A stretch of 64,000 nt of DNA, taken from contig NZ_CP102287.1 in assembly GCF_025151385.1 (NCBI RefSeq), forward strand, positions 434,001 through 498,000, read 5' to 3'. This DNA comes from Hoylesella buccalis ATCC 35310. GTDB taxonomy: Bacteria > Bacteroidota > Bacteroidia > Bacteroidales > Bacteroidaceae. This document shows, in pieces, positions 1-64,000 of this stretch (positions are counted from its first letter, which is position 1; each line of letters starts with the position of its first letter). The notes beneath the pieces were generated by a model, which worked only from the letters and a program-made list of their open reading frames with translations, was not told where the DNA came from and did no database searches. Both the position numbers and the translations under genes were made by a program.

Positions 1-800
1 GGGGATTCAGTGTTAACACCTCTGTCAAAGCCGAGAGCAATGAGGTGGCAGGTGACTTGCACTTCATGCGCATGAGTGATCGTCAAGAGATTTTCAAGAT
101 AAGAACCACTGAGTTACAATTTGGCTTGCGCTATTGCCCTGGACAGACTTTCTTGAACACCAAACAGAAAAGAGTACCCATCAACTTGGATAGTCCTGAG
201 TTCAAAGTAAGCCATACCATGGGATTGAAAAACTTCCTGGGTGGACAATATACGATGAATTTTACGGAAGTTGGGGTTTACAAGCGGCAATGGCTGGGCA
301 GTTGGGGTTATCTGAATGGATATGTAAACCTGGGCGCACAGTGGGACAAGGTGCCGTTCCCTTTGTTGATCATGCCACCAGTGAATCTTTCCTACTTTGA
401 ACACCCAGAGACATTCTCCATGATGCGCAACATGGAATTTCTGACAGACCGCTATGCGTTCTGGTCTTTGTCATGGGACATGAATGGTAAGCTGCTGAAT
501 CGTATTCCTCTCATCAAGCGATTGAAGTGGCGTGAATATATAGCTTTTAAAGGCATGTTTGGCACTCTGACAGACAAAAATAATCCCTTTTTGCAGCGCA
601 ATCAGGCCGATGACATGCTGTTTGCCTTCCCGGAAGGAGCATACGTTATGGACAAGAAAGTGCCCTATATGGAGATTGTGGCAGGTGTTCACAACATTTT
701 CAAATTCTTTGGGGTAGACTACATCCATCGTATCAATTACAACGGACATCCCAATACTAAAAAGAACGGAGTGAGGTTCAGCGTCATGATGACCTTCTAA
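1..800 (+). CDS. DUF5686 family outer-membrane protein, C-terminal part
   Basis: The reading frame is open from base 3 at the window edge to the TAA at 798-800, so this is the C-terminal 265 residues or so of a longer protein whose start lies outside. The fragment is rich in alternating aromatic and polar residues (for example GVYKRQWLGSWGYLNGYVNLG) and ends in Phe (SVMMTF), as outer-membrane beta-barrels do. It resembles the barrel part of Bacteroidota DUF5686 proteins, which usually carry an N-terminal carboxypeptidase-regulatory-like domain. The molecular function is not established. Family assignment is by overall resemblance only. Confidence 0.75.
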   Translation, partial: GFSVNTSVKAESNEVAGDLHFMRMSDRQEIFKIRTTELQFGLRYCPGQTFLNTKQKRVPINLDSPEFKVSHTMGLKNFLGGQYTMNFTEVGVYKRQWLGSWGYLNGYVNLGAQWDKVPFPLLIMPPVNLSYFEHPETFSMMRNMEFLTDRYAFWSLSWDMNGKLLNRIPLIKRLKWREYIAFKGMFGTLTDKNNPFLQRNQADDMLFAFPEGAYVMDKKVPYMEIVAGVHNIFKFFGVDYIHRINYNGHPNTKKNGVRFSVMMTF

Positions 801-906
801 GTGGATGCAATGCCACGCTATTGCATTGGAATGAGTGCCCGCAGATGAGGCACTCATTGGTTGATAGCCATGAGATAAATAGTCAGACTTGATAAAATGT
901 TACAAC

Positions 907-1392
907 ATGAGAAAAATTAAGAATCCCTGGATAGGAGTGGAGAAGTACAACTGCTATGGTTGTTGCCCAGACAATGAGATGGGGTTGAAGATGGAGTTTT
1001 ATGAGGATGGCGACGACATCATCTCCTTTTGGAATCCACAAACACATGGACAAGGGTGGGTAGGAACCATCCATGGGGGCATTCTTAGCACGCTCATCGA
1101 CGAGATAGCGGGGTGGGTGGTCATCCGAAAACTACAAACCACTGGCATGACCAGCAAGTTGGAAGTGCGCTATAAACAGCCGGTTGCCACGACAGAACCT
1201 CAATTAACCATACGTGCCCACATACGAGAGCGTCGGCGCAACCTGGTATTCATTGATGCAACCATCGAGAATGGGCAGGGTGAACTATGTGTTGTAGGGT
1301 CGGCCGTTTATTCTGTATTCGATGAAAAACGAGCCAAAGAAATGGGCTTCCGTGGTTGTGAATTGGAAGACGAACAACTGCTCTCCATGTAA
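907..1392 (+). CDS. PaaI-type hotdog-fold thioesterase
   Basis: This 161-residue protein is a probable acyl-CoA thioesterase of the PaaI/YigI hotdog superfamily. Visible hallmarks are an N-terminal Cys/Asp-Asn-rich segment (NCYGCCPDNEMGL, residues 15-27), the HGG motif at 56-58 and the helix STLIDEIAGW that carries the family's acidic residues (Asp65, Glu66). The substrate cannot be read from the sequence. I chose the ATG at 907 (MRKIKNPW) over an in-frame TTG at 889, because the upstream codons add an uncharacteristic leader. It sits alone between the DUF5686 gene and gyrA, with more than 400 bases before gyrA, and is probably its own transcription unit. Confidence 0.8.
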   Translation: MRKIKNPWIGVEKYNCYGCCPDNEMGLKMEFYEDGDDIISFWNPQTHGQGWVGTIHGGILSTLIDEIAGWVVIRKLQTTGMTSKLEVRYKQPVATTEPQLTIRAHIRERRRNLVFIDATIENGQGELCVVGSAVYSVFDEKRAKEMGFRGCELEDEQLLSM

Positions 1393-1799
1393 CTTGTAAG
1401 TCATAACCAGGATAGTTAATCCTTACGAATCTAAAAAGAAGTATTATATATAGAAATCTTTGATTGTCCGCTTTTACCATCTTCTTCAACCGACCTCGAG
1501 GCGTGTTGATGTCACAAAGAAAAACCGGAACTGAAAAACACTCAACATCGTTACAGGCAGGGAATTCACAGTCGGTTACTCTTCGTTAGGTGTGAAGGCA
1601 ATTGCTATCACTCTAGTTTCACCAATATGCTCAATATTGCTAAATTTTGCGTTTTTTATCGTTTAAAGCCTTTCTAATTCGGAAAAAAGTTGTACTTTAG
1701 CATGTTGAAATAAATAGGCAAAACGTCACAGAGCGAAATTAAATGCGCTTATAGACGATTTTAGACGGAATTTAACATTATATTTATACTAACGATTGA
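1393..1799. other. intergenic region before gyrA
   Basis: There is no coding capacity I would support in these 407 bases. TACTTTAG at 1693-1700 is a near match to the Bacteroidota -7 element TAnnTTTG and is the best candidate for the gyrA promoter, which would give an untranslated leader of about 90 bases. No tRNA or clear terminator was seen. Confidence 0.4.
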
Positions 1800-4409
1800 A
1801 TGGACGAAAATCAGACAATTGATCATGACAGGATCATGAAGATTAACATTGAGGAAGAAATGAAGTCGTCATACATCGATTATTCGATGTCTGTGATTGT
1901 GGCTCGTGCCCTTCCTGATGTACGTGATGGATTCAAACCTGTGCACCGTCGTATCTTATACGGTATGCTGGGTATTAGCAATACAAGTGACAAGCCATAT
2001 AAGAAATGTGCTCGTGTAGTAGGTGAGGTGCTTGGTAAGTACCATCCTCATGGTGACAGTTCTGTGTATGGTGCCTTGGTACGTTTGGCACAAGATTGGA
2101 ACATGCGCTACACGCTTGTAGACGGGCAAGGTAACTTTGGTAGTGTTGACGGTGACTCTGCTGCTGCCATGCGTTATACCGAATGTAGATTGTCAAAGAT
2201 GGGTGAGCATGTCATGGACGACCTGGATAAGGATACCGTGGACATGGCCAGCAACTTTGACGACACTTTACAGGAGCCAACGGTTATGCCGACCAGGATA
2301 CCAAACCTGCTTGTAAACGGTGGAAATGGTATTGCGGTGGGTATGGCGACAAACATGCCAACTCATAATCTTCGTGAAGTGATAGAAGGTTGTTGCGCAT
2401 ATATTGACAACCCTGACATCAAGCTGGACGAACTGATGAAGCACATCCAGGCTCCTGATTTCCCGACTGGGGCTTATATCTATGGCCTGCAGGGCGTGAA
2501 AGATGCCTACGAAACTGGTCGTGGTCGTATCATCATCAGAGCAAAAGCCGAGATTGAAAGTGATGAGAGCCACGATAAGATTGTTGTCACAGAAATTCCA
2601 TACGGCGTTAACAAACAGCAGCTCATTGAATACATAGCAGCTCTTGTGAAAGAAGGTAAGCTGGACGGTATCTCAAACGTTAACGATGAATCGGGTCGGC
2701 AGGGAATGCGTATTGTTATTGACATCAAGCGGGATGCCAATGCCAATGTCATTTTAAACAAATTGTTTAAGATGACGGCTTTGCAAAGTTCGTTCTCAGT
2801 CAATAACATCGCCCTGGTGAAAGGTCGTCCACGCCTGTTGAGCTTGAAAGAATGTGTGAAGTACTTTGTTGAGCATCGCCATGATGTAACCATCCGCAGG
2901 ACCAAGTTTGAGTTGAAGAAAGCACAAGAACGCGCCCATATCTTGGAAGGCTTGATTATTGCATGCGACAACATTGACGAAGTGGTTCACATCATCCGTG
3001 GAAGTAAGACGCCTTCGGAAGCTCAAACTAATTTGGAAAAGCGGTTTGACCTGGATAATCTGCAGAGTAAGGCCATTGTTGACATGCGTCTGTCTCAGTT
3101 GACAGGACTTCGCATGGATCAGTTGCATGCTGAATATGATGAGTTGGAAAAACTCATCGCTTATCTGGAAAACATTCTTTCTGATCCCGAACTTTGTAAG
3201 AAGGTGATGAAGGATGAGCTGAACGAGGTAAAGGAGAAATACGGTGATGACCGCCGCACAAAGATTATTCCTGATGAACATGAGTTCAATGCCGAGGATT
3301 TCTATCCAAATGATCCTGTTGTTATTACCGTGAGTCATCTTGGGTATATCAAGCGAACGCCATTGTCTGACTTCCGTGAACAAGCACGGGGTGGTGTTGG
3401 ATCTAAGGGTGCCACACATCGTGATCAAGACTTTACGGAGTTTATCTATCCCGCTACCATGCACCAAACCATGTTGTTCTTCACCAAGAAGGGACGATGC
3501 TATTGGCTCAAGTGCTATAACATACCAGAGGGAGCCAAGGATTCTAAGGGTCGTGCCATCCAGAATTTGCTCAACATCGACAGTGACGATGCCATCAATG
3601 CAATTTTACGTTTGCGTGGCTTGAATGATGAAGAGTTCATCAATTCTCACTATGTCGTCTTTGCAACCAAGAACGGTACCGTGAAGAAAACAAGCCTTGA
3701 GGCTTATTCTCGTCCACGAACCAATGGTGTTATCGCCATCAACATTGCAGAAGGCGACGAAGTGGTTGATGTGAGATTGACCAATGGTGAAAACGAACTC
3801 ATCATGGCTAACCGCAATGGTAGGGCAGTGCGTTTCGATGAAAACACCGTTCGTACCATGGGACGCACCGCAACAGGTGTGCGCGGTATGCGACTGGATG
3901 ATGGTGACGACGCTGTAGTTGGCATGATTGTTGTGAATGATCCTGTAAACGAGACGGTCATGGTTGTCAGTGAAAACGGTTATGGCAAGCGCTCTTTGGT
4001 AGAGGATTACAGAAAGACCAATCGTGGCGGTAAAGGTGTCAAGACACTGAGTATTACTGATAAGACAGGACGTCTGGTTGCGATTAAGAACGTAACCGAT
4101 GACAACGATCTGATGATTATCAATAAGAGTGGTATCACCATTAGATTGGCTGTTGCAGAATGTCGTGTGATGGGACGTGCTACACAAGGTGTACGATTGA
4201 TTAATCTGTCAAAGAAGAATGATGTCATCGCCAGTGTTTGCAAGACCATGAGCTCAGAACTGGAAGCATCCTTGGAAGAGGATAATAAAGAGGAATTGGA
4301 TCAGCCCGATAGAGAGGGAGAGGATACCATGAACTCTGGGTCAGACAAGACAACTGCTGAAGAGGCTCCATTGGTAGATTTTGATGATGAGTTGGAGCCT
4401 AACGAATAA
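1800..4409 (+). CDS. gyrA: DNA gyrase subunit A
   Basis: This is the 869-residue breakage-reunion subunit of DNA gyrase, which works with GyrB to introduce negative supercoils. The N-terminal topoisomerase IV/gyrase A domain carries the catalytic Tyr126 in AAAMRYTE. The quinolone-resistance region HPHGDSSVYGALVR spans residues 82-95. The C-terminal beta-pinwheel holds the GyrA-box (QARGGVG, from residue 528), which marks it as gyrase and not topoisomerase IV. A strongly acidic tail of about 40 residues follows the pinwheel. The residue equivalent to E. coli Ser83 is Ser87; the one equivalent to Asp87 is Gly91. The downstream TPR gene starts 27 bases after the stop and is probably co-transcribed. 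Confidence 0.97.
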   Translation: MDENQTIDHDRIMKINIEEEMKSSYIDYSMSVIVARALPDVRDGFKPVHRRILYGMLGISNTSDKPYKKCARVVGEVLGKYHPHGDSSVYGALVRLAQDWNMRYTLVDGQGNFGSVDGDSAAAMRYTECRLSKMGEHVMDDLDKDTVDMASNFDDTLQEPTVMPTRIPNLLVNGGNGIAVGMATNMPTHNLREVIEGCCAYIDNPDIKLDELMKHIQAPDFPTGAYIYGLQGVKDAYETGRGRIIIRAKAEIESDESHDKIVVTEIPYGVNKQQLIEYIAALVKEGKLDGISNVNDESGRQGMRIVIDIKRDANANVILNKLFKMTALQSSFSVNNIALVKGRPRLLSLKECVKYFVEHRHDVTIRRTKFELKKAQERAHILEGLIIACDNIDEVVHIIRGSKTPSEAQTNLEKRFDLDNLQSKAIVDMRLSQLTGLRMDQLHAEYDELEKLIAYLENILSDPELCKKVMKDELNEVKEKYGDDRRTKIIPDEHEFNAEDFYPNDPVVITVSHLGYIKRTPLSDFREQARGGVGSKGATHRDQDFTEFIYPATMHQTMLFFTKKGRCYWLKCYNIPEGAKDSKGRAIQNLLNIDSDDAINAILRLRGLNDEEFINSHYVVFATKNGTVKKTSLEAYSRPRTNGVIAINIAEGDEVVDVRLTNGENELIMANRNGRAVRFDENTVRTMGRTATGVRGMRLDDGDDAVVGMIVVNDPVNETVMVVSENGYGKRSLVEDYRKTNRGGKGVKTLSITDKTGRLVAIKNVTDDNDLMIINKSGITIRLAVAECRVMGRATQGVRLINLSKKNDVIASVCKTMSSELEASLEEDNKEELDQPDREGEDTMNSGSDKTTAEEAPLVDFDDELEPNE

Positions 4410-4436
4410 AAATAAACCTTTAAAAATAACGAAATT

Positions 4437-5663
4437 ATGAAAAAATTAATGTTGATGGCTTTGATGGCACTGGGTGCCTCAACGTCTTTTGCCGGTGACA
4501 GTGACGCGTTAAAGGCTATCATGTCTGCAAAAACATTTGTTGAAGCAGAGAATTTGGTCAAGTCAAATTTGTCACAATTAGCAAACAATGAAGAAAAAGC
4601 AAAAGCTTATAATAAGCTAGTCGACCTTGCCATGCAAAAAGTGAACAAGGAGCAGGCTATCATTGAGAAGAATATGCTTAGTCAACAGCTCAAGCAGGGT
4701 GAACAGCAACAGTATGATACGCTGGGATATTATGATGCACTTTACCACGCAATAAATGCTGGTATTGAAGCAGACAAATACGATATGATGCCTAATGCGA
4801 AAGGAAAGGTAAAACCTAAGTTTCACAAGGACAATCAAAATCGTTTGTACAACTTACGCCCACAGTTGATTAATGCAGGACAGGACGCGGGTACAAAGAA
4901 CGATCAGCAAGGAGCTTTGAAGAACTTTGGTTTGTATGTATCTTCGTCTCAAGCCAATTTGTTTAAGGATGTTGCTAACAAACCTGCTTATGATCAATAT
5001 CTTGGAGAGGTGGCACGCGTAGCAGCTGTATATGCCTTCCAAGATAAGAAGGTTGATTTGGCAAACCAATATGCAGATGTAGCCTTGCAGGATACAGCAA
5101 AAGATGTGCATAAGGAGGCATTGAACTTGAAGTCGTATCTCATTACACAAGGGCTCACATCAAAATCAGACTCGTTGAAAGCTATTGAAAGCTTGAAAGA
5201 ACTGTATGTAAAAGAGAAGGGTAATGAGCAAGTGTTCAGCGCATTAAGTGCCATGTATAACAGCATGGACAACAAAGAAGAGTTGAACAAATTGGTTGCT
5301 TCTAAGCTGCAAGAAGATCCTAATAATTTCAGTGCTTTGGCAATGAAAGCTCAAATTGCAATGAATGCTGGTCAGTGGGATGAAGCTATCGAGGGCTATA
5401 AGAAAGCTGTAGCAGTAAACGATAAGGATGCACTTGTATATACCTATCTTGGGTTCTGTATTAATTCAAAGGCGCAGGCTTTGAATAATGCTGCTGAGCA
5501 AAAGAAACTTTATACAGAATCAGTTGGCTATCTGGAAAAAGCTCGTGACCTTGATCCCGATAAGAGTCGTGCAAACTGGAGCTATCCTCTTTATCAATGC
5601 TATTACTCGCTCTATGGTGCTGAAGACAGTAGAACGAAGGAAATGGAGAATTTGAATAAATAA
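4437..5663 (+). CDS. secreted tetratricopeptide-repeat protein
   Basis: This 408-residue protein has a signal peptide (MKKLMLMALMALGASTSFA, likely cut after residue 19) followed by helical TPR-like repeats. The clearest is near residues 300-330, where ALAMKAQIAMNAGQWDEAIEGYKKAV fits the TPR consensus. It is expected in the periplasm or at the inner face of the outer membrane as a protein-binding scaffold, and no enzymatic motif is visible. It follows gyrA closely and ends at a strong intrinsic terminator. The next gene downstream, interrupted by an insertion sequence, is a diverged paralogue: both share the pattern around WS-PLY near the C-terminus. The exact partner is unknown. Confidence 0.8.
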   Translation: MKKLMLMALMALGASTSFAGDSDALKAIMSAKTFVEAENLVKSNLSQLANNEEKAKAYNKLVDLAMQKVNKEQAIIEKNMLSQQLKQGEQQQYDTLGYYDALYHAINAGIEADKYDMMPNAKGKVKPKFHKDNQNRLYNLRPQLINAGQDAGTKNDQQGALKNFGLYVSSSQANLFKDVANKPAYDQYLGEVARVAAVYAFQDKKVDLANQYADVALQDTAKDVHKEALNLKSYLITQGLTSKSDSLKAIESLKELYVKEKGNEQVFSALSAMYNSMDNKEELNKLVASKLQEDPNNFSALAMKAQIAMNAGQWDEAIEGYKKAVAVNDKDALVYTYLGFCINSKAQALNNAAEQKKLYTESVGYLEKARDLDPDKSRANWSYPLYQCYYSLYGAEDSRTKEMENLNK

Positions 5664-5682
5664 TAGTACTATTAATAATCTT

Positions 5683-5723
5683 AACGTGGAGGATGTATCG
5701 TGAGGTATATCCTCCACGTTTTT
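5683..5723 (+). terminator. intrinsic terminator after the gyrA-TPR unit
   Basis: AACGTGGAGGAT (5683-5694) pairs with ATCCTCCACGTT (5709-5720), a perfect 12-bp stem with a 14-base loop, followed by a short T-run. It lies 20 bases after the TPR stop codon. Confidence 0.9.
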
Positions 5724-5806
5724 ATATGATTGCAAAACTTTATTTATCCCTTTGCAAATAATGTTAAGTTTATTGTAATAAATGTAGAGGATATTAACTT
5801 TTTCCG

Positions 5807-5814
5807 TATATTTG
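5807..5814 (+). promoter_or_regulatory. -7 promoter element of the interrupted TPR gene
   Basis: TATATTTG fits the Bacteroidota -7 consensus TAnnTTTG exactly. It lies 107 bases before the original ATG at 5921 and just after the terminator of the preceding gene, so it most likely drove the now interrupted second TPR gene. No convincing -33 TTG at the usual distance was found. Confidence 0.6.
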
Positions 5815-5938
5815 CAGAAGAAAGAGTTCAATATTCAGAAATTATTCATCACCTTTGTTGAATACATCATCTCACTAGAGATACTTAAAAGCACTGATTA
5901 ATTTATAATAGTTGATTAACATGAAAAGATTGATACAT

Positions 5939-5947
5939 ATTTTCCTT
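5939..5947. repeat. 9-bp target-site duplication, left copy
   Basis: ATTTTCCTT at 5939-5947 is repeated exactly at 7306-7314, immediately outside the two inverted repeats of the IS4-family element. Confidence 0.95.
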
Positions 5948-7305
5948 CACTACTGTCCACGAAAACCCTTTAACATTTCAAAAAGTAACAAATTGATAGT
6001 TACCCATCAAAATTGAGGCAGAGCTGCAGGTTTTTTCCTTCAGTAAATTCTTCCTCTTTCTGTTCAATGAGCAAGTCACACAATGGCATTTTTGTCAACA
6101 ATGCCGTGCTTAAAATTCTTAGAACATCATAGGTTTGAAGCTTTAGCCCCATACATTCTTGTACGATAACGACAAGACAATATGCAATGATAGCTGCATA
6201 GATTTGTATTTTTACAGCATTCTCCGAGGTTCCATAAAACTCTTTGATGCGCAGATGTTGCTTCAGCCATTTGAAGAACAGTTCTACTCTCCATCTGTAT
6301 TTGTAAAGCATAGCAACCTGTTCCGCTGTAATTTCAAAATTGTTCGTGTAAAATACAAATGTCCTATTACCATCATAGTCATAGAATACCACTCGTCGAA
6401 GTTTATTTGGATATTGCTTCTTAGTCTTGTATCCCTTGAAACGTATAATTTGGTCAGCCATAATTCCAGATGAAGGGTTGTTGTATTCTTTATCCTCTAT
6501 GACCTCAAACGGCATTTTATGCTTCTCTCTCACGACAAAGTAAGCTTCTGCTCCTTCTATTATATAAAGTTTCCTAGTTGCCATATACGCTCTGTCAAAT
6601 ATATAGAAACTCTCTTTCTCATAGGGAATTAGCTCCATCACTTGAGAATCGTGAACTGAAGCGTCTGTAATGACAGAAAATGTCGGAATGTCTGTCTTCA
6701 CGTCATACAGTTCATGCAATTTCACTCCTCCTTTCCCATGATGCAGTTTAGTCCACCAGTATACAGAAAGGCACAATGATATTGTTGAGGAGTCAAACGC
6801 ATAGACATTGTTCGATATGAAGAAGTCCTTGACGACTCCTCGTTTCTCTCTTGCTATGGAAACCATCTTGTCTGCAAACTCTTGGAATATCTTGACTTCG
6901 CGTATTTCATTGGCCTTGCTCAAATTGCTTCTACTGACATTCTTTCCAAAACCAAGATGGTGGAACGCTGACTTGAACGGAGTGATGGTTACAATAAGGT
7001 CTCGTAATCCCTCACGATTAGACAACTGACCAAATAGAAGAACCATCAGATGATTCCAACAAGTGAAACTCTTCACATATTTATTACCTTCATACTTTTT
7101 TATCAACCATTTGAAATGGTCTGTCGGCAGAAAGTCGCACAGCTGTGAAAATACGTATCGACCTTTGTTCATAAGTATCTGCTTTCAAATTGTAATTTGT
7201 GGCAAAGATACTCTTTTCAAAAGTAGGGAGTCTATTTTATCTCCTACAAGCTTGTATTTATAGGCGTTTCAAGAGATTATTAAAAGATTTTCGTGGACAG
7301 TAGTG
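5948..7305. mobile_element. IS4-family insertion sequence, 1358 bp
   Basis: The ends are perfect 18-bp inverted repeats: CACTACTGTCCACGAAAA at 5948-5965 and its complement at 7288-7305. A 9-bp direct duplication (ATTTTCCTT) flanks them. One intact transposase gene fills the element on the minus strand, opposite to the gene it interrupts. Ends, duplication and transposase are all intact, so the insertion looks recent and the element may still be active. Confidence 0.95.
6000..7172 (-). CDS. IS4-family transposase
   Basis: This 390-residue DDE transposase has an N-terminal DUF4372-like domain (MNKGRYVFSQLCDFLP...) and a DDE_Tnp_1 catalytic core. The catalytic triad is readable as Asp127 (YAFDSST), Asp193 (IFDRAYM) and Glu297. 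The IS4-family signature Y-x2-R-x3-E-x6-K is present exactly as Tyr290, Arg293, Glu297 and Lys304. The length is normal for the group and no frameshift is seen. It is transcribed toward the left end of the element, against the interrupted TPR gene. Confidence 0.95.
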   Translation of the reverse strand: MNKGRYVFSQLCDFLPTDHFKWLIKKYEGNKYVKSFTCWNHLMVLLFGQLSNREGLRDLIVTITPFKSAFHHLGFGKNVSRSNLSKANEIREVKIFQEFADKMVSIAREKRGVVKDFFISNNVYAFDSSTISLCLSVYWWTKLHHGKGGVKLHELYDVKTDIPTFSVITDASVHDSQVMELIPYEKESFYIFDRAYMATRKLYIIEGAEAYFVVREKHKMPFEVIEDKEYNNPSSGIMADQIIRFKGYKTKKQYPNKLRRVVFYDYDGNRTFVFYTNNFEITAEQVAMLYKYRWRVELFFKWLKQHLRIKEFYGTSENAVKIQIYAAIIAYCLVVIVQECMGLKLQTYDVLRILSTALLTKMPLCDLLIEQKEEEFTEGKNLQLCLNFDG

Positions 7306-8496
7306 ATTTTCCTTCTACTTATCATCGTTGTTTGTTCAGTACAAGCACAGAGAAAAGAAATATCCCAGGCTAAACAATGGATTAAACATGGTAATAATCT
7401 GGATAAAGCAGAGAGTTCCATGAGTAATTTGTTGAAAGACTCCACGAATAGAAATAATAAGAAAATATGGATAACACTGTTCGAGGCTGTTAAAAAGCAG
7501 TATGAACAGGGAAATGAAAAGCTGTATTTAAAGCAAAAGTACGATACAGCTAAGTTATTTTCATTGGGAAAGAAAATGTTTGATGTTTTGCAAGCGTTCG
7601 ACTCTGTTGATGCGACACCCAACAAAAAAGGAGTCATTAAAATAGAATACAGAGACGAACATGCCCAGTTCTTAAACCAAATCAGACCCAACCTTTTCAA
7701 TGGCGGAGCCTATTTCATGCTGAAGCATAAGTATCAAGAAGCTTATGATATGTATGACGCATACATCAATTGCGCGTATCAACCTTTGTTCAAAAAGTAT
7801 GACTATATGAGACGTGACAAGTTGATACCCGAGGCTTCCTATTGGGCGGCCTACAATGCTTACAAACTCAAGAACCACCAAGCAACCTTGAAGCACACTC
7901 CTTTAGCATTGAAGGATACAACTCACTACGTTTACATGCTACAATATTTGGCGCAAACGTATAAGGAAATGAATGATACTACCTTGTACTTAAAGACATT
8001 GGAAGAAGGATTCTCATCACATCCAGACTTTCCGTTCTTCTTTCCACGGCTGGTAGACTATTTTGTGCAGAATCATAGCTTCGATCAAGCACTACACGTC
8101 ATTAACCAAGCACTATCGGTCGACAGCACCAATCAGATTTATCGCTTTGCCAAGAGTACCGTTTTGCTGAATACGGGACAATATGACGAATGTATAGAAA
8201 TATGTGATGGATTGATTGCAGAGAACGATAGCATGATGGAACCTTATTTGAATGCGGGGCTGGCTTATTTTAATCAGGCCGTCATTTTAGACAAAGAAAC
8301 ACAGGTGTCTAAGCAGCATAGACAAATGATATTAAATGATTATCGCAAGGCTTTGCCCTATCTCGAACGCTACAGACAACTGGCTCCTGACATGAAAGAG
8401 CGCTGGAGCCTTCCGCTCTATACTATTTACCTAAATCTGAATATGGGTAAAGAGTTTGATGAGATTGATAAAATTATAAACGCAAAGAAGGGGTGA
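7303..8496 (+). CDS. residual open frame of the interrupted TPR gene
   Basis: The frame downstream of the insertion stays open for 397 codons if it starts at GTG 7303, which lies in the last three bases of the right inverted repeat. This would give MIFLLLIIVVCSVQAQ, a hydrophobic stretch without the Lys-Arg n-region of the original signal peptide. Export of such a product would probably be poor. The body contains TPR-like helices, for example DSTNQIYRFAKSTVLLNTGQYDECIEICDGLI. It is homologous to the protein encoded at 4437-5663. The helicase gene begins two bases after its stop, so transcription through here may matter for that gene. Whether it is translated is unknown. Confidence 0.6.
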   Translation: MIFLLLIIVVCSVQAQRKEISQAKQWIKHGNNLDKAESSMSNLLKDSTNRNNKKIWITLFEAVKKQYEQGNEKLYLKQKYDTAKLFSLGKKMFDVLQAFDSVDATPNKKGVIKIEYRDEHAQFLNQIRPNLFNGGAYFMLKHKYQEAYDMYDAYINCAYQPLFKKYDYMRRDKLIPEASYWAAYNAYKLKNHQATLKHTPLALKDTTHYVYMLQYLAQTYKEMNDTTLYLKTLEEGFSSHPDFPFFFPRLVDYFVQNHSFDQALHVINQALSVDSTNQIYRFAKSTVLLNTGQYDECIEICDGLIAENDSMMEPYLNAGLAYFNQAVILDKETQVSKQHRQMILNDYRKALPYLERYRQLAPDMKERWSLPLYTIYLNLNMGKEFDEIDKIINAKKG

Positions 8497-8498
8497 CC

Positions 8499-9818
8499 AT
8501 GAGTGCCAATATTAATTTAAACAAACTGGGTATTGATGAATTAAGCCTCATGCAGCAAGAGGCATCTCGGCTCATATTGGGTGGGCAGGCAGATGTTGTC
8601 ATCTTGTCTCCTACGGGATCAGGTAAAACATTGGCTTATTTACTGCCGTTGATTCAAAAAATAGAGGTGTCACGCGATGAGCTGCAAGCCGTGGTCATCG
8701 TGCCAAACAGAGAGTTGGCACTTCAGTCATCAAGTATCTTGAAAGTTTTGTCTACGCCCGTACGTTCTTACGCTTGTTATGGTGGTCGGCCAGCTATGGA
8801 TGAGCACAAACAGCTGAAGCAGATTCAACCCCAAATCATATTTGCCACACCAGGCCGACTCAACGATCATCTTAGCAAAGGAAACATTGTCACAAATTCC
8901 ACACAATATGTCGTGATAGACGAGTTCGACAAATGTCTTGAAATGGGATTCCAGGATGAAATGAAGGAGGTGTTGACACAACTGCATGCAATCAAGCAAC
9001 GAATACTCCTATCGGCAACAGATGCCGACTCCATCCCAGAGTTTGTCAATGTAAACCGTCTACAGCGTTTGGATTATTTGGATGAAGTTAATGCCACAAA
9101 GCAGATTCAAATCTTTGCTGTACATAGTCCTGAGAAAGATAAATTAGAGACCTTGTCCAAGCTGTTGCTCACTTTTGGCAATCAAAGTAGTATCGTCTTT
9201 GTCAATTACCGAGATAGTGCCGAGCGAATTCATGAATACTTGCAGGAACATAGATTTTCCTCTACGGTCTTCCATGGTGGGCTTGACCAAAAACAACGTG
9301 AAGATTCACTCTATCAGTTTTCTAATGGTTCCGTAAATGTCTTGGTTAGTACCGACTTGGCCTCTCGTGGACTTGATATTCCCGATGTCAGTAATATCGT
9401 TCATTATCATTTGCCTGAACATGAAGATGGTTACATACACCGAATAGGAAGAACGGCCCGATGGGACAAAAAAGGAAAAAGCTTTCTCATCATCGGACCT
9501 ACGGAGAGCATTCCTGAATTTATCTCTTCTGACATCACAAACTTTGACTTTCCTGAACAACTTCCACCGGTTCCCATGGAACCCAAAATGGCTACATTGT
9601 ACATCGGAAAAGGAAAGAAAAATAAGATCAGTAAGATGGATGTCGTGGGATTTTTGTGTAAGAAATGCGGTTTGAAGTCAACAGAAATCGGACGTATCGA
9701 TGTTAAAGACTATTATGTATACGTGGCCGTGGTTCGAAATAAGTTGCAACAAGTTCTCCAGTTGTCCAAAGGTGAAAAAATCAAGGGAATAAAGACTTTG
9801 GTAGAGCCAGTTTCATAA
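8499..9818 (+). CDS. DEAD-box RNA helicase with DbpA-like C-terminal domain
   Basis: This 439-residue protein is an ATP-dependent RNA helicase. Motif I is SPTGSGKT (residues 37-44), motif II is written DEFD in place of DEAD, motif III is SAT and motif VI is HRIGRTAR. The last 80 residues (from ATLYIGKGKKNKISKMDVV) look like the DbpA/CsdA RNA-binding domain, which suggests a role in rRNA or ribosome assembly. The ATG at 8499 follows the TPR stop by two bases and has a purine-rich AAGAAGGGG upstream. An in-frame GTG at 8493 would overlap that stop. The gene was probably co-transcribed with the TPR gene before the IS4-family insertion. Confidence 0.9.
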   Translation: MSANINLNKLGIDELSLMQQEASRLILGGQADVVILSPTGSGKTLAYLLPLIQKIEVSRDELQAVVIVPNRELALQSSSILKVLSTPVRSYACYGGRPAMDEHKQLKQIQPQIIFATPGRLNDHLSKGNIVTNSTQYVVIDEFDKCLEMGFQDEMKEVLTQLHAIKQRILLSATDADSIPEFVNVNRLQRLDYLDEVNATKQIQIFAVHSPEKDKLETLSKLLLTFGNQSSIVFVNYRDSAERIHEYLQEHRFSSTVFHGGLDQKQREDSLYQFSNGSVNVLVSTDLASRGLDIPDVSNIVHYHLPEHEDGYIHRIGRTARWDKKGKSFLIIGPTESIPEFISSDITNFDFPEQLPPVPMEPKMATLYIGKGKKNKISKMDVVGFLCKKCGLKSTEIGRIDVKDYYVYVAVVRNKLQQVLQLSKGEKIKGIKTLVEPVS

Positions 9819-9931
9819 AAAAAGAGGCTTTGCGCAAAAAAAATGCATTAATATTTTTTTCTTTCAGACTAATGTCGTAAATTAGCCCCCAAATAAGACA
9901 AACATTTATTTCTACTAACTAATCAATTAAT

Positions 9932-10999
9932 ATGAAAAAGTACAATTTTAATGCAGGTCCATCAATTCTCCCTCGTGAGGTGATTGAAAACACAGCGAAA
10001 CAAATTCTCGATTTTAATGGTAGTGGACTCTCTCTGATGGAGATTAGCCACCGTGCAAAAGACTTTCAGCCAGTTGTTGACGAGGCTGTAGCTTTGATTA
10101 AAGAGTTGTTGCAGATACCAGAAGGCTATGCAGTTATCTTCTTAGGTGGTGGTGCTTCATTGCAGTTCCACATGATTCCTAACAACTTCTTTGTGAAGAA
10201 GGCTGCCTACCTGAACACAGGTACATGGGCTAAGAAAGCTTTGAAAGAAGCAAAGTTCTTCGGAGAAGTAGTAGAAGTGGCTTCTTCTGCAGACAAGAAC
10301 TATTCTTATCTTCCTAAAGGATGGAGCGTACCTGAAGATTGTGATTATTTCCACATTACTTCTAACAACACCATCTACGGTACAGAGATCCGCAAAGACT
10401 TGGATGTAAAGGTGCCACTCATTGCAGATATGTCATCAGATATATTTAGTCGTCCAATTGATGTTGCTAAATATGCATGTATCTACGGTGGAGCACAGAA
10501 GAACTTGGCTATGGCCGGTGTTACATTCGTTATTGTTAAGGAAGACATGCTGGGCAAGACCGGACGTGAAATACCAACGATGTTGGATTATCGCACACAC
10601 ATCGAGAAAGGTTCTATGTTTAACACTCCTCCTGTTGTTCCTATCTATTCAGCTCTTGAAACCTTACGTTGGATTAAAAAGAACGGCGGTGTAGAAGCTA
10701 TGGATAAGTTGGCTCACGAAAGAGCAGACTTGTTGTATGCTGAAATCGACAGAAACAAACTGTTCAAGGGTACTGTTGCTGAAGAGGATCGCTCATTGAT
10801 GAACATCTGCTTTATCATGAATGATGAATACAAGGATCTTGAAAAACCATTCTTCGAGTTCGCTACCGAACGTGGTATGGTTGGTATCAAGGGACACCGT
10901 TCTGCTGGAGGTTTCCGTGCAAGTTGCTACAACGCAATGTGTGTTGATGGTGTGAAAGAGCTGATCGCTTGCATGAAGGAATTCGAAGACAAACATTAA
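9932..10999 (+). CDS. serC: phosphoserine aminotransferase
   Basis: This 355-residue PLP enzyme converts 3-phosphohydroxypyruvate and glutamate to phosphoserine, the second step of serine synthesis, and also acts in pyridoxal phosphate synthesis in some bacteria. It opens with the family signature [11 protein letters not shown]. The Schiff-base lysine is Lys190 in [11 protein letters not shown]. The C-terminal [18 protein letters not shown] is also typical. Length is normal. serA follows after a 181-base gap containing a large inverted repeat, and the pathway link supports both calls. Confidence 0.97.
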
Positions 11000-11036
11000 T
11001 CAATCACAAACTACACACTAGTTATGATTTACGAAT

Positions 11037-11103
11037 AGGCTAAAATAAGGAAATTAGGCGAGCTTAATAATTCAGTTTGCCTGATTCAACCTTATTTTAG
11101 CCT
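11037..11103 (+). promoter_or_regulatory. 14-bp perfect inverted repeat between serC and serA
   Basis: AGGCTAAAATAAGG (11037-11050) pairs perfectly with CCTTATTTTAGCCT (11090-11103), and a smaller pairing (TTAGGC with GCCTGA) lies inside the loop. No long T-run follows, only GTTTGTTT. It could act as a terminator, an attenuator or an mRNA-stabilising hairpin that sets the serC to serA ratio. A second weaker hairpin (AATCAC/GTGATT) follows before serA. Confidence 0.6.
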
Positions 11104-11180
11104 GTTTGTTTATCAATTCATGCGTAATCACCTCTTGATGTGATTGCGTAGTTAATTAACCCATTCAATATTCTAAACAA

Positions 11181-12098
11181 ATGAAAGTACTTATTGCTAC
11201 AGAAAAACCTTTTAATGGAAAGGCAGTCGAGGCTATTAAAAAAGAGTTGGAGAGCCAGAATCATTGCGTTGAACTGTTAGAGAAATACACTTCTACCGAT
11301 GAACTCAAAGAAGCTGTTAAAGATGCAGAGGCGATGATTGTTCGTTCTGATAAAATAACAAAAGAAATCCTTGATGCTGCTCCAAAACTTAAAGTTGTTG
11401 TTCGTGCAGGCGCTGGTTACGATTCTATCGACACCGCCTATGCCAAAGAAAAAGGTGTAGTGGTAGAAAATACCCCAGGTCAAAACTCTAATGCAGTAGC
11501 CGAATTGGTATTTGGCTTGTTGATTTATATGTCTCGTAGCTGCTTCTCTGGAAAATCAGGTTGTGAGCTGAAAGGTAAGAAGTTAGGTATCTTGGCTTTT
11601 GGTAACATTGGACGTCATGTAGCTCGTATCGCCAATGGTTTTGGTATGGAGGTATATGGCTTCAGCCGTTCACATGCAGAGAATCCTAAAAAAGAAGATG
11701 GCGTTCAGTTCGTAGCTACCAAAGAAGAACTTTTCAAGCAGTGTGATATTGTCAGTGTACACCTTCCTTCCAATGAACACACAAAACAAAGTGTTGGTTA
11801 TGATGTTGTTAACTTGATGAAGAAGGGTGGCATCTTGGTGAATACTGCTCGCAAGGAAGTTATCAACGAACCAGAATTGTTGCGTTTAATGGGTGAACGT
11901 GAAGATCTTAAATTTGTGACAGACATCAAGCCAGACGCTGATGCTGAATTTGCAAAGTTCGAGGGTCGTTACTTCACTACTCCTAAGAAGATGGGCGCAC
12001 AGACTGCAGAAGCCAACGCAAATGCCGGAATTGCTGCCGCACAGCAAATCAATGCTTATTTCAAAGACGGTTGCACAAAATTCCAAGTTAATAAGTAA
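11181..12098 (+). CDS. serA: D-3-phosphoglycerate dehydrogenase, short form without ACT domain
   Basis: This 305-residue NAD-dependent enzyme of the D-2-hydroxyacid dehydrogenase family oxidises 3-phosphoglycerate, the first step of serine synthesis. It ends right after the catalytic domain, so the ACT regulatory domain that gives serine feedback in E. coli SerA is absent. The Rossmann motif reads AFGNIG in place of GxGxxG. The substrate Arg is Arg224 (NTARKEV). The segment that normally carries the catalytic His (TPHxGxxT) reads TPKKMGAQT, so Lys269 or Lys270 stands in its place. The neighbouring serC supports the assignment. The DUF1015 gene begins five bases after the stop. Confidence 0.92.
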   Translation: MKVLIATEKPFNGKAVEAIKKELESQNHCVELLEKYTSTDELKEAVKDAEAMIVRSDKITKEILDAAPKLKVVVRAGAGYDSIDTAYAKEKGVVVENTPGQNSNAVAELVFGLLIYMSRSCFSGKSGCELKGKKLGILAFGNIGRHVARIANGFGMEVYGFSRSHAENPKKEDGVQFVATKEELFKQCDIVSVHLPSNEHTKQSVGYDVVNLMKKGGILVNTARKEVINEPELLRLMGEREDLKFVTDIKPDADAEFAKFEGRYFTTPKKMGAQTAEANANAGIAAAQQINAYFKDGCTKFQVNK

Positions 12099-12103
12099 TC
12101 GCC

Positions 12104-13351
12104 ATGGCAACAATCAAACCATTTAAAGGTGTTCGACCTCCAAAAGATTTAGTCGAAGAGGTTGAGTCACGTCCATATGATGTCTTAGATTCTGATGAGG
12201 CGAGAGAAGAAGCTGGAGATAATGAGAAGAGTTTGTATCACATTATAAAACCAGAAATCGATTTCGAGCCAGGAACATCTGAATATGACCCACGCGTCTA
12301 TGAGCAAGCTGCCAAGAACTTTAAGAAGTTTCAAGAGAAAGGTTGGCTCAAGCAAGACGAACACGAAAACTACTATATCTATGCCCAAACCATGAATGGT
12401 AAAACACAGTATGGATTGGTAGTAGGTGCTTATTGCCAAGATTATCTCAATGGGGTTATTAAGAAGCATGAATTGACTCGAAGAGATAAAGAAGAAGACA
12501 GAATGAAGCATGTACGGGTATGTGATGCCAACATAGAACCTGTTTTCTTTGCTTATCCCGACAATCAAACGCTTACGTCATTGATTGAGCGGTATGCTTC
12601 AGAAAAGCCTGAATACGACTTCATTGCTCCTATTGACGGTTTCAAACATCAGTTCTGGGTAATCTCTGATGCAAAGGATATAGAAACCATTACCGCTGAA
12701 TTTAAGAAGATGCCAGCCTTGTATATCGCTGACGGTCACCATCGTTCTGCAGCTGCTGCATTGGTTGGGGTTGAAAAATCAAAAGCCAATCCTAATCATA
12801 CGGGTCATGAAGAATATAACTATTTCATGGCTGTATGCTTCCCTGCATCTCAGTTAACCATTTTAGATTATAATAGAGTGGTGAAGGATTTGAACGGAAT
12901 GTCATCAGAAGAGTTCCTAAAAGCTCTGGAGAAAAACTTTGATGTAACAGAGGAAGGTACGAAGAGTTACAAGCCACAGCAGTTGCATGAATTCTCTTTA
13001 TATCTCGACGGAAAGTGGTATAGCTTGAAAGCAAAACCAGGAACCTACGACGACAACGATCCAATTGGTGTGTTGGATGTAGATATTTCTTCTCGATTGA
13101 TACTCGATGAATTACTCGGAATCAAGGATTTACGTTCAGACAAGCGTATTGATTTCGTTGGTGGTTTGCGTGGCTTGGAAGAGCTTGAACGTCGAGTAGA
13201 CAGTGGAGAAATGAAGATGGCACTGGCTCTTTATCCTGTTTCCATGCAGCAGATTATGGATATTGCTGACTCTGGAAAGATTATGCCACCAAAAGCAACG
13301 TGGTTTGAACCCAAGCTACGTAGCGGATTGGTGATTCACAAGCTGTCATGA
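12104..13351 (+). CDS. DUF1015 family protein
   Basis: This 415-residue protein belongs to DUF1015, a conserved family often encoded beside serine synthesis genes. It starts IKPFKGVRPPKDLVEEVESRPYDVL, the conserved family opening, and contains the ADGHHRSAAA motif that recurs in the family. No biochemical role is established, and the His-rich motif could be a ligand or metal site. It starts five bases after serA and overlaps the next gene by four bases (ATGA), so serC-serA-DUF1015-YigZ probably forms an operon. Confidence 0.88.
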   Translation: MATIKPFKGVRPPKDLVEEVESRPYDVLDSDEAREEAGDNEKSLYHIIKPEIDFEPGTSEYDPRVYEQAAKNFKKFQEKGWLKQDEHENYYIYAQTMNGKTQYGLVVGAYCQDYLNGVIKKHELTRRDKEEDRMKHVRVCDANIEPVFFAYPDNQTLTSLIERYASEKPEYDFIAPIDGFKHQFWVISDAKDIETITAEFKKMPALYIADGHHRSAAAALVGVEKSKANPNHTGHEEYNYFMAVCFPASQLTILDYNRVVKDLNGMSSEEFLKALEKNFDVTEEGTKSYKPQQLHEFSLYLDGKWYSLKAKPGTYDDNDPIGVLDVDISSRLILDELLGIKDLRSDKRIDFVGGLRGLEELERRVDSGEMKMALALYPVSMQQIMDIADSGKIMPPKATWFEPKLRSGLVIHKLS

Positions 13352-13938
13352 TATTAGACGAATACAAGACAATATCACAAAAAGTAGGCGAGGGATTTTA
13401 CTCTGAGAAGAGGAGTAAATTCCTCGCCTTTGCGCATCATGTAACGTCTGAAGACGAAATAAAATCAATCTTGCAGGCGTACAAGAAAAAATATTATGAC
13501 GCCCGACACTGTTGCTACGCGTATATGCTGGGGGCTGAACGTGTTAACTTCAGGGCGAATGATGACGGAGAGCCGTCGAGTACCGCAGGAAAACCGATAC
13601 TGGGACAAATCAATTCCTTCGAGTTAACCGACATCTTAATAGTTGTAATCCGCTATTTTGGTGGTACCAAGTTGGGTACCAGTGGACTTATTGTCGCCTA
13701 CCGCTCAGCTGCTTCGGCAGCCATTGAGGCATCACAGATAGAGGTAAAACTGGTAGAAGAAACCATCACCTGCACATTTGCCTATCCCATGATGAACCAG
13801 GTGATGAGAATTGTGAAAGATATGCAGCCTCGAATCGTTTCACAAACTTTTGACAACACCTGTAGTATCACGCTGGCCATTCGTCAATCAGAGGCCGAAC
13901 GTTTGAAAAACGCACTTCACAAGTTGTCGTTTGAATGA
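13348..13938 (+). CDS. YigZ/IMPACT family protein
   Basis: This 196-residue protein belongs to the YigZ/IMPACT (UPF0029) family. The N-terminal domain carries the signature around DARHCCYAYMLG and DDGEPSSTAGKPILGQI, followed by IRYFGGTKLGTSGLIVAYR, which is diagnostic. The C-terminal half corresponds to the DUF1949 domain. Relatives have been linked to translation under stress, but the bacterial function is unclear. It overlaps the DUF1015 gene by the four bases ATGA, which implies translational coupling. Confidence 0.88.
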   Translation: MILDEYKTISQKVGEGFYSEKRSKFLAFAHHVTSEDEIKSILQAYKKKYYDARHCCYAYMLGAERVNFRANDDGEPSSTAGKPILGQINSFELTDILIVVIRYFGGTKLGTSGLIVAYRSAASAAIEASQIEVKLVEETITCTFAYPMMNQVMRIVKDMQPRIVSQTFDNTCSITLAIRQSEAERLKNALHKLSFE

Positions 13939-14335
13939 AAAACAAGCCCACCGATAACAATCATAAATCCGGTGGCTCATATCCTGCCAACTTTGGTTGT
14001 CGCATTCCTATTTTTTTTCAAAAATAGCCTATCCATTTACACATTCATGTAACACAGATGCAAACCCATTGACTTTGGTGCTCAAAGTCATAGAGTTTTC
14101 GCCCTTATTCGCATGTTATTGGCTGGTAAAGTCAATGAGTTTGTAATGCGTTGACTGATTGGTTGTTTGATGATATGTCTTCGTGATGTTCGTAGAGCCG
14201 AAAAGGCTGGCTACACGGCATTGAAAACTTGTTCTTATAACCAATTGGAAGAGCTGTTGCAATGACGTGCGTTACAATTATGAAGGAATTGGTTGAAAAT
14301 CTATTTGATAAACAGAAAGAGTCAAAAAAATGTGC
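13939..14335. other. intergenic region with CAAAGTCA-type repeat and weak hairpin
   Basis: No gene is supported. CCACCG (13948-13953) and CGGTGG (13970-13975) can form a weak hairpin after the YigZ stop. TGACTTTG (14070-14077) and CAAAGTCA (14083-14090) form an 8-bp hairpin of the dispersed CAAAGTCA family, and a further copy of the motif (AAAGTCAATGAGTTTG) starts at about 14128. Confidence 0.5.
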
Positions 14336-14343
14336 TATCTTTG
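14336..14343 (+). promoter_or_regulatory. -7 promoter element upstream of ftsY
   Basis: TATCTTTG is an exact TAnnTTTG element at the junction with the first 66-bp repeat. Each later repeat junction carries CAACTTTG in the same place, one base off the consensus. ftsY is the first gene downstream, about 340 bases away. Confidence 0.55.
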
Positions 14344-14603
14344 CATAAGTTGGGCATCGCCTCACCAAAACGAGTAAACTTGCTTTGCATTCGGCTCGCG
14401 CCAACTTTGCATAAGTTGGGCATCGCCTCACCAAAACAAGTAAACTTGTTTTGTATTCGGCTCGCGCCAACTTTGCATAAGTTGGGCGTCGTTTCACCAA
14501 AACAAGTAAACTTGCTTTGCATTCGGCTCGCACCAACTTTGCATAAGTTGGGCGTCGCCTCACCAAAACAAGTAAACTTGCTTTGTGTTTGGCTCGCACC
14601 AAC
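14340..14603. repeat. four tandem 66-bp repeats
   Basis: The units are 14340-14405, 14406-14471, 14472-14537 and 14538-14603, with a fifth truncated start at 14604 (TTTGCAAAAGC). All begin TTTGCATAAGTTGGGC and end GCTCGC(G/A)CCAAC. Each unit can fold: AAGTTGG pairs with CCAACTT, and an inner CAAAACAAGT pairs with ACTTGTTTTG, perfectly in unit 2. Because 66 is a multiple of three, long open frames run through on both strands, but they have no other coding character. There are no spacers, so this is not a CRISPR array. Confidence 0.95.
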
Positions 14604-14680
14604 TTTGCAAAAGCTGCGGCAGGTAATTTTAGAATAATTATACTCCATTCAGGAGTGACTCAACAACAATAAGGTAATAT

Positions 14681-15640
14681 ATGGGTATTTTTGGTCTGTT
14701 CAATAAGAAGAAAAAAGAAACGCTGGATCAGGGTCTGGAGAAGACCAAGCAGAGTGTGTTCTCAAAGTTGTCACGTGCTGTTGCAGGCAAGTCTAAGGTC
14801 GATGACGAGGTACTGGACAACTTGGAAGAGGTGCTCGTCACATCGGATGTCGGTGTTGACACAACGCTGAAAATCATTGAACGAATCGAGCAAAGGGTGG
14901 CACGCGACAAGTATGTGTCAACTGCTGAACTCAATTCTATCTTGCGCGATGAGATTGCGGCCTTATTGGCTGAAAACAACACCGAGGATCACGAGAATTG
15001 GGATCTACCCGCCGACCATCAGCCGTATGTTATCTTGGTCGTTGGTGTCAATGGAGTTGGCAAAACCACAACCATCGGCAAACTGGCTTATCAGTTTAAG
15101 GCATCGGGTAAAAAGGTATTCCTGGGAGCAGCCGACACCTATCGTGCTGCTGCCGTAGACCAAATCAAGATTTGGGGCGAAAGGGTAGGCGTGCCTGTGG
15201 TGAGTCAACAGATGGGAGCCGATCCGGCTTCGGTGGCGTTTGATACGCTTCAAAGTGCAAAGGCCAATGGGGCCGATGTGGTGTTAATCGATACAGCCGG
15301 TCGCTTGCACAACAAGGTGGGTTTGATGAACGAATTGAAGAAAATCAAGGATGTGATGAAAAAAGTTCTGCCTCAGGCTCCTGATGAGGTGTTGCTCGTC
15401 TTGGATGGTAGCACGGGACAAAACGCTTTTGAGCAAGCAAAGCAGTTCTCTGCCGTCACTCAGATTACCTCGCTGGCCATCACAAAATTGGATGGAACGG
15501 CCAAAGGGGGCGTGGTCATCGGTATCAGCGACCAACTGAAGGTGCCTGTGAAATATATCGGACTGGGTGAACAGATGGATGATTTGCAGCTGTTCAACAG
15601 ACGAGAGTTTGTAGACAGTTTGTTCCAGCACGAATTATAA
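14681..15640 (+). CDS. ftsY: signal recognition particle receptor FtsY
   Basis: This 319-residue SRP GTPase receives ribosome-nascent chain complexes from Ffh at the inner membrane. The N domain (about residues 20-100) is preceded by only a short basic stretch (LFNKKKKE), so the long acidic A domain of E. coli FtsY is missing, as in many bacteria. GTPase motifs are clear: G1 GVNGVGKTT (122-130), DTAGR (G3) and TKLDGTAKGG (G4 with the family-specific extension). rimO starts 16 bases after the stop. Confidence 0.97.
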   Translation: MGIFGLFNKKKKETLDQGLEKTKQSVFSKLSRAVAGKSKVDDEVLDNLEEVLVTSDVGVDTTLKIIERIEQRVARDKYVSTAELNSILRDEIAALLAENNTEDHENWDLPADHQPYVILVVGVNGVGKTTTIGKLAYQFKASGKKVFLGAADTYRAAAVDQIKIWGERVGVPVVSQQMGADPASVAFDTLQSAKANGADVVLIDTAGRLHNKVGLMNELKKIKDVMKKVLPQAPDEVLLVLDGSTGQNAFEQAKQFSAVTQITSLAITKLDGTAKGGVVIGISDQLKVPVKYIGLGEQMDDLQLFNRREFVDSLFQHEL

Positions 15641-15656
15641 CAGAAAGTCCATAATT

Positions 15657-16955
15657 TTGAAGAAGAATCAGATAGATATCATTACGATGGGCTGCTCAAA
15701 GAATCTCGTTGACAGCGAGACGCTGATGAAGCAGTTTGAAGCGAATGGGTACGACTGCACGCACGACAGTGAACAACCTGATGGTGAGATTGCAGTGATT
15801 AATACATGTGGATTTATTGAAGCAGCTAAAGAAGAGAGTATTAATACGATACTTCAATTTGTTGAAGCGAAGAAAGAAGGTCGTTTGAACAAACTTTTTG
15901 TCATGGGTTGTCTCAGTGAACGCTATAAGAATGAGCTTGAAAATGAGATTCCGGAGGTGGACAAATTCTATGGCAAGTTCAATTACAAGCAGCTGTTGGC
16001 TGATTTGGGAAAGGCTGAAATCAAGGCTTGCAACGGTCAGCGACATCTCACGACGCCCGCTCACTATGCCTACATTAAAATATCAGAAGGCTGTAATCGT
16101 CACTGCGCTTATTGTGCCATTCCCCTCATAACTGGCAAGCATGTCAGCCGACCGAAAGACGAAATTCTGCAAGAGGTTCGTAACTTGGTGGCTGATGGGG
16201 TGAAAGAGTTTCAAATCATCGCCCAAGAGTTGACTTATTATGGGGTAGACCTTGATGGCAAACGGCACATCGCGGATTTGATTAGCGAGATGGCTGACAT
16301 GGAAGGGGTTGAGTGGATACGCTTGCATTATGCTTATCCAAACCAGTTTCCACTTGAGCTTTTGGACGTGATGAACGAGAAACAAAACGTCTGCAAGTAT
16401 CTTGATATCGCGCTGCAGCATATCTCCGACTCGGTACTTGAGCGCATGCACAGGCATGTGAACAAGCAGGAAACCATGGATTTGATTCGCACCATCCGAG
16501 AAAAGGTGCCAGGCATTCATCTGCGCACCACGCTGATGGTCGGGTTTCCCGGCGAAACAGAGGAAGATTTTCAGCAGTTGCTCGACTTTGTTAAATGGGC
16601 CCGATTTGAACGCATGGGTGCTTTCATGTATTCGGAAGAGGAGGGAACCTACGGTGCCAATCACTATGCAGACGACGTACCTGAAGATGTGAAGCAGCGA
16701 AGATTGGATGAGTTGATGGCGGTTCAGCAGGAAATCAGTGCCGAGATAGAGGCCGCAAAGATAGGCTCAACCATGAAAGTAATCATAGACAGGAAGGAAA
16801 ACTACTATTTTATCGGGCGTTCGGAATTTTGTTCCCCAGAGGTCGATCCCGAAATATTAATACAAGGCGGACAGAAGGTCGTGCAGATTGGTTCTTTTTA
16901 TCAAGTGAAGATCACTGATGCCGAAGAGTTTGATTTGTACGGCGAGATTGTCTAA
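15657..16955 (+). CDS. rimO: ribosomal protein S12 methylthiotransferase RimO
   Basis: This 432-residue radical-SAM enzyme adds a methylthio group to the conserved Asp of ribosomal protein S12. The order of domains is UPF0004 (starting IDIITMGCSKNLVDSE), radical SAM with the CxxxCxxC cluster motif CNRHCAYC, and a C-terminal TRAM domain. The IDIIT-GCSKNLVDSE opening separates RimO from MiaB. The start is a TTG at 15657 (MKKNQIDIITMGCSKN), because the next ATG falls inside the conserved first strand. It lies between ftsY and an HU gene in the same direction. Confidence 0.96.
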   Translation: MKKNQIDIITMGCSKNLVDSETLMKQFEANGYDCTHDSEQPDGEIAVINTCGFIEAAKEESINTILQFVEAKKEGRLNKLFVMGCLSERYKNELENEIPEVDKFYGKFNYKQLLADLGKAEIKACNGQRHLTTPAHYAYIKISEGCNRHCAYCAIPLITGKHVSRPKDEILQEVRNLVADGVKEFQIIAQELTYYGVDLDGKRHIADLISEMADMEGVEWIRLHYAYPNQFPLELLDVMNEKQNVCKYLDIALQHISDSVLERMHRHVNKQETMDLIRTIREKVPGIHLRTTLMVGFPGETEEDFQQLLDFVKWARFERMGAFMYSEEEGTYGANHYADDVPEDVKQRRLDELMAVQQEISAEIEAAKIGSTMKVIIDRKENYYFIGRSEFCSPEVDPEILIQGGQKVVQIGSFYQVKITDAEEFDLYGEIV

Positions 16956-16973
16956 ACATATACAGCAAGTTCC

Positions 16974-17261
16974 ATGAATAACAAAGAGTTTATTGCAGAA
17001 TTGTCACGACGTGCGGGCTATACGCAAGAACAAACGCAAAACTATGTTCGTACGCTCGTGGAAGAAATGACAAACATTCTTGGAGAGGGCGAATCGATTT
17101 CCATCCCTTCATTCGGTACTTTTGAAGTGAAAAAGCGGATGGAACGCATCCTGATGAATCCTTCAACAGGCAAGAAGATGTTGGTTCCCCCAAAATTGGT
17201 TCTTAGTTTCAGACCCATGCCTTCCGTCAAAGAACAGTTGAAGAAAGGAGGCGACTCATGA
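16974..17261 (+). CDS. HU-family DNA-binding protein
   Basis: This 95-residue protein has the HU/IHF fold: two helices, then the beta-arm region with the signature IPSFGTFEVKKRMERILMNPSTGKKM. It binds DNA, and HU-type proteins bend and compact the chromosome. It overlaps the next gene, a second HU domain fused to membrane and LysM segments, by the four bases ATGA. The two products may therefore be made in a fixed ratio and could form a heterodimer, which would place a soluble HU subunit on a membrane-tethered one. That pairing is an inference. Confidence 0.92.
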   Translation: MNNKEFIAELSRRAGYTQEQTQNYVRTLVEEMTNILGEGESISIPSFGTFEVKKRMERILMNPSTGKKMLVPPKLVLSFRPMPSVKEQLKKGGDS

Positions 17262-18634
17262 TAAAGATCACAGATTTGGCGAGCGTGTTGGAAGAACAGC
17301 ACCAGCTATCGAAAAGTGAGGCCGAATTTTTTATCCCTTTGCTCGTAGACGTTTTGACAACGGGCCTTAAAGCCGATAAACAAGTTAAGATTAGAGGACT
17401 TGGAACGTTCAAGGTGACATCCGTGAATGCCCGTGAGAGTGTGGATGTGAACACGGGTGAACGCATCATCATTGAGGGGAGAGAGAAGATTTCTTTCACG
17501 CCCGAACCTGTCTTGAGGGATAAGGTGAACAGTCCGTTCGAGCAGTTTGAAACGGTTACAGTGAGCGATGATGCCGATTTTTCGGAGATAGATGAACGTT
17601 ATCAGCAACTCGAGGAACAAGAAAACGATGACAGCAGCGCACCTGTGGAGACCGTTCTGACTACGGAAGAAAAACAGGTTGAAGTTGAACCGCAGGACAA
17701 TCTTCAAGAAAAATCATCACCTGAACCATCACCTGGACCGTCATCTACTGTGAATGGGGAGGTGTTGGTTACCAACGACACTGAGCCTCGTTCTGGCAAT
17801 CTCATTGAAGATGGCGTGCGTGAGCAAGAGGTGATAGAGGTTCCGCCCATTGAAGGAACTCCTGCGGTTGATGACCAGCCTGTCTTGGAAGAAGGAAATG
17901 TTACAGAAAAAACAGATAACAAGTCGCACTCACCAATAAAGGAAAACGAAGAAAAAGAATCACTTGAGTTAGCCGAACTGAATGAGTTGAATGAAAAAAA
18001 TCAACAGTTGCGTGCTAATTTGGCTCGAACTCAGCGAAATCAAAAGATACTGATTGGTGCCGTATGTGCTTTGCTGTTAGTGGCATGTCTTGGCGGTTAT
18101 TATATCGGTAAGCAGTTTGCGGCTCGTGATAATCGAATAGAGCATTTGATGGCAGAGCTGCATGCTGTTAAACAAGCTGCGCAAGTGAAGGAAAACGTGG
18201 CTGGTGTTCAAGGCGAATCGGCCTCCGAAAATGCGGCGGTAAACAGTGCGGGACAGGAAAATACGTCTGCTGCTAATCAGAGTATGCAATCAATAGAGCA
18301 GTCTGACAATGGTGTTCAAGACGAGAAAAAAGAGAAGGATGCAGCTGCTAAAGTGGCATCTGAGAGCGTCAAGCGTGACCAGTCTCCACAGAACAGCCAA
18401 ACAATGGCCTCAAAATATGATTCAGATTCGAGAGTTAGAACCGGTGCCTATGTCATAACAGGTGTGGCACAAACCGTAACGGTGCGTAAAGGACAGACCT
18501 TGACTTCTATCAGTAAAACTTACTTAGGGCCTGGCATGGAGTGCTACATGGAGGCTGTCAATGAGAAGAACGAAGTGAAGGAGGGTGAAAAAGTTAAAAT
18601 CCCGGCATTGAAATTAAAGAAAAAATCTAAATAA
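17258..18634 (+). CDS. HU domain - transmembrane - LysM fusion protein
   Basis: This 458-residue protein combines three parts that imply a membrane-spanning link. Residues 1-90 form an HU-like DNA-binding domain (KIRGLGTFKVTSVNARESVD, NTGERIIIEGREKISFTP). A long acidic, Pro/Glu-rich linker follows and ends in a short coiled coil (LELAELNELNEKNQQLRANL). Residues 264-284 are a single membrane segment (ILIGAVCALLLVACLGGYYI). After a polar spacer, residues 407-452 form a LysM domain (TVRKGQTLTSISKTYLG), which binds peptidoglycan. With the N-terminus inside, HU would be in the cytoplasm and LysM in the periplasm. It is translationally coupled to the upstream HU gene. Confidence 0.88.
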   Translation: MIKITDLASVLEEQHQLSKSEAEFFIPLLVDVLTTGLKADKQVKIRGLGTFKVTSVNARESVDVNTGERIIIEGREKISFTPEPVLRDKVNSPFEQFETVTVSDDADFSEIDERYQQLEEQENDDSSAPVETVLTTEEKQVEVEPQDNLQEKSSPEPSPGPSSTVNGEVLVTNDTEPRSGNLIEDGVREQEVIEVPPIEGTPAVDDQPVLEEGNVTEKTDNKSHSPIKENEEKESLELAELNELNEKNQQLRANLARTQRNQKILIGAVCALLLVACLGGYYIGKQFAARDNRIEHLMAELHAVKQAAQVKENVAGVQGESASENAAVNSAGQENTSAANQSMQSIEQSDNGVQDEKKEKDAAAKVASESVKRDQSPQNSQTMASKYDSDSRVRTGAYVITGVAQTVTVRKGQTLTSISKTYLGPGMECYMEAVNEKNEVKEGEKVKIPALKLKKKSK

Positions 18635-18656
18635 TTTAGCTTAATCATCACTGTCA

Positions 18657-18758
18657 ATGAGGAAACAAGCAGGAGTAGTCATCGCATTACTTTGTGTGTT
18701 GTCTGTTTTTGTAGGATGTTCAAGAGTGAGCAGAAAATTGCATATTGATGATAAGTAA
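18657..18758 (+). CDS. very small predicted lipoprotein
   Basis: This short frame encodes 33 residues starting MRKQAGVVIALLCVLSVF. A lysine/arginine start, a hydrophobic stretch and the lipobox-like VFVGC make it a probable lipoprotein with Cys21 as the lipid-bearing residue, leaving a mature peptide of about 13 residues (CSRVSRKLHIDDK). It starts 23 bases after the HU-LysM stop, in the same direction, and could belong to that operon. Function is unknown, and translation is unproven because of the size. Confidence 0.55.
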   Translation: MRKQAGVVIALLCVLSVFVGCSRVSRKLHIDDK

Positions 18759-18830
18759 TTTTCCATGTCTTGGGATGAAAAGCCTGCGTTCATTAGGTTT
18801 GTGAAAGTAATGTGTGATTAAGCGACGTGC

Positions 18831-18889
18831 AAGAAAGTTTGTTTTAGGACGGTCATAGGTTGCTATCGTTTGACTAAACAAACTTTCTT
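18831..18889. terminator. long inverted repeat between convergent genes
   Basis: AAGAAAGTTTGTTT (18831-18844) pairs perfectly with AAACAAACTTTCTT (18876-18889), with a 31-base loop. It lies between the plus-strand HU-LysM unit and the minus-strand YgiQ gene, where a bidirectional terminator would be expected. Confidence 0.55.
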
Positions 18890-18957
18890 TCGCCGTTTTA
18901 TGTACCTTTATGTCGTCTTCTATGATGAGCGTTGTTTGGTTTGTGGTGTACGTCTAT

Positions 18958-20916
18958 TTAGTTTCGACGTTTGTGTTTCTCCCTTTTTCGCTTGTTTGAA
19001 AAGTTTGGATTGTAAGAAGCAGGGCGTTTGTTGTTTGTTCTTTGCGAGCTTGCTTCATCTTTTCTGGAAGATGTTTTTGGTGGCTTTGGTGCATGGGAGA
19101 AAAGCTGTTCGATGAGTTCTGGCCTTCCTATCTTTCTTAACTCCCTTTCAATGTTCTTTCTTTCCTCGGGTTTGTACCAAAAGAAGAATTGTCGTTGGGC
19201 AAGTTTTTCATTTGGTGTTTTGGCACAGTAAACTGGTTCCAGCGTGTAAGGATCGTATCCTGTGTACCATGTCTCTGTGCTGACAGTCATGGGAGTAGGG
19301 GTGAAATCCTGCACCTGTTCAAGCTGAAAATTCAGTTTTTTGGTGATGATGGCAAGATTTGCCATATCTTGTGCTTGACAACCGGGATGACTGCTGATGA
19401 AATAGGGGATGAGTTGTTGCTTTAAATTTTCTTCTTTGTTGATTTTGTCAAAGATGACTTTAAATTGTTCGAACAACTTGAATGAAGGCTTGCGCATCAA
19501 GTTCAAAACAGTATCTGACGTGTGTTCGGGTGCTACCTTCAAGCGACCACTCACATGGTTCTTAATCAGTTCCTTGGTATATTCTTGTGCAGCGGCATTC
19601 GTCGTTTCATCCTTGCTCTTGTGCAACAGCAAGTCATACCGAACACCACTGCTGACAAAACTCTTTTTTATACCGGGAATAGCATCGACGGATCGATAGA
19701 TATCCAGTAGTTTACTGTGGTCTGTGTTGAGATTGGGGCAGATTTTTGGGTGAATGCAGGATGGGCGTTTGCAGTGTTCACAAGCCAGATGGTTCTTACC
19801 TGCCATGCCATACATGTTAGCTGACGGCCCTCCAAGATCAGAAAGATAACCCTTAAAGTCAGGCATGTCAATCACCTGTTTTACTTCTCTCAAGATGCTT
19901 TCTTTCGATCGGCAAGTGACAAACTTCCCTTGATGAGCCGATATCGTACAGAAGGCACAACCGCCAAAACAGCCTTGGTGGATGTTTACCGAGAATTTTA
20001 TCATCTCGTAGGCAGGAATGCGTTTGCCCTTATATTTGAGATGTGGTACGCGCGTATAGGGCAAGTCATAATAAGCATCAATCTCTTTAGTTGACAAAGT
20101 TGGAAAAGGAGGATTGACTACCACATATTTATTGTCCACAGCCTGAATCAATCTTTGTGCATGTATCTTGTTGGACTCTTCTTCTATATGCCTGAAATTA
20201 TCGGCTTGCAGTCGTTTTTCCCTCAAGCATTGCTCGTGACTATGAAGGATAATGTCGTCATCTTTGATGCCCCCATCGATCTCTTCTTTTTGAGTTAGAT
20301 ATACAGTCTGTGGGATATCGTGAATCTGTTGGATGGGTTCACCGGCTGCTATCCTTTGACATAAGCACAGAACAGACTTCGCTCCCATGCCGTACAGAAT
20401 CATGTCGGCACCCGAATCGCATAGAATACATTTGCGAAGAGCGTCTTGCCAGTAGTCATAGTGCGTAAGACGTCTCATGGAAGCCTCAATGCCACCCAAT
20501 ACAATGGGTGTGTCAGGGTATAGTTGACGTAGAATCTTTGAATAAACAACGGTTGGATATTCAGGACGACAATCGTGTCTTCCGTCAGGACTGTAGGCAT
20601 CTTCCTTGCGCAATCTTTTGTTGGCAGTGTACTTGTTTACCATCGAATCCATGCAACCTGGTGAGATACCGAAGAATAATCTCGGCTTACCCAGCTTCTT
20701 GAAGTCGCGATAGTCGCCATGCCAATCAGGCTGAGGAACGATGGCAACCTTGTATCCCGCAGCTTCAAGTGAACGCCCTATGACGGCAACTCCAAAGGAT
20801 GGATGGTCAACATAGGCATCTCCTGAAAACAAGATGACATCCAGTTCTTCCCAACCTCTTAACTTGCATTCCTTCTTAGTGGTTGGAAGAAAATCAGTAA
20901 GTTGATAATCTTTCAA
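18958..20916 (-). CDS. YgiQ family radical SAM protein
   Basis: This 652-residue protein matches the YgiQ family: an N-terminal domain beginning FLPTTKKECKLRGWEELDVILFSGDAYVDHPSFG, a radical SAM core with the CxxxCxxC cluster motif HQGCFGGCAFC, and a DUF3362-like C-terminal region (IPYFISSHPGCQ). The reaction is unknown. The C-terminus is basic and low in complexity (SNKRKREKHKRRN), which may help RNA binding. A hypothetical gene lies 18 bases upstream on the same strand, so they may be co-transcribed. Confidence 0.93.
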   Translation of the reverse strand: MKDYQLTDFLPTTKKECKLRGWEELDVILFSGDAYVDHPSFGVAVIGRSLEAAGYKVAIVPQPDWHGDYRDFKKLGKPRLFFGISPGCMDSMVNKYTANKRLRKEDAYSPDGRHDCRPEYPTVVYSKILRQLYPDTPIVLGGIEASMRRLTHYDYWQDALRKCILCDSGADMILYGMGAKSVLCLCQRIAAGEPIQQIHDIPQTVYLTQKEEIDGGIKDDDIILHSHEQCLREKRLQADNFRHIEEESNKIHAQRLIQAVDNKYVVVNPPFPTLSTKEIDAYYDLPYTRVPHLKYKGKRIPAYEMIKFSVNIHQGCFGGCAFCTISAHQGKFVTCRSKESILREVKQVIDMPDFKGYLSDLGGPSANMYGMAGKNHLACEHCKRPSCIHPKICPNLNTDHSKLLDIYRSVDAIPGIKKSFVSSGVRYDLLLHKSKDETTNAAAQEYTKELIKNHVSGRLKVAPEHTSDTVLNLMRKPSFKLFEQFKVIFDKINKEENLKQQLIPYFISSHPGCQAQDMANLAIITKKLNFQLEQVQDFTPTPMTVSTETWYTGYDPYTLEPVYCAKTPNEKLAQRQFFFWYKPEERKNIERELRKIGRPELIEQLFSHAPKPPKTSSRKDEASSQRTNNKRPASYNPNFSNKRKREKHKRRN

Positions 20917-20934
20917 ATGAGTGTTGTCTTTATT

Positions 20935-21270
20935 TTAGTCCTCACGACTCGTGATACATTCTTTATCCTCGGTCTTTTGGTTTGCCCAGTCTATATACAG
21001 TTTCACCAATTGGTTGAGGCCAAATGCCTTCATGTTGGCGTGGTAGATAACGTCAAGGCAAAGATCCAGTAGGGCTTTGTCATGATTTGCATCTGATTCT
21101 AACAAGGATCTGACATTCAGTTTTAGCTTGTTCAGTATATCTTCATCAATGATGCCCGTGCTATCAACCAGGTTTTCGAATAAAGCATATTTCTGAATAC
21201 AGGTCAGATGTTCGTCCGAAACTTCGATACATCTCGTGCCAGATGGATTGGATTGGATTTTATATTTCAT
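20935..21270 (-). CDS. hypothetical protein, 111 residues
   Basis: I do not recognise this protein. It is small, mostly helical in appearance and acidic (LENLVDSTGIIDEDILNKL, LLDLCLDVIYHANMKAFGLNQLVKLYIDWANQ), with no signal peptide or membrane segment, so it is probably cytoplasmic. It starts MKYKIQSNPSGTRCIEV and ends 18 bases before the YgiQ start on the same strand. Codon use looks like that of its neighbours. Confidence 0.7.
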   Translation of the reverse strand: MKYKIQSNPSGTRCIEVSDEHLTCIQKYALFENLVDSTGIIDEDILNKLKLNVRSLLESDANHDKALLDLCLDVIYHANMKAFGLNQLVKLYIDWANQKTEDKECITSRED

Positions 21271-21366
21271 ATCTTCTGCTATTATATAAGTGGTTGTTTA
21301 TGTCAATCAAACTGCAATTCTCATGCCATTGTTGTGCTTCCATAAGCTGCTGGGCGAGCCTGTCCG

Positions 21367-23967
21367 TTATTCTAGCAAATAGTTTAATATTCCCCGCATC
21401 AGCAGTTCTTTATTCTTTTGATCGATGATGCATTCAAACGGGAAACCCATGGTGAAGCATCTATAATGGTTGTCCTTGTACGCAACTGCGGCACTGGTAC
21501 CATTAGCATATTGCATGACACACATAGCACTTGGATTGGGAGAAAGAACTTCGGGCCATTGCGCGGCATAATGCTCTTCATTAGGCGTTTGGTAGAACGT
21601 CATGTTCATGCCCAGGCCATGTACAGCATTAGAGGAAACAATACTATCGCTGGGCGTATAGGATAGTTTCAGAACGTTGTTGAGAAACGATCTTTCGGTT
21701 TCAAAGGTCATATCCGAGCCAATATACGAGCCGCTAACCATGATTGCTCCGCCATGATTGGCATAGTCTGTCAACAGAGTTTGCATCTGAGGGGTGAACG
21801 ATTTATAGTATTTTACTGTGTACGGTTCATATTTTTCCAATCCTAATATCAGGTCAATACAGGGATATTTGGTCAGTTTTACTTCGCCAGACCATACTGC
21901 TTGGCTGGATGAACTCGCCACATTGTACTTTTTAGAACTCGCAATGGCGGCCGTATGGTCTACTACATAATCGAAAGTGTTACCTGCAATGAATTGTCCG
22001 GCCAGTTCATTGCCTCCATATCCCAAACCTTTTTCTGTCAAACTGCCCATGCGTGTTTTGTCAAAAGCCGTTTGATATCCTGCCCACCCCGCAGTCTTTC
22101 CGTACGCAACCCCAATATCCTCATGGAGGTCAAAGCCTTGTTGAAGCTCATCATCGATTACCTTGGGCGCCGAAAGACGATTGAATCCGTTGACAACCAG
22201 TACCGTTTGAGTGGCTAATGGTGAATAGTATGCCGACAAAGTTTCTGTGGGAAAACTCTCTCCACCTTTGTTACAGGCCGTAATCTTAAAGTTGTATTGC
22301 ACATCAGGTTCAAGTTCTATCGAATAAGATGTTCTGCTGATGTTCTTACCATTGTCAAATCCACTCGTTCCTGTCGCCATGTATACGTTATACGATGATG
22401 GTGTTGCCGTTTCCTCTTTGGGGTCGGTTTGTGGGGACCATGACAGTTTTACCTTGTTCTTAGATGTAAACTCGATGCGGAAATCTTGTGGTGCCAATGG
22501 TTGAACAACAAACGATTTTCCGTGCTGTCGATTGATATATCTTAATATGGTCTTATAGATTGAACGGGCAAAGCTGAACTTAAAGTTGGGATCTTGACCG
22601 AGAATCATGTCTGGAAAGTTTTGATGAGACATGGTTTCCAGTATCGCAGAGGGGATTTCTGGCACACGCGTTTCCGAATAGTTTCTGTCCCAAAGGTATC
22701 TCTTGGGCCAGGGTCTTTGGTCGGTACTCAGGTCTCTGACTGCATTTTGCAGTAAGTCATTGGCGAAATCCTTTGAGGTCATTCTCGAAATCCCGGCATT
22801 CAAGCGTCCGTCATTGAAGTTCGTCGTGCAAATAGCCAAAGAACCAGTGAGCGATTTTCCATCCGCACTATATCCTGCATCACTGTGAACAGCCAATGCC
22901 AACTCAAGGGGAACCCTTAGTCCTGGCAGTGATGGCGCGAATACACTTCCGCCTGAGAGCCAATTTGTCATTTTGGATCGGGTGTTGATGTCATCGGAAT
23001 AGTCGTCTTGACCGCCTTTTCCTCCGTAGACACTGTAGGGTGCACCAGCCCATTGTGCATAATATCGCGAACCTTCAAGCGTCCGTGGCAGACCGCTTAT
23101 GCTTCCTCCACGTTGAATGTTACCCATTCCACCACCAAATCTAACGGCATCAGTCGTCACGAAGCGTCTTTTCTTCTTCGAGCGATTTGTCACCACTACA
23201 CGGTTAAACTGATTACTTCCAGCGTCAAAATCGAAGGTGCCAAGATAAACCCAAGTGCCTCCTCCCATCTGCTGGTTGACCCTAAAAGCAGTTTCCTGAC
23301 CCTTGTGATAGACGATGTATTCGGCATCATCCACACTGTTGTCTACCGTTTGATAACTCACATATACGGCATATCGTCCAGCTTGAGGCAGATTAGGCTG
23401 ATAAGATACCAGGCTTGGATGCCTGCTTTTGGTTGAATGAGCTATTCTCGCACTACCTTGCTGAAAGGGATTGTCGCCATCATTGTAGATGGTTTTTGTC
23501 CTTGCAAAGCCTTTTGTATGAGCTCGTTCCCAATTTCCATGAACGTTTATCTCAAGATAGGATGTCCCTTTGTTTGGGTCATCGTTATCAATAATGACCT
23601 CATGCTTTTGCCAATCTCTCTCTCGGGGTGTAAATACACAGGCTCCAGCATGCTCGAGCATGGGAATAAGGTAGGGGATGACAATGGTTTGAGTGAACAA
23701 ATCTTCGGTGGTTCCAAATAGGTTTGGTCGCTGCCATTTCCACTTAAATTTATTCTGATCGTAATAGTAGCCATGGCTTGCCCATACAGAAATATGCCTA
23801 TTCTTCAGTCCTTTTGTAATCTTGTTGGTCTTCGATGTGTTCGTCACCCACGGCTTATCCCGATGGTCAATATCGCCCCATGCTCGCGTGAAGCTACTGT
23901 TGTACTGAGCAGATAGGTGGAGTGACAGGCACACGCAGTACAGAAATAAAACCGTGCGTAACCTCAT
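21367..23967 (-). CDS. secreted multidomain N-acetylmuramoyl-L-alanine amidase-like protein
   Basis: This 866-residue protein has a signal peptide ending HLSAQ. I read it as an Amidase_3-like zinc hydrolase split by an inserted domain: the first part has ISVWASHGYYYD (His65), the second has LALAVHSDAGY (His361) and SAILETMSHQN (Glu444), matching the usual His, His and Glu positions. Residues about 150-280 resemble the golvesin/xanthan-lyase carbohydrate-binding-like domain (GRYAVYVSYQT, TTDAVRFGGG). A fibronectin type III-like domain (about 495-590) and a C-terminal alpha/beta domain of unknown role follow. Relatives are often labelled xanthan lyase, which the catalytic motifs do not support. 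Its start overlaps the upstream acyltransferase stop by four bases. Confidence 0.75.
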   Translation of the reverse strand: MRLRTVLFLYCVCLSLHLSAQYNSSFTRAWGDIDHRDKPWVTNTSKTNKITKGLKNRHISVWASHGYYYDQNKFKWKWQRPNLFGTTEDLFTQTIVIPYLIPMLEHAGACVFTPRERDWQKHEVIIDNDDPNKGTSYLEINVHGNWERAHTKGFARTKTIYNDGDNPFQQGSARIAHSTKSRHPSLVSYQPNLPQAGRYAVYVSYQTVDNSVDDAEYIVYHKGQETAFRVNQQMGGGTWVYLGTFDFDAGSNQFNRVVVTNRSKKKRRFVTTDAVRFGGGMGNIQRGGSISGLPRTLEGSRYYAQWAGAPYSVYGGKGGQDDYSDDINTRSKMTNWLSGGSVFAPSLPGLRVPLELALAVHSDAGYSADGKSLTGSLAICTTNFNDGRLNAGISRMTSKDFANDLLQNAVRDLSTDQRPWPKRYLWDRNYSETRVPEIPSAILETMSHQNFPDMILGQDPNFKFSFARSIYKTILRYINRQHGKSFVVQPLAPQDFRIEFTSKNKVKLSWSPQTDPKEETATPSSYNVYMATGTSGFDNGKNISRTSYSIELEPDVQYNFKITACNKGGESFPTETLSAYYSPLATQTVLVVNGFNRLSAPKVIDDELQQGFDLHEDIGVAYGKTAGWAGYQTAFDKTRMGSLTEKGLGYGGNELAGQFIAGNTFDYVVDHTAAIASSKKYNVASSSSQAVWSGEVKLTKYPCIDLILGLEKYEPYTVKYYKSFTPQMQTLLTDYANHGGAIMVSGSYIGSDMTFETERSFLNNVLKLSYTPSDSIVSSNAVHGLGMNMTFYQTPNEEHYAAQWPEVLSPNPSAMCVMQYANGTSAAVAYKDNHYRCFTMGFPFECIIDQKNKELLMRGILNYLLE

Positions 23968-24524
23968 TGGGCAATTTCTCCTATCGAAAATTTCTCAGGA
24001 TGTTTGCCTTGCATGCCTTTAAAATATAGTTTCACCTCTTTCATCTCCTCGTCTACATTTCCTGTGGGAACAATCTTTTTCGTACATTTTATTGTCTTGC
24101 GTTGATAGTTAAGACCATACAAGAGGATGGGTATGTTTGCTTTCAGGGCGATGTAATAGAATCCCAGCTTCCAATCCGGGTTCAGAGATCGTGTTCCCTC
24201 GGGTGTGATACAGAGTTGAAAAGTTTTCTCCTTTTGGGCGAAGGCCGCAAGGTTGTCCGTCATGCTCGTATGTTTTGAGCGCCAAACGGGTATTCCCCCC
24301 ATGGCTTTCAAAAGGGGTTTGAGGGGGCCTACAAACCATTCTTTCTTCATCAGAAAGTTTGATTTCATGCCCTCAGCGTGCATATATAGCAGGCCGATGA
24401 TGAAATCCCAGTTGCTGGTGTGTGGGGCAAGACAGATAATGTATTTGTCGGGATGGTCAACAGTTACAACTTTTGTCCATCCCATGCAACTATATAATAG
24501 CCATCTACACAAACGATTTAGCAT
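23964..24524 (-). CDS. 1-acyl-glycerol-3-phosphate acyltransferase-like protein
   Basis: This 186-residue protein belongs to the PlsC-like acyltransferase superfamily. The catalytic motif I is present as APHTSNWD (His35, Asp40), and motif III as TPEGTR (107-112). It is shorter than PlsC, as is common for this subfamily, and has an N-terminal hydrophobic stretch that may sit on the membrane. The acceptor is unknown: a lysophospholipid or another lipid. Its stop overlaps the amidase start by four bases, so the two are translationally coupled. Confidence 0.85.
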   Translation of the reverse strand: MLNRLCRWLLYSCMGWTKVVTVDHPDKYIICLAPHTSNWDFIIGLLYMHAEGMKSNFLMKKEWFVGPLKPLLKAMGGIPVWRSKHTSMTDNLAAFAQKEKTFQLCITPEGTRSLNPDWKLGFYYIALKANIPILLYGLNYQRKTIKCTKKIVPTGNVDEEMKEVKLYFKGMQGKHPEKFSIGEIAQ

Positions 24525-24540
24525 ATACGCTTCGGTTTTT

Positions 24541-24813
24541 TTAATAAATATTCGATATTTGATCTACAATTTCAGACACGTCTGAGTTGAATTTTGCAAT
24601 CAAATCCTTGTAATAATCCTTTTGCTTCATTCCTGGTTCGGGATGAGATACGCGCTTAATATATTGACTCTGCAACGTCAAGATCGACGTCAGCAGCGCA
24701 TCAATATTCTCCTTTTCGGGTTTTTCACTATACAGCGAGGCGGCTACGCATTCTGCTAAAAGGTCACTACAAACATAATGAATTATTCGTTTTAAATCTC
24801 TTTTGTTTGCCAT
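24541..24813 (-). CDS. hypothetical protein, 90 residues
   Basis: I do not recognise a function. The protein is helical, charged and without a signal peptide (MANKRDLKRIIHYVCSDLLAECVAASLY). It appears to head the minus-strand unit with the acyltransferase and amidase genes, 16 bases upstream of the former. An exact -7 element lies about 45 bases upstream, which supports it as the first gene of the unit. Confidence 0.7.
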   Translation of the reverse strand: MANKRDLKRIIHYVCSDLLAECVAASLYSEKPEKENIDALLTSILTLQSQYIKRVSHPEPGMKQKDYYKDLIAKFNSDVSEIVDQISNIY

Positions 24814-24856
24814 ATGAATTGTCTCTTTATAGTTTGTACGAAATTGAATGATAGTT

Positions 24857-24864
24857 CAAAGGTA
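24857..24864 (-). promoter_or_regulatory. -7 promoter element of the minus-strand acyltransferase/amidase unit
   Basis: CAAAGGTA on the plus strand reads TACCTTTG on the minus strand, an exact TAnnTTTG element, 44 bases before the ATG at 24813. Confidence 0.65.
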
Positions 24865-24948
24865 GAAAAATTATCTGTATTTGCAACACATTGACTGGAA
24901 AAATCTTGTTTTCTTGATTGTTTGTTTTTCTATCTCAAAGAAAAAGGG

Positions 24949-24956
24949 TAAATTTG
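24949..24956 (+). promoter_or_regulatory. -7 promoter element of pfp
   Basis: TAAATTTG matches TAnnTTTG and lies 56 bases before the pfp ATG. It is divergent from the minus-strand element at 24857-24864. Confidence 0.6.
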
Positions 24957-25011
24957 CAAAACCTAAGAGCAATGAAAATTTATCATTTATTATATTAGTA
25001 AAATTGCAAAG

Positions 25012-26652
25012 ATGAAAACAAGTGCATTACAAAAAGAAAGAGCTTCTTATCAGCCAAAACTGCCAAAAGCTCTTCAAGGTGCTGTAAAAATTCAGGAAGG
25101 AGCACCAACTGAAAGTGTTGATGATCAGGATGAAATCAAAAAATTATTCCCACATACATACGGAATGCCTCTCGTTGAGTTTGTGCCAGGTGATAAATGT
25201 GAACACAAGCTGATGAATGTAGGCGTTATCCTCAGTGGAGGTCAGGCTCCTGGTGGACATAATGTGATTAGTGGCTTGTTCGATGCTTTGAAGAAGTTGA
25301 ACGAAGAAAACCGCTTGTATGGCTTCTTGATGGGGCCTGGTGGTTTGGTAGATCATAATTATATCGAGATTACTGCTGGTTTCTTGGAGAAATATCGCAA
25401 CACGGGTGGTTTTGATATGATTGGCTCTGGACGTACCAAGCTGGAGAAAGAAGACCAGTTTGAAAAGGGTCTGGAGGTGATTCGCGAGCTGGATATCAAA
25501 GCACTTGTCATCATTGGTGGTGACGATTCAAACACCAACGCCTGTGTTTTGGCCGAATATTACGCTGCCAAACAGTATGGCGTGCAGGTCATCGGTTGTC
25601 CAAAGACCATTGACGGCGACTTGAAGAACGAGCAAATTGAAACCTCATTTGGCTTTGATACGGCAACCAAAACCTATTCAGAGCTCATTGGAAATATTGA
25701 GCGTGACTGCAATTCGGCTCGCAAATACTGGCATTTCATCAAGCTGATGGGACGTTCGGCCTCTCACATTGCACTGGAGTGTGCATTGCAGACACAGCCA
25801 AACATTTGTCTTGTTTCTGAAGAAATACAGGCAAAAGACAAGACGTTGAATGAAATTGTTGAGAACATTGCTTCTGTTGTGGCCTATCGTGCCAAAGAAG
25901 GAAACAACTTTGGCGTGGTCCTCATTCCCGAAGGCTTGATAGAATTCATCCCCGCCATCGGCCGCTTGATCGCCGAATTGAACGACCTGCTGGCCGCTCA
26001 TGGTGCCGATTATAAGGATTTGGACAAGGATGCACAACGTGAATACATCCTGGCTCACCTCTCTGACGCCAACCGCTCTACTTTCGAAACATTGCCGGAA
26101 GATGTGGCTCGTCAGCTGAGTTTGGATCGCGACCCACACGGAAATGTTCAGGTTTCCTTAATTGAGACCGAGAAGTTGCTGTCCAACATGGTTGCCGCTA
26201 AGCTCAATGAATGGAAGAAGCAAGGCAAATATCAAGGTAAGTTCTCACCTCTTCACCATTTCTTTGGTTACGAAGGTCGCTGTGCTGCGCCGTCTAATTT
26301 TGATGCCGACTATTGCTATGCGCTTGGTACCAGTGCTGCTCAGCTCATCGCGAACGGTAAGACAGGATACATGGCTATTGTCAAGAATACCACCGACTGC
26401 ACCGACAACTGGAAAGCAGGTGGTGTACCTATCACCATGATGATGAACATGGAGCGTCGTACAGGTGAAATGAAACCGGTTATCCGCAAGGCGTTGGTAG
26501 AGTTGGAAGGCAAGCCTTTCAAGACTTTCGCCGCCAACCGTGACGAATGGGCTAACCATACATGCTATGTTTATCCAGGTCCTATCCAGTATTGGGGCCC
26601 CAGTGAGGTTTGTGACCAGACCACACGAACCTTGGCATTGGAGCAGGAATAA
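25012..26652 (+). CDS. pfp: diphosphate-fructose-6-phosphate 1-phosphotransferase
   Basis: This 546-residue glycolytic enzyme phosphorylates fructose 6-phosphate with pyrophosphate, reversibly. The choice of PPi over ATP is visible: GGDDS (169-173) has Asp172 where ATP enzymes have Gly, and PKTIDGD (197-203) supplies the Lys that marks PPi enzymes and the catalytic Asp. The length fits the long plant/Bacteroidota-type PFP. It stands alone with its own promoter, and a MITE-like element follows the stop. Confidence 0.96.
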
Positions 26653-26977
26653 TCTTACTGACAGTTAAAACTACTATAAAGGCTGGTTCTATAAATTACC
26701 ACCGCACATAGTCATTAAATGTTTATGAAATACGTTTTGTTATCTTTTGGCTTCTTTTTATATAAAACAGGCTGCGCCTCAACAATTCAAACAAGTTTGA
26801 TTGTATTCGGCTTGCTCCGTTTTTTTGTTCAAAATGTAAGTTCGTTCAGTCGTGTAGCTCGCTACACTCCTTTACTCTCTTGCATTTTGACCTCAAAAAT
26901 AAGCTCAAAATCTAACAAAGCTAATTTATAGAACCAGCCTAAAGAGAGTCTGCTGATGTAGTTCGGTTACGTATTGC
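26653..26977. other. intergenic region occupied by a MITE-like element
   Basis: Most of this 325-base gap is the element at 26681-26939. An open frame at 26719-26931 lies wholly inside it and I do not consider it a gene. Inside is also a perfect short hairpin, GTGTAGC/GCTACAC, at about 26852-26867. Confidence 0.6.
26681..26939. mobile_element. MITE-like element with 18-bp terminal inverted repeats
   Basis: GGCTGGTTCTATAAATTA (26681-26698) is the exact complement of the sequence at 26922-26939. The flanks are TAAA on both sides (26677-26680 and 26940-26943), a candidate 4-bp target duplication. The arms go on pairing imperfectly further in (GTTATCTTTTGG with GTTAGATTTTGAG), so the element could fold into a long hairpin. 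There is no transposase, so it would need one in trans. A central segment resembles the 66-bp repeats near ftsY (both carry GCCTCA, CAAGT and TATTCGGCT). Confidence 0.75.
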
Positions 26978-27838
26978 ATGGCAGATTCTCTTTTTCAATT
27001 TCATCATTCAATGCCAACAAGAAAAAGAAGAAAGCGAGTCAGAAAGAAACGCACACGATTCTTTGGTAGATGTCCCCGACGGGCCGTTTGGGTAGGGGGC
27101 ATTGTCTTTGCACTACTCTATATGTGGGCATTCTATGAGTTTTTTGTAAGTCCTACCGGGTTCAGGTGGCGCGCACTTTATGGTGATGCTGACTACCCCG
27201 CAGGTTATGAGATACATGGTATCGACATCTCTCACTATCAAGGTGACATCCATTGGCAACTGTTGCGCAATGGTATGATAGGAGGGTGCCCGCTCAGGTT
27301 TGTCATGATCAAGGCAACAGAGGGTGCCGACAAACTGGATGACAATTTCAACGACAACTTTTATAATGCGCGCGAACATGGTTTTATCAGGGGGGCATAC
27401 CATTTTTGGAGCAACCATTCGTCGGCCAGAGATCAGGCATACTATTTTTTGAAGCAGGTACATCTGGAAGATGGTGACCTGCCGCCGGTATTGGATGTTG
27501 AACACAAACCTAAAGACCAGAGCGTTGAAGACTTTCAACGAGATATCCTCACCTGGTTGCACATCGTCGAAGACAAGTACCATGTAAAGCCCATGATTTA
27601 TACCTATTATAAATTTAAGGACGAATATCTGGGCGCACCCGTTTTTGATGATTATCCCTATTGGATAGCCCATTACTATGTTGAGAAGGTGACCTACAAA
27701 GGCAAGTGGAAATTCTGGCAGCATACTGATGCCGGAAAACTGCCCGGTATCAAAGGATTCGTTGACTTGAATGTCTACAACGGCTCGTTTTACGATTTGA
27801 AGCAGATGACCATTGGTCGCCAAAAGGTAACTTGGTGA
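26978..27838 (+). CDS. membrane-anchored GH25 lysozyme-type muramidase
   Basis: This 286-residue protein has a very basic N-terminus (residues 14-35), one membrane segment (about 36-57, VWVGGIVFALLYMWAFYEFF) and a glycoside hydrolase family 25 domain. Family hallmarks are GIDISHYQG (Asp83), MIKATEGADKLD, GAYHFW and the catalytic DVE in PVLDVEHKP. GH25 enzymes cut the beta-1,4 bond of peptidoglycan. The basic residues before the segment suggest it is anchored in the inner membrane with the enzyme in the periplasm, so it is more likely a wall-remodelling enzyme than a phage lysin. There are no phage genes nearby. Confidence 0.9.
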   Translation: MADSLFQFHHSMPTRKRRKRVRKKRTRFFGRCPRRAVWVGGIVFALLYMWAFYEFFVSPTGFRWRALYGDADYPAGYEIHGIDISHYQGDIHWQLLRNGMIGGCPLRFVMIKATEGADKLDDNFNDNFYNAREHGFIRGAYHFWSNHSSARDQAYYFLKQVHLEDGDLPPVLDVEHKPKDQSVEDFQRDILTWLHIVEDKYHVKPMIYTYYKFKDEYLGAPVFDDYPYWIAHYYVEKVTYKGKWKFWQHTDAGKLPGIKGFVDLNVYNGSFYDLKQMTIGRQKVTW

Positions 27839-28146
27839 ACATGGGGATGTGTCAAACAGCTCGATGCAATCGACGCTCTATCATGGCCATCGTTCAATGA
27901 TTTTTCATACCTTTGAGCCTCGAAAGGGCGATTGACAAGTAAAATAATATTATTGAAAAATATTGACAAGTATTTTAGAATAACCAACTAAAAACCGTAC
28001 AGCTATTTGAAGGCCAGCCAATCTCTATGACTTTAGGCGTCAAAGTCAATCCTATTGAAGGCCAAACCCATTGACTTTGAGGGACAAAGTCAATGAGTTT
28101 GAACATGCATCTGTATTCTGTTCGTAATCAGCTGGTTTCTATATAG
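27839..28146. other. intergenic region with CAAAGTCA-type hairpins
   Basis: No gene is supported in these 308 bases between convergent genes. CATTGACTTTG (28069-28079) and CAAAGTCAATG (28085-28095) form a perfect 11-bp hairpin with a 5-base loop, and a second TGACTTT/AAAGTCA pair lies just upstream (about 28028-28048). These may serve as terminators for the GH25 and prmA genes and belong to a dispersed repeat family. Confidence 0.6.
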
Positions 28147-29010
28147 TTACTGTTTGATGAATGTCAAGCAGCACCAGTGGTTATCTGTTTTTTGGCTTGT
28201 CTTTACTAATCCTAATGTGTTGGCTTTTTCGTCAAGCAATTTTACATCTTCCTCATAAAAGCCACTGATGATCAATATCGAGTCAGCATTCATTATTTCC
28301 AGATAAGCGGTCATGTCGTTCAGAAGAATGTTGCGGTTGATGTTGGCCAACACCACGTCAAATACCCCCGACACATGCGATAAAACGTGTGCGTCACCAT
28401 GAAAAACCTCGATGTTGTCGACCTCATTGATAGCAGCATTGTGTTGGGTGTTTTCCACACTCCACTCGTCGATATCGAAGCCAACGACCGCCTCTGCGCC
28501 CAGTTTAAGGGCGGCGATGCCCAAAATGCCCGTGCCGCATCCACAGTCCAGAACCCGTTTTCCTTTCAGTGACAGCTGTAGCATGGCTCCAATCATCATG
28601 CGAGTAGTTTCGTGAGTTCCCGTGCCAAAGGCTTGTTTTGCTTCGATTCCGATGTTGATGAGCGAGTCACCGTCGGGCTTCTTCCCAGCTCTTGCATCAT
28701 AAACCAGCACCTGGTTGTCAATGTTGATGGGTGCGAACCCCATGTTTTCCCAGGCCTCGTTCCAGTTTTTGTCTTCTGTATCGGAAAGCGTGTAGGTGAT
28801 GTTGACGCCTTCTAAGGGAAAGGTGTCAAGCACTTGCTTCAAGCTGTTGGGGTCCAGTAAGTCTGCGGGAATGTATCCTTTGAGTCCATCTTGAGTGTCT
28901 TCAAACGACTCAAAGCCAATTTCTCCCATCAAATCAGGTAACAGGTCTTTGGCAATTTGCGTAAGCTCCGGCGTACAGGCTATTTTAAAGTCTGCTATCT
29001 TATATTTCAT
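28147..29010 (-). CDS. prmA: ribosomal protein L11 methyltransferase
   Basis: This 287-residue SAM-dependent enzyme trimethylates ribosomal protein L11. Class I methyltransferase motif I is VLDCGCGTGILGIAALKLGAEAVVGFDID. The substrate-contact region AFGTGTHETTRMM upstream of it is characteristic of PrmA. The post-I motif NIN (VLANINRNILL) fits the methyl-acceptor site. The length is typical. The gene is divergent from the Tyr/Trp-rich protein and has its own promoter. Confidence 0.95.
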   Translation of the reverse strand: MKYKIADFKIACTPELTQIAKDLLPDLMGEIGFESFEDTQDGLKGYIPADLLDPNSLKQVLDTFPLEGVNITYTLSDTEDKNWNEAWENMGFAPINIDNQVLVYDARAGKKPDGDSLINIGIEAKQAFGTGTHETTRMMIGAMLQLSLKGKRVLDCGCGTGILGIAALKLGAEAVVGFDIDEWSVENTQHNAAINEVDNIEVFHGDAHVLSHVSGVFDVVLANINRNILLNDMTAYLEIMNADSILIISGFYEEDVKLLDEKANTLGLVKTSQKTDNHWCCLTFIKQ

Positions 29011-29032
29011 ATTCTTAACGTAAAAGATGCCA

Positions 29033-29040
29033 CAAAGGTA
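29033..29040 (-). promoter_or_regulatory. -7 promoter element of prmA
   Basis: CAAAGGTA reads TACCTTTG on the minus strand, an exact TAnnTTTG element, 23 bases before the prmA ATG at 29010. This implies a very short leader. Confidence 0.65.
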
Positions 29041-29082
29041 TAAAAAATAGGGAAAAACCTATCCATAGTTAGGGAATTTCCT

Positions 29083-29113
29083 TATATTTGCATAAACATA
29101 TTTGATATATTTG
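29083..29113 (+). promoter_or_regulatory. two tandem -7 elements upstream of the Tyr/Trp-rich protein gene
   Basis: TATATTTG occurs at 29083-29090 and again at 29106-29113, 23 bases apart, both exact TAnnTTTG. The second overlaps the region before the ATG at 29151, which is why I reject the in-frame GTG at 29118 as a start. Confidence 0.65.
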
Positions 29114-29150
29114 CATTGTGGAAAAGCATATATTAGAAAGGAGTAACAAG

Positions 29151-30182
29151 ATGAAAAAGCTCATATTATTCACCCTATTGTTGGGAATGATGCCCTATAA
29201 GATGTTGGCACAGGACGATATGTACATTCTTCCGTCTAACTTGCCTACCGTTAAGAAGCCAAAGGTGCGAACGAATGATCGTGAAGTGACTTATAGTGGC
29301 AGCGACCGTGATGTAGACGAATATAATCGTCATGGTAAGTATTGGAGTCATTATCAGAAGATAGGAACGGACAATCGTGGCAACGATGTCATCGAATTTC
29401 AGAAGGGTAGAGGGGTTTATCCCGACTCTACCTACATCGACACCACTTTTGTCGGCAAGTATTATGATACGATGGTCGATGGTGATGACTTTGAATATAC
29501 AAGTCGGATGAGCCGCTGGGACGGCTATTATAATCCGTGGTTCTACAGCAGCTATCGTTGGAGAGCCTATCCTTATTGGCGTGCCGGTTGGGGTTTTTAC
29601 GATCCGTGGTATGACCCATGGTATTATGGTTATACTGGGTTCTACGATCCCTGGTACAGTTCTTGGTATGGTGGCTATTATGGTTTCTACGATCCATGGT
29701 ACAATCCTTGGTATTATGGCTATAGCGGATGGTATGGTTCATATTACGGAGGCTGGTATAACTATCCGTATGGCGGGTATGGTAGAGGCTATGCACGTGT
29801 ATACGAAGGCAACCCCCGTGGCTTGACCGGAAACAGAACCTGGAGATTTGGCGGCAGCGGAGATACATACAGTACAGGGCGATTCGCTCGTGGAACGACA
29901 AATCGCAACAGACAGCCAGGGAGTACTTATACAACCCGCAGTAGACGTAACAGGTCGTTCGGTGGCAGAACCGATACGCCTCGTTCCAATTCGATCGGCA
30001 CTCGCAGTAACAGTAGCTTTGGTAATTCCACCAGGTCTACACCAAGTTATAACAGCGGTAGCTTTGGTGGCACACGTTCTTCCGGTAGCGGCTTTGGTGG
30101 CACACGTTCTTCCGGTGGCGGTTTTGGCGGCGGACACTCTTCCGGCGGTGGCGGCGGCCACTTTGGTGGAGGTAGAAGGTAA
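29151..30182 (+). CDS. secreted Tyr/Trp/Gly-rich repetitive protein
   Basis: This 343-residue protein has a signal peptide (MKKLILFTLLLGMMPYKMLAQ). A moderately ordinary region follows, then about 100 residues dominated by Tyr, Trp, Gly, Asp and Pro with repeated FYDPWY blocks. The C-terminal third is Ser/Thr/Arg/Gly-rich and ends in glycine repeats (FGGTRSSG, FGGGHSSGGGGG). I do not recognise a named family. Composition suggests a low-complexity surface or cell-envelope protein. The ATG at 29151 gives a clean signal peptide; the GTG at 29118 would lie at the promoter. The OmpP1-like gene begins 22 bases after the stop, so the pair may form an operon. Confidence 0.8.
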   Translation: MKKLILFTLLLGMMPYKMLAQDDMYILPSNLPTVKKPKVRTNDREVTYSGSDRDVDEYNRHGKYWSHYQKIGTDNRGNDVIEFQKGRGVYPDSTYIDTTFVGKYYDTMVDGDDFEYTSRMSRWDGYYNPWFYSSYRWRAYPYWRAGWGFYDPWYDPWYYGYTGFYDPWYSSWYGGYYGFYDPWYNPWYYGYSGWYGSYYGGWYNYPYGGYGRGYARVYEGNPRGLTGNRTWRFGGSGDTYSTGRFARGTTNRNRQPGSTYTTRSRRNRSFGGRTDTPRSNSIGTRSNSSFGNSTRSTPSYNSGSFGGTRSSGSGFGGTRSSGGGFGGGHSSGGGGGHFGGGRR

Positions 30183-30203
30183 AGAATAACACGAATATAA
30201 AAG

Positions 30204-31769
30204 ATGAGACAAATGAAGACAAAATATTGCCTGATGGCGGTCATGATGTTCATGTCGGCATCACTGACAGCACAAGAAACTTATCAAGATACGAAACTGA
30301 TTGACAACGACCTCAATGGTACGGCTCGGTATGTAGGTATGGGTGGCGCTTTGGAGGCGCTGGGTGCGGATATATCCACGATTAGTACTAACCCAGCAGG
30401 GATTGGGTTGTTCCGTTCTGGGCAGGTTACTGTATCTGGGGGAATGGTCACTCAGCAAGGTGAAACCACTACGCCCTCTATAAGCAACATCAATGTTAGT
30501 TTCAATGGTAACAAGACCAATGCCAGCTTTGACCAAATAGGGTTGGTTTACTCAATGCGTACAGGCTGGAACGAATATGTGAACATTGCGTTTAATTACC
30601 ACAAGAGTCGTAATTTTGACCAGATTCTAACGGCTGTAAACACGCTATCGCAAGCCTCACAGAATAAACTGTCGGCGATGAAGTATCCGTATGCTAACGA
30701 CTATAATTGGAATGGCGTGGATGCCAACTATGCCAGTTTGATGGCTCCTATCAAGGATTCTAATGGCAAACAGACAGGCATGGACTATCTTGATGGTACG
30801 GCCTATGTGTTTGGACAGTATCAAAAAGGATACATTGGTGAGTATAGCTTAAATCTAAGCGGCAACTTTAACAATCGGGTGTACCTTGGATTGACTTTTG
30901 GCTTGCACGACGTGAACTATCGTAGCAACAGCTATTACACGGAGAATTTGGAGCTTAACACAGTAATGGGAATGTGGGAAGACCTGCGAATAGATGGTAC
31001 TGGTGTTGATCTCAAGGCTGGTGCTATCTTCCTACCCATAGAAAACTCTCCATTCCGTATAGGAGCATATATCCACACGCCTACCATGTACAGCTTACAT
31101 CTAAAAGGTGCAAATGATATGACCATGGGCGCTGGGCTGGACAGGGTAGACAAAGGGCAAAGCTCAGATTATGACTTCAAGGTATACACACCTTGGAAGT
31201 TTGGTTTGAGCCTGGGACATACCATTGGCAGAGAGCTGGCCTTGGGTGCAACCTACGAGTATGCTGACTATGGCACAATCGATAATCGCGTGAACAACGG
31301 TGGTTATTATGACCCTGTAGATGGTGGCTATTATGATGACTCTTATAGTGATGGTGGCATGAACGACCATACCAAAGCAACCCTGAAAGGAGTGAGTACA
31401 GTGAAATTGGGCGCGGAATACAAACCGCATCCAAGTTGGGCTGTTCGTCTGGGGTATAACTATTTGAGTCCGATGTTTAGCAAGGACGGTTTTCGTGACG
31501 GTAGTATTTCCTCGCCAGGAAACGCATACGCCACCTCAACCGACTACACCAACTGGGAAAGTACCAACCGCATTACCTGCGGATTGGGTTACTCAGTCAA
31601 GAAATTCTTTGTAGATTTGGCCTATCAGTATACACAGACCAATGGCGATTTTTATCCATTCATGAGTTACCGTTCTAAAACAAACAAGCAAGAGGACTGT
31701 ATCGCCGATGCTGTAAGCGTTAGCCACAAGCGCCATCAGCTGTTGCTCACATTGGGCTATCGCTTCTGA
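30204..31769 (+). CDS. OmpP1/FadL-family outer-membrane protein
   Basis: This 521-residue protein has a signal peptide (MRQMKTKYCLMAVMMFMSASLTAQ) and the FadL/OmpP1 opening TARYVGMGGALEALGADISTISTNPAGIG, where the NPA(G) segment is the family hallmark. The rest is beta-barrel-like and ends in Phe (LLTLGYRF). FadL-type proteins carry hydrophobic molecules across the outer membrane; relatives in this phylum are sometimes labelled hemin receptors without proof. An in-frame ATG at 30213 is an equally good start. It ends at a large inverted repeat. Confidence 0.88.
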   Translation: MRQMKTKYCLMAVMMFMSASLTAQETYQDTKLIDNDLNGTARYVGMGGALEALGADISTISTNPAGIGLFRSGQVTVSGGMVTQQGETTTPSISNINVSFNGNKTNASFDQIGLVYSMRTGWNEYVNIAFNYHKSRNFDQILTAVNTLSQASQNKLSAMKYPYANDYNWNGVDANYASLMAPIKDSNGKQTGMDYLDGTAYVFGQYQKGYIGEYSLNLSGNFNNRVYLGLTFGLHDVNYRSNSYYTENLELNTVMGMWEDLRIDGTGVDLKAGAIFLPIENSPFRIGAYIHTPTMYSLHLKGANDMTMGAGLDRVDKGQSSDYDFKVYTPWKFGLSLGHTIGRELALGATYEYADYGTIDNRVNNGGYYDPVDGGYYDDSYSDGGMNDHTKATLKGVSTVKLGAEYKPHPSWAVRLGYNYLSPMFSKDGFRDGSISSPGNAYATSTDYTNWESTNRITCGLGYSVKKFFVDLAYQYTQTNGDFYPFMSYRSKTNKQEDCIADAVSVSHKRHQLLLTLGYRF

Positions 31770-31790
31770 TACAAGCAACCATTTATATAG

Positions 31791-31828
31791 CAAGAAGGGC
31801 TCAACTGTAATAAGTTGAGCCCTTCTTG
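31791..31828 (+). terminator. strong hairpin after the OmpP1-like gene
   Basis: CAAGAAGGGCTCAACT (31791-31806) pairs perfectly with AGTTGAGCCCTTCTTG (31813-31828), a 16-bp stem with a 6-base loop. No T-run follows, but its place 22 bases after a stop between convergent genes fits a terminator. Confidence 0.75.
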
Positions 31829-31874
31829 GTACAGGTGGGTTGAGGTAGGGTGGCCCAATTGATGTCAGGCCCAT

Positions 31875-31897
31875 GGGCAAGTATTTCGTACTTGCCC
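31875..31897 (-). terminator. hairpin after the MFS gene
   Basis: GGGCAAGTA (31875-31883) and TACTTGCCC (31889-31897) form a perfect 9-bp stem with loop TTTCG, 14 bases beyond the stop of the minus-strand MFS gene. No T-run is present. Confidence 0.55.
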
Positions 31898-31910
31898 AGT
31901 GCTATCACTC

Positions 31911-33326
31911 CTACTTTTGGATGTTTGGTTGTTCCAAGCCATAACCTTTCTTCTTGTCAAGGGCTTTCAACAGGAATCCCAAGACAAGAGCGATTACGCC
32001 CAAAGAGGCGAATACCAACATGGGTACGGTGTAGTTGTACTTCAATGGGTCGGTAACACCAGGGTTGGATGAACGCAACACAGAACCAATGATCATGGGG
32101 AAGGCATAAAGACCGATGTTCTGAATCCAGAAAATCAATGCGTATGCCGAACCAATGAGTTTGTCATCAATCAGCTTTGGAACAGAAGGCCACAGTGCAG
32201 CCGGAACCAATGAGAACGAAATGCCTAACAAGATGATGGCGGCATAGGTAATGATGACGCTTTGTGTGGCTGGTACGACGAACGCAAACACAAGGTGGCA
32301 TATCACCATGAGCAACGCGCCTAAGATGAGCATGGACGCTCCTTTACCTTTGCGGTCGAGGAAATTGCCTAAGAAAGGAGTGACGGCAGCGGCACCTAAT
32401 GGAAATACGAAGAACACCATACCTGCTTGTTCGGCCGTAAAGTTAAGGTTGCATTGCAACATGTTGATGGCGTATTTTTGGAAAGGGAAGATGGCTGAAT
32501 AGTAAAGAACGCAGAGTAGCGCCACAATCCAGAACATTTTCAGTGATAATATCTTTCCAATGTCCGACACTTTGAATGGATCATCTTTCTCTTCTTCCAC
32601 GCCTTGTGCATCCAACTTCTTGTCCATGAAACCATAAACAATAAAGCATATCAAACCAATAATCAGTAAAAGAAGCTCGTAAGCGACAGGCCGTGAAACG
32701 TCGATTGGATGGATAGAGGCGATGGCTGGCGAAGCAATGACAACCACGGCGACACCCACACGGGCAATAGCCATTTCGATTCCCATGGCCAACGCCATTT
32801 CTTTACCCTTAAACCACTTCACAATACCACGCGAAACCGTGATACCAGCCATTTCAGCTCCACAACCAAAAATCATGAATCCGATGGCTGATAGTTTGGC
32901 TGAGGCTGGCATGCCATCATAAAATGGTGTAACATTCCAGGCCGAGAGCGGCAGGTTCAAATTGTTATCAAACCATACCTTCAGACTGCTTGCTTCGAAA
33001 CCTTCTGTCAATGCGTAATAGTTGATGGAAGCACCAACTACCATGACGGCACCTGAAAGAATGGCTGTGAAGCGCACACCCATCTTATCCAGGATGATAC
33101 CTGCGAAAATGAGGAAGAATACAAATACGTTCAAGAATGGTTCAGAACCCGCAAAACGGCCGTAGGCTATAGGGTCCCAACCGTGTTGTGTTTGTAAAAA
33201 TTCTTGTAAAGGCGACAGAATGTCAACGAAGATGTAGGCAAAGAACATTGCCGATGCCAGTAATACCAGGGCAGTCCAGCGCCATGCTGGAGAGTCACTC
33301 AGTTTCTTTTGAAATGTTTCAACCAT
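31911..33326 (-). CDS. MFS transporter
   Basis: This 471-residue protein has about 12 hydrophobic segments and belongs to the major facilitator superfamily. Features include the loop after helix 2 (DKMGVRFTAIL), which matches the MFS signature, a central charged loop (MDKKLDAQGVEEEKDDPFK) and a second matching loop (DRKGKGASML). The substrate cannot be told from the sequence. It lies last in the pyrG-yidC-peptidase-MFS series on the minus strand, 65 bases after the S9 peptidase gene, so a role in uptake of peptidase products is possible but only inferred. Confidence 0.85.
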   Translation of the reverse strand: MVETFQKKLSDSPAWRWTALVLLASAMFFAYIFVDILSPLQEFLQTQHGWDPIAYGRFAGSEPFLNVFVFFLIFAGIILDKMGVRFTAILSGAVMVVGASINYYALTEGFEASSLKVWFDNNLNLPLSAWNVTPFYDGMPASAKLSAIGFMIFGCGAEMAGITVSRGIVKWFKGKEMALAMGIEMAIARVGVAVVVIASPAIASIHPIDVSRPVAYELLLLIIGLICFIVYGFMDKKLDAQGVEEEKDDPFKVSDIGKILSLKMFWIVALLCVLYYSAIFPFQKYAINMLQCNLNFTAEQAGMVFFVFPLGAAAVTPFLGNFLDRKGKGASMLILGALLMVICHLVFAFVVPATQSVIITYAAIILLGISFSLVPAALWPSVPKLIDDKLIGSAYALIFWIQNIGLYAFPMIIGSVLRSSNPGVTDPLKYNYTVPMLVFASLGVIALVLGFLLKALDKKKGYGLEQPNIQK

Positions 33327-33391
33327 TATAGTGAGTTTTTAAGTTATTGAGTTTTAAAGTTTTTTTTAGTTGACGAGTTGGCACAAGGGCA

Positions 33392-35560
33392 TTATTTCTT
33401 CAGCCAGCGGTCTAACCAGTTGAAGAAAGTGCGTTGCCAAAGAATGCCATTTTGTGGTTTCAGCACCCAGTGGTTCTCATCGGGGAAGATAAGTAGTTCG
33501 GCTGGAATGCCACGCAAACGGGCGGCATTGAAGGCTCCCATGCCTTGATTGGCGTTGATACGATAATCCTTTTCACCATGTATGCAGAGGATAGGCGTGT
33601 CCCATTTATCAACAAACTGATGAGGACTGTTCTGGTATGTACGCTTTGCATTGGCTGTTTGGTCTTTGTTCCAGTAGGCATCTTCGTATTCCCAGTTGGA
33701 GAACCAGGCCTCTTCGGTGTCAGTATACATGCTCTCGAGGTTGAATGCACCATCGTGAGAGATGAAACATTTGAATCGTTTGTCATGATGACCGGCAAGA
33801 TAATAAACCGAGAATCCACCGAAAGAGGCGCCAACAGCTCCCAATCGGTCTTTGTCCACGTAGGGAAGATTGTTTGCTGCGTCGTCGATGGCCGATAGAT
33901 AATCGTTCATACATTGTCCTGTCCAATCGCCAGAAATCTCTTCGTTCCATGCCGAACCGAAGCCAGGAAGACCACGACGGTTTGGTGCAACAACGATATA
34001 GCCGTGTGCTGCCATGATTTGTAAGTTCCATCTATAGCTCCAGAACTGACTGACTGGGCTTTGAGGACCACCTTCACAGAACAGCAGAGTAGGGTATTTC
34101 TTGTTGGCATCGAAGTGTGGAGGAAGAACGATCCAGCTGAGCATGTCCTTGCCATCTGTTGTCTTTGTCCAACGCTCTTCAACTTTTCCAATGGCCAATT
34201 GATCAAAGATATGTTTGTTTTCATCTGTTATTTGTGTCACTTGTGAACGCTTTTCCTTCTTTGACGGAGTGAGAACAAACAAATCATCTGGGTGTGACAT
34301 CGAGTGGCGCGTAACGAGTAGCTGTCCCTTACGGCCCAACAGCTGTAGGCTACCGTAGTCGTATTGTCCATCAGTGAGTTGTTTGATTTGGCCTTTCAGG
34401 TTGGTTTGATAGACATGTGTCTTGCCATGCCATACACCAATGAAGTAGAATGTGTTGTTATCATTGCCCCAGCAATATGCGTCAACATTGCTGTCAAACT
34501 GTTCGGTGACATAGTTTTTCGTTCCATCCGCAAGTGTATAGACGCACAAGCGGTTGCGGTCGCTCTCATAACCATTGTGCGCCATGCTCTGCCAAGCAAT
34601 GTATTTGCCGTTCGAAGAGAACTGAGGATTGGTGTCGTAACCAACATTCATATCGCCTGGTTGATGATTCACCGCTTGATTCTTCATCGATTTTGTGGCA
34701 TCGATGGCAGGTTCTTTGTAGCCAGATGGCTTGCAAAGGTTTTTGGTTTTGCCTGTTGCAACATCATATAAGTAGATGTCTGTATCGGTGGAAATGGCGT
34801 ATTGCACACCTTCTTTCTTACGGCATGTGTAAGCAATTGACTTAGAATCGGGGCTCCAAGCAAGCTGTTCTGTTCCTCCGAAAGGAGCGGTTGGGCACTC
34901 GAAAGGCTCGCCTTGCAAAATGTCTATGTCATCATTGATTCTTGAACCGTCAAAGTCTGCCACGAAAGGATGTGCGATTGTTTCAACATAGTGATCCCAA
35001 TGGCGGTAGTTCATGTCAGTAGCGAGTCGCCCTGTAGCCAGTGGAAGGTCAGCAGGATTGGCTTGAATGGTGCCATGATAGGGAAGTGACTTGATGAGGA
35101 TGACTTTTCTTTCGTCTGGTGAAAACTTGAATCCTTCAATGTCCACGCTGCTGTTTGTGAGCTGTTTTCGGTCACTTCCGTCGGCATTCATTGACCAAAG
35201 CTGGCCTCCTGTGATGAAAGCGATGCGTCGTCCCTGATCAATCCATGCGCCATCTGTTTCGCTTTGCTGTCCTGTTGTGAGCTGACGTTTGTTTTTTCCG
35301 TCTGCATCCATGACGAACAGCATCTGCTGACTTTTGTTTTGTTTCACACTGTAGTAGCCTACTTGGTAGACAACTTGTTTGCCATCTGGTGAAGCTGTGG
35401 CACCACCAATGCGTCCCATGGCCCATAAGGCTTCTGGTGTCATGAGGTCACTGCCCACTTTGAATGTTGCGTTTTGATCTTTCACGGTGTTCTGTGCATT
35501 TGCAAAACTGCCGCCAAACAAGAGGGCGACAGTTGCTAAAAGGAGTGTTGTTTTTTTCAT
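33392..35560 (-). CDS. secreted S9-family dipeptidyl peptidase (DPP5-like)
   Basis: This 722-residue serine peptidase has a signal peptide ending SFANAQ, an N-terminal beta-propeller with PD40/WD40-like repeats (GGATASPDGKQVVY, SPDERKVILI) and a C-terminal prolyl-oligopeptidase domain. The catalytic triad is Ser579 (GASFGG), Asp665 (EKDYRIN) and His697 (DENHWV). The block FCEGGPQSPVSQFWSYRWNL and following residues resembles the periplasmic dipeptidyl-peptidase 5 of Porphyromonas. It would release dipeptides in the periplasm for uptake, in a peptide-using lifestyle. yidC ends five bases before its start. Confidence 0.87.
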   Translation of the reverse strand: MKKTTLLLATVALLFGGSFANAQNTVKDQNATFKVGSDLMTPEALWAMGRIGGATASPDGKQVVYQVGYYSVKQNKSQQMLFVMDADGKNKRQLTTGQQSETDGAWIDQGRRIAFITGGQLWSMNADGSDRKQLTNSSVDIEGFKFSPDERKVILIKSLPYHGTIQANPADLPLATGRLATDMNYRHWDHYVETIAHPFVADFDGSRINDDIDILQGEPFECPTAPFGGTEQLAWSPDSKSIAYTCRKKEGVQYAISTDTDIYLYDVATGKTKNLCKPSGYKEPAIDATKSMKNQAVNHQPGDMNVGYDTNPQFSSNGKYIAWQSMAHNGYESDRNRLCVYTLADGTKNYVTEQFDSNVDAYCWGNDNNTFYFIGVWHGKTHVYQTNLKGQIKQLTDGQYDYGSLQLLGRKGQLLVTRHSMSHPDDLFVLTPSKKEKRSQVTQITDENKHIFDQLAIGKVEERWTKTTDGKDMLSWIVLPPHFDANKKYPTLLFCEGGPQSPVSQFWSYRWNLQIMAAHGYIVVAPNRRGLPGFGSAWNEEISGDWTGQCMNDYLSAIDDAANNLPYVDKDRLGAVGASFGGFSVYYLAGHHDKRFKCFISHDGAFNLESMYTDTEEAWFSNWEYEDAYWNKDQTANAKRTYQNSPHQFVDKWDTPILCIHGEKDYRINANQGMGAFNAARLRGIPAELLIFPDENHWVLKPQNGILWQRTFFNWLDRWLKK

Positions 35561-35565
35561 CCCTA

Positions 35566-37461
35566 TTATAGTTTACGTTTTTTTCTTTCAAGTTCTTCTC
35601 TTTTGCGTTGCATGGCTTGCTGTTGTTCCTGCATGGCTTGCAAGCGAGCCGCCATGCCACTTAGCTTCTTCGGGTTTGCTTTGTTCTCTTCATATCGTGC
35701 TTCGAGAATCTTAAGCAGCTTCTCATCGTTGGTCGTCTTACGCAAAGTCCACATGATGGCTGCACTGAAGAACAGTGAAACAAAGTAATAGAAGTTAAGG
35801 CCTGATGAATAGTCGTTGAACATGAAGAAGAACATCACTGGCATGAGATACATCATCCATTGCATCATCTTCATTTGTTCGGCTTGCTGTCCCACCATCT
35901 GATCGCGCTGTTGGCGCATGGTCATCCAGCTATAGAGCACGTTGGCCACACAGAAAAGAATACAGGTGAGTGACAGGTGGTCACCAATGAGCCAAATGTT
36001 TCTGTTCCATTCAATCACTGGATCGTATGTACTCAAGTCGTTAATCCAAAGGAAACTTTCACCACGTAGTTGAATAGCGTTTGGCACAAAGTTGAACATA
36101 GCAATCCAAATAGGCATCTGAATGAGCATTGGCAGACAGCCAGAAAGAGGACTAACGCCATATTTAGAATATTCAGCCATCATGGCTTGCTGCTTCTGCA
36201 TCTGGTCTTCAGGCTTATTGTATTGTGCCGTGGCAGCGTCAAGTTTTGGTTTTAAGACACGCATCTTGGCCGAACTCATGTAGCTCTTCTTAACCATTGG
36301 GAAGGTAATGACCTTTAATAATAAGGTGATTAAGATGAGTACTACGCCCATGGGGAACCATTTGGATAGCCAATCGAATACATAGATGGTGAACCAACGG
36401 TTGATAATGCGGAACAATGGCCAACCAAGGTATACCAATCTCTGCAATTCAAGGTCTTTATTGAAAGTACTCTGTTGCTCAACTCGGTTGAGTAAACGGA
36501 AATCATTTGGGCCGAAATAGAATTCAAATTCAGATGGTGTTTGCCCAGTTGGGTCAAAGAAGGTTTTCAATTTCGCCTCATACTCTTTCAAGAAGCCACT
36601 GCCTTTCTGCTGAGGAATGCTGGTCAACAAGGCACCAGTATTAAAGTCGTGCTTGGCAATCATCACAGCTGAGAAGAACTGGTTCTTAAAAGCAACCCAG
36701 TCAATCTTCTTGTCGATTTGCTCATCTACTTTCTCAGAAGTTTCACTGAGCTTATCTGTGCCACCATCTTCCTCATGATAAGTAAGGGTTGAATAGCGAT
36801 TCTCAAATGTAAAACCTTTCTCCTGCTGTCTGCATTTGTCTTTCCAGTTCACGTTCATGACTTTCGTATCTGGCGCAAAAAGACCGTTCATGCCCATCAC
36901 TTGCATGGACATGTGTAGGAGATAGTTTGGCCCTAATTTATAAGTAAGCACCATAGACTTTCCCTGACCCGCATTGGCTGTGAGCGTAACGGTGGAGTCT
37001 GTCTGTGCCGAAGGTTGGAAGAAGAGGTCTTGTGTAGCGATATTGGCGTCTTTGGTGGATAGGGTGAAGTTCAAACGATGAACCTTTTCATCCAGCAACG
37101 TTACATCCCTATTTCCTTCTTTGTCCTTGAATCCCTTAATCACAGCTTTGGTGACTGTTCCTCCTTTGGTGTTCAAAGTAAGTTGCAGTTTCTCGTTTTG
37201 CAAAACGATATCCTGTGCGTCACCCTGTAAGGCTTCATGGAAAAGAGCCGTGGTGTCAGCTTCTTGCTTGGCTTTCTGTTCAGCCAAATGTTTGGCTTCC
37301 GCATTCTTTTTGTTGGTTTCTGCCTTTTGCTTCATGACCGCAGCAATGGAGTCTTGGCGCATCATTTCTGCCTTTTGTTCGGAAGAGGGTTGCGACCACC
37401 AGCTGAACCCAATCAGCAGCAGACCCATCAGCACGAGTCCGGTAATAGTATTTTTATCCAT
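35566..37461 (-). CDS. yidC: membrane protein insertase YidC
   Basis: This 631-residue insertase places proteins in the inner membrane with or without SecYEG. It has the N-terminal membrane segment (MDKNTITGLVLMGLLLIGFSWW), a large periplasmic domain (about residues 60-350) and the conserved C-terminal core (KKSYMSSAKMRVLKPKLDAA, SGCLPMLIQMPIWIAMFNFV). The C-terminal tail is long, Lys/Arg/Gln-rich and coiled (LQAMQEQQQAMQRKREELERKKR), which suggests ribosome binding. It starts seven bases after pyrG and the peptidase follows after five, so these are probably one operon. Confidence 0.97.
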   Translation of the reverse strand: MDKNTITGLVLMGLLLIGFSWWSQPSSEQKAEMMRQDSIAAVMKQKAETNKKNAEAKHLAEQKAKQEADTTALFHEALQGDAQDIVLQNEKLQLTLNTKGGTVTKAVIKGFKDKEGNRDVTLLDEKVHRLNFTLSTKDANIATQDLFFQPSAQTDSTVTLTANAGQGKSMVLTYKLGPNYLLHMSMQVMGMNGLFAPDTKVMNVNWKDKCRQQEKGFTFENRYSTLTYHEEDGGTDKLSETSEKVDEQIDKKIDWVAFKNQFFSAVMIAKHDFNTGALLTSIPQQKGSGFLKEYEAKLKTFFDPTGQTPSEFEFYFGPNDFRLLNRVEQQSTFNKDLELQRLVYLGWPLFRIINRWFTIYVFDWLSKWFPMGVVLILITLLLKVITFPMVKKSYMSSAKMRVLKPKLDAATAQYNKPEDQMQKQQAMMAEYSKYGVSPLSGCLPMLIQMPIWIAMFNFVPNAIQLRGESFLWINDLSTYDPVIEWNRNIWLIGDHLSLTCILFCVANVLYSWMTMRQQRDQMVGQQAEQMKMMQWMMYLMPVMFFFMFNDYSSGLNFYYFVSLFFSAAIMWTLRKTTNDEKLLKILEARYEENKANPKKLSGMAARLQAMQEQQQAMQRKREELERKKRKL

Positions 37462-37468
37462 TTCTTGA

Positions 37469-39094
<1,626 letters not shown>

Positions 39095-39119
39095 TTAAAT
39101 GTCACAAAAATACAAGTTG

Positions 39120-39127
39120 CAAAGTTA
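39120..39127 (-). promoter_or_regulatory. -7 promoter element of pyrG
   Basis: CAAAGTTA reads TAACTTTG on the minus strand, exact TAnnTTTG, 44 bases before the pyrG ATG at 39076. It is divergent from the plus-strand element at 39172-39179. Confidence 0.7.
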
Positions 39128-39171
39128 GCATAAAATTGCGAAACAAACAAGCAACTGTCATTTTTTATTAT

Positions 39172-39179
39172 TACCTTTG
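39172..39179 (+). promoter_or_regulatory. -7 promoter element of the DUF3078 gene
   Basis: TACCTTTG is an exact TAnnTTTG element 25 bases before the ATG at 39204. The TTG at 39177 lies in this element, so it cannot be the translation start. Confidence 0.7.
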
Positions 39180-39203
39180 CATCCATACAAAACAATTAAT
39201 AAA

Positions 39204-40511
39204 ATGAAATTTAAAAGCACAGCGTTATTGTTCTTGTCAGCTCTTGCTATGAATGCTTATGGGGAGAGTTTACGTGGCGTTATCCACCATCCTGTGGATA
39301 CCGTTGCTCCTTTCGTAAAAACGTATACAGATTCACTGAAAAACTATAAGATGCAGCTTGATTCGCTGCAGAAGGTTAATGCGTCATTGAACAGTTTGCT
39401 CAATGACAAGAATGGCAAATACTCGAGATTGTTTTTGCCTATGACGTTTTACCATAACATCAGCCACAATCAGTTTCGACTGTCTGAAGACCCCGTAACC
39501 AATTCTATGCTCAACGAAACGCTGGAGAGAGCTTTGCTCCGCGTTTATTTGAAGCGTCCTGATCTTGTTCGGAACACGCAGACACGTCTCAATGCGCAGG
39601 GCCTGGTCTCAACAAGTCAAGATGCAACCATCAAGACGAAGACCGCCATCGTAGAGAAAGTGGCACCCACACCCACCGAAGCTTTACCTGTTCCAGTAGA
39701 CGTAGTCATCAAAAAACCTAATTTCTGGAAATTCTCGGGCGATGGCTATCTTCAATTCCTGCAAAACTATGTATCAGGCAACTGGTACAAGGCAGGCGAG
39801 AGCAACTATTCGATGCTGGGCACTGTGACGCTAAATGCCAATTACAACAATAAGCAGAAAGTGAAATGGGACAATAAGCTGGAGATGAAATTAGGTTTCC
39901 AAACCTCCAAGAGTGATACCCTGCACGCGCTTAAAACCCATACTGACGATATCAGATACACGAGCAGCTTTGGTCTGCAAGCCTCCAAGAGATGGTACTA
40001 TTCTCTGCAACTTATTGCCAACACTCAGTTCATGCGTGGCTATCGTAACAACGACGAGCGCGTATACTCCGATTTCCTCTCTCCGTTGAACGTTGAATTA
40101 TCCCTGGGTATGCGGTACAACGTCGACTCGTTTAAGGGCAAGCTCAAGGGAAATGTCAACATAGCTCCGTTTGCCTACCATTATCGTTATGTGGGACGTG
40201 AAGATTTGGTAACAAGATTTGGTATCGAAAAAGGTAAACATTATGTAGACGACTATGGTTCGAGTTTGAACATTGATCTCACCTGGAAGTTCTCTGATAT
40301 GGTTCGATGGAAGACGCGTTTGTACGGTTATACGTCCTACAAACGTACCGAAATGGAGTGGGAGAATACGCTCACGGTTCAGTTTACCAAGTACCTCTCC
40401 ACCAACCTGTACGTATATCCACGATTTGACGACAGTCGTAAGCGCGACGATCACCATGGATATTTCATGTACAAGGAATACCTGTCTGTTGGACTTTCTT
40501 ATTCTTTCTAA
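39204..40511 (+). CDS. DUF3078 family outer-membrane protein
   Basis: This 435-residue protein has a signal peptide (MKFKSTALLFLSALAMNAYG) and, from about residue 175, the DUF3078 pattern NFWKFSGDGYLQFLQNYVSGNWYKAGESNYSML and following beta-strands. It ends in SVGLSYSF, typical of barrel proteins, so it is probably in the outer membrane. The function is not known. I place the start at 39204, because the promoter element covers the alternative start. It is convergent with the C11 protease gene, with a hairpin-rich gap in between. Confidence 0.85.
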   Translation: MKFKSTALLFLSALAMNAYGESLRGVIHHPVDTVAPFVKTYTDSLKNYKMQLDSLQKVNASLNSLLNDKNGKYSRLFLPMTFYHNISHNQFRLSEDPVTNSMLNETLERALLRVYLKRPDLVRNTQTRLNAQGLVSTSQDATIKTKTAIVEKVAPTPTEALPVPVDVVIKKPNFWKFSGDGYLQFLQNYVSGNWYKAGESNYSMLGTVTLNANYNNKQKVKWDNKLEMKLGFQTSKSDTLHALKTHTDDIRYTSSFGLQASKRWYYSLQLIANTQFMRGYRNNDERVYSDFLSPLNVELSLGMRYNVDSFKGKLKGNVNIAPFAYHYRYVGREDLVTRFGIEKGKHYVDDYGSSLNIDLTWKFSDMVRWKTRLYGYTSYKRTEMEWENTLTVQFTKYLSTNLYVYPRFDDSRKRDDHHGYFMYKEYLSVGLSYSF

Positions 40512-40535
40512 TTCGAAAGAATTCTCCACCGCACG

Positions 40536-40610
40536 GGTTAGCGCCTTTCAGTTGATTTCAGAACTTTCGCAAAAGCGAAACTGTTCTTGAGAAGACGTAA
40601 GGCGATAACC
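40536..40610. terminator. nested inverted repeats between convergent genes
   Basis: GGTTAGCGCCTT (40536-40547) pairs with AAGGCGATAACC (40599-40610) with one mismatch, and TTTCGC/GCGAAA (40565-40570 with 40575-40580) makes an inner hairpin. It lies between the DUF3078 stop and the C11 stop and probably ends transcription in both directions. Confidence 0.5.
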
Positions 40611-41842
40611 TAATGTGTTGCTTTCCACCAGCCTGTTTGCTGCAATCCTCGCGATGGTGCAACATGCAGGGTTGGGTCGGAAATGGTGATTCCACTGAAG
40701 TTCTTAATCTTGATATACTTGGGCTTTTCGTATGGATAGATATACGAATAAATTGAATCCGTCACGCTCTTGCTGCGTACAACCTTGGCCAGTTGGGCTT
40801 TGAATGTTGCTTTCATTCTTTCGTCTTGGCACAGCTTGTCCACGTAGTCGCCCAAATCAAAGAAGATGTTTGGTTTGAAACCATCCAGTACTTGGATGCT
40901 GTCTCGTTGTTTGTCGTCTAAGGTATAGACGGCATTAATGTCTCGCATGATGTTGGCCAGCCCATCTACTTGACGGCAATCAATCACGGCAATGGCTCCA
41001 GAGGCCACCTTATAGTTTGAATAAAACTCATGAAACTTGTTTACTGCCGTGGCATAGTTGGGTACTGGTGTGGCCAAACTGGCCCACATGGATGCATAAG
41101 GCATGCCGATAGCAATGACTTCTGAGGTCGACCCAATCAAGAAGTTGCATACATCTTTCAGCATGTAAGCCGTTTCTATGTTGGCCATGTAACAGTCGTC
41201 AAACAAGATATACTGCATTTTAGTACCCGTCTGGGCAATGCCCTCAGCCAGCACTTCGATGTCTGTCGCATAGTTTTCCAGGTCGTTCACGCTGCCAAAA
41301 AAGCGTGTTCGTTCCCATTGGGTCACGCGTTGCCGCGTCATGAAGTTGTATTTCTTCGCCTGATATGGATAGTCTTTCCAGTTGGCCTTGTAAGTCCAAC
41401 CTGTTCCATGACACCCAATAATCATGGCATAGTTCAAGGCTTCAGCAGCCGACTTGGTGTCGTTGATTATTTCTGCGATACCGCTTGCCGTGGTGTATGC
41501 ATGCCCCGAATAGGTCTTGATGGGTTGGTGTACAAACTCCTTGTTTTCATATTTCACCTCGTACAATTCCGATTCAGTGGCCGACTTGCTGAGGAAAACC
41601 ACCAATCGTGAGCCTTTCAACCCTTTCTTGGCTTTTATTCCCGACTCAATGCTGTCTAGGTTTTCCTTGAAAATGTTATACAGCCCGCTGACATTCGAAT
41701 CGCCTGACCAAGGCATGTAAACCAGTATGGTCTGCTTATTGAAGTCCTCAACGTTTACAGGCTCATCCTCGCTGCACGAAGAGAGTATCATCGTGCATGC
41801 CAAGATCACCCACCAAAACAATCGTTTCCTCCTATTCATCAT
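40610..41842 (-). CDS. clostripain-family (C11) cysteine protease lipoprotein
   Basis: This 410-residue protein has a lipoprotein signal (lipobox LSSC, Cys23) and a C11/clostripain-type core. The catalytic dyad is visible as His in IIGCHGTGW and Cys in [12 protein letters not shown], the two motifs that define the family. C11 proteases usually cut after Arg or Lys; Bacteroidota have several, some of which are secreted. It overlaps valS by four bases (41839-41842), so it is probably translated from the valS transcript. Confidence 0.87.
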
Positions 41843-44481
41843 GATACTTTATTCTTCAACTCTGCTATTGATTGGCGCAATGAGGCTATTTTCTCCTCCG
41901 AGTCGCTCTGTTTCTTACGCTCCAGTGCCACGACAGCTTCCGGAGCATTGGCCACGAACTTCTCGTTAGCGAGCTTCTTCTTGATGCCAGCCAAGAATCC
42001 TTCAAGATGTTTGAGCTGGTCTTCCTGCTTTTTGAGTTCGGCTGCTACGTCAATCAAGTTGCCCACTGGCACGGCAAATTCATCGGTACCCACCATGAAT
42101 AGGGCTGCGTCTGATGGCTTTTCTTCCGCCACCTCAATGTTTTTCAGGTTGGCCATCTTGGTGATGATGTCGTTATAAACCGCATGGTTGTTGTTGGATA
42201 TGGCGATGAGCTCAAGTTCGTCCTTAGGTGAAATGTTCTTTTGGTTGCGTACAGTACGCACGCCACTCACGATTTGTTTGACCTTTTCAATGTCCTCTAC
42301 CAGCGTTCTGTCCGCGTCCGTAGGCTCTGCGATTTGCAACTTCTCGCGCATAATCGATGCTCCTTCAGCGCGTGTGTACAGGTGTTGCCACAGTTCTTCG
42401 GTGATGAATGGCATGAAAGGATGCAGCATTTTGAGCAGCACATCAAAGTATTTCAAGGTTGCTTCGTATGTTGTTCGGTCAATGGGCGTACCGTAGGCAG
42501 GTTTGACCATTTCCAGATACCAACTGGAAAACTCGTCCCAGAACAGGCGATACACCACCATGAGGGCTTCAGAGATACGATATTTAGCAAACAGGTCGTT
42601 CACTTCTTCGTTTGTGGTGCGCAGTTTTGCCTCGAACCAGGCTGTTGCCAGTTTGCAGGCATTGGGCTGTTCGCCGTCAACCACTTCCCATCCTTTTACC
42701 AATCTAAAGGCATTCCAAATCTTGTTGTTGAAGTTTCGACCTTGCTCGCACAGGCTCTCATCGAAGAGGATGTCGTTGCCCGCCGGCGCACTGAGCATCA
42801 TACCCATACGCACACCGTCGGCTCCGTATTGGTCTATCAGTGAGATGGGGTCGGGAGAGTTGCCGAGACTCTTGCTCATCTTACGACCCAGTTTGTCACG
42901 AACAATGCCCGTGAAGTACACATGCTTGAAAGGCATCTGCCCTTTATACTCGTATCCGGCCATGATCATGCGTGCCACCCAGAAGAAGATGATGTCGGGT
43001 CCGGTAATCAGGTCAGCCGTGGGGTAGTAGTAGTTGATTTCCTCGTTGTTGGGATGGTTGATGCCATCAAAGAGCGAGATAGGCCACAGCCATGAGGAGA
43101 ACCAGGTGTCCAGACAGTCGCTGTCTTGCTCCAGCTGTTCCATGGTCAGCGCATTGTCCTTCTTTCGGGCCAGCTCCAGCGCTTCTTCCGCACACTTGGC
43201 CACCACAACCTCTTGCTTGTCGTTTACCGTGAAGTAGTAGGCTGGTATGCGATGTCCCCACCATAGCTGACGGCTGATGCACCAATCCTTGATGTTCTCC
43301 AGCCAGTGGCGGTAGGTGTTCTTATACTTTGATGGATAAAATTGTATGTCATCGTCCATCACCGGCTGCAAGGCCAGGTCGGCAAAGTGTTGCATTTTGA
43401 GGAACCACTGTGTGGATAGCTTCGGCTCAATGGGCACATGGGTGCGTTCGGAATAGCCCACCTTGTTGTCATAGTCTTCCACCTTTTCCATCAATCCCGC
43501 CTTCTCCAGGTCTTTGGCTATTTGCTTGCGCACCTCCATACGATCCATGCCCACATACAGTCCGGCCGCCTCGGAGAGGGTACCGTTGTCGTTAAAGATG
43601 TCGATGGTTTGCAATCCGTGTTTCAAACCCAAGGCATGGTCGTTGATGTCGTGCGCCGGTGTCACTTTGAGACAGCCCGTTCCGAACTCGATATCCACGT
43701 AGTCGTCTTCTATAACCGGAATCTCCCTGCCTACGAGTGGCACGATGACGTGCTTACCCCTCAGCCATTGGTTCTTGGGATCGTTGGGGTTGATGCACAT
43801 GGCCGTGTCACCCATGATGGTTTCTGGACGCGTGGTGGCCACAACGGCATACTTGCCGGGTTCTTCCACAACGTTGTATCGCAGGTAATACAGTTTGGAA
43901 TGTTCGTCCTTGTAAATCACCTCCTCGTCACTGAGGGCCGTCTGAGCCTGTGGATCCCAGTTCACCATGCGCACTCCGCGGTAGATGAGTCCCTTGTTGT
44001 AGAGGTCACAGAACACCTTGATGACACTCTCCGAACGCTTTTCGTCCATGGTGAAGGCCGTGCGATCCCAGTCGCAAGAAGCGCCCAGGCGACGCAGTTG
44101 CTTCAGGATGATGCCGCCGTGCTCGTGTGTCCAGTCCCATGCATGCTTCAAAAACTCATCTCTTGAAAGGTCAGTCTTGTTGATGCCCTGTTCTTTGAGA
44201 CGTGCCACCACTTTGGCTTCTGTGGCAATCGACGCATGGTCTGTACCCGGTACCCAGCAGGCATTCTTGCCTTCCATGCGGGCGCGGCGCACCAGGATAT
44301 CTTGAATGGTATTGTTGAGCATGTGTCCCATGTGCAAAACGCCAGTGACGTTGGGTGGAGGTATGACAACCGTATAAGGTTCGCGTCCGTCAGGTTTTGA
44401 ACTGAAAAGTTTGTGGTTCAGCCAATACTCATACCATTTTGATTCCACTTCTTTGGGATCATACTTACTTGCTAATTCCAT
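41839..44481 (-). CDS. valS: valyl-tRNA synthetase
   Basis: This 880-residue class I synthetase charges tRNA-Val. The HIGH-like motif is HMGH (residues 50-53) in [15 protein letters not shown], and KMSKS is at 534-538. The editing domain, the anticodon-binding domain and a C-terminal coiled coil ([25 protein letters not shown]) complete the expected order. The length is normal. It is divergent from mazG, and its stop overlaps the C11 protease start by four bases. Confidence 0.98.
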
Positions 44482-44524
44482 TTGATGTATTTCTGCTTAA
44501 ATAATAAATTCGTATAAATCGTTG

Positions 44525-44532
44525 CAAAATTA
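44525..44532 (-). promoter_or_regulatory. -7 promoter element of valS
   Basis: CAAAATTA reads TAATTTTG on the minus strand, which fits TAnnTTTG, 44 bases before the valS start. Confidence 0.55.
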
Positions 44533-44554
44533 CGAAAATTCAATTGAAAATGAT

Positions 44555-44562
44555 TACTTTTG
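44555..44562 (+). promoter_or_regulatory. -7 promoter element of mazG
   Basis: TACTTTTG fits TAnnTTTG and lies 21 bases before the ATG at 44583. It overlaps the in-frame upstream ATG codons, which argues against them as starts. Confidence 0.6.
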
Positions 44563-44582
44563 CCGTAATAAAATACACCTAT

Positions 44583-45479
44583 ATGCACACGAAAGAAGAA
44601 AAGCTGGCGGCTTTTAGTCGTTTGCTCGATGTCCAAGAGCGATTGCGAAAAGAGTGTCCTTGGGACAGAAAGCAGACCAATGAGAGCCTCAGACCCAATA
44701 CGATTGAAGAGGTTTACGAACTTTGCGACGCGCTTTTGAACGACGATAAGAAAAACATTTGCAAGGAGTTGGGCGATGTCATGGAGCATGTGCTGTTCTA
44801 TTCCATCTTAGGAGAGGAGACGCGCGACTTCGATTTGGCAGATGTATGCAACAAGCAGGCCGACAAGCTGATGTTTCGCCATCCGTTTATCGACTGGACA
44901 GGATGGGAGGGTGATCCCAAACAGGGAAAAACGGCCGAAGGTAACACGTTGACCGACAACCCCAAAACGGAGCAACAGGTGGAACAAACCTGGGAGCAGA
45001 TTAAGCAAAAGGAGAAAGATGGAAACAAAACAGTGCTCTCGGGTGTGCCTGATTCACTGCCATCACTCATCAAGGCTTACCGCATTCAGGACAAAGCCCG
45101 CAACGTAGGGTTCGACTGGAAACAGCGTGAAGACGTATGGGATAAGGTGCGTGAGGAGTTGAAGGAGTTGGAGGTGGAATTGAATCAGCTTAGTCAAGAG
45201 AAAGCAACGAGTGAACTCGGTGATTTTCTCTTCTCCGTCATCAACGCCGCACGCTTGTATCATCTGAATCCAGAGAACGCTTTGGAGATGACTAACCAGA
45301 AGTTTATTCGTCGTTTCAACTATGTAGAACAGCAAACGTTAAAGAAAGGAAAGCTACTGACTGATATGACGTTGGAGGAAATGGATAAACTATGGGTGGA
45401 AGCAAAGATGATGGAAAGGAAGGCAACCCATGCGACCAATAATAATGCATGCGATGCGGCTGCAAATGAAAGTCATTGA
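44583..45479 (+). CDS. mazG: nucleoside triphosphate pyrophosphohydrolase MazG
   Basis: This 298-residue enzyme hydrolyses NTPs to NMP and PPi and removes unwanted nucleotides. Two MazG-type domains are visible: the first opens LLDVQERLRKECPWDRKQTNESLRPNTIEEVYEL with the metal-binding ExxE/ExxD helices (KELGDVMEHV), the second around LKELEVELNQ and SELGDFLFSVI. I chose ATG 44583 because a promoter element covers the earlier ATG codons (44544, 44550). The last residues (NESH) and the stop are encoded by the first copy of a 22-bp tandem repeat. Confidence 0.93.
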   Translation: MHTKEEKLAAFSRLLDVQERLRKECPWDRKQTNESLRPNTIEEVYELCDALLNDDKKNICKELGDVMEHVLFYSILGEETRDFDLADVCNKQADKLMFRHPFIDWTGWEGDPKQGKTAEGNTLTDNPKTEQQVEQTWEQIKQKEKDGNKTVLSGVPDSLPSLIKAYRIQDKARNVGFDWKQREDVWDKVREELKELEVELNQLSQEKATSELGDFLFSVINAARLYHLNPENALEMTNQKFIRRFNYVEQQTLKKGKLLTDMTLEEMDKLWVEAKMMERKATHATNNNACDAAANESH

Positions 45480-45558
45480 GTTTGCACTCCAAAGTCATTG
45501 AGTTTGCACTCCAAAGTCATTGAGTTTGGCCTTCAAAGTCATTGAGTTTAGTGGCCAA
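45471..45558. repeat. four 22-bp tandem repeats at the mazG 3' end
   Basis: Units of 22 bp beginning AAGTCATTGAGTTTG start at 45471, 45493, 45515 and 45537. The first two are identical and the last two differ at the end. The mazG stop codon lies in the first unit. The core matches the CAAAGTCA-type repeats at 14.07-14.15 kb and 28.03-28.10 kb. Confidence 0.95.
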
Positions 45559-45654
45559 TAGCATAGGAATTGCAATGTCGAAGAAAACACTTCTTTGTTG
45601 ATTCGTACAACAGGTTGGAAATCAAAGAAATAGAAAATATTAAAACAGATTATC

Positions 45655-46218
45655 ATGAAAAAGAGTATGAAAGGCTTAGTGGTTGTTGTTTTGACCACAT
45701 TTTTAGTGATGGGATGTGTTGACCGTAAGCCCAAGCAAGTTGCAGATAAAGACGCAGCCTCCGTGGAAGAAACTAATAACGATTCTACTGTTTATGGCGT
45801 TTGCGGGGACGGTACGGCGATGCATACGCTGCAGATTATATCAGATGCTGGCGATACGCTGATGTATATGTTGAACTCAGATGGCGACGTCATCTCTGAT
45901 GTTCAGGGAGGTTTGATGGTAGGTGACCGACTAGCCATCGTAGGTGTTCAGTCCAACGGTGAAAGAGTGGCTCAGAAAGTCATCAATCTCACCACGCTCT
46001 TAGGCAAGTGGTCGAGCCTGGACAAGAACTTTGAGATACAAGAGGGCGGTGCGGTGCAGTCGTTCGTCAAGGCAGAAAGCAATCCATGGACATCCTGGAA
46101 GATTCTCAACGGTAAGTTGTTGCTGAATAAAGACACCTTCAGCGTGAACACCTTGGGAGCCGACAGCCTCTATCTGGAGAACAACGAGGGCATCTTTGCC
46201 TACAGAAGACAGCAATAA
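45655..46218 (+). CDS. lipocalin-like lipoprotein
   Basis: This 187-residue protein has a lipoprotein signal (MKKSMKGLVVVVLTTFLVMGC, Cys21). The C-terminal part (LLGKWSSLDKNFEIQEGGAVQSF, WKILNGKLLLN) looks like the lipocalin-like domain common in Bacteroidota lipoproteins, with the GKW start of strand A. Ligand and role are unknown. rnz begins nine bases after the stop. Confidence 0.75.
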   Translation: MKKSMKGLVVVVLTTFLVMGCVDRKPKQVADKDAASVEETNNDSTVYGVCGDGTAMHTLQIISDAGDTLMYMLNSDGDVISDVQGGLMVGDRLAIVGVQSNGERVAQKVINLTTLLGKWSSLDKNFEIQEGGAVQSFVKAESNPWTSWKILNGKLLLNKDTFSVNTLGADSLYLENNEGIFAYRRQQ

Positions 46219-46227
46219 TCGAAGGCA

Positions 46228-47145
46228 TTGGAACCTTTTAAAATACATATTTTAGGTTGTGGCAGTGCCTTGCCTACGCTCAAACACAACGCTTCTTCGC
46301 AAGTGGTCGACATACGCGGAAAGCTTTTCATGGTCGACTGTGGCGAAGGTACGCAAGTGCAGTTGCGCCGTTCCAGGGTGAGTTTCACCCGTATTCAAGC
46401 GGTGTTTATCAGTCACCTGCACGGCGATCATTGTCTGGGACTTATCGGTATGATTTCCACTTTCGGCATGCTGGGGCGTACGGCTACACTGCATGTTTAT
46501 GCGTCAGGCGAGTTTGAGCGGATGCTTCAGATGCAAATAGACATGTTTTGCAAGGGTCTTGAATTTGAAGTGGTCTTCCATGCTGTTGACACAACCAAGC
46601 ATCAGGTGATTTATGAGGATAAAAGTTTGACGGTAGCATCCATTCCTTTGGAGCATCGAGTGCCCTGTTGTGGGTTCCTGTTTAGGGAAAAACCACTCTT
46701 GCCGCACATCCGTCGGGATATGATTGATTGCTATCAAATCCCCATTTCGCAAATCAACAACATCAAGAATGGTGCCGATTGGACTACGGAGGAGGGCGAA
46801 TTGGTGGAAAACAGTCGACTGACCTATCCGGCTGAGGCACCGCGTAGCTATGCCTATTGCAGTGACACGCGATATATCCCTACGCTCCACCAGCTGGTAA
46901 AGGGCGTGGATGTGTTGTACCATGAGTCGACCTACGATTCGGAACATGAAGCCCGCGCCAAACTGTATTATCACAGCACGGCGGCACAGGCTGCCCAGGT
47001 GGCTCTTGATGCGGGAGTGGGAAAACTGCTGTTGGGGCATTATAGTGCGCGATATGATGATGAGAGCGTGATTCTGCGAGAAGCACAGAAAATATTTCCA
47101 AACAGCTTTTTGACAGCCGAAGAAATGATTTTCGATGTTAAATAG
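46228..47145 (+). CDS. rnz: ribonuclease Z
   Basis: This 305-residue metallo-beta-lactamase-fold nuclease trims tRNA 3' ends. The metal-binding motif is SHLHGDH (His63, His65, Asp67, His68), and later ligands are in HESTYDSEHEARA and LLGHYSARY. The exosite-like segment and the length (about 300) fit the short bacterial form. The start is a TTG at 46228 (MEPFKIHILGCGSALPT), because the conserved first strand needs it and no ATG is in range. It is nine bases from the lipocalin-like gene. Confidence 0.96.
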   Translation: MEPFKIHILGCGSALPTLKHNASSQVVDIRGKLFMVDCGEGTQVQLRRSRVSFTRIQAVFISHLHGDHCLGLIGMISTFGMLGRTATLHVYASGEFERMLQMQIDMFCKGLEFEVVFHAVDTTKHQVIYEDKSLTVASIPLEHRVPCCGFLFREKPLLPHIRRDMIDCYQIPISQINNIKNGADWTTEEGELVENSRLTYPAEAPRSYAYCSDTRYIPTLHQLVKGVDVLYHESTYDSEHEARAKLYYHSTAAQAAQVALDAGVGKLLLGHYSARYDDESVILREAQKIFPNSFLTAEEMIFDVK

Positions 47146-47200
47146 AGTTAAATGCACAATAATATTTAAGGCTCATCCTTGAATATTACCTATAAATAAC

Positions 47201-47208
47201 TATCTTTG
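47201..47208 (+). promoter_or_regulatory. -7 promoter element of the small secreted protein
   Basis: TATCTTTG is an exact TAnnTTTG element 32 bases before the ATG at 47240. Confidence 0.65.
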
Positions 47209-47239
47209 CCTTGAAGTGAACACAAATGGTAGACATAAT

Positions 47240-47548
47240 ATGGTAAAAAAAATACTTTCTATAGCATTCGCTGCAGCATTGTTCATGGCGCATCCTTTGT
47301 CCATGCAAGCTGGTCAGTCAATGGAAATCATCGAGAATGATATTCAGAGTGTTTCCATTTCTGTCTCAGGCTCTGTTTTGCATGTCAGTGGTGCTAATGG
47401 ACAAGTATTGCAAGTATATAATGTAACGGGAGTTTGCTTAATGAGTGTCAAGGTTGACAGTCAGGACAAGCGATACGAACTCAATGTACCCAAGGGTTGT
47501 TACATTGTTAAGGTAGGTAAAACGGTTAGAAAGATTTCTATCAGATAG
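47240..47548 (+). CDS. small secreted protein resembling a T9SS C-terminal domain
   Basis: This 102-residue protein has a signal peptide (MVKKILSIAFAAALFMAHPLSMQA) and then about 75 residues of beta-strands. The pattern ANGQVLQVYNVTGVCLMSVKVD...ELNVPKGCYIVKVGKTVRKISIR matches the type IX secretion sorting domain (VYDVTGR ... LPKGVYIVKV). Here the domain stands alone, with no cargo in front. It could be a secreted adhesin-like module or a remnant. The ATG at 47240 lies just after an exact -7 element. The L,D-transpeptidase gene starts seven bases after its stop. Confidence 0.75.
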   Translation: MVKKILSIAFAAALFMAHPLSMQAGQSMEIIENDIQSVSISVSGSVLHVSGANGQVLQVYNVTGVCLMSVKVDSQDKRYELNVPKGCYIVKVGKTVRKISIR

Positions 47549-47555
47549 TTAGACT

Positions 47556-49130
47556 TTGAAAGTCTTCTTCAAATTTTCACTTCTCTTTCTTCTTATCTTC
47601 CAGTTGTGTTCATGCAAGAAGAAGGAGTTGAATCCGAACCAAGCACTTCAATTAGAGGCGTTTTCCAATTTGAGAACGTCATCTTATGCCATTCATCCTG
47701 GTAAAATACGTCAGCACCTTGATCGGTTGATGAAAGCCGATGTCGACTCCATGCAGCCCGATTATCGAACCCGAAGTTATTATGGTCAGCATGGTAGCTT
47801 CTTGTGGATAGACAGGCTGGGTGTTGATGCGCGTGCAGACACGTTATTGGCGTATCTGCGTACCGTTGATCAGGTTGGGTTTTCACCTAAAAAGTTCTAT
47901 GTCAAGGATATTGAGAACGATTTGAAACGGTTGCGCACACTCGACTTTGATACAGCCAGCAACACCATCAGCCATGTGATGGCTCGATTGGAATATCATC
48001 TCACCAAAGCTTATCTACGCTATGTCAATGGTCAACAGTTTGGGTATACCAACCCATTTGCTCTGTTTAACAAGCTGGATGTTAGAAAGCGCGATTCTAT
48101 CAATGTGGGTTATCGTGAACTTTTTGATCTTCCCATGCAGCGACCCACCAAAAACTTTTGGACCGAGGCCTTGCAGAAGATACGGCACGACAGCGTGGGC
48201 ATCTACCTACAAGCCATTCAACCGCATGGAAAGTTGTACGATGATTTGAAACAACGGTTGCCCAAAGCTGTAGGTACAGCGGCCAGGCGCAAGGTGATTT
48301 GCAATTTGGAGCGTGCCAGGTGGCGACTGGATGACGAGCCTGACAAGCATGAAAAGTACGTCGTCATCAATTTACCTTCCATGCATCTCATGGCAAGAGA
48401 TCATGACAGTACGCTGATTATGCGCGTTGGTATGGGTGCTTTGAGTACGAAGACACCACTGATAACCAGTAGAATCATGCGTATGGACGTCAACCCACAG
48501 TGGGTCATGCCCAGAAGCATCATCGAAAAAAGCGTGGTTCCACAAGCGGGAAATAAAGATTATTTTGACGCTCGGCGATATTTCATTCGCGAACGAAAGA
48601 CCGGAAAACGAATGGATGTCACGCAGGTGTCTGCCGACATGCTGAAAAGTGGCAACTATTTTGTCATACAAGAAGGTGGAAAGGGCAATGCCATGGGGCG
48701 CATCGTGTTCCGCTTTAAGAACAAATTCGCTATCTATCTGCACGATACGTCATCGAAGGGAGTCTTCGAAAGAGAATACCGAGGAGTTTCGCATGGCTGT
48801 ATTCGACTCGAAAAGCCATTCGATTTTGCTGTGTTCTTATTGGATGATAAGGACGAAAAGACGATAGAAAGAATCAGATATTCGATGGAAGCAGACATTC
48901 ATCCCACCTATATGGATGACAATCCATCATCAGACAAGAAACAATTAGTGGAGGCCGACAGACTGGACAGGGCCAAGTTGATTAAGTCAGTTCAAGTAAA
49001 ACCGACGGTTCCTCTGTTCATCACCTATTATACTTTGTACCCAAACGAGAACCATGTGATGACATTATATCCCGATGTCTATGGATTCGATTCGGTGATA
49101 TACCACCAACTCCTCAATTACTTGCCATAA
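47556..49130 (+). CDS. L,D-transpeptidase family lipoprotein
   Basis: This 524-residue protein has a lipoprotein signal (SLLFLLIFQLCSC). The catalytic motif SHGCIR gives His413 and Cys415, typical of YkuD-type L,D-transpeptidases, which make 3-3 cross-links in peptidoglycan or attach proteins to it. The N-terminal 280 residues are longer than in small YkuD enzymes and resemble the scaffold of the larger YcbB-type proteins. The start is TTG 47556, because it gives the signal peptide and no ATG is near. The ECF sigma gene starts seven bases after its stop, so wall remodelling and stress control may be linked. Confidence 0.88.
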   Translation: MKVFFKFSLLFLLIFQLCSCKKKELNPNQALQLEAFSNLRTSSYAIHPGKIRQHLDRLMKADVDSMQPDYRTRSYYGQHGSFLWIDRLGVDARADTLLAYLRTVDQVGFSPKKFYVKDIENDLKRLRTLDFDTASNTISHVMARLEYHLTKAYLRYVNGQQFGYTNPFALFNKLDVRKRDSINVGYRELFDLPMQRPTKNFWTEALQKIRHDSVGIYLQAIQPHGKLYDDLKQRLPKAVGTAARRKVICNLERARWRLDDEPDKHEKYVVINLPSMHLMARDHDSTLIMRVGMGALSTKTPLITSRIMRMDVNPQWVMPRSIIEKSVVPQAGNKDYFDARRYFIRERKTGKRMDVTQVSADMLKSGNYFVIQEGGKGNAMGRIVFRFKNKFAIYLHDTSSKGVFEREYRGVSHGCIRLEKPFDFAVFLLDDKDEKTIERIRYSMEADIHPTYMDDNPSSDKKQLVEADRLDRAKLIKSVQVKPTVPLFITYYTLYPNENHVMTLYPDVYGFDSVIYHQLLNYLP

Positions 49131-49136
49131 GTGCGA

Positions 49137-49688
49137 ATGGATAGACCATACGATGAACAGAATATAGCCGATCGCTTGGCCAAAAAGGAAACACAACGCC
49201 AGGCCTTCTCACAGGTTGTTCACCAATATAGTAAACCGCTGTATTGGAAGATTCGTCGTATCGTTCTGACCCATGAAGATGCCAATGACGTGTTGCAGAA
49301 TGCCTTTCTCAAGGCTTGGAACAATTTGGATGATTTTCAAAACAAATCAAAAATATCAACTTGGATCTACCGCATTGCCATCAATGAGGCGTTGGACTTC
49401 TTGAGAAAGAAAAGCAACAACAGGGCGGTCAGTGCGGATGACGACCCTTCGGTGGCCAACATGCTGATGGCCGATGACTACTTTGACGGAGATGAGACAC
49501 AAGCGCAGTTGCAAGAAGCCATAGCCCAGCTGCCGGAAGTGCAGCGTGTGGTGTTCAACTTGCGCTACTATGAGGAAATGAAATATGCCGAGATGAGCCC
49601 ACTTCTCAACACGAGCGAAGGTGCGCTAAAAGCCAGTTATCATTTGGCAGTCAAGAAAATAACAGCCTATTTCCAGGATCTGGATTAA
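49137..49688 (+). CDS. ECF-type RNA polymerase sigma factor
   Basis: This 183-residue protein is a sigma-70 factor of the ECF group. Region 2 is present as HEDANDVLQNAFLKAWNNLDDFQNKSKISTWIYRIAINEALDFLRKK, and region 4 as ELPEVQRVVFNLRYYEEMKYAEMSPLLNTSEGALKASYHLAVKKI-like helix-turn-helix. ECF factors respond to envelope signals through a partner anti-sigma factor. The ATG at 49137 is preferred to a GTG at 49131. The two downstream genes encode a one-pass membrane protein and a Spy/CpxP-like protein, which completes a plausible stress module. Confidence 0.92.
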   Translation: MDRPYDEQNIADRLAKKETQRQAFSQVVHQYSKPLYWKIRRIVLTHEDANDVLQNAFLKAWNNLDDFQNKSKISTWIYRIAINEALDFLRKKSNNRAVSADDDPSVANMLMADDYFDGDETQAQLQEAIAQLPEVQRVVFNLRYYEEMKYAEMSPLLNTSEGALKASYHLAVKKITAYFQDLD

Positions 49689-49731
49689 ACCTTTTGGTGA
49701 ATTTTGCGTCATATTAATAAAGATAATAATT

Positions 49732-50103
49732 ATGGTAAAAGAAGACAAATACATAGAGAACCGATTTGGAAAGGAACAACCTTTCAAGGCTCCACAGGGT
49801 TATTTGGATAACTTTGCCGATCAATTCATGGCTCAGTTGCCTGACCAAGCAGCCAAAACCGTGAAGACACAACACACCGTTTGGTTCAGAATGCGTCCGG
49901 CAATGATTGCTGCAGCCAGCGTTTTGGCTGTTGCATTGACGGCTACTATTTATTTCGAAAAGCCTTTTGCAGGCCAACAGGAACAAGAGTTCACCACAGA
50001 TCAGCAAACAGAAAGCAGCATGAGTGATGGCTCTGTTGAAGAAACTGCTTTTTACTCGATGATTGACAATGGCGACATCTACGCAATATTAGCTGATGAA
50101 TAA
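49732..50103 (+). CDS. single-pass membrane protein, possible anti-sigma factor
   Basis: This 123-residue protein has a charged N-terminal part, one membrane segment (about 56-75, AMIAAASVLAVALTATIY) and an acidic periplasmic tail. Gene order just after an ECF sigma gene and the topology, N-terminus in the cytoplasm, are what is expected of an anti-sigma factor. No zinc-binding HxxxCxxC motif is seen, so it is not a classical ZAS-domain anti-sigma factor. I infer the role from context alone. Confidence 0.65.
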   Translation: MVKEDKYIENRFGKEQPFKAPQGYLDNFADQFMAQLPDQAAKTVKTQHTVWFRMRPAMIAAASVLAVALTATIYFEKPFAGQQEQEFTTDQQTESSMSDGSVEETAFYSMIDNGDIYAILADE

Positions 50104-50117
50104 GAAAGGAGCTGAAC

Positions 50118-50579
50118 ATGAAACACGTTTTATCCGTTATTTTTATCACCTTCTGTTTGTTGGTATCTTCCGCGACAGCTCAACCACAACGTGGGCAAAG
50201 GCGATTTAATCCTCAGAAATTTCAAGCCGAGCTGGAACAGTTCATCACTACAGAAGCCGGACTGACCCCGCAAGAATCGGCTACGTTTTTCCCCGTGTAT
50301 CGGGACATGAGAAAGAAACAGATGACCTATTTTGCGGAAGGTCGTCGCTTTAGGCACCTGAACGTCACGGATGAAAAGGCCTGTGAAGAAGCTATTCGCA
50401 AACATGCGGCAAGCGAATTGAAAATAAAAGAGATACAGCAGCAGTATCATCTTCAGTTTTTGACCATTCTGCCTGCCTGCAAAGTGTTTAAGATTATCCG
50501 TGCCGAAGAGAAGTTTCATCGCCAAATGATGAGGCGGGTGGCTATGTGTCGACAGCAGCAACAAAAAGTTAAAAAGTAA
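50118..50579 (+). CDS. Spy/CpxP-like periplasmic protein
   Basis: This 153-residue protein has a signal peptide (ending SSATAQ) and a helical body with an LTPQESATFFPVYRDMRKKQ segment that recalls the LTxxQ-type motif of the Spy/CpxP family, chaperone-like periplasmic stress proteins. The mature protein is very basic and Gln-rich. It ends the sigma-membrane protein-Spy series, 14 bases after the membrane protein gene, and is the likely sensing or effector partner. truA starts eight bases after its stop. Confidence 0.65.
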   Translation: MKHVLSVIFITFCLLVSSATAQPQRGQRRFNPQKFQAELEQFITTEAGLTPQESATFFPVYRDMRKKQMTYFAEGRRFRHLNVTDEKACEEAIRKHAASELKIKEIQQQYHLQFLTILPACKVFKIIRAEEKFHRQMMRRVAMCRQQQQKVKK

Positions 50580-50586
50580 CCTTTTC

Positions 50587-51318
50587 ATGCATCGGTATTT
50601 CATTTGTTTCCGCTATGACGGAACAGCTTATCATGGATGGCAGGTGCAACCCAACGGGCATTCGGTGCAGGCTGAGTTGCAACAGGCCATGTCTGTTATT
50701 CTTAGAGAGCCCATCGTGACCGTAGGGGCCGGCCGGACAGATGCCGGTGTGCATGCTCGGAAGATGTTTGCACATTTTGATTTTCATGCTGAGATAGACA
50801 CCAAACAATTCACCTATAAGCTCAATCGTCTGCTGCCGCGGGACATTTCGGTATTGAACGTTTATCTCGTCAGTGAGGATATGCATGCCCGCTTCAGTGC
50901 CAAATGGCGCACCTACCATTATTATATACACCTGTCGAAGAATCCATTTCTGCGCCATTATTCGTGTCAGTTGCCTTATCAGCTCGACTTTTCATTGATG
51001 AACGAAGCAGCGTCGCATCTGCTGAAGGTTGAAGATTTTGGTGCTTTCTGCAAAAGCAACACGGATGTAAAGACAACGTTGTGTCATGTGGTGCAGGCTG
51101 AATGGGTGGAAGTTGGCGAAGATGCTTGGTACTTTGTCATCAAAGCCAATCGCTTTTTGCGCAATATGGTACGTGCTGTGGTTGGTACTTTGATAGAAGT
51201 GGGCCGACATCGCATGACCCTCGATGAGTTTGATGCCGTTGTACGGAGTGGAAACCGCACCAAAGCAGGCGAAAGCATGCCTGCCAATGCGTTGTTTTTA
51301 GATGACGTTGAGTACTGA
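50587..51318 (+). CDS. truA: tRNA pseudouridine synthase A
   Basis: This 243-residue enzyme makes pseudouridine at positions 38-40 of tRNA anticodon stems. The catalytic Asp52 lies in GAGRTDAGVHA, the motif that defines TruA, and the N-terminal FRYDGTAYHGWQVQPNG is conserved. The conserved FLRNMVRAVVGTL segment is also present. Its stop TGA and the next ATG share a base (TGATG), which implies translational coupling with the EamA gene. Confidence 0.96.
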   Translation: MHRYFICFRYDGTAYHGWQVQPNGHSVQAELQQAMSVILREPIVTVGAGRTDAGVHARKMFAHFDFHAEIDTKQFTYKLNRLLPRDISVLNVYLVSEDMHARFSAKWRTYHYYIHLSKNPFLRHYSCQLPYQLDFSLMNEAASHLLKVEDFGAFCKSNTDVKTTLCHVVQAEWVEVGEDAWYFVIKANRFLRNMVRAVVGTLIEVGRHRMTLDEFDAVVRSGNRTKAGESMPANALFLDDVEY

Positions 51319-52241
51319 TGGAGTGGTTGTTGCTTGCCTTCTTGTCAGCGGTACTGCTGGGCTTTTATGATGTTTTCAAGAAAAAAGCCTTGTCAGGCAA
51401 TTCCGTCATCCCCGTATTATTTCTGAATACACTATTCTGTTCGTGCATTTTTTTGCCATTTATCATCCTGTCTGCAACGACAGGTGTGTTGGACAACACC
51501 ATCTTCCATGTTTCCTCTGGAGGATGGGAAGTCCACCGATACATCCTACTGAAGAGTTGTATCGTACTGTCTTCTTGGATATGTGGCTATTTTGCCATGA
51601 AGCATCTTCCGCTTACCATTGTTGGTCCCATTAATGCTACACGTCCCGTGATGGTACTTGTCGGTGCCATGCTGGTGTTTGGTGAGGAGCTGAACCTATA
51701 TCAATGGATTGGCGTTCTGCTGGCCATTACGTCGTTCTACCTGCTGAGTAGGTCGGGCAAGAAAGAGGGAATAGATTTTAAGCACAATCGCTGGTTGTTC
51801 CTTCTGGTGCTTGCTGCACTGTTGGGAGCAGTGAGTGGCTTGTACGACAAGTATCTCATGGCTCCGGTAACAGCTGGGGGAGTAGGGTTGGACAAAATGA
51901 TGGTACAGGGTTGGTATAATATTTACCAGTGTTTCATGATGGGAGTGGTCTTGTTACTGATATGGTATCCCACCCATCATCATACCACATCTTTTCATTG
52001 GTCGTGGTCGATAGTGGGCATCAGTGTTTTTCTTTGCATGGCCGATTTTGTCTATTTCTATGCCTTGAGTAAGCCAGAGGCCTTGATATCCATCGTTTCC
52101 ATGGTGCGAAGAGGCAGTGTATTGGTGAGTTTCTTATTTGGAGCCTTTGTCTTTCATGAGAAGAATCTCAAGGGAAAAGCGGTCGACTTGGCTTTGGTGT
52201 TGTTGAGCATGGTGTTCTTGTTCCTGGGTAGTAAGTCGTAA
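51318..52241 (+). CDS. EamA-family transporter (DMT superfamily)
   Basis: This 307-residue protein has about ten hydrophobic segments and the two-repeat arrangement of EamA/DMT proteins. The first half has the conserved FFAMK-like segment (CGYFAMKHLPLTIVGPINATRPVMVLVGAMLVFGEELNLYQWIGVLLAITSFYLL), and the second repeats the pattern (YFYALSKPEALISIVSMVRRGSVLVSFLFGAFVFHEKNLKGKAVDLALVLLSMVFLFL). The transported compound is unknown; members export amino acids or nucleotide derivatives. It overlaps truA by one base. Confidence 0.88.
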   Translation: MEWLLLAFLSAVLLGFYDVFKKKALSGNSVIPVLFLNTLFCSCIFLPFIILSATTGVLDNTIFHVSSGGWEVHRYILLKSCIVLSSWICGYFAMKHLPLTIVGPINATRPVMVLVGAMLVFGEELNLYQWIGVLLAITSFYLLSRSGKKEGIDFKHNRWLFLLVLAALLGAVSGLYDKYLMAPVTAGGVGLDKMMVQGWYNIYQCFMMGVVLLLIWYPTHHHTTSFHWSWSIVGISVFLCMADFVYFYALSKPEALISIVSMVRRGSVLVSFLFGAFVFHEKNLKGKAVDLALVLLSMVFLFLGSKS

Positions 52242-52291
52242 ATAAAATGTTTTTTTTCTGTCGTTTGATTAGCTTTATCGGCTAAAAGTAC

Positions 52292-52299
52292 TATATTTG
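52292..52299 (+). promoter_or_regulatory. -7 promoter element of dapA
   Basis: TATATTTG is an exact TAnnTTTG element 29 bases before the dapA ATG. A small palindrome, TTAGC/GCTAA (about 52269-52285), lies just upstream and could be an operator, which is only a suggestion. Confidence 0.65.
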
Positions 52300-52328
52300 C
52301 AATTAAATCGTAAGATTAAAAGGCATTT

Positions 52329-53216
52329 ATGAGATATCACATTTTTCGAGGACTTGGTGTGGCAGTAGTGACCCCTTTTACGTTGGATGGCGCAGTAGAT
52401 TATCCAGCGTTGAAGCGACTGATTCGTTATCAATTGGATAGTGGTGTTGATTTTCTATGCATCTTGGCGACAACCGGTGAGACACCGTGTCTGACATTGG
52501 ATGAGAAAAACAAGATCACAGAGTTGGTTAAAGAGGAGAACAAGGGGCTGGTTCCAATCTTAAAGTATTGTGGAGGCAACAATACGGCAGCAGTGATTGA
52601 AGAGATGAAAGCCACAGACTGGACTGGAATCGACGGCATCTTGAGTATCTGTCCCTATTATAACAAACCCTCTCAAGAGGGATTGTATCAACATTTCAAG
52701 GCCATAGCTTCAGCCAGTCCGCTTCCAGTCGTGATGTACAATGTGCCAGGGCGTACGGGTGTCAATATGAAAGCCGAAACAACGGTTCGGTTGGCTCATG
52801 ACTGTGAAAACATCGTAGGCATTAAAGAGGCAGCTGGAAGCCTTGAGCAGGTGGACGAAATCATTAAGGGTAAACCCGATAGGTTTGACATTATCAGTGG
52901 GGACGATGCGCTGACGTTCTCCATGATAGCCAGTGGTGCGGCCGGTGTGATATCAGTTATTGGCAATGCTTTACCCAGAGAATTTTCCAGAATGATTAGA
53001 CTTGAGTTCCAGGGCGAATACGAAGCTGCCCGGAGAATACACCACATGTTTACCGAGCTATATAGTCTTTTGTTCGTTGACGGTAACCCTGCTGGCGTCA
53101 AGGCTTTGCTCAACGACATGGGGTACATTGAGAATGTGTTGCGTTTGCCATTGGTACCCACAACGATTAAAACCAAAGAAAAGATGGCTGACATCTTGAA
53201 AGAGATAAGAATTTAA
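52329..53216 (+). CDS. dapA: 4-hydroxy-tetrahydrodipicolinate synthase
   Basis: This 295-residue class I aldolase condenses pyruvate and aspartate semialdehyde, the first step of the diaminopimelate and lysine branch. The Schiff-base lysine is Lys166 (GIKEAAGS), and the proton-relay tyrosine is Tyr137 (YNVPGRTG). The N-terminal G-GVAVVTPFT and TTGE motifs are conserved. The length is normal. It has its own promoter and is not in an operon with other dap genes here. Confidence 0.96.
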   Translation: MRYHIFRGLGVAVVTPFTLDGAVDYPALKRLIRYQLDSGVDFLCILATTGETPCLTLDEKNKITELVKEENKGLVPILKYCGGNNTAAVIEEMKATDWTGIDGILSICPYYNKPSQEGLYQHFKAIASASPLPVVMYNVPGRTGVNMKAETTVRLAHDCENIVGIKEAAGSLEQVDEIIKGKPDRFDIISGDDALTFSMIASGAAGVISVIGNALPREFSRMIRLEFQGEYEAARRIHHMFTELYSLLFVDGNPAGVKALLNDMGYIENVLRLPLVPTTIKTKEKMADILKEIRI

Positions 53217-53345
53217 GGTACAGCTGGATTGTTGGATGAATGATTTGAATGCCATTAGATAGGGATGGAGGAGGAAACGTCTCTGACTGAAAGCATTCAA
53301 GATAAATGACAAGACTTTCGCACGTGCGAGTGAAGAGCAGACTGG

Positions 53346-54233
53346 ATGGATATCAATAAGATGAAAGGCGATTATGACCGCTATGAGGTGGCGCAAGCCG
53401 ACACGCTGTTAAACTGGTTGCTGAATCATGTCACCAACCTTAGCAAGAGTAAAATCAAAGCGACGTTGGCTGGAAAAGGCATCATCGTGAATGGCAAGTG
53501 CATCACGCAGTTTGACTTTCCGCTTGAGGCGGGAATGAAAATTGCGGTGAGCAAGTCTAAAAAAAACACCAACTTCAAAAACCGCTATTTGAAGATTGTC
53601 TACGAAGATCGTTATTTGGTTGTGATTGAAAAGCACGTTGGAATCCTGTCCATGGCTGCGGGTCATTCTTCATTAAACGTGAAAAGGGTTCTTGATGATT
53701 ATTTTAGAACCAGTAAACAGAAATGCACGGCACACGTTGTGCATCGGTTGGATCGAGAAACCAGTGGTCTGATGATTTACGCCAAGGATATGGCGACAGA
53801 ACAAGAGCTGGAACACAACTGGCACGACATTGTGTACGATCGCCGTTATGTGGCGGTGGTGTCCGGCGAAATGGAAGTCGACGAAGGGGTCATTACGAGT
53901 TGGTTGAAAGACAACAAGGCCTACGTTACCTATTCAAGTCCGGTAGATAATGGCGGAAAGTTTGCCATTACCCATTTTCATACCTTAGATCGAACCACCG
54001 AACATTCGCTGGTAGAGTATCGCTTGGAAACGGGACGAAAGAATCAGATACGCGTCCATTCTGCCGATATAGGGCATCCTGTGTGTGGAGATCTCAAGTA
54101 TGGCAATGGTGACAATCCCCTTGATCGGCTTTGTCTGCATGCCTACATGCTCTGTTTTACCCATCCAGTAACTCGTCGGCCAATGGAATTTGAAACGCAG
54201 ATTCCTCCTGCTTTCAGGAAGTTGTTTAAATAA
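53346..54233 (+). CDS. RluA-family pseudouridine synthase
   Basis: This 295-residue enzyme isomerises uridine in rRNA or tRNA. An S4 RNA-binding domain (residues 20-75, LSKSKIKATLAGKGIIVNGKCITQFDFPLEAGMKI) is followed by the catalytic core with HRLDRETSGL (Asp136). The family members differ in target and the sequence does not settle which one this is. An in-frame ATG at 53361 is an alternative start. It is preceded by a 129-base gap, in which I see no feature. Confidence 0.9.
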   Translation: MDINKMKGDYDRYEVAQADTLLNWLLNHVTNLSKSKIKATLAGKGIIVNGKCITQFDFPLEAGMKIAVSKSKKNTNFKNRYLKIVYEDRYLVVIEKHVGILSMAAGHSSLNVKRVLDDYFRTSKQKCTAHVVHRLDRETSGLMIYAKDMATEQELEHNWHDIVYDRRYVAVVSGEMEVDEGVITSWLKDNKAYVTYSSPVDNGGKFAITHFHTLDRTTEHSLVEYRLETGRKNQIRVHSADIGHPVCGDLKYGNGDNPLDRLCLHAYMLCFTHPVTRRPMEFETQIPPAFRKLFK

Positions 54234-54307
54234 ACGAATGAGTATTTGATGTTTGAAAATTTTGTAGCAAACGTAAGTATGAACATGTTTTTAGCGTAAT
54301 TGATTCA

Positions 54308-54466
54308 ATGAGTTCAAACTTTTCTTTGTATATCTTTTGCATAGTTGCCATCGCTTTGGCCATCTTTTTTATTAAAAAAGTGACCAGTTGCTTAATCAAA
54401 ACTATCATATCCTTGATTTTATTAGCTGTACTCGTCTATATAGCGTTCACCCTTGGGGTGTTGTAG
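54308..54466 (+). CDS. small two-segment membrane protein, 52 residues
   Basis: The frame from ATG 54308 encodes two hydrophobic stretches (SLYIFCIVAIALAIFFI and TIISLILLAVLVYIAFTLGVL) separated by a short Lys-Cys linker (KKVTSCLIK). It has no other domain. Small membrane proteins of this shape are frequent in Bacteroidota, and the strong hydrophobic pattern over the whole frame argues that it is real. It is expected in the inner membrane; the role is unknown. Confidence 0.55.
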   Translation: MSSNFSLYIFCIVAIALAIFFIKKVTSCLIKTIISLILLAVLVYIAFTLGVL

Positions 54467-54573
54467 GCATTCCAAGTAAATTGTTGGTTCTTTGAACGAC
54501 ATCATACACGGGCGTGGTGCGTTGGGATGTCTTAATAAATCTTAAAACTATTGACGTGTATGATAATATTCTA
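54467..54573. other. intergenic region upstream of candidate RNA promoter
   Basis: No gene is supported. TTG at 54551-54553 is the probable -33 element of the promoter at 54574. Confidence 0.4.
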
Positions 54574-54581
54574 TATATTTG
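54551..54581 (+). promoter_or_regulatory. promoter of the candidate small RNA
   Basis: TTG (54551-54553) and TATATTTG (54574-54581) are separated by 20 bases, which is a good match to the Bacteroidota -33/-7 arrangement. Confidence 0.7.
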
Positions 54582-54587
54582 CAAAGT

Positions 54588-54880
54588 GAGTTATATTCTC
54601 ATGCAAGTTGTTTTCCTGTTAGCCGATAGTTACGAATAAACTACTTTGCAAAACGCATAAAAAACAATTTTAAAAGATTCGTGTAATCCTATTAATAACA
54701 TATCATCTCGTTATGACAAATTGTGAATAGTGGTTTTTAGGAAATTTATTTTCATACTCTTTAATAGTTACGAAGAGTATTCTAAAATGTCAAGCGAGAT
54801 ACAAACTGACCTTATTCTTCAATAGGGTTTAACGGAGGTCGGTGGAGTGGAGCTGATATCATATCAAAGCTCCACTTTTT
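54588..54880 (+). ncRNA. candidate structured small RNA, about 290 bases
   Basis: This transcript candidate starts just after a good promoter and ends at a clear terminator, with no open frame longer than 12 codons noticed. It contains a perfect 8-bp hairpin, ATACTCTT/AAGAGTAT (54754-54761 with 54773-54780), a GACCT/AGGTC pair near 54810-54838, and an 11-base sequence ATAGTTACGAA twice (54626-54636 and 54764-54774). I could not match it to tmRNA, RNase P RNA or SRP RNA. A 6S RNA-like species is not excluded. Confidence 0.5.
54846..54880 (+). terminator. intrinsic terminator of the candidate RNA
   Basis: AGTGGAGCT (54846-54854) pairs with AGCTCCACT (54868-54876), a perfect 9-bp stem, and TTTT follows (54877-54880). 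Confidence 0.85.
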
Positions 54881-54920
54881 GTGTCAAATGGGAATTGGTT
54901 CATTCTTGATACTTGTGTAG

Positions 54921-55085
54921 TTAGGAAATATTTATTTTGCAGGCAAAGGAACACATGTTAAAGCAAGCAATGTGCTTAATCTTTTCGGTAAATTCTTTAT
55001 TAAATCTAAAAGAGGAACCGATGCCAGCACCAATATAGAGGTACAAGGGATTTGGTTGTTACATACATCTGTTGACACTATTTGA
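54921..55085 (+). pseudogene. possible gene remnant before the IS1634-family insertion
   Basis: After a stop at 54918-54920, this frame is open for 54 codons (LGNIYFAGKGTHVKASNVLN...) and ends with TGA 55083-55085, followed at once by a hairpin (GAGGCAG/CTGCCTC) that looks like a terminator. There is no in-frame ATG or GTG near its start. It may be the tail of a decayed gene, or chance. I do not recognise the sequence. Confidence 0.25.
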
Positions 55086-55115
55086 GGCAGAATATTTTTT
55101 CGCTGCCTCCATTTT
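55024..55115. repeat. 92-bp direct repeat, left copy
   Basis: This sequence is repeated without a mismatch at 56788-56879, directly outside the two ends of the IS1634-family element. It contains the GAGGCAG/CTGCCTC hairpin. IS1634-type elements are known to make long, variable direct repeats of their target, which fits. Confidence 0.95.
55083..55115 (+). terminator. terminator-like hairpin inside the 92-bp repeat
   Basis: GAGGCAG (about 55084-55090) and CTGCCTC (about 55103-55109) form a 7-bp stem with a 12-base AT-rich loop, followed by CATTTT. It is duplicated with the 92-bp repeat (again near 56848-56879). Confidence 0.5.
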
Positions 55116-56787
55116 CCTGACTTCGTCATCGTGTCACCCAAAAATCTTCGTCAAAGAGTTTAGCTATTCTCTGATGTCTTGCCATCAGCATAGTCTGCGT
55201 ATAAACCTCCTTGTTCAGAGGTAGCTTGATTTGTATCGTTGTAATGGTCTTTGCCAATGCAAGCACCTTGTCTATGCTCATCTTAATCTCTGAGACTTTC
55301 AACATACGCTCCAATTCCTTGTATACTTTCAAAGCCACGAAGCAGATGCATATATGAGCCTCGATTCGTTTGCGCGTAAAGTGAAACATGGGACGTATCT
55401 CTATCTTTGATTTGGCTATGCGGAAGGCTCGTTCCACATGCCAAAGGTTGTGATATGCCGTGTATATGTCCTGTATTGGTATATCCGTATTGGTGAGATA
55501 TCCCTTTAGGCCGTCCCATTTGGAGTCGTCGGCAACACGGTCATAATTGATGGCGACTTTCACTTCACCATCCATGGATAAGAACTTATTGTAACCTCTC
55601 TTGTTGATGTTGCCTTTCGTGAGCGCACCATGCTTGTAAGCCTTTTCCAACCTGCGTATTCCCTTTTCCCGGTTATAGGCATCTTTCTTAGCACGGTCAT
55701 CTGTATAGCCGACCAAGAGACGACGTCCGCCTCCTTTGTCATATTCAACCATCTGGCAGTCGCGCTTGGGCTGTTCCAGTATCCAGTTCTTGACCTCTTG
55801 ACTTTCATTCTTTATCTTCGCACCTATTATATACTTGTAGCCGTGCGATTCAAGTTCCGCTATGTTGGCATTGTTCATCAGACCAGAATCTGCCACTACA
55901 ACGAAGTTTTCCAATCCGTATTTGCTTACAAACTCGTTTATCGTCGGCAGCATCGTATGACCCTCATATTTGTTGCCTTCATGGATGCAATAGGCAAGCG
56001 GATAGCCACCAAGGCTGACAAGCAGTCCAAGTATGATTTGAGGATTACTGTGACGTCCCTCTTTCGAGAAACCTGTCTTGCGTAATTCGTCCTCATAATC
56101 CGCTTCAAAGTAAAGTGTGGTAACATCATAGAATAACACACCGATATTTCCACCGAACAGTTTAGCTGTATGTTGCACGCTTATGTCCTGTACGATTTCG
56201 TGCTGATGGTCGCTAAGCTTGTCAAGATAGCGATAGATTTTTGAGAGATCCATATCTTCGTCAAAGTGGTTTTTAAGGTATTCCACCGTGGCAGCTTTGC
56301 TTGTTGGATATGCCAAACGAGCCTTAACAAGCTTGCGGAATACATCATCGTCAATCCGATTGAAACCAATCCTGTCAAACGTGCGGTCTAATATCAAGTC
56401 GCATCCGTTGAGAAAGATATTGCTGACATTGGACAGGACACGGCGGACTTCTTCACGCTCATGGTCACAGGCCTCACGTTCCTCGCCGAATAGATCAAGC
56501 TGGGGCTGGCGGCGTGAATTCTCTCTGGAAATCCATTCTTTTGCTTCAATGACAAGATTTTCAACCTCACCTTCATTATAGGCTACTCCAATTGTGGCAA
56601 GTTCCTTCATTTTGCCTCCAATTTTCTCAACAACGATAACTCCGATATTGCCAGATGGATATTTCTTTTTGCGGACAAACATAGTTAAAATATCTTTCGT
56701 GTCACCCAATATTAGATGACACAAAGATACAAAATAGTGTTTATCAACCAGTTATAAAATACATGTTTTTTGAGTGACGAAGTCAGG
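55116..56787. mobile_element. IS1634-family insertion sequence, 1672 bp
   Basis: The ends are 13-bp perfect inverted repeats, CCTGACTTCGTCA at 55116-55128 and its complement at 56775-56787. One intact transposase gene on the minus strand fills the element. A perfect 92-bp direct repeat flanks it, consistent with the long target duplications of this family. The intact gene and the perfect repeats suggest a recent insertion. Confidence 0.92.
55126..56682 (-). CDS. IS1634-family transposase
   Basis: This 518-residue DDE transposase shows the family's catalytic residues: Asp186 (FYDVTTLYF), Asp265 (VVADSGLM) and Glu417 (WHVERAFRIAK). The C-terminal part has the AHICICFVALKVYKELE pattern found in the family. 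I chose ATG 56682 (MFVRKKKYPSGNIG) over an in-frame ATG at 56724, because the longer start adds 14 residues that run through the sub-terminal DNA of the element. The stop codon at 55126-55128 lies within the left inverted repeat. Confidence 0.93.
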   Translation of the reverse strand: MFVRKKKYPSGNIGVIVVEKIGGKMKELATIGVAYNEGEVENLVIEAKEWISRENSRRQPQLDLFGEEREACDHEREEVRRVLSNVSNIFLNGCDLILDRTFDRIGFNRIDDDVFRKLVKARLAYPTSKAATVEYLKNHFDEDMDLSKIYRYLDKLSDHQHEIVQDISVQHTAKLFGGNIGVLFYDVTTLYFEADYEDELRKTGFSKEGRHSNPQIILGLLVSLGGYPLAYCIHEGNKYEGHTMLPTINEFVSKYGLENFVVVADSGLMNNANIAELESHGYKYIIGAKIKNESQEVKNWILEQPKRDCQMVEYDKGGGRRLLVGYTDDRAKKDAYNREKGIRRLEKAYKHGALTKGNINKRGYNKFLSMDGEVKVAINYDRVADDSKWDGLKGYLTNTDIPIQDIYTAYHNLWHVERAFRIAKSKIEIRPMFHFTRKRIEAHICICFVALKVYKELERMLKVSEIKMSIDKVLALAKTITTIQIKLPLNKEVYTQTMLMARHQRIAKLFDEDFWVTR

Positions 56788-56879
56788 CCAGCACCAATAT
56801 AGAGGTACAAGGGATTTGGTTGTTACATACATCTGTTGACACTATTTGAGGCAGAATATTTTTTCGCTGCCTCCATTTT
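56788..56879. repeat. 92-bp direct repeat, right copy
   Basis: This is identical to 55024-55115 over all 92 bases and begins at the base after the right inverted repeat of the IS1634-family element. Confidence 0.95.
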
Positions 56880-57552
56880 TATTCTCCTGCTTTATTTCCT
56901 GCGTAGTGATTTTGCTCTGAATTTATTTGTTACAAAAAGGGAAGAGGAAAATATTTGTAAACTTTTGTTCTTGTTTTCAAGTACATCTTTCCCCTGTTAA
57001 AGCATTGAGATAAGCCTAAGAAAATAGCTCGAGTTTTCTTTGTTTTAGTTTTTTTGAAGGTGTCAGAATAGTGAGTTACCACCTTATTCCTATGCTTTAA
57101 TCAGCTTATCTGCATGCTTTAGTCGTGCTAAAAGATAGCTTTTGCTCCCTTGTAGCATGGTTCTAAGATGCCAATTTCGCCCATTTTGATGCCAAAAGCA
57201 TGGAGTTAGCCCCCATGCCTTCTGCTATCTGGTTCGTAAGTCTATCTATATCAATATTTTGTAAAATTCGCATATTTGTCGTCAACCATGAGGTTGATTG
57301 AAAATATCGCCAGGATTTTGCCCTAAAATCCGAGAGTTTTCTAATGTATTGTGTTAAGAATTTTCAAATATTATATGCCTTCAAATACTATCAACTTTTT
57401 ACTTTTATTTGTATGTCGTTAGTGGAAGTTGAATAAGTGCATTGTAGCTTTGAAAATAAAATAATTACTCGAGAATCTCATTTTGCAATCTGAAGTTAGC
57501 AATTTAACCTATTTTTTTTGTCATATCTTGTAAAAAATCTCAAAATAATGAT
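56880..57552. other. AT-rich intergenic region before nuoA
   Basis: No gene is supported in these 670 bases. The octamer GATGCCAA occurs twice (about 57168-57198) and GCATGG/CCATGC forms a weak 6-bp hairpin near 57198-57220. Nothing else is recognised. Confidence 0.4.
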
Positions 57553-57560
57553 TAACTTTG
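57553..57560 (+). promoter_or_regulatory. -7 promoter element of the nuo operon
   Basis: TAACTTTG is an exact TAnnTTTG element 66 bases before the nuoA ATG at 57627. A TTG at 57528-57530 could serve as the -33 element, although the 22-base spacing is slightly long. Confidence 0.65.
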
Positions 57561-57626
57561 CATCGCATTTGTAAAAATGTATGTGTTTCGACAGAAAGCG
57601 AGAACAATTATAATTATAATAATTTT

Positions 57627-57977
57627 ATGAATTTTACTTTATTCGTTACCGTTTTGTTGACGGCCGTAACCTTGGTAGTGGCAGCTTATGTCATTGCAAA
57701 GTTGATTGGTCCGCGCTCGTATAATGCGGTAAAAGGCGAACCCTATGAGAGTGGTATCCCAACGAGAGGTTCTTCGTGGCTTCCCATGCACGTTGGTTAT
57801 TACCTCTTCGCTATCCTTTTCCTCATGTTCGATATCGAGACTGTACTGCTCTATCCATGGGCGGTAGTTGTGCGAGATTTTGGAGCTATGGCATTGGTTA
57901 GCATCGGTTTCTTCCTCATGGTACTTGTCTTAGGCTTGGCTTATGCTTGGCGGAAAGGAGCTTTGGAATGGAAATAA
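57627..57977 (+). CDS. nuoA: NADH-quinone oxidoreductase subunit A
   Basis: This 116-residue membrane subunit of complex I has three hydrophobic segments and the conserved loop KGEPYESGIPTRGSSW, with the YESG and the LFDIE-like LFLMFDIETVLLYPWAVV segment. The ATG at 57627 is chosen because the upstream frame (from 57558) runs into the promoter and lacks a hydrophobic start. nuoB overlaps its end by ten bases. Confidence 0.95.
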   Translation: MNFTLFVTVLLTAVTLVVAAYVIAKLIGPRSYNAVKGEPYESGIPTRGSSWLPMHVGYYLFAILFLMFDIETVLLYPWAVVVRDFGAMALVSIGFFLMVLVLGLAYAWRKGALEWK

Positions 57978-58663
57978 AGAAACCGTATATCAAGAGTATT
58001 CCTTACGAAGAGTTTAAGGACAACGAATCGTTGGAACGCATTGTTGACGAACTCCATGAAGGAGGCGTGAATGTTGTCACAGGATCGCTGGATCAATTGA
58101 TTAACTGGGGACGTGCCAACTCGCTCTGGAGCTTGACATTCGCTACCAGCTGTTGCGGTATTGAGTTTATGGCAGTGGGATGCGCTCGTTACGATTTCGC
58201 TCGTTTCGGATTTGAGGTCACACGTAACTCTCCACGACAAGCCGACCTGATTATGTGTGCTGGAACCATTACCAACAAAATGGCACCTGCTTTTAGGCGT
58301 TTATACGATGAAATGGCAGAACCCAAATACGTTATTGCGGTAGGAGGATGTGCCATTTCTGGCGGTCCGTTTAAGAGCAGTTATCACGTGGTTAGAGGAA
58401 TTGATGAGATTGTTCCCGTCGATGTCTTTATACCGGGATGTCCGCCACGCCCAGAGGCTATCATGTATGGCATGATGCAGTTGCAGCGCAAAATCAAAGT
58501 AGAAAAATTCTTCGGAGGTGTCAATCATAAGCAAGAGGATCACCACCACGGATTGAGTAACGCAGAGGTGTACCAACAAAAACTGAAGGAAAACAAGCCT
58601 ATCGTAGTGACTCACGTTCCCGAAGACTTTCATCCTCAAGAAGAGTTAGAACATCAACATTAA
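57968..58663 (+). CDS. nuoB: NADH-quinone oxidoreductase subunit B
   Basis: This 231-residue peripheral subunit carries iron-sulfur cluster N2. The ligands are visible as Cys62, Cys63 (SCCGIEFM), Cys128 (GGCAISGGP) and Cys158 (IPGCPPRPE). A His-rich, charged C-terminal tail (NHKQEDHHHGLSNAE and onward) is longer than in E. coli. The ATG at 57968 gives the conserved start MEIKKPYI. It overlaps nuoA by ten bases. Confidence 0.97.
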   Translation: MEIKKPYIKSIPYEEFKDNESLERIVDELHEGGVNVVTGSLDQLINWGRANSLWSLTFATSCCGIEFMAVGCARYDFARFGFEVTRNSPRQADLIMCAGTITNKMAPAFRRLYDEMAEPKYVIAVGGCAISGGPFKSSYHVVRGIDEIVPVDVFIPGCPPRPEAIMYGMMQLQRKIKVEKFFGGVNHKQEDHHHGLSNAEVYQQKLKENKPIVVTHVPEDFHPQEELEHQH

Positions 58664-58679
58664 ATAAGGTATATCGGAT

Positions 58680-60251
58680 ATGAAATTAGAAAATATAGAA
58701 ATTGCATTCAGTAACTTGGCACAAGAGATGTCGAAACTGAAGAACGACAAGCATTTCGATTACCTTGTTACCATTGTTGGCGAAGACTTTGGCGAAGAAG
58801 GGTTAGGATGTATTTATATTTTAGAAAACACACTAACTCACGAGCGTACATCGGTCAAGGCGATAGCGCAGCAAATAGGGGAGGAGTATGTACTCGATAC
58901 TGTTTCCAACCTATGGAAGGCTGCCGATATTTTAGAGCGTGAAGTGTACGACTTCTTAGGTATTAAGTTCTTGGGACATAAGGATATGCGCCGTCTTTAT
59001 TTGCGCAATGATTTCAAGGGCTATCCACTTCGTAAGAACTTCGATGTCTCGCCCGAGAACAACCAGTACACTTTGGAAGAGGATGTGGAGTTGGATTACA
59101 CGTTCCAATACTCACTCGACAAGAACGGTAACTTGGTAGAGACCCGCGTTCCGTTGTTCACAGACAACGATTTCGTTATCAACATCGGTCCTCAACACCC
59201 CAGTACGCACGGTGTACTTCGTTTGCAAAGTGTATTAAGCGGTGAAACCGTGAAGCGAATTTATCCGCATTTGGGATATATCCACCGTGGAATGGAGAAG
59301 ATGTGCGAGGCGTACACCTATCCTCAAACCTTGGCGTTGACAGACCGAATGGACTACCTCAGTGCCATGATGAACCGCCATGCGTTGGTGGGCGTTATCG
59401 AAGAGGCGATGGAGATAGAACTGACCGAGCGCATACAGTACATCCGTACCATCATGGACGAGTTGCAGCGTATCGACTCGCACTTGCTATATTTGGGTTG
59501 TTGCGCACAGGATTTGGGTGCTTTGACAGCCTTCTTGTACAGCATGCGCGACCGTGAACACGTGTTGAACGTCATGGAGGAGACTACGGGTGGACGACTC
59601 ATTCAAAACTATTACCGCATTGGCGGTTGCCAAGATGATATTGATTCCAACTTTGTGGAGAACACCAAGAAACTGTGTGCTTATCTCAAACCCATGTTAC
59701 AAGAGTACATGGATGTGTTTGGGGATAACGTCATTATGCAACAACGCTTCAAGGGAATTGCGCCCATGAATCTTGAAAACATCATTAGTTATGGTGTAAC
59801 AGGTGCTTCTGGACGTGCTTCTGGCTGGAAAAACGATGTGCGCAAGAATCATCCTTATGCCATGTACGACAAGGTAGAGTTTGAGGAAGTTCTCAACGAG
59901 CATTGCGATTCGTTTGGTAGATACCTCAATCGTATTGAGGAAATCAAGCAAAGCATTCGCATCATCGAACAGCTTATTGATAATATTCCAGCAGGCGACT
60001 TCTATGTAAAACAGAAGCCAATCATCAAAGTGCCTGAAGGACAATGGTATTTCTCATGCGAAGGCTCGCGTGGCGAAATAGGAGTTTACTTGGATTCCAA
60101 GGGAGACAAGATGCCTTATCGCTTGAAATTCCGTCCTATGGGCTTGAATCATGTTGCTGCGATGGATGAGATGCTACGAGGACAAAAGATAGCTGACCTT
60201 GTTACTGCAGGTGCGGCGCTCGACTTTGTCATTCCAGATATTGACAGATAG
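58680..60251 (+). CDS. nuoCD: NADH-quinone oxidoreductase fused subunits C and D
   Basis: This 523-residue protein joins the 30-kDa subunit (NuoC, about residues 1-125, with ILEREVYDFLGIKFLGHKDMRRLYLRNDFKGYPLRK) to the 49-kDa subunit (NuoD, from INIGPQHPSTHGVLRLQSVLSGETV). The latter holds the quinone-site GPQHPSTHG motif and the HRGMEK segment. C and D fusion is common in this phylum. The following gene is nuoH, so the nuoE, nuoF and nuoG genes are not here. A gap of 80 bases separates it from nuoH, with no gene in it. Confidence 0.97.
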   Translation: MKLENIEIAFSNLAQEMSKLKNDKHFDYLVTIVGEDFGEEGLGCIYILENTLTHERTSVKAIAQQIGEEYVLDTVSNLWKAADILEREVYDFLGIKFLGHKDMRRLYLRNDFKGYPLRKNFDVSPENNQYTLEEDVELDYTFQYSLDKNGNLVETRVPLFTDNDFVINIGPQHPSTHGVLRLQSVLSGETVKRIYPHLGYIHRGMEKMCEAYTYPQTLALTDRMDYLSAMMNRHALVGVIEEAMEIELTERIQYIRTIMDELQRIDSHLLYLGCCAQDLGALTAFLYSMRDREHVLNVMEETTGGRLIQNYYRIGGCQDDIDSNFVENTKKLCAYLKPMLQEYMDVFGDNVIMQQRFKGIAPMNLENIISYGVTGASGRASGWKNDVRKNHPYAMYDKVEFEEVLNEHCDSFGRYLNRIEEIKQSIRIIEQLIDNIPAGDFYVKQKPIIKVPEGQWYFSCEGSRGEIGVYLDSKGDKMPYRLKFRPMGLNHVAAMDEMLRGQKIADLVTAGAALDFVIPDIDR

Positions 60252-60331
60252 CAGGTATATAAGTTGACAACTTGTAGCAATGCTTTGCTCAATGTTCGCA
60301 ACTTGTTCAATATAAATAACTTAAATAGATC

Positions 60332-61417
60332 ATGTTTGATTTTAGTATAGTAACCACATGGTTCGACACGCTGCTTCGACAAACCTTAGGTTTGAACGAT
60401 TTTTGGACGATATTCATTGAATGTGTTATCGTTGGTGTCGCCATTCTCACTGCCTACGCCTTGTTGGCGATAGTGTTGATATTCATGGAACGTAAGGTGT
60501 GTGCTTACTTCCAATGTCGTCTCGGGCCTATGCGTGTGGGCTTTTGGGGAACGCTTCAGGTGTTTGCCGACGTGTTTAAGATGCTCATTAAAGAAATCTT
60601 TGCCGTTGACAAAGCCGACAAATTCTTGTATTATATTGCGCCATTCTTTGTCGTGATTGCCTCGGTGGGTACTTTCTCGTTCCTTCCTTGGAATAAGGGA
60701 GCGCACATTCTCGATTTTAACGTGGGCATCTTCTTGGTGTCTGCTATATCGAGTATTGGTGTGTTAGGCGTCTTTTTGGCAGGATGGGGATCAAATAACA
60801 AATATTCTGTTCTGTCTGCCATGCGTGGAGCGGTGCAGATGATTTCGTATGAAATGACCTTGGGACTGACTCTCATTGCGGCTGTTGCCTTGACGGGAAC
60901 GATGCAAATGAGCGGAATTGTGGAAGCACAGACAGGACCATGGAACTGGTTAATTATTAAAGGACATCTTCCAGCGATCATTGCATTCTTGTTGTTCTTG
61001 GTAGCTGGCAACGCTGAAGCGAACCGTGGACCGTTCGACTTGGCAGAGGCAGAGAGCGAGTTGACTGCTGGATACCATACAGAGTATTCGGGAATGGGTT
61101 TTGGTTTCTACTATTTGGCAGAATACCTCAACCTATTTGTCATCGCAGGATTAGCCACTGCCGTGTTCTTAGGCGGTTGGGCACCTTTCAACATTGGAGT
61201 CGAAGGCTTCGATGCTGTGATGAATTATATTCCTGGCATTGTGTGGTTCTTAGGTAAGACCTTTGTTGTAGTTTGGCTTCTGATGTGGATTCGCTGGACG
61301 TTCCCACGTTTGAGAATTGACCAAATCTTAACTTTAGAGTGGAAGTATCTCATGCCATTGGCATTGGTAAATCTCATACTGATGACCATTTGTGTGGCTT
61401 TTGGTATCCACGGTTAA
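60332..61417 (+). CDS. nuoH: NADH-quinone oxidoreductase subunit H
   Basis: This 361-residue membrane subunit links the peripheral arm and the quinone cavity. Its eight or so hydrophobic segments and the conserved ERKVCAYFQCRLGPMRVGFWGTLQ, GNAEANRGPFDLAEAESELTAGYHTEYSGM and IRWTFPRLRIDQ loops are diagnostic of NuoH. The length is a little above the E. coli protein. It follows nuoCD directly, in the position nuoH takes when nuoEFG are absent. Confidence 0.97.
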   Translation: MFDFSIVTTWFDTLLRQTLGLNDFWTIFIECVIVGVAILTAYALLAIVLIFMERKVCAYFQCRLGPMRVGFWGTLQVFADVFKMLIKEIFAVDKADKFLYYIAPFFVVIASVGTFSFLPWNKGAHILDFNVGIFLVSAISSIGVLGVFLAGWGSNNKYSVLSAMRGAVQMISYEMTLGLTLIAAVALTGTMQMSGIVEAQTGPWNWLIIKGHLPAIIAFLLFLVAGNAEANRGPFDLAEAESELTAGYHTEYSGMGFGFYYLAEYLNLFVIAGLATAVFLGGWAPFNIGVEGFDAVMNYIPGIVWFLGKTFVVVWLLMWIRWTFPRLRIDQILTLEWKYLMPLALVNLILMTICVAFGIHG

Positions 61418-61446
61418 ATCGTTTCATTTCTTGAAGATTCAGTAAG

Positions 61447-61980
61447 ATGGAAAATAAACAATCATATTTTAGCGAAATCTGGTATGCTGTCAAGTCGCTT
61501 GTAACGGGGTTGAGGGTTACCTTGAAGGAATACTTCACCCCAAAGAGCACCGAACAATATCCAGAGAATCGCAAAACGACACTGCATGTGGCTCAACGTC
61601 ATCGCGGACGCTTAGTGTTTAAGCGTAACGAAGACGGCACTCACAACTGTGTAGCGTGCACTATGTGCGAGAAAGCATGTCCCAATGAGACCATACTCAT
61701 TAAGAGTGAAATGGTTGTCAATGAAGAAACGGGCAGGAAAAAGAAACAATTGGTGGACTATCAGTACAAATTAGGCGATTGTATGTTCTGCCAACTCTGT
61801 GTCAACTCTTGTAACTTCAACGCCATTGAGTTTACCAACGACTTTGAAAACAGTGTGTTTGAGCGAGATTCCTTGACCATGCACCTTGACAAGGAAGTGT
61901 ATCAAGGCGGAAGTTTGCCAGACTTGATAGACGGTGGGGCACCGCTGACCATTGGACAATTTAATACCAAAACCAAATAA
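61447..61980 (+). CDS. nuoI: NADH-quinone oxidoreductase subunit I
   Basis: This 177-residue iron-sulfur subunit carries two 4Fe-4S clusters (N6a and N6b). The two motifs are CVACTMCEKAC and CMFCQLCVNSC, each CxxCxxC followed by a fourth Cys. The first helix and loop are as expected. It starts 29 bases after nuoH and ends 14 bases before nuoJ. Confidence 0.96.
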   Translation: MENKQSYFSEIWYAVKSLVTGLRVTLKEYFTPKSTEQYPENRKTTLHVAQRHRGRLVFKRNEDGTHNCVACTMCEKACPNETILIKSEMVVNEETGRKKKQLVDYQYKLGDCMFCQLCVNSCNFNAIEFTNDFENSVFERDSLTMHLDKEVYQGGSLPDLIDGGAPLTIGQFNTKTK

Positions 61981-61994
61981 AAGTAGTAACGTAT

Positions 61995-62516
61995 ATGGCT
62001 AATTTAATCATGTTTTGCATTTTGGCAGTCGTCATCTTGGGCTCTGCCATCATGTGTGTACTAACAAAAAGGATTATGCGGGCGGCTACCTTTCTGATAT
62101 TTGTTTTATTTGGTGTTGCAGGTATCTATTTCCTTTTAGGATATACATATTTGGGAGCAGCACAGATTGCTATTTATGCAGGGGGCATCACGATACTCTA
62201 TATCTTTGCAATACAGTTGGTATCTAAGCGTACGCTCCAAGGATTAGTAGAACATCTCAAAGGTTCACGCGTCTTTCAGGGAGCTTTGCTCTCATTGATA
62301 GGACTGGCTACCGTGATAGGTGTCTTGGTGAAGAACCAGTTTATACATCAAGCAACGCAGGTTGCCGATGCAGAAGTCTCGATGAATGTCATTGGCCAAG
62401 CATTGGTAGGCTCTGAAAAATATCAGTATGTTTTGCCCTTTGAACTCATTTCCGTGTTTTTGTTGGCATGTATCATTGGCGGTTTGTTAATTGCCAGAAA
62501 GGAGGATGATAAATGA
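61995..62516 (+). CDS. nuoJ: NADH-quinone oxidoreductase subunit J
   Basis: This 173-residue membrane subunit has five hydrophobic segments and the conserved YLGAAQIAIYAGGITILYIFAIQLVS stretch, the diagnostic NuoJ helix with its pi-bulge region. Its end overlaps nuoK by four bases (ATGA). Confidence 0.95.
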   Translation: MANLIMFCILAVVILGSAIMCVLTKRIMRAATFLIFVLFGVAGIYFLLGYTYLGAAQIAIYAGGITILYIFAIQLVSKRTLQGLVEHLKGSRVFQGALLSLIGLATVIGVLVKNQFIHQATQVADAEVSMNVIGQALVGSEKYQYVLPFELISVFLLACIIGGLLIARKEDDK

Positions 62517-62821
62517 TACCCGTTGAATGTTTGATAGGTCTGAGTGCGCTATTGTTTTTTATTGGCGTATTTGGCTTCGTTACCCGTCGTAATTTGTTGG
62601 CAATGTTAATCTCCGTAGAGTTGGTTCTTAACTCCGCAGACATCAACTTTGCCGTGTTTAACCGCATCCTGTTCCCCGAACAGTTGGAGGGTTTTTTCTT
62701 CACGTTGTTCTCCATTGGCATCAGTGCTGCCGAGACAGCGGTGGCGATTGCCATTATTATAAACGTTTACCGAAACTTTGGTAGTGATCAGGTGAACAGT
62801 ATTGAAAATATGAAATTATAA
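62513..62821 (+). CDS. nuoK: NADH-quinone oxidoreductase subunit K
   Basis: This 102-residue subunit has three hydrophobic segments with the conserved Glu residues of the proton path, in LLAMLISVELVLNSADINFAVF and ISAAETAVAIAIIINVYR. It overlaps nuoJ by four bases, and nuoL begins one base after its stop. Confidence 0.96.
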   Translation: MIPVECLIGLSALLFFIGVFGFVTRRNLLAMLISVELVLNSADINFAVFNRILFPEQLEGFFFTLFSIGISAAETAVAIAIIINVYRNFGSDQVNSIENMKL

Positions 62822-62822
62822 G

Positions 62823-64000
62823 ATGATGGATTACAGTTATGTATATTTAATACTTCTTCTACCTGCACTCAGTTTCCTGATACTTGGACTGTTGGGTATG
62901 AAGATGAGTCATAAGGTGGCTGGACTCATTGGCACCGTGGTGCTTGGTACGGTGTTCTGTCTCTCTTGCTACACCGCTTATGAATATTTTATAGGCGTAG
63001 GGCGTGGCGTTGACGGATTATATCCTACCATTACACCTTTTAATATTACGTGGTTGAAGTTTACTGAACTGCTTACCTTTAACATCGGTTTTAGGTTGAC
63101 ACCTATTTCTGTAATGATGTTAGTGGTTATCTCTACGGTCAGTTTCATGGTGCACATCTATTCCTTTGGCTATATGCACGGAGAAAAAGGTTTTCAGCGT
63201 TATTACGCTTTCCTTTCGCTCTTCACCATGTCAATGTTGGGCTTGGTAGTAGCAACCAATATCTTCCAGATGTATTTGTTTTGGGAATTGGTGGGCGTTA
63301 GCTCTTACCTGCTCATTGGTTTCTATTATCCCATGCACACAGCCGTGGCTGCTTCAAAGAAAGCTTTCATTGTAACACGCTTTGCCGATTTGTTCTTTTT
63401 AATCGGTATTTTGTTTTATAGCTTCTATGTAGGAACATTCAATTACGATTTAACCGCTACGCCAGAATTGGCAACTCATGCTGCTCATGCCGCTTGGGTG
63501 ATGCCGTTGGCTCTGTTCCTGATGTTTATTGGTGGTGCAGGTAAATCAGCCATGTTCCCTTTACACATTTGGTTGCCCGATGCGATGGAAGGTCCAACTC
63601 CAGTTTCGGCATTGATTCACGCTGCAACGATGGTGGTGGCAGGTGTGTATTTGGTGGCAAGTATGTTCCCCTTGTTCGTGGAATATGCGCCCGAACAGTT
63701 GCATTGGATTGCTTATATTGCAGCCTTTACTGCCTTTTATGCGGCTGCCGTAGCATGTGCACAGAGCGACATCAAGCGTGTCTTGGCATTCTCAACCATT
63801 TCGCAGATTGGTTTTATGCTCGTTGCTTTGGGCGTTTGCTTGCCCGATCCTGCCACAGGAGCAGTAGCAATGACCGAAGAATATGCCGACGTACAAGGAT
63901 TAGGATATATGGCAAGCATGTTCCATCTGTTTACGCATGCCATGTTCAAGGCTTGTTTGTTCTTGGGTGCAGGATGTGTGATTCATGCCGTACACTCCAA
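62823..64000 (+). CDS. nuoL: NADH-quinone oxidoreductase subunit L, truncated by the window end
   Basis: The frame from ATG 62823 (MMDYSYVYLILLLPALSFLIL) is open to the end of the window, giving about 392 residues of an antiporter-like subunit that normally has about 600. Diagnostic segments are MYLFWELVGVSSYLLIGFYY (with the catalytic Glu), FPLHIWLPDAMEGPTPVSALIHAATMVVAGVYL and KRVLAFSTISQIGFML. The rest, with nuoM and nuoN, should lie beyond the window. An ATG three bases downstream is an alternative start. Confidence 0.95.
   Translation, partial: MMDYSYVYLILLLPALSFLILGLLGMKMSHKVAGLIGTVVLGTVFCLSCYTAYEYFIGVGRGVDGLYPTITPFNITWLKFTELLTFNIGFRLTPISVMMLVVISTVSFMVHIYSFGYMHGEKGFQRYYAFLSLFTMSMLGLVVATNIFQMYLFWELVGVSSYLLIGFYYPMHTAVAASKKAFIVTRFADLFFLIGILFYSFYVGTFNYDLTATPELATHAAHAAWVMPLALFLMFIGGAGKSAMFPLHIWLPDAMEGPTPVSALIHAATMVVAGVYLVASMFPLFVEYAPEQLHWIAYIAAFTAFYAAAVACAQSDIKRVLAFSTISQIGFMLVALGVCLPDPATGAVAMTEEYADVQGLGYMASMFHLFTHAMFKACLFLGAGCVIHAVHS

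Follow-up and report, generated by a model that had tools for sequence, protein, structure and literature searches.

Long direct repeats of variable length flank an IS1634-family insertion sequence of Hoylesella buccalis and share an A-rich motif at both borders

INTRODUCTION

How does an insertion sequence come to lie between two identical blocks of 92 bases? Nearly all DDE transposases produce a target duplication of fixed length, since both element ends attack the same target site and the stagger between the two cuts is constant. The window analyzed here, a 64,000-nucleotide stretch of the Hoylesella buccalis ATCC 35310 genome, contains such an element, and the locus raises the questions of whether its flanking repeats were made on insertion and, if so, by what kind of strand transfer.

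According to the passages of PMC2266710 that deal with the IS1634 family, its members usually generate AT-rich duplications of 5–6 bp, whereas IS1549 and IS1634 themselves generate long and variable direct repeats (together 8–514 bp), in agreement with what the initial annotation of this locus had said of elements of this type. This rule-breaking branch has been on record since 1998–1999, and according to the same paper, of 2008, nobody had yet put forward a mechanism for its long repeats. Further literature background was taken from PMC8024623, PMC8944449, PMC11004492, PMC1798306, PMC11448079, PMC11708052 and PMC3281130.

MATERIALS AND METHODS

Relatives of the element were collected from the genus (150 genomes, 16 with a match), the order (392 genomes, 52 with a match), 84,980 species genomes (a scan of which gave 503 relatives, with 80 kept), plasmid records (22 of 122 with a match) and viral contigs (one locus); 16 genomes were searched for all copies. 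A repeat was recorded if it was at least 12 bp long and flush with both element ends. For empty sites, the joined flanks with one repeat copy were compared with 149 related genomes, and for two sites also with eight close genomes. Joints were read starting at the element end and moving away from the element, so that positions were fixed by the ends and not by the measured repeat length. A 12-position matrix built from one border was scored on the other border, relative to all positions of that strand up to 200 bp away.

RESULTS

Structure of the element

The insertion sequence occupies positions 55116..56787 on the minus strand. It is bounded by 13-bp perfect inverted ends, and the genome holds three more copies that are identical to it over the full length. 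The left end, CCTGACTTCGTCA, lies at 55116..55128 on the plus strand, and the same 13 bases lie on the minus strand at 56775..56787. With 1,672 bp, the element falls inside the range of the IS1634 family (1500–2000 bp in the table of PMC2266710), and CCTGACTT at both ends conforms to the family end consensus C-----YT given in the same source. The two unstranded blocks that flank it, at 55024..55115 and 56788..56879, are identical over all 92 bases, exactly as initially annotated. Leftward of the repeat, one extra base matches; it coincides with the base that closes the right end, so that the repeat measures 92 bp with these ends. A perfect match of this length flush with both ends excludes chance. 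Within 3 kb around the element, two other direct-repeat families were found, each of 18 nt and 83–89% alike, and a search for RNA families between 54700 and 57300 found none.

The transposase frame (55126..56724, minus strand) encodes 532 amino acids from a TTG codon; an internal ATG (MFVRKK), which is the start in relatives of the transposase, would give 518 amino acids from 56682. The frame matches NCBIfam NF033559 with 388.4 bits (cutoff 100) and Pfam DDE_Tnp_1 with E = 1.7e-12, so that the family had been called correctly from the outset. Residues D200, D279 and E431, which we take to be the DDE triad, are invariant in a 7-sequence transposase alignment. Y424, L427, E431 and K438 are likewise invariant in alignment A1; by our own placing, they would form an incomplete YREK motif with L at the R position, as fits the IS1634 family. 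The IS4 family of the YREK group, which also has a DDE transposase and belongs to the same wider group, is matched only weakly by the window transposase (NF033592, 25.2 bits, below the cutoff of 115), and differs in its ~10-bp repeats and full YREK motif, as described in the relevant part of PMC2266710. ISPfe2 (Paracoccus), ISGka5 (Geobacillus) and an element of Acidiphilium match the same family-level transposase model as the window element, but the repeats published for them are 6 bp long.

Copies in the same genome

The genome of the strain consists of one contig of 3,307,707 bases, in which eight matches to the element resolved into six copies. All six have perfect end-flush repeats, of 92, 75, 78, 70, 118 and 367 bp; comparison of these copies, which the initial annotation had proposed as a check, thus yielded long duplications in each case (70–367 bp) and no short one. 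These lengths lie outside the usual 5–6 bp and resemble the documented exception of IS1549 and IS1634, for which long repeats that differ between copies of one element are the characteristic behavior; the present element has six lengths in six copies. No difference separates the four copies that hold no nested element over their 1,672 bp, which supports the earlier view that the insertion is recent. GC skew, computed for 26 stretches of this genome, switches sign at about 0.78 and 2.45 Mb, where the origin and terminus probably lie.

The two remaining copies, L012 and L013 (G000:C1:296742-299785 and 3146185-3149224), carry a 1,359-bp element nested at the same place, and have different flanks and repeats of 118 and 367 bp, respectively. 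The nested element encodes an IS4-family transposase (NF033592, 245.9 bits) and has its own 9-bp duplication, as measured in the 118-bp copy. Aligned over 3,040 and 3,038 bases, the two composites differ by two single-base gaps and zero mismatches. The nested insertion splits the IS1634-family transposase after approximately residue 424, before E431, and yet each composite has its own long repeat; to judge from these sequences, the composite must, for at least one of the two copies, have been moved in trans.

Repeat lengths among relatives

An end-flush repeat was found at 60 of the 140 surveyed loci (54 perfect, 6 at 98.9–99.9% identity), a fraction that is not a rate, as among the 140 some loci lie at contig ends, some places occur more than once, and some loci have wrong ends (L009 and L011, for instance, which are copies of the own genome counted correctly elsewhere). 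Fifty-four of the 60 are of Bacteroidota type, one of them on a viral contig, and 50 of these are perfect; their repeats range from 19 to 789 bp, with a median of 88 and quartiles of 63 and 150. The other six were found in Aliarcobacter (680 bp), M. riyadhense (608 bp), Rhodococcus (147, 93 and 47 bp) and Actinomyces (56 bp). Counted by genome, repeats flank 6/6 copies in the own genome, 3/3 in G551, 3/3 in G549 (one with a one-base length difference), 2/3 in G010 and 0/4 in G506, as well as 6 of the 7 copies with recognized ends in G344 and 8 of the 11 with good ends in G548, where two of the other three lie beside N gaps. By these counts, the long-repeat trait is general, not universal.

Repeat length showed no helical phasing with a period of 10, 10.5, 11 or 11.5 bp (P = 0.16–0.37; 50 lengths up to 250 bp), and the repeats have a slightly lower G+C content than their flanks (–0.043, s.e. 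0.010). At four loci (L107, L111, L123 and L069), the repeat copies agree at both borders or in parts, with internal differences of tens to hundreds of bases and with N gaps near three of the four loci. On a Ligilactobacillus plasmid (NZ_CP089852.1, L227), an IS1634-family element with an apparent 14-bp repeat and one diverged end adjoins an annotated erm(C) gene.

Empty sites

A single-copy empty counterpart was found for five of the six sites in the own genome. The strongest case is the 367-bp repeat, for which the own genome itself offers two counterparts, both of them paralogous relaxase loci: the joined flanks align ungapped over 1167/1167 bases at both places (99.5% and 97.1%), and over 1167/1167 bases in G029 as well (95.7%). 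At this site the element has broken a MobA-type relaxase gene in two, and each half retains a portion of one and the same nuclease domain, as a duplication demands. The surrounding region near 3.14 Mb (L292) is mobilizable, with VapE-like, Toprim and MobA-type relaxase genes, and the related relaxase loci lie at 1.18 and 2.27 Mb. Empty counterparts were also obtained for the 118-bp site (918/918 bases, 95.0%), the 70-bp site (869/870 bases, 93.1%) and the 75-bp site (751/875 bases with one gap, 94.9%). The weakest is that of the 78-bp site (878 bases with three gaps, 88.9%), where a search with the repeat only aligned just 50 of 78 bases. As the empty sites hold one copy, the repeats were made on insertion and are true target duplications, which the initial annotation had considered likely.

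These comparisons bear directly on the possibility that the repeats are pre-existing tandem repeats, later duplications or assembly errors, unrelated to transposition. Such cases may occur among the relatives, since one copy in G344 (L212) lies among arrayed tandem units of ~66 bp and N gaps lie beside the element in several scaffolds. However, this explanation is refuted for the five sites with single-copy counterparts, the end-flush repeats at 60 of the 140 loci speak against it, and the own genome is assembled as one 3.3-Mb contig; as a general account, it is exceedingly improbable. For L212 itself (G344:C1:1121348), the array makes the element's own repeat unreadable.

The site in the window is the exception among the six, in that the proposed search for a single-copy empty site returned no intact one. 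Two relatives, G046 and G029, have a longer version of the locus, 84% identical over 2.4 kb; of this version, stretches of ~0.8 and ~0.3 kb have been lost from the window genome between 53346–54233 and the nuoA-like gene at 57558. A 99-base remnant of ~80% identity is found at 54969–55067 of the window, and the element landed inside it. In G046 and G029 no intact empty site was present, and in G046 there was no second copy of the 92-bp sequence, the halves of which occur there once each, ~286 bp apart. The ~0.3-kb loss lies inside the 92-bp sequence, and since it is present in both copies, it is older than the insertion.

A shared motif at both borders

We examined the 108 joints of the 54 Bacteroidota-type insertions with repeats. 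Position +1 is A in 45/54 right and 44/54 left joints (89/108 in total), position +2 is A or G in 94/108, and A occupies positions +3, +4 and +5 in 65, 57 and 58 joints, respectively, where the background frequency of A is 30%. Both borders thus display the same preference, 5'-A-R-A-A-A-R outward from the element, on opposite strands. A occurs at both +1 positions in 36/54 insertions, and the exact sequence AAAAAG in 8 right and 4 left joints. The +1 base belongs to the target and not to the element, because in these repeat-bearing copies the same base is found at the far repeat border too. The matrix built from right joints gave left joints an average percentile of 0.872 (z = 9.5; 23/54 above 0.95), and that from left joints gave right joints one of 0.862 (z = 9.2; 27/54 above 0.95). 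The preference was the same for repeats of <60, 60–100 and >100 bp. In the six insertions from other phyla, which are often GC-rich, A is found at +1 in 6/12 joints and the motif is weak or missing.

With the identical preference at each border, the repeat is bounded by two A-tract sites, one per strand, that are related by a dyad. This favors two strand transfers that would be separately placed with free spacing and followed by fill-in. A one-ended or rolling process, in which one end is placed precisely, copying runs a variable distance and the other border is arbitrary, would account for lengths that vary from 19 to 789 bp; it predicts the motif at one border, however, whereas both borders show it at near-equal strength, and neither inverted end is truncated in any of the events counted. 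We therefore regard a one-ended process as very unlikely. Attraction of the element to transcription terminators or hairpins that set the repeat was suggested by a hairpin with a T-run near the left joint in 3/6 own insertions, but the 45 nt before the cut in the 108 joints fold no more stably than motif-matched local controls (–6.11 versus –5.97 kcal/mol, P = 0.33), and there is hardly any likelihood left in this idea.

Copies without repeats

Fifty-three loci with good ends lacked a repeat. Removal of five duplicates, seven loci with imperfect or cut repeats and three with N gaps left 38, of which 25 have 600 bp on both sides and not even a short repeat. Position +1 is A in 59/71 joints of the 38 loci and in 39/50 joints of the 25 full-flank loci, although in repeat-less copies this base could be target or element. 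The motif score exceeded that of their own local controls, with z = 12.4 for the 38 loci and 9.5 for the 25.

One repeat-less copy, L038 (P. bivia-type, G010:C3:1278763), has flanks that relatives carry in their ICE at a distance of ~12.7 kb from each other and in opposite orientation. Judged by this comparison, L038 is a breakpoint marker of a rearranged ICE, and it is the sole explained case among the 25 full-flank loci. If repeat-less copies came from recombination among the copies now present, hybrid repeats between copies of one genome would be expected, and none were observed in six genomes. An empty-site search for the repeat-less copies of G506 returned partial flanks only. A second search, which covered 1,967/6,000 bases and thereby three of twelve repeat-less sites plus the greater part of one more, gave nothing decisive.

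Distribution in the transposase tree

In a tree of 53 transposases, the long-repeat members fall in a group of 43 tips (support 0.936), at the base of which stands a Lactobacillus relative with 14 bp. This group includes seven actinomycete tips, with members of 47–608 bp, L221 at 5 bp, and L223 without an assigned length. That the Bacteroidota tips are all long is partly by choice, as they were drawn from repeat-positive loci. The remaining ten tips (support 0.975) comprise Alphaproteobacteria including the Acidiphilium type, Streptomyces, cyanobacteria, Caballeronia and Segatella copri; no long repeats were found among the relatives sampled in this group, one of which shows 5 bp, and 6-bp repeats are on record for published elements of this sort. 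The window transposase groups with the actinomycete long-repeat relatives, in a tree from which the original IS1549 and IS1634 sequences are absent.

Relation to replication

Published work bears on a link with replication: IS1634-family transposases bind the sliding clamp, and stronger binding raises transposition (PMC4549789). In the window transposase, the residues QLDLF at 75–79 (codons at 56488..56502, minus strand) conform to the consensus of clamp-binding peptides given in PMC4549789 and PMC5371812, and are a putative site here. Insertion might accordingly be coupled to the replication fork via the beta sliding clamp, the interval being single-stranded or gapped fork DNA and not a free choice of duplex sites; in G344, all eight matches (one of them partial) are oriented with the local GC skew. 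In the own genome, however, three of six copies lie each way relative to the replichores deduced from the 26 GC-skew stretches, QLDLF is not conserved in every long-repeat relative, and the clamp-binding Acidiphilium element has 6-base repeats, as reported in the part of PMC4549789 concerned with it. In four genomes, 15/20 copies show the strand bias by local skew, a figure that we do not rely on since several of the skews are near zero. Fork coupling in place of free site choice seems rather unlikely to us, and is compatible with separately sited strand transfers as their physical cause.

DISCUSSION

The window element is a further case of the kind known from IS1549 of Mycobacterium smegmatis and IS1634 of Mycoplasma mycoides, and in this respect is ordinary. 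It shares with them the family and the long variable direct repeats, a likeness by description; the host phylum differs, and six copies in one genome, empty sites and a motif shared by two borders are what is available here. In the open literature, subscription papers and ISfinder being outside the scope, we found no report of a motif common to both borders or of the long-repeat trait in Bacteroidota; novelty is unproven.

We consider it likely that this is an active IS1634-family element, the long repeats of which are true target duplications resulting from two separately sited strand transfers and fill-in, a mechanism deduced from sequence comparison. In this process, each element end would undergo strand transfer at an A-tract site chosen separately from that of the other end, the two sites lying on opposite strands with tens to hundreds of bp between them, and the reaction would not be confined to a single site cut with a fixed stagger. 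Strand displacement by host polymerases would next duplicate the stretch between the nicks, so that either side of the element ends up with a copy, whereas sites in another relation, or recombining copies, would give rearrangements without repeats. A stronger form of this proposal, to which we give an even chance, is that in this branch of the IS1634 family no common target site constrains the ends: each would pick its own A-tract, on opposite strands and 20 to 800 bp apart, so that site spacing and not enzyme geometry sets the duplication length, and other arrangements of the sites would lead to deletions or inversions. Against a simple version of the model stand the 25 full-flank repeat-less copies, the weak motif in other phyla, L221 with its 5 bp and the lack of an intact empty site for the window.

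The border motif recasts the old observation on IS1549 and IS1634 as a concrete, testable idea, namely that of two separate target choices. The window element type offers a well-behaved Bacteroidota model with many natural insertions and empty sites, and thereby a lever on a long-unexplained behavior. Tools that search for short duplications will miss such insertions. Excision by recombination between the 92-bp repeats is plausible, and long repeats of this kind may allow the exact removal of the element.
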